DNA of 11,640 nt from Chloroflexota bacterium. Lineage in GTDB: Bacteria > Chloroflexota > Anaerolineae > B4-G1. The notes beneath the pieces were generated by a model. That model saw only the letters and a program-made list of their open reading frames with translations. It did not search any database and was not told the DNA's origin. Shown in pieces: positions 1 through 11,640 of this stretch. Location of the stretch: NCBI GenBank assembly GCA_024232355.1, contig JAAEPW010001139.1, positions 1 to 11,640 on the forward strand, written 5' to 3'. How positions within the stretch are numbered: the stretch's first letter is position 1; each line of letters opens with the position of its first letter. The translations under genes and the position numbers were made by a program.

Positions 1-16
1 CAAGAGTAAAACAAGG

Positions 17-65
17 ATAAAAAGCAACAGGGCCACTCCCCGGCCGGAAACCTGGGTGGCCCTGT
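17..65 (-). terminator. Rho-independent terminator of tRNA-Asn
   Basis: The arms at 27-36 and 56-65 are perfectly complementary over 10 bp. In the minus-strand transcript the stem is followed by a U-rich run (complement of the five A at 19-23). No T tract follows on the plus strand, so the site serves the minus-strand tRNA-Asn gene. Core bases are shared with the hairpin at 583-624. Confidence 0.8.
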
Positions 66-100
66 CTCACACACTGCACCTTACGGCACAATCTATTAGG

Positions 101-173
101 CTCCTCGGGCGGGACTCGAACCTGCAACCCATCGGTTAACAACCGATTGCTCTGCCAATTGAGCTACTGAGGA
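101..173 (-). tRNA. trnN: tRNA-Asn (anticodon GTT)
   Basis: Read on the minus strand, this folds as a complete cloverleaf: acceptor starting TCCTCAG, D-arm stem GCTC/GAGC, anticodon stem ATCGG/CCGAT closing the loop TTGTTAA with anticodon GTT, 5-base variable loop, and T loop TTCGAGT. The discriminator base is G, usual for tRNA-Asn. CCA is not encoded (CCT follows). Two paired positions are A-C mismatches: A6 with C67 in the acceptor and A51 with C63 in the T stem. A single C-to-T change would restore each pair. The gene has its own promoter (188-216) and terminator (17-65), so it looks like a monocistronic tRNA unit. The mismatches may be natural, sequence errors, or early decay. Confidence 0.93.
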
Positions 174-187
174 ACGTTTGCGGCAGT

Positions 188-216
188 ATTATACCTCCGA
201 GCGGTTAAATCGCCAA
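188..216 (-). promoter_or_regulatory. Sigma70-type promoter of tRNA-Asn
   Basis: On the minus strand TTGGCG (211-216) is followed after 17 bases by a perfect TATAAT (188-193). The expected start near 181 lies about 8 bases before the tRNA 5' end at 173. Confidence 0.75.
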
Positions 217-294
217 ATTCTGCCGCTTGATGATAAAAACCTCCAGCATCTGCCCAGTCGTGCTGCACAAACCTCTGAAAAACTGGTCCAGCAT

Positions 295-322
295 TTGACA
301 TCACGCAGAAATATGATATACT
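295..322 (+). promoter_or_regulatory. Sigma70-type promoter of the HTH gene
   Basis: A consensus TTGACA (295-300) is followed after 16 bases by TATACT (317-322). The predicted start near 329 gives a leader of about 36 bases before the GTG codon at 365. Confidence 0.75.
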
Positions 323-364
323 TTTGCAAGTATCGCAACCTCTGACTTTCAAAAAAGGAGACAA

Positions 365-562
365 GTGGAGACAACACTGAGTATCAGAGAAGTTGCTGAA
401 CAGTTCCAGGTGGATCACAGCACAGTTCATCGGTGGGTACAGCAGGGGCACTTTCCTGGTGCTCGAAAAGCTGGGCCAGGACGTACAAGCCCATTCAGAA
501 TTCCCAAGTCGGACGTTGTAGCATTTGCGGCAAAGCATGAATTGAGCATCCAACTGGAATAG
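365..562 (+). CDS. Small helix-turn-helix protein, excisionase/MerR family
   Basis: This is a 65-residue DNA-binding protein made of little more than one winged helix-turn-helix of the HTH_17 (excisionase or MerR-like) type. Seen in the sequence: residues 5-27 read as the first two helices (LSIREVAEQFQVDHSTVHRW), followed by the wing QGHFPGARK and the FRIPKSDVVAF segment typical of the family. The start is GTG, chosen because AAGGAG at 355-360 sits 4 bases upstream and a near-consensus promoter lies at 295-322. It runs opposite to and between two tRNA genes and ends just before the terminator hairpin of tRNA-Lys. Family members act as phage or plasmid excisionases or as small regulators. No integrase or other mobile gene is visible nearby, so a host regulator or an orphan remnant are both possible. 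The DNA target is unknown. Confidence 0.82.
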   Translation: METTLSIREVAEQFQVDHSTVHRWVQQGHFPGARKAGPGRTSPFRIPKSDVVAFAAKHELSIQLE

Positions 563-571
563 AAACAGCAC

Positions 572-624
572 CAATAAACACCAACAGGGCCGCCCCCCGG
601 CTGCGAACCAAGAGCGACCCTGTT
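572..624 (-). terminator. Terminator of tRNA-Lys, convergent with the HTH gene
   Basis: Arms 583-593 and 614-624 pair over 11 positions. The single non-Watson-Crick position (590 with 617) is C-A on the plus strand but G-U in the minus-strand RNA. The stem is therefore continuous only for the minus transcript, which is then followed by a U-containing stretch (complement of 572-582). It lies 21 bases after the stop of the plus-strand gene and may also slow its transcript. Confidence 0.65.
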
Positions 625-713
625 TCACCAGTTGCATCTACCATTGTACATTTACAATTGAGACACAACAGGCTAGTAGTGATAGATGGGTTACCCCACC
701 TCCCTATGGAAGA

Positions 714-787
714 TGACCCGCTCAGGACTCGAACCTGAAACCAAGGGATTAAGAGTCCCCTGCTCTGCCAAATTGAGCTAGCGGGCC
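714..787 (-). tRNA. trnK: tRNA-Lys (anticodon CTT)
   Basis: On the minus strand this forms a full cloverleaf: acceptor GGCCCGC with GCGGGTC (one G-U pair), D stem GCTC/GAGC, anticodon stem GGGGA/TCCCT around the loop CTCTTAA with anticodon CTT, 5-base variable loop, and T stem TCAGG/CCTGA with loop TTCGAGT. Discriminator is A and CCA is not encoded. It reads the AAG codon. A perfect-consensus promoter lies just upstream (799-826) and a hairpin terminator downstream (572-624). About 90 bases separate the tRNA end from that hairpin, so the precursor would carry a long 3' trailer. Confidence 0.95.
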
Positions 788-798
788 ATACGACGCGC

Positions 799-826
799 AT
801 TATAGCGTGAAGAAGCCATTTGTCAA
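799..826 (-). promoter_or_regulatory. Consensus sigma70 promoter of tRNA-Lys
   Basis: On the minus strand a perfect TTGACA (821-826) and a perfect TATAAT (799-804) are separated by 16 bases. The expected start near 792 is a few bases before the tRNA 5' end at 787. The -35 box begins only 15 bases after the stop codon of the upstream lipoprotein gene. Confidence 0.88.
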
Positions 827-841
827 GAAAGACTGCGAACG

Positions 842-3800
842 TTATCGCGTACTGAGTATACCCAAGAAAGCAAACGGAGAAAAGACATTGCCTATCCCTG
901 TAGAAGGTAGAGTGACGACACTACTGTATCCTCCCGTGCCATCCTCTTGCAGTGGATAGATCATCACCAAATCATTCTGTCCCAACCACCCACCAATCTG
1001 TGGTGCCGTAAGCTCTGCATCTCCATACACCGTGAGTGGCTCTCCATCAGGCAAACGCAAAACACGAACCAAAAGCATCGAACCACCAGGGGCCGTTGCC
1101 CATTCTCGCCAGGCCAACCAAGTATTACCTGGAGAAAATGAGAAATCACCGGCCACGGTGGCCCCTTCGGCACAGAGGATATTTTTCTCTGTGCCGTCAA
1201 CCAGAGATCGGAGAGTAAGAAAGACCCCCTCGTCTGGCCACTCTACAATCTTGGATTGGACAAGCCACGTCCCATCAGGACTAACCTGACCATCATGAAC
1301 CCCATCCAGATCACCAATTTGTGTCGTCTGACCGGTACCCAAATCGAGAGCCAGCATACCCGGATTATAGTCAAAATAGGCCCAAGCAGTCCCATATTTT
1401 GGTTGCGATAGATAAACGGCTCTACCATCCTCTCGCCAACTTGCTAGATCAATATTGCGATAATCAGGCCCTGTTTGGACGTGACTCCACACCTCGCGCG
1501 CGTTGCGTCCCCTGTCGTCCGTAACCATAAGCCGAAAGTTGATCTCTGCCGTTCCACTAATCAGATCAGACCAGTCTGGCACTCCATTGTCACACAGCCA
1601 GGCCAACCGACGAGCATCAGGACTTGCCAACGGCGGCTGACAACCCGCAAGCGCATCAGAAACAAAAAGTGACACGCCACCATTCCGATTAGCATACGCC
1701 TTGTTATAATAAACTCGGTTACCACTAACGTGGAATGGCGTGTATTGCTCCGCTCCTTTCGCCAGCACCACAACATCGGCTCCATCCTCACCCACAAAAT
1801 GGAAAAGAGGTACGCCATCCGTATACTCGATCAACACCATGCCAGAACTTGCCGACACATCCACAGATTGAGGAGACCAACGAACAGCGCCAAGAGAATC
1901 AGCAAGAAGTAATACAGAATCAGCACCATCAGATGGGAACCAGTAGAGGTGCTCATCATAAATCCACTCTACTCCAACCAGGAACCCACGCCCATCAGGA
2001 GACCATTCCAACGTTGCCCACTCTAATTCTGGCATAGAAAAGACTCGCCGGAGTACCGCATCTTCTGATACGGATACTTCCCACACCTCATTCCCAACAG
2101 TGAGAATCATCCGTTCTCCATCTGGAGACCAGGCGAATTTGGCGTCGGGGTTTGTCGTTTCTGATTGCAACACAATTCCCCAATCAGGGAGCCCTATACC
2201 CTGCCCTTCACCGAGAGGCAATTCGGCCACATACATGGTCATCGATTGCTGCATCAGTCCCGGATCACTGGCCAAGGCTGCCAGATAAGACCCATCAGGA
2301 GACCAAGCAAACTCTAGCATTGGAGCTTGTCTTCCGTCAAAAGTCTCCAAAATACCAAAGCCGCTCAATGGTTCCGACAAATTGGGGGCAACCAACCCCA
2401 CCCAGGTAACATCCTGGTTTGCCAGGTAATAGGCAATCCAATCGCCTCGAGGTGACCAAGCAGGAGACGGCAGAATCTTGGGAGATTCTGCCCCTTCCGG
2501 CGCTACAACCAAAGTGTGTTCCTCACCTGTCTCCAAATTGTAAACATAAAGATTCCCCTCTCGCGCGTACGCAATTCGACCACCATCGGGAGACCAGGCA
2601 CCAAGAGGTGAAACAGGAAATGATTCTACCCGCCCAGTCTCTGGATCGAGGGATACGGGTTCATTGTCGGGAAAAGTATAGACAAGACGACCATTAGGAA
2701 TCCAGCGAAACGTCGAAAGCTCGCTCTCCAATTCTAAAGAGAATTCACGTTGGATGTCTGCAACCAAATCATACATCCCCAAACTGATTCCTTGAGAATC
2801 ATCTCCAAGTGAATGCTTGGCCCACCAGGCAAGTCGCTGTCCGTCAGGAGACCACTGAAATTCCCGGACATTTCTTACACCCAGTGGGCGAGCAATGTGA
2901 TCCTGCCACAACCAGAGGTCTCCCAGAATGGTGTACGCAAAAGTATCGGATGGACCAATGGGTGCATAGGGTCGGAAAGCCTTTCCATCCCAACGAAAGG
3001 TTTGCTCCCAGATTTCCTCTCCCAGGATAGCTAAACCATCCTCATTCGAAGAATAAAAGATTACGTACCCGCGGAGCAGAATTTCGTTCAGCGCGTCCTC
3101 GTCCAAATCTACCCATTCCCACTCTGCCCGATAGTTTTCCCGATACAACTGCGGCACAGCCTGATCGTCGGCCATCGTGTTATTTGAAGCAGTATCCGCA
3201 TGCCAGATACGATCAAATTTGTTGCCATCCCAACGATACATAGTGTCTGCGGAGGTTGTCCAACCCCGCTGCGTTCGAGAGTAGTGGTTGAGCAATTCCT
3301 GCTGACCATCATTGTCCAAGTCGATCAAATCCGGAGAAAGGTAGAAAGGCGGCGGCACATCGAACCCCGATCCAAGCCACTCTGAAACACCGAGCATCTC
3401 CCAGTTGCCCACAGTTTCCGTCTCTCCGACCACCACCCATCGTATATCATCAAGGTCACCGATGTTGCCGACGAGCGCTAACCGTTCGTTGGCAGCGGGA
3501 GCAGTAAAACTACCCGTGGCGAGATGGGCAACCCAGTGCTCGACGCTGCTTTGTCCCAGCACCGCACTCACGATCTCCTGTTCGTCGGGGAAGGTAATTG
3601 GAGCAGCAGGTTGGCGGACAAAAACGGGGAGGATTGAAGGAAGAACTGATGTGGGAGTAGGAGCGGGCAACGTGGATGTAGGTACAGTCGCCGTTTCCAA
3701 TGCAAGAGACGCAATCGCCTCCACAGAAGCCGACGGAGATGGCTCAATAGGGGTAACTTCCGGCTCGTCTGGTGCGCCGCAGGCGCATACCACCGATGCA

Positions 3801-3874
3801 AGAGCCAGCAGCATCAACCAGACGTAAAGTCGGTGACCAGGAGCTGATTTGATACTGCGCCTCACTTTATGCAT
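842..3874 (-). CDS. Large lipoprotein with FG-GAP-like and PD40 (TolB-like) propeller repeats
   Basis: A 1010-residue exported lipoprotein of unknown specific function. The signal peptide has a basic n-region, a hydrophobic core (about residues 17-29) and a lipobox ending V-C-A-C, giving lipid attachment at Cys32. A Pro/Ser/Thr/Glu-rich linker follows to about residue 90. Two acidic FG-GAP-like motifs, LIDLDNDGQQELL (183-195) and WVDLDEDALNEILL (254-267), suggest calcium-binding loops. From residue 341 to 917 there are about twelve WSPDG-type repeats (341, 391, 427, 473, 524, 582, 624, 666, 750, 813, 864, 913), the hallmark of PD40/TolB-like beta-propellers and enough for two propellers. ATG at 3874 is preferred because it gives a normal signal peptide; a TTG four codons upstream also reads in frame, and neither has a good ribosome site. 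Such proteins bind partners or glycans at the cell surface. It is not TolB itself: no TolB N-terminal domain or Tol genes are present. It ends 15 bases before the tRNA-Lys promoter. Confidence 0.85.
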   Translation of the reverse strand: MHKVRRSIKSAPGHRLYVWLMLLALASVVCACGAPDEPEVTPIEPSPSASVEAIASLALETATVPTSTLPAPTPTSVLPSILPVFVRQPAAPITFPDEQEIVSAVLGQSSVEHWVAHLATGSFTAPAANERLALVGNIGDLDDIRWVVVGETETVGNWEMLGVSEWLGSGFDVPPPFYLSPDLIDLDNDGQQELLNHYSRTQRGWTTSADTMYRWDGNKFDRIWHADTASNNTMADDQAVPQLYRENYRAEWEWVDLDEDALNEILLRGYVIFYSSNEDGLAILGEEIWEQTFRWDGKAFRPYAPIGPSDTFAYTILGDLWLWQDHIARPLGVRNVREFQWSPDGQRLAWWAKHSLGDDSQGISLGMYDLVADIQREFSLELESELSTFRWIPNGRLVYTFPDNEPVSLDPETGRVESFPVSPLGAWSPDGGRIAYAREGNLYVYNLETGEEHTLVVAPEGAESPKILPSPAWSPRGDWIAYYLANQDVTWVGLVAPNLSEPLSGFGILETFDGRQAPMLEFAWSPDGSYLAALASDPGLMQQSMTMYVAELPLGEGQGIGLPDWGIVLQSETTNPDAKFAWSPDGERMILTVGNEVWEVSVSEDAVLRRVFSMPELEWATLEWSPDGRGFLVGVEWIYDEHLYWFPSDGADSVLLLADSLGAVRWSPQSVDVSASSGMVLIEYTDGVPLFHFVGEDGADVVVLAKGAEQYTPFHVSGNRVYYNKAYANRNGGVSLFVSDALAGCQPPLASPDARRLAWLCDNGVPDWSDLISGTAEINFRLMVTDDRGRNAREVWSHVQTGPDYRNIDLASWREDGRAVYLSQPKYGTAWAYFDYNPGMLALDLGTGQTTQIGDLDGVHDGQVSPDGTWLVQSKIVEWPDEGVFLTLRSLVDGTEKNILCAEGATVAGDFSFSPGNTWLAWREWATAPGGSMLLVRVLRLPDGEPLTVYGDAELTAPQIGGWLGQNDLVMIYPLQEDGTGGYSSVVTLPSTGIGNVFSPFAFLGILSTR

Positions 3875-3887
3875 ATTCAAGAACAAT

Positions 3888-3909
3888 ATCCACTTTGATC
3901 AAAGTGGAT
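3888..3909. repeat. Perfect 22-bp palindrome upstream of the lipoprotein gene
   Basis: The 11-base arms ATCCACTTTGA and TCAAAGTGGAT meet without a spacer. The palindrome ends 13 bases before the ATG at 3874 and sits in the 91-base gap after the permease gene. No U run follows on either strand, so a simple terminator is unlikely. A dimeric regulator site or a translation-blocking hairpin over the weak ribosome site fits better. Confidence 0.6.
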
Positions 3910-3965
3910 CCCGATACACGCGCGGCAAGCAATAAACAATCCATAATCAATAAGCAGATTAGAAG

Positions 3966-5240
3966 CTATTGCTTCTGATAAGGTTGACCATCGGCAGCAG
4001 GAGATACTGTCTTGCCAATAACACCAGCCACGGCGATCATAGTCAAAATAAAGGGCAACATGCCGATAAACTGGTACGGCACACCGACCTCGAGAATCTG
4101 AAACTTGAAATTCAGTGCATCAGCAAAGCCAAAGAGAAGTGCCCCTAATGCGCCACCAATGGGGTTCCAGTTGCCAAAGATCATGGCCGCCAGCGCGATA
4201 AAGCCGCGGCCGTTGGTCATCAAGTCGTCAAAGTGACCCACCGTCTCCAATGAGAACCAGGCTCCACCCAGACCGGCGATACAGCCAGCCAGGATGACGT
4301 TCACATAACGCACCTTGAAAACATTGATGCCCAGTGTGTCGGCGGCACGGGGGTGCTCGCCAACAGCACGGGTGCGCAGTCCCCACGGTGTGCGAAAGAG
4401 CACAAACCACACCACCGGCACCAAGATGATAGCCGCATAGACCATTGGTTGATACTGAAATAAAATCGCTCCTAGAATAGGAATATCCCAAAGCGGCGTT
4501 TTCTGAAAGACATAGGGAAACAAGCCCGGCGCGCCGAAAGGATTTTTGAGCAAAAAGGCAGTTCGGATGTAACCACTCACTCCCACCGCCAGAATGTTGA
4601 TGACAGTGCCACTGATGATTTGATCTACCATGAAGCGGATGGAAAGGAAAGCGTGCAATGCAGCCATCAAACCACCAATGAACATAGCGACCATCAGACC
4701 AACCCACATATTCTGCGTATATAAAGAAGCCATATACCCCACCGCAGCTGCAGTGAGCATCATGCCTTCGATAGCAATGTTGACGACGGCGCAGCGTTCG
4801 CACATCACACCAGCCAGCATACCCAGCACGATAGGTGTCGCCAGGCGCATACTATCTTTAATCATGCCTACCAGATCAATACTCTTGTTAGCCGCCGCGG
4901 CAAGCAAAGCTGCCAGGACAATCAGTCCAAAGCAAAGTCCCAAGAGCGTATTCACTCCCCGCTCCTCAATTGGCCGCAGCAACGAATAAAAACCAGCCAA
5001 TCCCATCAGAATGCCGATGACGAACAGGCTAGGCTGAGTAGGCATCGGTATGCGCACCGGCGGCGGTTCACCAATAATCCCCAACCCCAGTTTCGATATA
5101 GTACCAGACTCAACCCGCATAATGGTTGCTGCCAAGATGATCAGGGCGACGATCAAGTAGAAAACGCCAAAGCCACGCGCGCGAGTCCAAAAGCGCTTGG
5201 TTCTCACTGTGGGCGTAGCAGTTGTCACACTCGTACTCAT
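3966..5240 (-). CDS. BMP-type (nucleoside) ABC transporter permease, NupQ-like
   Basis: This 424-residue inner-membrane permease belongs to the BPD_transp_2 family and is one of two membrane subunits of a Nup/PnrA-type importer. After a cytoplasmic tail (about 1-24) come hydrophobic segments near 25-41, 70-86, 98-116, 134-146, 153-172, 178-200, 208-224, 266-283, 311-330 and 347-410. The MCERCAVVNIAIEGMML region (about 146-162) and the cytoplasmic loop VGEHPRAADTLGINV (293-307), which contacts the ATPase, are family hallmarks. It is longer than typical NupQ proteins because of an extra N-terminal region of roughly 100 residues with two or three added membrane spans. The start is set by GGGGAGGA ending 7 bases before the ATG, inside the end of the upstream permease gene, with a 3-base intergenic gap. 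It is therefore translationally linked to the fused permease. Substrate (nucleosides, by family) is inferred. Confidence 0.9.
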   Translation of the reverse strand: MSTSVTTATPTVRTKRFWTRARGFGVFYLIVALIILAATIMRVESGTISKLGLGIIGEPPPVRIPMPTQPSLFVIGILMGLAGFYSLLRPIEERGVNTLLGLCFGLIVLAALLAAAANKSIDLVGMIKDSMRLATPIVLGMLAGVMCERCAVVNIAIEGMMLTAAAVGYMASLYTQNMWVGLMVAMFIGGLMAALHAFLSIRFMVDQIISGTVINILAVGVSGYIRTAFLLKNPFGAPGLFPYVFQKTPLWDIPILGAILFQYQPMVYAAIILVPVVWFVLFRTPWGLRTRAVGEHPRAADTLGINVFKVRYVNVILAGCIAGLGGAWFSLETVGHFDDLMTNGRGFIALAAMIFGNWNPIGGALGALLFGFADALNFKFQILEVGVPYQFIGMLPFILTMIAVAGVIGKTVSPAADGQPYQKQ

Positions 5241-5243
5241 AGT

Positions 5244-7358
5244 CTATCCTCCCCATCCCCTGGTAAAGACCACTGCCGCCTCGCGTCGCGCCCGCAGGCG
5301 ATACAGCCAGCGGATGATCTGGTCGGCGGCGATGAACATGATGACCAAAGCCTGAATAATACTTACCAGGTCGATAGAAATACCTTGTGCTCGTATCTGC
5401 ATCAACCCGGCGCCATTGCGCAGCGCGCCCCACAAAAAGGCAGCTGGAAAGATGCCAAAGGGATGGCTCTTGGCCAATAGAGCTACAGCGATGCTGTCAA
5501 AGCCAAAGCCACTGGAAAAGGCTGCCTTGAGCGAGTACTCGCTGGGCCGCCCCAACACAATGCCAATGCCAGCCAGCCCAGCCAACGCACCCGAAAGCCC
5601 CATCGCCAGTACAAAGTTTCGGTTCACGCTCATACCCGCATACCGAGCGGCGCTGGGGTTGGCGCCCACCGTTCGAATTTCAAAACCCCAGGTCGTCTTG
5701 AAAAGGAACCACCAAACAAACACGATCGCCGCCAGAGCCAGCAAGAACCCAATGTGAAGTTCGTACTGGGAAGAAACAAGAGGGTACCGTGCGCTCTCAG
5801 CCACGAAAGGAGTACGCTCCAACGTAGCCGCAGGATCCTTGAGCGGGTTCTTTACCAAATAGTCCACCGTCTTGACGGCGATATAGTTCATCATAATAGT
5901 GTTGATGACCTCGTGAGCACCAGTCGTTGCTTTCAGCAAACCCGGAATAGCTCCCCAAATCGCTCCCGCCAGTATGCCGGCGATGATGGCCAGCGGTAGG
6001 TGAATATAGATCGGCAAGCCTGTGACAGCGAACCCCACAAAGGTGGCGCCCAGAGCCCCTATATAAAGTTGCCCTTCTGCACCAATGTTGAACAGACCAC
6101 ACTGAAAACCTAACGCCACTGCCAGTCCAGCCAGGATGTAGGGGGTACAATAGGTCAGAGTGGTGACCAACGCCTTTGGCGATCCGACCGCTCCCTCAAA
6201 GAGCCCGCCATAAGCTGCCAATACCAGATCATTTGCCTGGGGAATCACCTGTCCCCAAGTCTCACCCAGCGCCCTAAGTTCCGAAGCACGCGTGGCCCAA
6301 ATGATGATAGCCCCAATCAGTACAGCAGTGAATACAGCCAGTACCAACACGGCCAGTTCACTCCACCGCCAAGCCCTAACCCGATCCCACAGCGTCTCGG
6401 CGATATCCTCACCGGTTGGGCCAACACCAGTGGTGATAGTGCCACTACGGAGACCAGCGGCTATCTCATCGATCCGGCCTTTAACCTCCTCGGGGATGTC
6501 GCTCTCAGCCAAATGATAGGGAGCCAGACTAATACCCTCGTTGCCAGCGTCAAAGATAGCAGTTTCGCCGACGAACTGGCCTTCCGCCGCCCGCCTGATG
6601 GCCACATACACCGCGTTATCCACGCGCTTGATAGCACTTGAAAGCAAACGGTCAGCGCCGGGAGCTTGGCCATTCTCAAACGTGGTGACCCACTCGTCCT
6701 GATCCACGCCGACAACCAAAACACCCTGCTCGGCAGCTCCCAAAATGCCCCCGCTGCCAGTTTGCCCTCCAGCACCAAAGATCACATCGGCTCCCTGCTC
6801 AATGAAAGAGTGAGCTACTACTTGGCCCTTCTTGGGGTCGGTGAAAGATTCAATGTGCTCACTCAGTATCTGCACTTTGGAATTAACGTGTCGGGCTCCA
6901 TTGGTAAACCCTTTGCGGAATTTGATAACAGGCGGAATCTGGTCACCGGCGACCACGCCTAGCACATTGCTCTGCGTCATATAACCCGCCAGTGCGCCCG
7001 CCAGAAAGCCCGCTTGATCCTCCGCAAAGAGTAGCCCCATCACATTGGGCAACACCGGATAAGGGGCAAAGTCTATGGTGATGAAATCGACGTCAGGATG
7101 ATCCTTGGCGATCCGTTCTGTCATCTCGCTCGGCACTTGGCCGACAGTGATGATGACCTGACACCCTTGTTCAATCAGTGTCAGGACATTATCTGATCCA
7201 TCATCAGGGCGAGCAGTCTCGATATAGGTCGTCTCCAGGTCAAACTCTTCGGCGGCGCGTATCATACCTTCATAGGCATATTGATTAAAGGTCCCATCAT
7301 CAATCTTTCCCACATCGGTGACCAGTCCAACTCGGAGTTTATCATGTGCTCTCTGCAT
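5244..7358 (-). CDS. Fusion: BMP substrate-binding domain plus ABC permease (NupP-like)
   Basis: A 704-residue protein with two usually separate importer parts. Residues 7-312 are a full BMP/PnrA substrate-binding domain: LVTDVGKIDDGTFNQYAY (12-29), LFAEDQAGFLAGALAG (110-125), FGAGGQTGSGGILGAA (194-209), GVDQDEW (217-223), SAIKRVDNAVY (241-251). Residues 335-690 are a BPD_transp_2 permease: first membrane span 335-354, ALVTTLTYCTPYILAGLAVA (396-415), GLFNIGAEGQLYIGA (421-435), and ATPase-contact loop VGANPSAARYAGMSV (564-578). No signal peptide precedes the BMP domain. By the usual topology of these permeases the N-terminus is cytoplasmic, which would place the BMP domain inside the cell. ATG at 7358 is chosen because GGGAGG (7368-7373) sits 9 bases upstream; the in-frame GTG at 7379 lies upstream of that site and has none of its own. 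The gene begins 4 bases after the ATPase stop. The reading frame across the join has no start codon suggesting two genes. Confidence 0.88.
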   Translation of the reverse strand: MQRAHDKLRVGLVTDVGKIDDGTFNQYAYEGMIRAAEEFDLETTYIETARPDDGSDNVLTLIEQGCQVIITVGQVPSEMTERIAKDHPDVDFITIDFAPYPVLPNVMGLLFAEDQAGFLAGALAGYMTQSNVLGVVAGDQIPPVIKFRKGFTNGARHVNSKVQILSEHIESFTDPKKGQVVAHSFIEQGADVIFGAGGQTGSGGILGAAEQGVLVVGVDQDEWVTTFENGQAPGADRLLSSAIKRVDNAVYVAIRRAAEGQFVGETAIFDAGNEGISLAPYHLAESDIPEEVKGRIDEIAAGLRSGTITTGVGPTGEDIAETLWDRVRAWRWSELAVLVLAVFTAVLIGAIIIWATRASELRALGETWGQVIPQANDLVLAAYGGLFEGAVGSPKALVTTLTYCTPYILAGLAVALGFQCGLFNIGAEGQLYIGALGATFVGFAVTGLPIYIHLPLAIIAGILAGAIWGAIPGLLKATTGAHEVINTIMMNYIAVKTVDYLVKNPLKDPAATLERTPFVAESARYPLVSSQYELHIGFLLALAAIVFVWWFLFKTTWGFEIRTVGANPSAARYAGMSVNRNFVLAMGLSGALAGLAGIGIVLGRPSEYSLKAAFSSGFGFDSIAVALLAKSHPFGIFPAAFLWGALRNGAGLMQIRAQGISIDLVSIIQALVIMFIAADQIIRWLYRLRARREAAVVFTRGWGG

Positions 7359-7362
7359 TGGT

Positions 7363-8889
7363 TTATTCCTCCCACCCACACATCCGCAAGCCGATATCTT
7401 CCTTGGATAGTTGACCGGCAGGCACTATGTCCACAATCTCTCCTTCATATATCACTGCAATGCGATCAGATAGCGACATAATCTCGTCCAACTCGGCTGA
7501 CACCAACAACACAGCCACTCCAGCATCACGAGCCTGGACCAGCCGATTGTGGATAAATTCGATGGATCCTACGTCCAAACCCCGCGTAGGTTGAGCGGCT
7601 ATGAGCAATTGAATGGGACGTGATAGCTCTCGTCCAACCACCACCTTTTGTTGATTGCCGCCCGAGAGGCTACTGCCCGGCGTGTAGACACTGGGTGTTC
7701 GGATATCAAATTCGTGGACCACACGCAACGCGTGATCTTCGATAGCCCGATGATCCATGACAACACCGCGGGCAAAGGGAGGTTTATAGTAGGTGTTCAG
7801 AACCAAGTTGTCAGCGATAGAATAACCATACACCATACCATGCTCGTGCCGGTCTTCTGGGATGTGGGCTGAGCCTTCCAAAGTCACACCCAAATCCGTA
7901 ATCTTGCGCGGCGATGCATTGGTGACATCTACCTCCCCAATCACAACCTGACCATCCAGACAACGGCGCAGCCCCGTCAGCACCTCAACCAACTCTGTCT
8001 GACCATTGCCTTGCACCCCGGCGACCCCCAGAATCTCGCCTGCCTGCACCTCAAATGAAACATTGTTCACGATCAGCGTCTCCCGATCATCAAGAATGCT
8101 CAAGTTCTCCACCTGCAACACCGGTGAACCCAGTTGGGCAGGTCCCTTATCCACAGTAAGAATCACTTCCCGCCCAACCATCATCTCTGCCAGAGATTCT
8201 TTGCTAGATTCTGCCGGAGCAGCAATGCCGACCACGTGCCCGTTGCGCAACACAGTAATCCGGTCGGCCACGGCAAGAACCTCTCCCAATTTGTGGGTGA
8301 TAAAAATGATACTCTTGCCCTGCTCAACCAGTGACCGCATAATCACAAAGAGCTCTTCAGCCTCCTGTGGCGTCAGCACTGCTGTCGGCTCATCGAGGAT
8401 AAGCACATCGGCCTCACGATAAAGAGCTTTGACGATCTCCACTCGCTGCTGCGTGCCGACCGACAGGTCCTTGATATAAGCACCCGGATCAACCTCCAAA
8501 CCGTATTTGCGCGAGAGGTCGCGGATTCGTTGGGCTGCCGTATCCAAGTCGAGCACAAAACCGTTCTTTACAATTTCTGTGCCGAGGATAATGTTCTCAG
8601 CAACAGTCATTACAGGAATGAGCATAAAGTGCTGGTGAACCATACCGATGCCCAGTTTGATAGCGTCGGTTGGTTCACCGATACTCACTTTGCGACCGTT
8701 CAACAAAACCTGCCCCTCGTCCTGACTGTAGAGACCATACAGGATATTCATGAGAGTAGATTTGCCAGCCCCATTCTCTCCCAGCAAGGCGTGGATTTCG
8801 CCCTTTTTGAGTTGGAAATTGACGTGGTCGTTAGCCAGGACTCCGGGAAAACGTTTGGTGATACTTTGCATTTCCAGAGCCAAAGTCAT
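7363..8889 (-). CDS. Double-NBD ABC importer ATPase, NupO/MglA-like
   Basis: A 508-residue cytoplasmic ATPase with two nucleotide-binding domains in one chain, as in NupO (purine nucleoside) and MglA/RbsA (sugar) importers. NBD1 has Walker [10 protein letters not shown] (37-45), Q-loop Gln86, signature LSVGTQQRV (142-150), Walker B VLILDEPT (162-169) and switch His199. NBD2 is degenerate as usual in this family: GVQGNGQTE (291-299) replaces the P-loop lysine, while the signature LSGGNQQKV (408-416) is intact and [12 protein letters not shown] (428-439) replaces Walker B. The start is ATG at 8889, 6 bases after AAGGAGGTG (8896-8904); the GTG at 8898 lies within that ribosome site and is rejected. 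First gene of a three-gene operon with two permeases, driven by the promoter at 8952-8979. It would power uptake by the membrane subunits encoded at 5244-7358 and 3966-5240. Confidence 0.95.
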
Positions 8890-8895
8890 GCGGCG

Positions 8896-8904
8896 CACCT
8901 CCTT
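8896..8904 (-). promoter_or_regulatory. Strong ribosome binding site of the ATPase gene
   Basis: On the minus strand AAGGAGGTG lies 6 bases before the ATG at 8889. It decides the start, since the alternative in-frame GTG at 8898 is part of this site. Confidence 0.8.
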
Positions 8905-8926
8905 GGTTCACTAAACAACTGCCCCT

Positions 8927-8944
8927 GCTGAAGAATGATTCAGC
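8927..8944 (-). repeat. Stem-loop at the predicted 5' end of the operon mRNA
   Basis: Arms GCTGAA and TTCAGC (8927-8932 and 8939-8944) form a 6-bp stem with a 6-base loop. It starts almost exactly at the transcription start predicted from the promoter at 8952-8979, so it would cap the 5' end of the transporter transcript. No attenuator-like U run follows. Confidence 0.35.
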
Positions 8945-8951
8945 GACCTTC

Positions 8952-8979
8952 ATTATAGTCAAACATGAAATAATGACAA
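8952..8979 (-). promoter_or_regulatory. Promoter of the ABC transporter operon
   Basis: On the minus strand TTGTCA (8974-8979), 16-base spacer, then perfect TATAAT (8952-8957). The start near 8945 gives a leader of about 56 bases. It faces away from the promoter at 9061-9089. The 334-base gap 8890-9223 holds these two promoters, inverted repeats and leader signals but no convincing gene. Confidence 0.75.
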
Positions 8980-9017
8980 GCTAGTTTTTTAACCTCAAAT
9001 GGGAGGTGATTTTCCAC

Positions 9018-9055
9018 ACAGGACAGTCCTAGAGATATCCAGAATGTCGTCCTGT
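9018..9055. repeat. Inverted AGGAC/GTCCT repeats between the divergent promoters
   Basis: ACAGGAC at 9018-9024 and its reverse complement GTCCTGT at 9049-9055 flank 24 bases. AGGAC at 9020-9024 also pairs with GTCCT at 9026-9030 around one base. The outer copy abuts the -35 box of the plus promoter. A regulator site shared by both promoters is a reasonable guess; no specific regulator is recognised. Confidence 0.35.
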
Positions 9056-9060
9056 CTCAC

Positions 9061-9089
9061 TTGTGTTTTAAGCCCGATTTAGCTATAAT
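9061..9089 (+). promoter_or_regulatory. Promoter of the BMP-SBP lipoprotein gene
   Basis: TTGTGT (9061-9066), 17-base spacer, then perfect TATAAT (9084-9089). The predicted start near 9096 leaves a leader of about 128 bases. A near-palindrome at 9085-9100 (14 of 16 bases symmetric, core GTATAC) overlaps the -10 box and start and could be an operator. Confidence 0.65.
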
Positions 9090-9120
9090 GTATACGTTAT
9101 GTCGCCGTCAACTTTTAGTG

Positions 9121-9131
9121 AAAGGAGGTGA
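9121..9131 (+). promoter_or_regulatory. Orphan full-length Shine-Dalgarno sequence in the leader
   Basis: AAAGGAGGTGA is complementary to the 16S rRNA 3' end over 11 bases, yet it lies about 93 bases upstream of the start codon at 9224. A GTG at 9132 directly after it opens a 23-codon reading frame ending in TAG at 9201-9203, which overlaps an AGGAG leading into the main gene's ribosome site. It could be a translated leader peptide, a ribosome standby site, or chance. Confidence 0.4.
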
Positions 9132-9223
9132 GTGCTCAACCCAAGTATCCTACTCTTATTCCCCAAAGTAAACAATCAGTTAAACCCATGCAAGTTCTAC
9201 TAGGAGAAGAAAGGAAAACCAAA

Positions 9224-11640
9224 ATGCGAAAGCTACTATTAACTATGTTAAGTTTGCTGGCAATATTGTCGTTACTGGTGGCCTGTGGGCCAAAGCCAAC
9301 CGAACCTCCCGCCACAGATGAACCCGCCCCAGCCGCCCCCACCGATGAGCCAGCTCCCCCCCCAGTCGAAGAAGAGTTTCAGGTAGGTTTGGTCACCGAC
9401 GTTGGCAAGGTCAACGATGGTACCTTTAACGAGTATGCCTACACAGGCATGATGCAGGCCGCCGACGAATTTGGCCTAGAGAATGCCTACATCGAAACCC
9501 AGCAACCGACCGACTATGACAAGAACGTCGAGCAATTCATTGACGAAGGCTTCGATATGGTCGTGACCGTCGGCTTTATGATGGGCGATACCACCAAGGT
9601 TCAGGCCGAGGCCAACCCTAACGTCAACTTTGCCATCGTGGACTTTGCTTACGATCCCAACATCCCCAACGTGATGGGGTTGGTCTTTCGCGAGGATCAG
9701 GCCGGCTTTATGGCAGGCGTGTTGGCCGGTTTGATGTCCGAGAGCAAGACAGTCGGCATTGTAGCCGGTATGGAGATTCCGCCGGTCAAAAAGTACCGCA
9801 ACGGCTATGAGAACGGCGTGGCCTACGTCTGCCCCGACTGCACCGTAATTGGCGTCTACATTGACAGCTTTACGGATCCAGCTCGCGGCAAGGCAGCAGC
9901 CGAAAGCCAGATCGCTGAGGGCGCCGACATCATCTTTGGCGCGGGTGGCCCCACCGGTTCGGGTGGCATCTTGGGTGCAGCCCAGCAAGGCGTATGGGTT
10001 ATCGGCGTGGACCAAGACGAGTACTTTACTACCTTCAAAGGCGGCGAGGAAGCTGGCGCCGATATGATCCTCTCTAGCGCTATGAAGCGCGTGGATGTGG
10101 CTGTTTACACCGCGGTCCAAGATGCTTACGAGGGCAACTTTGAAGGACACACTGCCGTGTTTGACGCCTCTGTCAACGGCGTCGGACTAGCCCCCTTCCA
10201 CGACGCGGATGTTCCCGCAGATGTACAGACCCAACTAGACGACATATTTGCTATGCTGGCCGACGGCTCGCTGGATACTGGTGTTGATCCAGTTAACGGC
10301 GATATGCTCGGCGCGCCAAGTGTTGGAGAGCCTACTCCTGAAGAAGTAATAGCATCCATCGAGGCTCCGGACTGTGACTATGGTGGCAAGATCAAGGCAA
10401 TCAAGGCGCTTGATCCGCACACCGTCCAGTTCGAAATGTGCCGACCAGACCCCGCCTTCCTGTCCAAAGCGGCCTTTATCCCCTTTGCCATTTGGCCCAA
10501 GGAATACCTGGAAGAGACCGGCGGCACCGGCACACTGCTCGAAGCCCCCATCGGCACCGGCCCCTACTATCTGGAATCCTGGAACCGCGGCGACAGCCTC
10601 GTTTTCAAGCGCTTTGACGACTACTGGGGTGAACCCGCCATCGCCGAGACAATGGTTCTCCGCTGGGCATCCGAAGGCGCCGCTCGCTTGCTCGAACTTC
10701 AGGCTGGCACCGTAGACCAGATCACCAACGTGCCTCCTGACGATTACGAGACCGTGCAGAACGACGCCGATCTGCAATTCCTACCCCGCTCCAACCCGAA
10801 CATCTTGTACCTGGCCATGTGCAACTTGAACGATCCCTTTGGCGACATCCTGGTCCGCCAGGCCATCGCTATGGGTGTTGACCGCCAGCGCATTGTGGAC
10901 AACTTTTATCCCGAAGGCTCGGTCGTACCCACACACTTTACTCCTTGCAGCATTCCCAATGGCTGCGTTGGAGATTCCTGGTACGACTTTGATCCCGAAG
11001 CCGCTCGCGCTCTGCTGGCCGAGGCCGGATACCCCGATGGCTTTGAGACCACCATCCACTACCGCGACGTCTTCCGCGGCTACCTGCCAGAACCTGGTTT
11101 GGTCGCCGTCGAGTTCCAGGCCCAATTGCAGGACAACCTGGGCATCGAAGCCGAAGTCATCGTGATGGAATCCGGTCAGTTCATCGACGAATCCACCACC
11201 TGCCAGTTGCCTGGTTTCTATCTCCTTGGTTGGGGTGCTGACTATCCGCACGTGACCAACTTCCTAGACTTTCACTTTGGTCGCAGCACCCAGCAGTTTG
11301 GTGACCCGCATCCCGAGATCTTTGAGGCCCTGGAAGCAGGCGCCCAGATCGGTGATCCGGCAGCCGCCGAGTCCCACTATGTGGAAGCGAACAACGCCAT
11401 CCGCGAGTTGGTGCCGATGGTGCCGATCGCCAACGGTGCTGAAGCACAGGCCGCCCGGGCCGGCATCGACACCCACACTCGCCCCTTTGGTGCCAGTGTG
11501 TACGGTCCTGCCGTCGACACAGGCAGTGACACCTTTGTCTTTATGCAGAACGCCGAGCCCATCAGCCTCTACTGTGGTGACGAGTCCGACGGTGAGTCAC
11601 TGTACGCATGTGAAATGGTCAATGAGCCATTGTTGCTCTA
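9224..11640 (+). CDS. Lipoprotein chimera: BMP domain plus family 5 peptide-binding domain (3' end outside the window)
   Basis: The frame stays open to the last base (805 codons, no stop). The start is ATG at 9224, with AAGGA ending 8 bases upstream; an in-frame ATG at 9188 lacks a ribosome site. The signal peptide ends in the lipobox LVAC, lipid at Cys21, then a Pro/Glu/Ala linker (22-51). Residues 52-357 are a BMP/PnrA domain: LVTDVGKVNDGTFNEYAY (56-73), FREDQAGFMAGVLAG (155-169), FGAGGPTGSGGILGAA (238-253), GVDQDEY (261-267). About half its positions match the BMP domain of the fused permease. Residues from about 370 belong to SBP_bac_5 (OppA/DppA): IGTGPYYLESWNRGD (433-447), VRQAIAMGVDRQRIV (544-558), AARALLAEAGYPDGF (593-607), GADYPHVTNFLDFHF (671-685). 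Its N-lobe is missing from the usual place, and an N-lobe-like start (FVFMQNAEPISL, 771-782) appears at the end. Ten cysteines besides Cys21, including CPDC (203-206), suggest disulfides. Likely the exported receptor of the divergent transporter. Confidence 0.9.
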   Translation, partial: MRKLLLTMLSLLAILSLLVACGPKPTEPPATDEPAPAAPTDEPAPPPVEEEFQVGLVTDVGKVNDGTFNEYAYTGMMQAADEFGLENAYIETQQPTDYDKNVEQFIDEGFDMVVTVGFMMGDTTKVQAEANPNVNFAIVDFAYDPNIPNVMGLVFREDQAGFMAGVLAGLMSESKTVGIVAGMEIPPVKKYRNGYENGVAYVCPDCTVIGVYIDSFTDPARGKAAAESQIAEGADIIFGAGGPTGSGGILGAAQQGVWVIGVDQDEYFTTFKGGEEAGADMILSSAMKRVDVAVYTAVQDAYEGNFEGHTAVFDASVNGVGLAPFHDADVPADVQTQLDDIFAMLADGSLDTGVDPVNGDMLGAPSVGEPTPEEVIASIEAPDCDYGGKIKAIKALDPHTVQFEMCRPDPAFLSKAAFIPFAIWPKEYLEETGGTGTLLEAPIGTGPYYLESWNRGDSLVFKRFDDYWGEPAIAETMVLRWASEGAARLLELQAGTVDQITNVPPDDYETVQNDADLQFLPRSNPNILYLAMCNLNDPFGDILVRQAIAMGVDRQRIVDNFYPEGSVVPTHFTPCSIPNGCVGDSWYDFDPEAARALLAEAGYPDGFETTIHYRDVFRGYLPEPGLVAVEFQAQLQDNLGIEAEVIVMESGQFIDESTTCQLPGFYLLGWGADYPHVTNFLDFHFGRSTQQFGDPHPEIFEALEAGAQIGDPAAAESHYVEANNAIRELVPMVPIANGAEAQAARAGIDTHTRPFGASVYGPAVDTGSDTFVFMQNAEPISLYCGDESDGESLYACEMVNEPLLL

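What the first reader, a model, noticed from the sequence alone, without database searches (positions are those of the whole stretch)
9224..11640. Exported receptor joining two unrelated substrate-binding families
Seen: one open frame with a lipobox, a full BMP domain (about 52-357) and then SBP_bac_5 motifs (about 370 onward). These families have different folds (type I BMP and type II peptide-binding) and serve different transporter classes. A single lipoprotein with both could feed one transporter with two ligands, or one domain may have become structural. The gene has no complete reading frame inside the window, so automated calls may miss it.
Basis: partly seen in the sequence, partly recalled or inferred. 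Interest (0 to 1): 0.75.

Follow-up and report, generated by a model that had tools for sequence, protein, structure and literature searches.

The report
Two-headed receptor with rearranged peptide half
A Chloroflexota-like bacterium encodes one membrane-anchored protein with a nucleoside-type binding head and a peptide-type binding head whose chain order is circularly rearranged; it probably serves two neighbouring nutrient importers at once.

Summary
In detail: one open frame at 9224-11638 (cut by the contig end) encodes a lipobox, a BMP domain and an SBP_bac_5 domain. It starts at DppA residue ~124, runs to the canonical C-terminus, and is followed by the canonical N-terminal ~110 residues (cut off here, complete in relatives). 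Among the 120 listed homologues, 13 have BMP plus permuted SBP5 and 3 have BMP plus normal-order SBP5, as has one syntenic genome. In 80 of 80 fetched genome loci the module is permuted; these are mostly Chloroflexota, some Alphaproteobacteria. It is usually a stand-alone lipoprotein directly upstream of dppB/dppC, and has gained BMP, SBP_bac_3 or LivK-type heads repeatedly. SBP_bac_3-fused clusters often carry a matching HisM permease (10 of 14; stand-alone 0 of 47); the window and its syntenic relative carry a BMP importer beside the fused gene. LivK fusions do not fit. Dipeptide-contact residues are invariant in the fused proteins aligned. Best explanation: a two-headed lipoprotein shared by two co-encoded importers. 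Fusion and permutation are shown; shared service is inferred. The papers searched gave no record of a permuted SBP_bac_5.

The parts
9224..11638 (+). Lipoprotein gene BMP + circularly permuted SBP_bac_5, 805 codons, open at the contig end
9224..9286 (+). Signal peptide with lipobox LVAC; lipidated Cys codon 21 at 9284-9286
   Evidence: sequence; motif recognised from general knowledge
9374..10294 (+). BMP (PnrA-like) head, aa 51-357
   Evidence: Pfam; closest solved relative Lbp 7x0r (E 1.8e-59); listed as a guanosine complex
10295..10372 (+). Linker between heads, aa ~358-383
   Evidence: alignment A2; low pLDDT at the matching place of P0001, 347-366
10373..11527 (+). Permuted SBP_bac_5, first piece, aa ~384-768, equivalent to DppA ~120 to its C-terminus
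11075..11077 (+). Arg618, equivalent of the dipeptide-carboxylate-binding Arg of DppA (R383 full length, 355 mature)
11240..11242 (+). Asp673, equivalent of the dipeptide-amine-binding Asp of DppA (D436 full length, 408 mature)
11528..11638 (+). Permuted SBP_bac_5, second piece: start of the canonical N-terminal ~110 residues, cut by the contig end
7363..8898 (-). ATPase of the divergent BMP-type importer, 511 aa
   Evidence: 86% identical in syntenic L148
5244..7379 (-). BMP domain fused to a BPD_transp_2 permease, 711 aa, no signal peptide before the BMP domain
   Evidence: 89% identical in L148
3966..5240 (-). Second BPD_transp_2 permease of the BMP-type importer, 424 aa
   Evidence: 88% identical in L148

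Best explanation
The gene encodes a two-headed substrate-binding lipoprotein. An N-terminal BMP head (nucleoside-like ligand) and a C-terminal peptide-binding head sit on one lipid anchor. The peptide head is a natural circular permutant of the DppA/SBP_bac_5 fold: its chain is opened in the loop at DppA ~118-124 and the old C-terminus is joined to the old N-terminus. The protein most likely serves two importers encoded around it: the BMP head loads the divergent BMP importer (ATPase 7363-8898, permeases 5244-7379 and 3966-5240), and the peptide head loads a DppBC-type importer expected just beyond the contig end. Shown: the fusion, the permutation (by sequence, complete in relatives), recurrence in relatives, repeated exchange of heads, conserved dipeptide-contact residues, synteny with a genome that has dppB and dppC in that place. 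Inferred: ligands, docking to both importers, and that permutation helps by moving the attachment point of the tether.
Against: No held genome was seen with BMP plus permuted SBP5 in one frame, in 753 genomes (at cut-offs from 1e-3 to 1e-200; the strict ones could hide weaker cases; one long unexplained frame, in G301, proved to have no partner head). LivK-fused genes break the rule: no LivH/LivM hit near them, and HisM beside them has its own separate SBP3 gene (L137, L142, L147). Among the 14 SBP3-fused loci with enough flank, 4 have no HisM: L134 and L135 have no importer hit at all, L129 has LivHMGF but no DppB/C, L059 has DppB/C only; L136, with less flank, has none either. With tree structure respected only 4 independent comparisons exist, 2-4 in the expected direction and none against, which cannot reach significance. 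Three SBP3 fusions (L143, L145, L146) miss both peptide-contact motifs, though they have HisM. The genes downstream of the window's fusion were never seen. The moved piece of the permuted fold was not superposed by the structure aligner, which covered model residues 56-445.
Confidence: 0.58

Rival explanations
1. Both heads feed a single importer (DppBC), as the tandem substrate-binding domains of GlnPQ feed one transporter; the BMP head adds a second ligand.
For: Tandem substrate-binding domains on one importer are known (GlnPQ, start of the abstract of PMC8025302 in the listing). The permuted module is usually next to dppB (85 of 90 stand-alone, 14 of 18 SBP3-fused). LivK fusions have DppBC but no Liv permeases in the flanks held.
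Against: The BMP importer of the window has BPD_transp_2 permeases and DppB/DppC are BPD_transp_1, and the matching second importer sits in the cluster in the window, in L148 and, as HisM, in 10 of 14 SBP3 fusions.
Confidence: 0.2
2. The N-terminal head is no longer a transport receptor but a spacer, dimeriser or ligand-gated regulator that positions the peptide head.
For: N-terminal partners are very diverse (BMP, SBP3, LivK, Peripla_BP_4, LysM, a Ser/Thr kinase), which suits an exchangeable stalk or sensor. In LivK fusions no matching importer is seen.
Against: The BMP head is well conserved (85.5% window to P0001, 80.9% to L148) and aligns with a guanosine-binding protein over most of its length.
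Confidence: 0.14
3. Head exchange is close to neutral: adjacent importer genes became fused and the heads work independently, with no benefit from being joined.
For: Repeated changes (BMP label 4, SBP3 label 9) and many stand-alone versions in related genomes.
Against: In 11 of 11 SBP3 loci with a HisM hit downstream no free SBP3 ORF was found, so the fused form may be the only receptor there; the contact residues of the peptide head are intact in the fused proteins aligned.
Confidence: 0.13
4. Metagenome assembly chimera of a BMP gene and a permuted SBP5 gene.
For: No reads could be examined; no held genome was seen with this exact pair; each half has closer relatives with other partners.
Against: Thirteen proteins from several data sources share the order and domain border; the same locus in genome G643 has BMP fused to an SBP5 as well (L148); the linker is in frame and G+C is similar on both sides (0.565 and 0.592).
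Confidence: 0.04

Closest known systems
DppA / SBP_bac_5 peptide-binding proteins (1dpe, 3m8u; DppABCDF, PMC12136057)
   Same: Sequence family, fold of the C-terminal head, dipeptide-contact Arg and Asp, dppB/dppC gene neighbours of the module
   Different: Here the chain order is circularly permuted and the head hangs on another substrate-binding domain
TpMglB-2 (Tp0684), circularly permuted glucose-binding lipoprotein, proposed 'Type Ic' (PMC4990184)
   Same: Natural circular permutation of a tethered substrate-binding protein; strands from one end moved to the other
   Different: Type I sugar-binding fold and another family; no permuted SBP_bac_5 is described in the passages I saw
GlnPQ tandem substrate-binding domains (PMC8025302, start of abstract in listing)
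   Same: Two substrate-binding domains in one polypeptide
   Different: Per that abstract the two domains are linked to the transmembrane domain of one transporter; here the heads come from two unrelated families and sit on a lipoprotein
BMP/PnrA-like nucleoside-binding proteins (7x0r Lbp; BmpD, PMC7093131)
   Same: Pfam Bmp domain; here with a lipobox and a neighbouring BPD_transp_2 importer
   Different: Fused to a peptide-binding head; ligand not tested

Membership tests
Bmp (PF02608), PnrA-like substrate-binding protein | Profile match above the gathering score over most of the domain | tested here: met
   182.7 bits against 24.1, profile 2-269 of 301
Bmp (PF02608), PnrA-like substrate-binding protein | Binds a (purine) nucleoside | not testable with these tools
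   Aligned with Lbp 7x0r, a guanosine complex; B6-importer NCBIfam models score below cut-off on the importer ATPase and permease and on the BMP part of P0001 and L148
SBP_bac_5 (PF00496), DppA-like | Profile match above the gathering score | tested here: met
   200.3 bits against 32.4
SBP_bac_5 (PF00496), DppA-like | Canonical chain order, N-terminal segment first | tested here: not met
   Two stretches in swapped order in a complete relative; this is a permuted subfamily, not a canonical member
SBP_bac_5 (PF00496), DppA-like | Arg and Asp that bind the ends of the dipeptide | tested here: met
   R618 and D673 of the window; invariant in 14 of 14 fused proteins; motif patterns in 191 and 189 of 197 modules; residue roles from PMC12136057
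Natural circular permutant | All segments of the parent domain present once, order rotated, compact fold | tested here: met
   Met by sequence in complete relatives and by a confident single-fold prediction of P0019; in the window itself the last piece is cut by the contig end
Natural circular permutant | Moved segment superposes on its canonical place | tested here: inconclusive
   The aligner covered model 56-445 only
Permuted SBPs of the TpMglB-2 kind (Type Ic) | Type I (Cluster B) sugar-binding fold | tested here: not met
   The permuted part is SBP_bac_5 and matches DppA-like structures
Receptor shared by two importers | Both importers encoded in the cluster and no other receptor for the second one | tested here: inconclusive
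   Pattern present in L148 and in 11 SBP3 loci; in the window only one importer is visible; LivK fusions and some SBP3 fusions do not fit

The most novel reading that the evidence does not exclude
A natural circularly permuted branch of the DppA family acts as a plug-in peptide receptor in Chloroflexota. It is fused in turn to heads of other substrate-binding families, each time making one lipid-anchored molecule that captures two nutrient classes and delivers each to its own importer. Permutation would be what allows a second, membrane-proximal head to be attached without blocking docking on DppBC.
Probability: 0.4. Interest if true: 0.82.

Novelty: new variant of a known kind. Interest (0 to 1): 0.7.

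Why it matters
In the usual picture (general knowledge) an ABC importer has a receptor of its own, or tandem receptor domains on one importer as in GlnPQ. A receptor joining unrelated families and serving two importers would be a new layout of nutrient capture. A permuted DppA fold, present in named isolates as well as uncultured genomes, gives a direct way to ask why natural permutation of binding proteins occurs; the TpMglB-2 authors suggested tethering as a reason (passage). Profile searches list such proteins simply as SBP_bac_5 or DppA matches, so the subfamily is easy to overlook.

Tried and rejected
Assembly chimera: considered first because the Pfam match starts at profile position 63; set aside after finding 13 relatives with the same order and the syntenic fused gene in L148.

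A truncated SBP5 followed by a second, partial SBP5: rejected because complete relatives end at the same place with every segment present once.

BMP plus permuted SBP5 in a held genome: sought in 753 genomes with P0001 and not seen; the order-level search around G024 held only 2 genomes, that around G643 held 48.

Fused-protein structure: P0001 gave mean pLDDT 76.1, pTM 0.56, too weak to say how the heads are placed.

Tree counts: the first module tree (198 rows) held fragments labelled as stand-alone, including P0006, a piece of this very gene. It was rebuilt after dropping 18 rows that might lack their N-terminus; the drop rule was a simple pattern and also removed proteins that look complete but have other signal peptides (for example L046, L075). 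The BMP label went from 6 changes to 4, and all labels together from 23 to 20.

Rule 'head matches neighbouring importer': fails for LivK fusions and for 4 of 14 SBP3 fusions. One HisM hit (L131) is weak, 109 bits. Stand-alone rows were not checked one by one for undetected N-terminal domains. Many fused loci were fetched because their frame was long, so counts of fusions are not frequencies.

In one search the third-position G+C printed for the peptide part was computed out of frame and is not used; only plain G+C is quoted.

The VIA-align comparison lists no match for the moved N-terminal piece; this is no evidence against it.

Literature: searches (open-access PMC library only) showed no permuted SBP_bac_5 and no receptor joining two SBP families among the papers listed; the broad searches matched more papers than were listed (273, 487) and nearly all were not opened. 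One search required exact phrases and found nothing. One search was a search on a cytosolic BMP domain. Papers seen: PMC4990184 (passages, some from the abstract), PMC12136057 (passages), PMC7093131 (passages), PMC9602780 (passages), PMC8025302 (start of abstract in listing).

Full report
What is there. The window appears to be one whole 11,640-base contig (P0006, a protein it encodes, has that as its longest contig). On the plus strand a frame opens at 9224 and runs without a stop to the contig end. It begins with a lipoprotein signal (MRKLLLTMLSLLAILSLLVAC), then a BMP domain (Pfam aa 53-323, E 1e-53) and an SBP_bac_5 match (aa 388-688, E 6.7e-59). Divergently, on the minus strand, lies a BMP-type importer: ATPase 7363-8898, a BMP-permease fusion 5244-7379 and a second permease 3966-5240.

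The fusion recurs. Among the best 120 hits, 13 proteins have BMP followed by permuted SBP5 (P0001-P0005, P0009, P0011-P0013, P0028, P0038-P0040) and 3 have BMP followed by normal-order SBP5 (P0024-P0026; order classified). P0002 and P0003 are near-copies and, with P0013, lack the signal peptide as listed. In genome G643 the locus L148 is syntenic with the window: second permease (88% identical), BMP-permease fusion (89%), ATPase (86%), then divergently BMP (81%) fused to a normal-order SBP5, followed by dppB and dppC. So the same slot holds either a normal or a permuted peptide head.

Heads are exchanged. The window's BMP head is 85.5% identical to that of P0001 but 41% to that of P0002, whereas its peptide head is 52% identical to P0001's and 91% to P0002's. 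On a tree of 180 modules the BMP label needs 4 changes, SBP3 9 and LivK 3 (the tree was built after dropping 18 possibly incomplete rows). G658 and G650 have stand-alone modules 85% and 83% identical to P0001's peptide head.

The permuted module is common. One scan of one genome per species found 445 relatives, of which the best 80 were kept. A profile search finds the module in permuted order in 80 of these 80 loci (motif positions for most of them). By record titles 65 are Chloroflexota, 10 Pseudomonadota, 4 Actinomycetota and 1 Acidobacteriota; many are metagenome bins, whose labels can be wrong, but the isolate-like records Bellilinea caldifistulae, Martelella, Devosia and Agrobacterium vitis are among them. 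Of the modules in these 80 loci 73 had no detected partner, 5 SBP3 and 2 LivK. Among all 222 proteins with the module, 161 had no detected partner, 32 SBP3, 14 BMP (the window included), 7 LivK, 3 LysM+SBP3, 2 LivK+LivK and 1 each Peripla_BP_4, LysM and a Ser/Thr kinase (duplicates included, and long frames were fetched on purpose, so these are not frequencies).

Neighbours. In 125 distinct loci the stand-alone gene is followed by dppB in 85 of 90 and by dppC in 62 of 62 with enough flank; HisM downstream 0 of 47, Liv importer upstream 0 of 41, BMP importer 0 of 41. SBP3-fused genes: dppB 14 of 18, dppC 12 of 16, HisM 10 of 14, GlnQ-type ATPase 6 of 14, DppD/F 1 of 14 (stand-alone 26 of 47), Liv importer upstream 6 of 14. 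In the 11 SBP3 loci with a HisM hit downstream the only SBP3 ORF found is the fused one ('HisM' and 'GlnQ' are my names for the BPD_transp_1 permease and ATPase after dppC, Pfam). In the window and in L148 the only exported BMP domain found is the fused one, because the BMP domain of the permease fusion has no signal peptide. This is the ground for proposing that the fused protein serves two importers. Against it: LivK fusions have no Liv permease hits in the flanks held, and 4 of 14 SBP3 fusions lack HisM (L059, L129, L134, L135), three of them lacking dppB/dppC as well. Fisher's p for SBP3 fusion against HisM is 5.6e-9 (10 of 14 against 0 of 51, LivK fusions counted among the 51), but only 4 phylogenetically independent pairs exist, too few to reach significance.

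Function of the heads. DppA binds the ends of a dipeptide with R383 and D436 (PMC12136057, passages). With the 28-residue offset between full-length and mature numbering (comparing 8z1y and 1dpe) these are 355 and 408, which align with R295 and D350 of P0016, R618 and D673 of the window. Both are invariant in the 16 modules of alignment A1 and in the 14 fused proteins of A2; simple motif patterns find them in 191 and 189 of 197 modules, the exceptions including L143, L145 and L146. The BMP head aligns best with Lbp (7x0r, E 1.8e-59), listed as a guanosine complex, and shares its GVDxD and SAMKRVD-like stretches; their roles I did not test. The B6-importer models of NCBIfam match the importer ATPase and permease and the BMP part of P0001 and L148 below cut-off, so the ligand stays open.

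Mechanism proposed. A lipid-anchored protein with a membrane-proximal BMP head, a linker of about 25 residues and a distal peptide head. Each head closes on its ligand and docks on its own permease pair. Permutation moves the attachment point of the peptide head from the canonical N-terminus to the loop at ~118-124, which may leave the docking face for DppBC free while another domain is attached. Most modules in the unselected set are stand-alone (73 of 80), so permutation probably came first and fusion later; this order is inferred, not proved.

Novelty. Natural permutation of a substrate-binding protein is known for TpMglB-2, a type I fold (PMC4990184, passages), whose authors suggested tethering as a reason. 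Tandem binding domains on one importer are known (GlnPQ, listing). I found no record of a permuted SBP_bac_5 or of a receptor that joins two families in the searches. I rate it a new variant of a known kind.

Noticed in passing
5244-7379 (-): BMP domain fused in front of a BPD_transp_2 permease with no signal peptide. The architecture is common among relatives: of the 120 listed hits, 85 passed my filter for complete-looking fusions and 0 of these 85 have a hydrophobic stretch before the BMP motif, while 13 of 13 exported BMP receptors tested do. Arg residues before the first hydrophobic segment also suggest that the BMP domain is cytosolic, perhaps sensing imported ligand; a cytosolic substrate-binding domain would be unusual.
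   Followed up: partly
P0108 (homologue, 983 aa): A Ser/Thr kinase-like protein with the permuted SBP5 module as its C-terminal domain, a possible peptide-sensing receptor kinase.
   Followed up: no
L143, L145, L146, L144, L131: Large clusters that combine a Liv importer (LivK-H-M-G-F), an SBP3+permuted-SBP5 receptor and DppB, DppC, in four of the five with HisM and GlnQ; those four show no DppD/DppF nearby, so which ATPase drives DppBC there is open.
   Followed up: partly
L137:9268-13275, L147:3270-7286: Three-headed receptors LivK-LivK-permuted SBP5 of about 1,340 aa in loci with a tandem SBP3-SBP3 gene.
   Followed up: no
P0020, P0021, P0023, P0015, P0032, P0010: Other multi-head receptors among the BMP hits: SBP1+BMP+BMP, SBP3+BMP+BMP and, by eye, a triple BMP behind a PF02469 domain.
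   Followed up: no
L134, L135, L136: SBP3+permuted-SBP5 genes with no hit to the importer queries beside them in the flanks fetched, possibly orphan receptors.
   Followed up: no
permuted SBP5 modules, alignments A1 and A4: Many conserved Cys residues spaced like disulphide pairs (for example CDYGG...MCKPDPAF, TPCSIPNGC, YCxDExDGESLxxC, SCxxNxDxTVWTC); stabilising bonds across the permuted joint are possible.
   Followed up: no
842-3886 (-): Large lipoprotein-like protein (about 1,014 aa) with beta-propeller/PD40-like matches; a similar-looking start lies at the same place in L148 (by eye). Upstream in window coordinates are tRNA-Asn and tRNA-Lys at 99-173 and 712-788.
   Followed up: no
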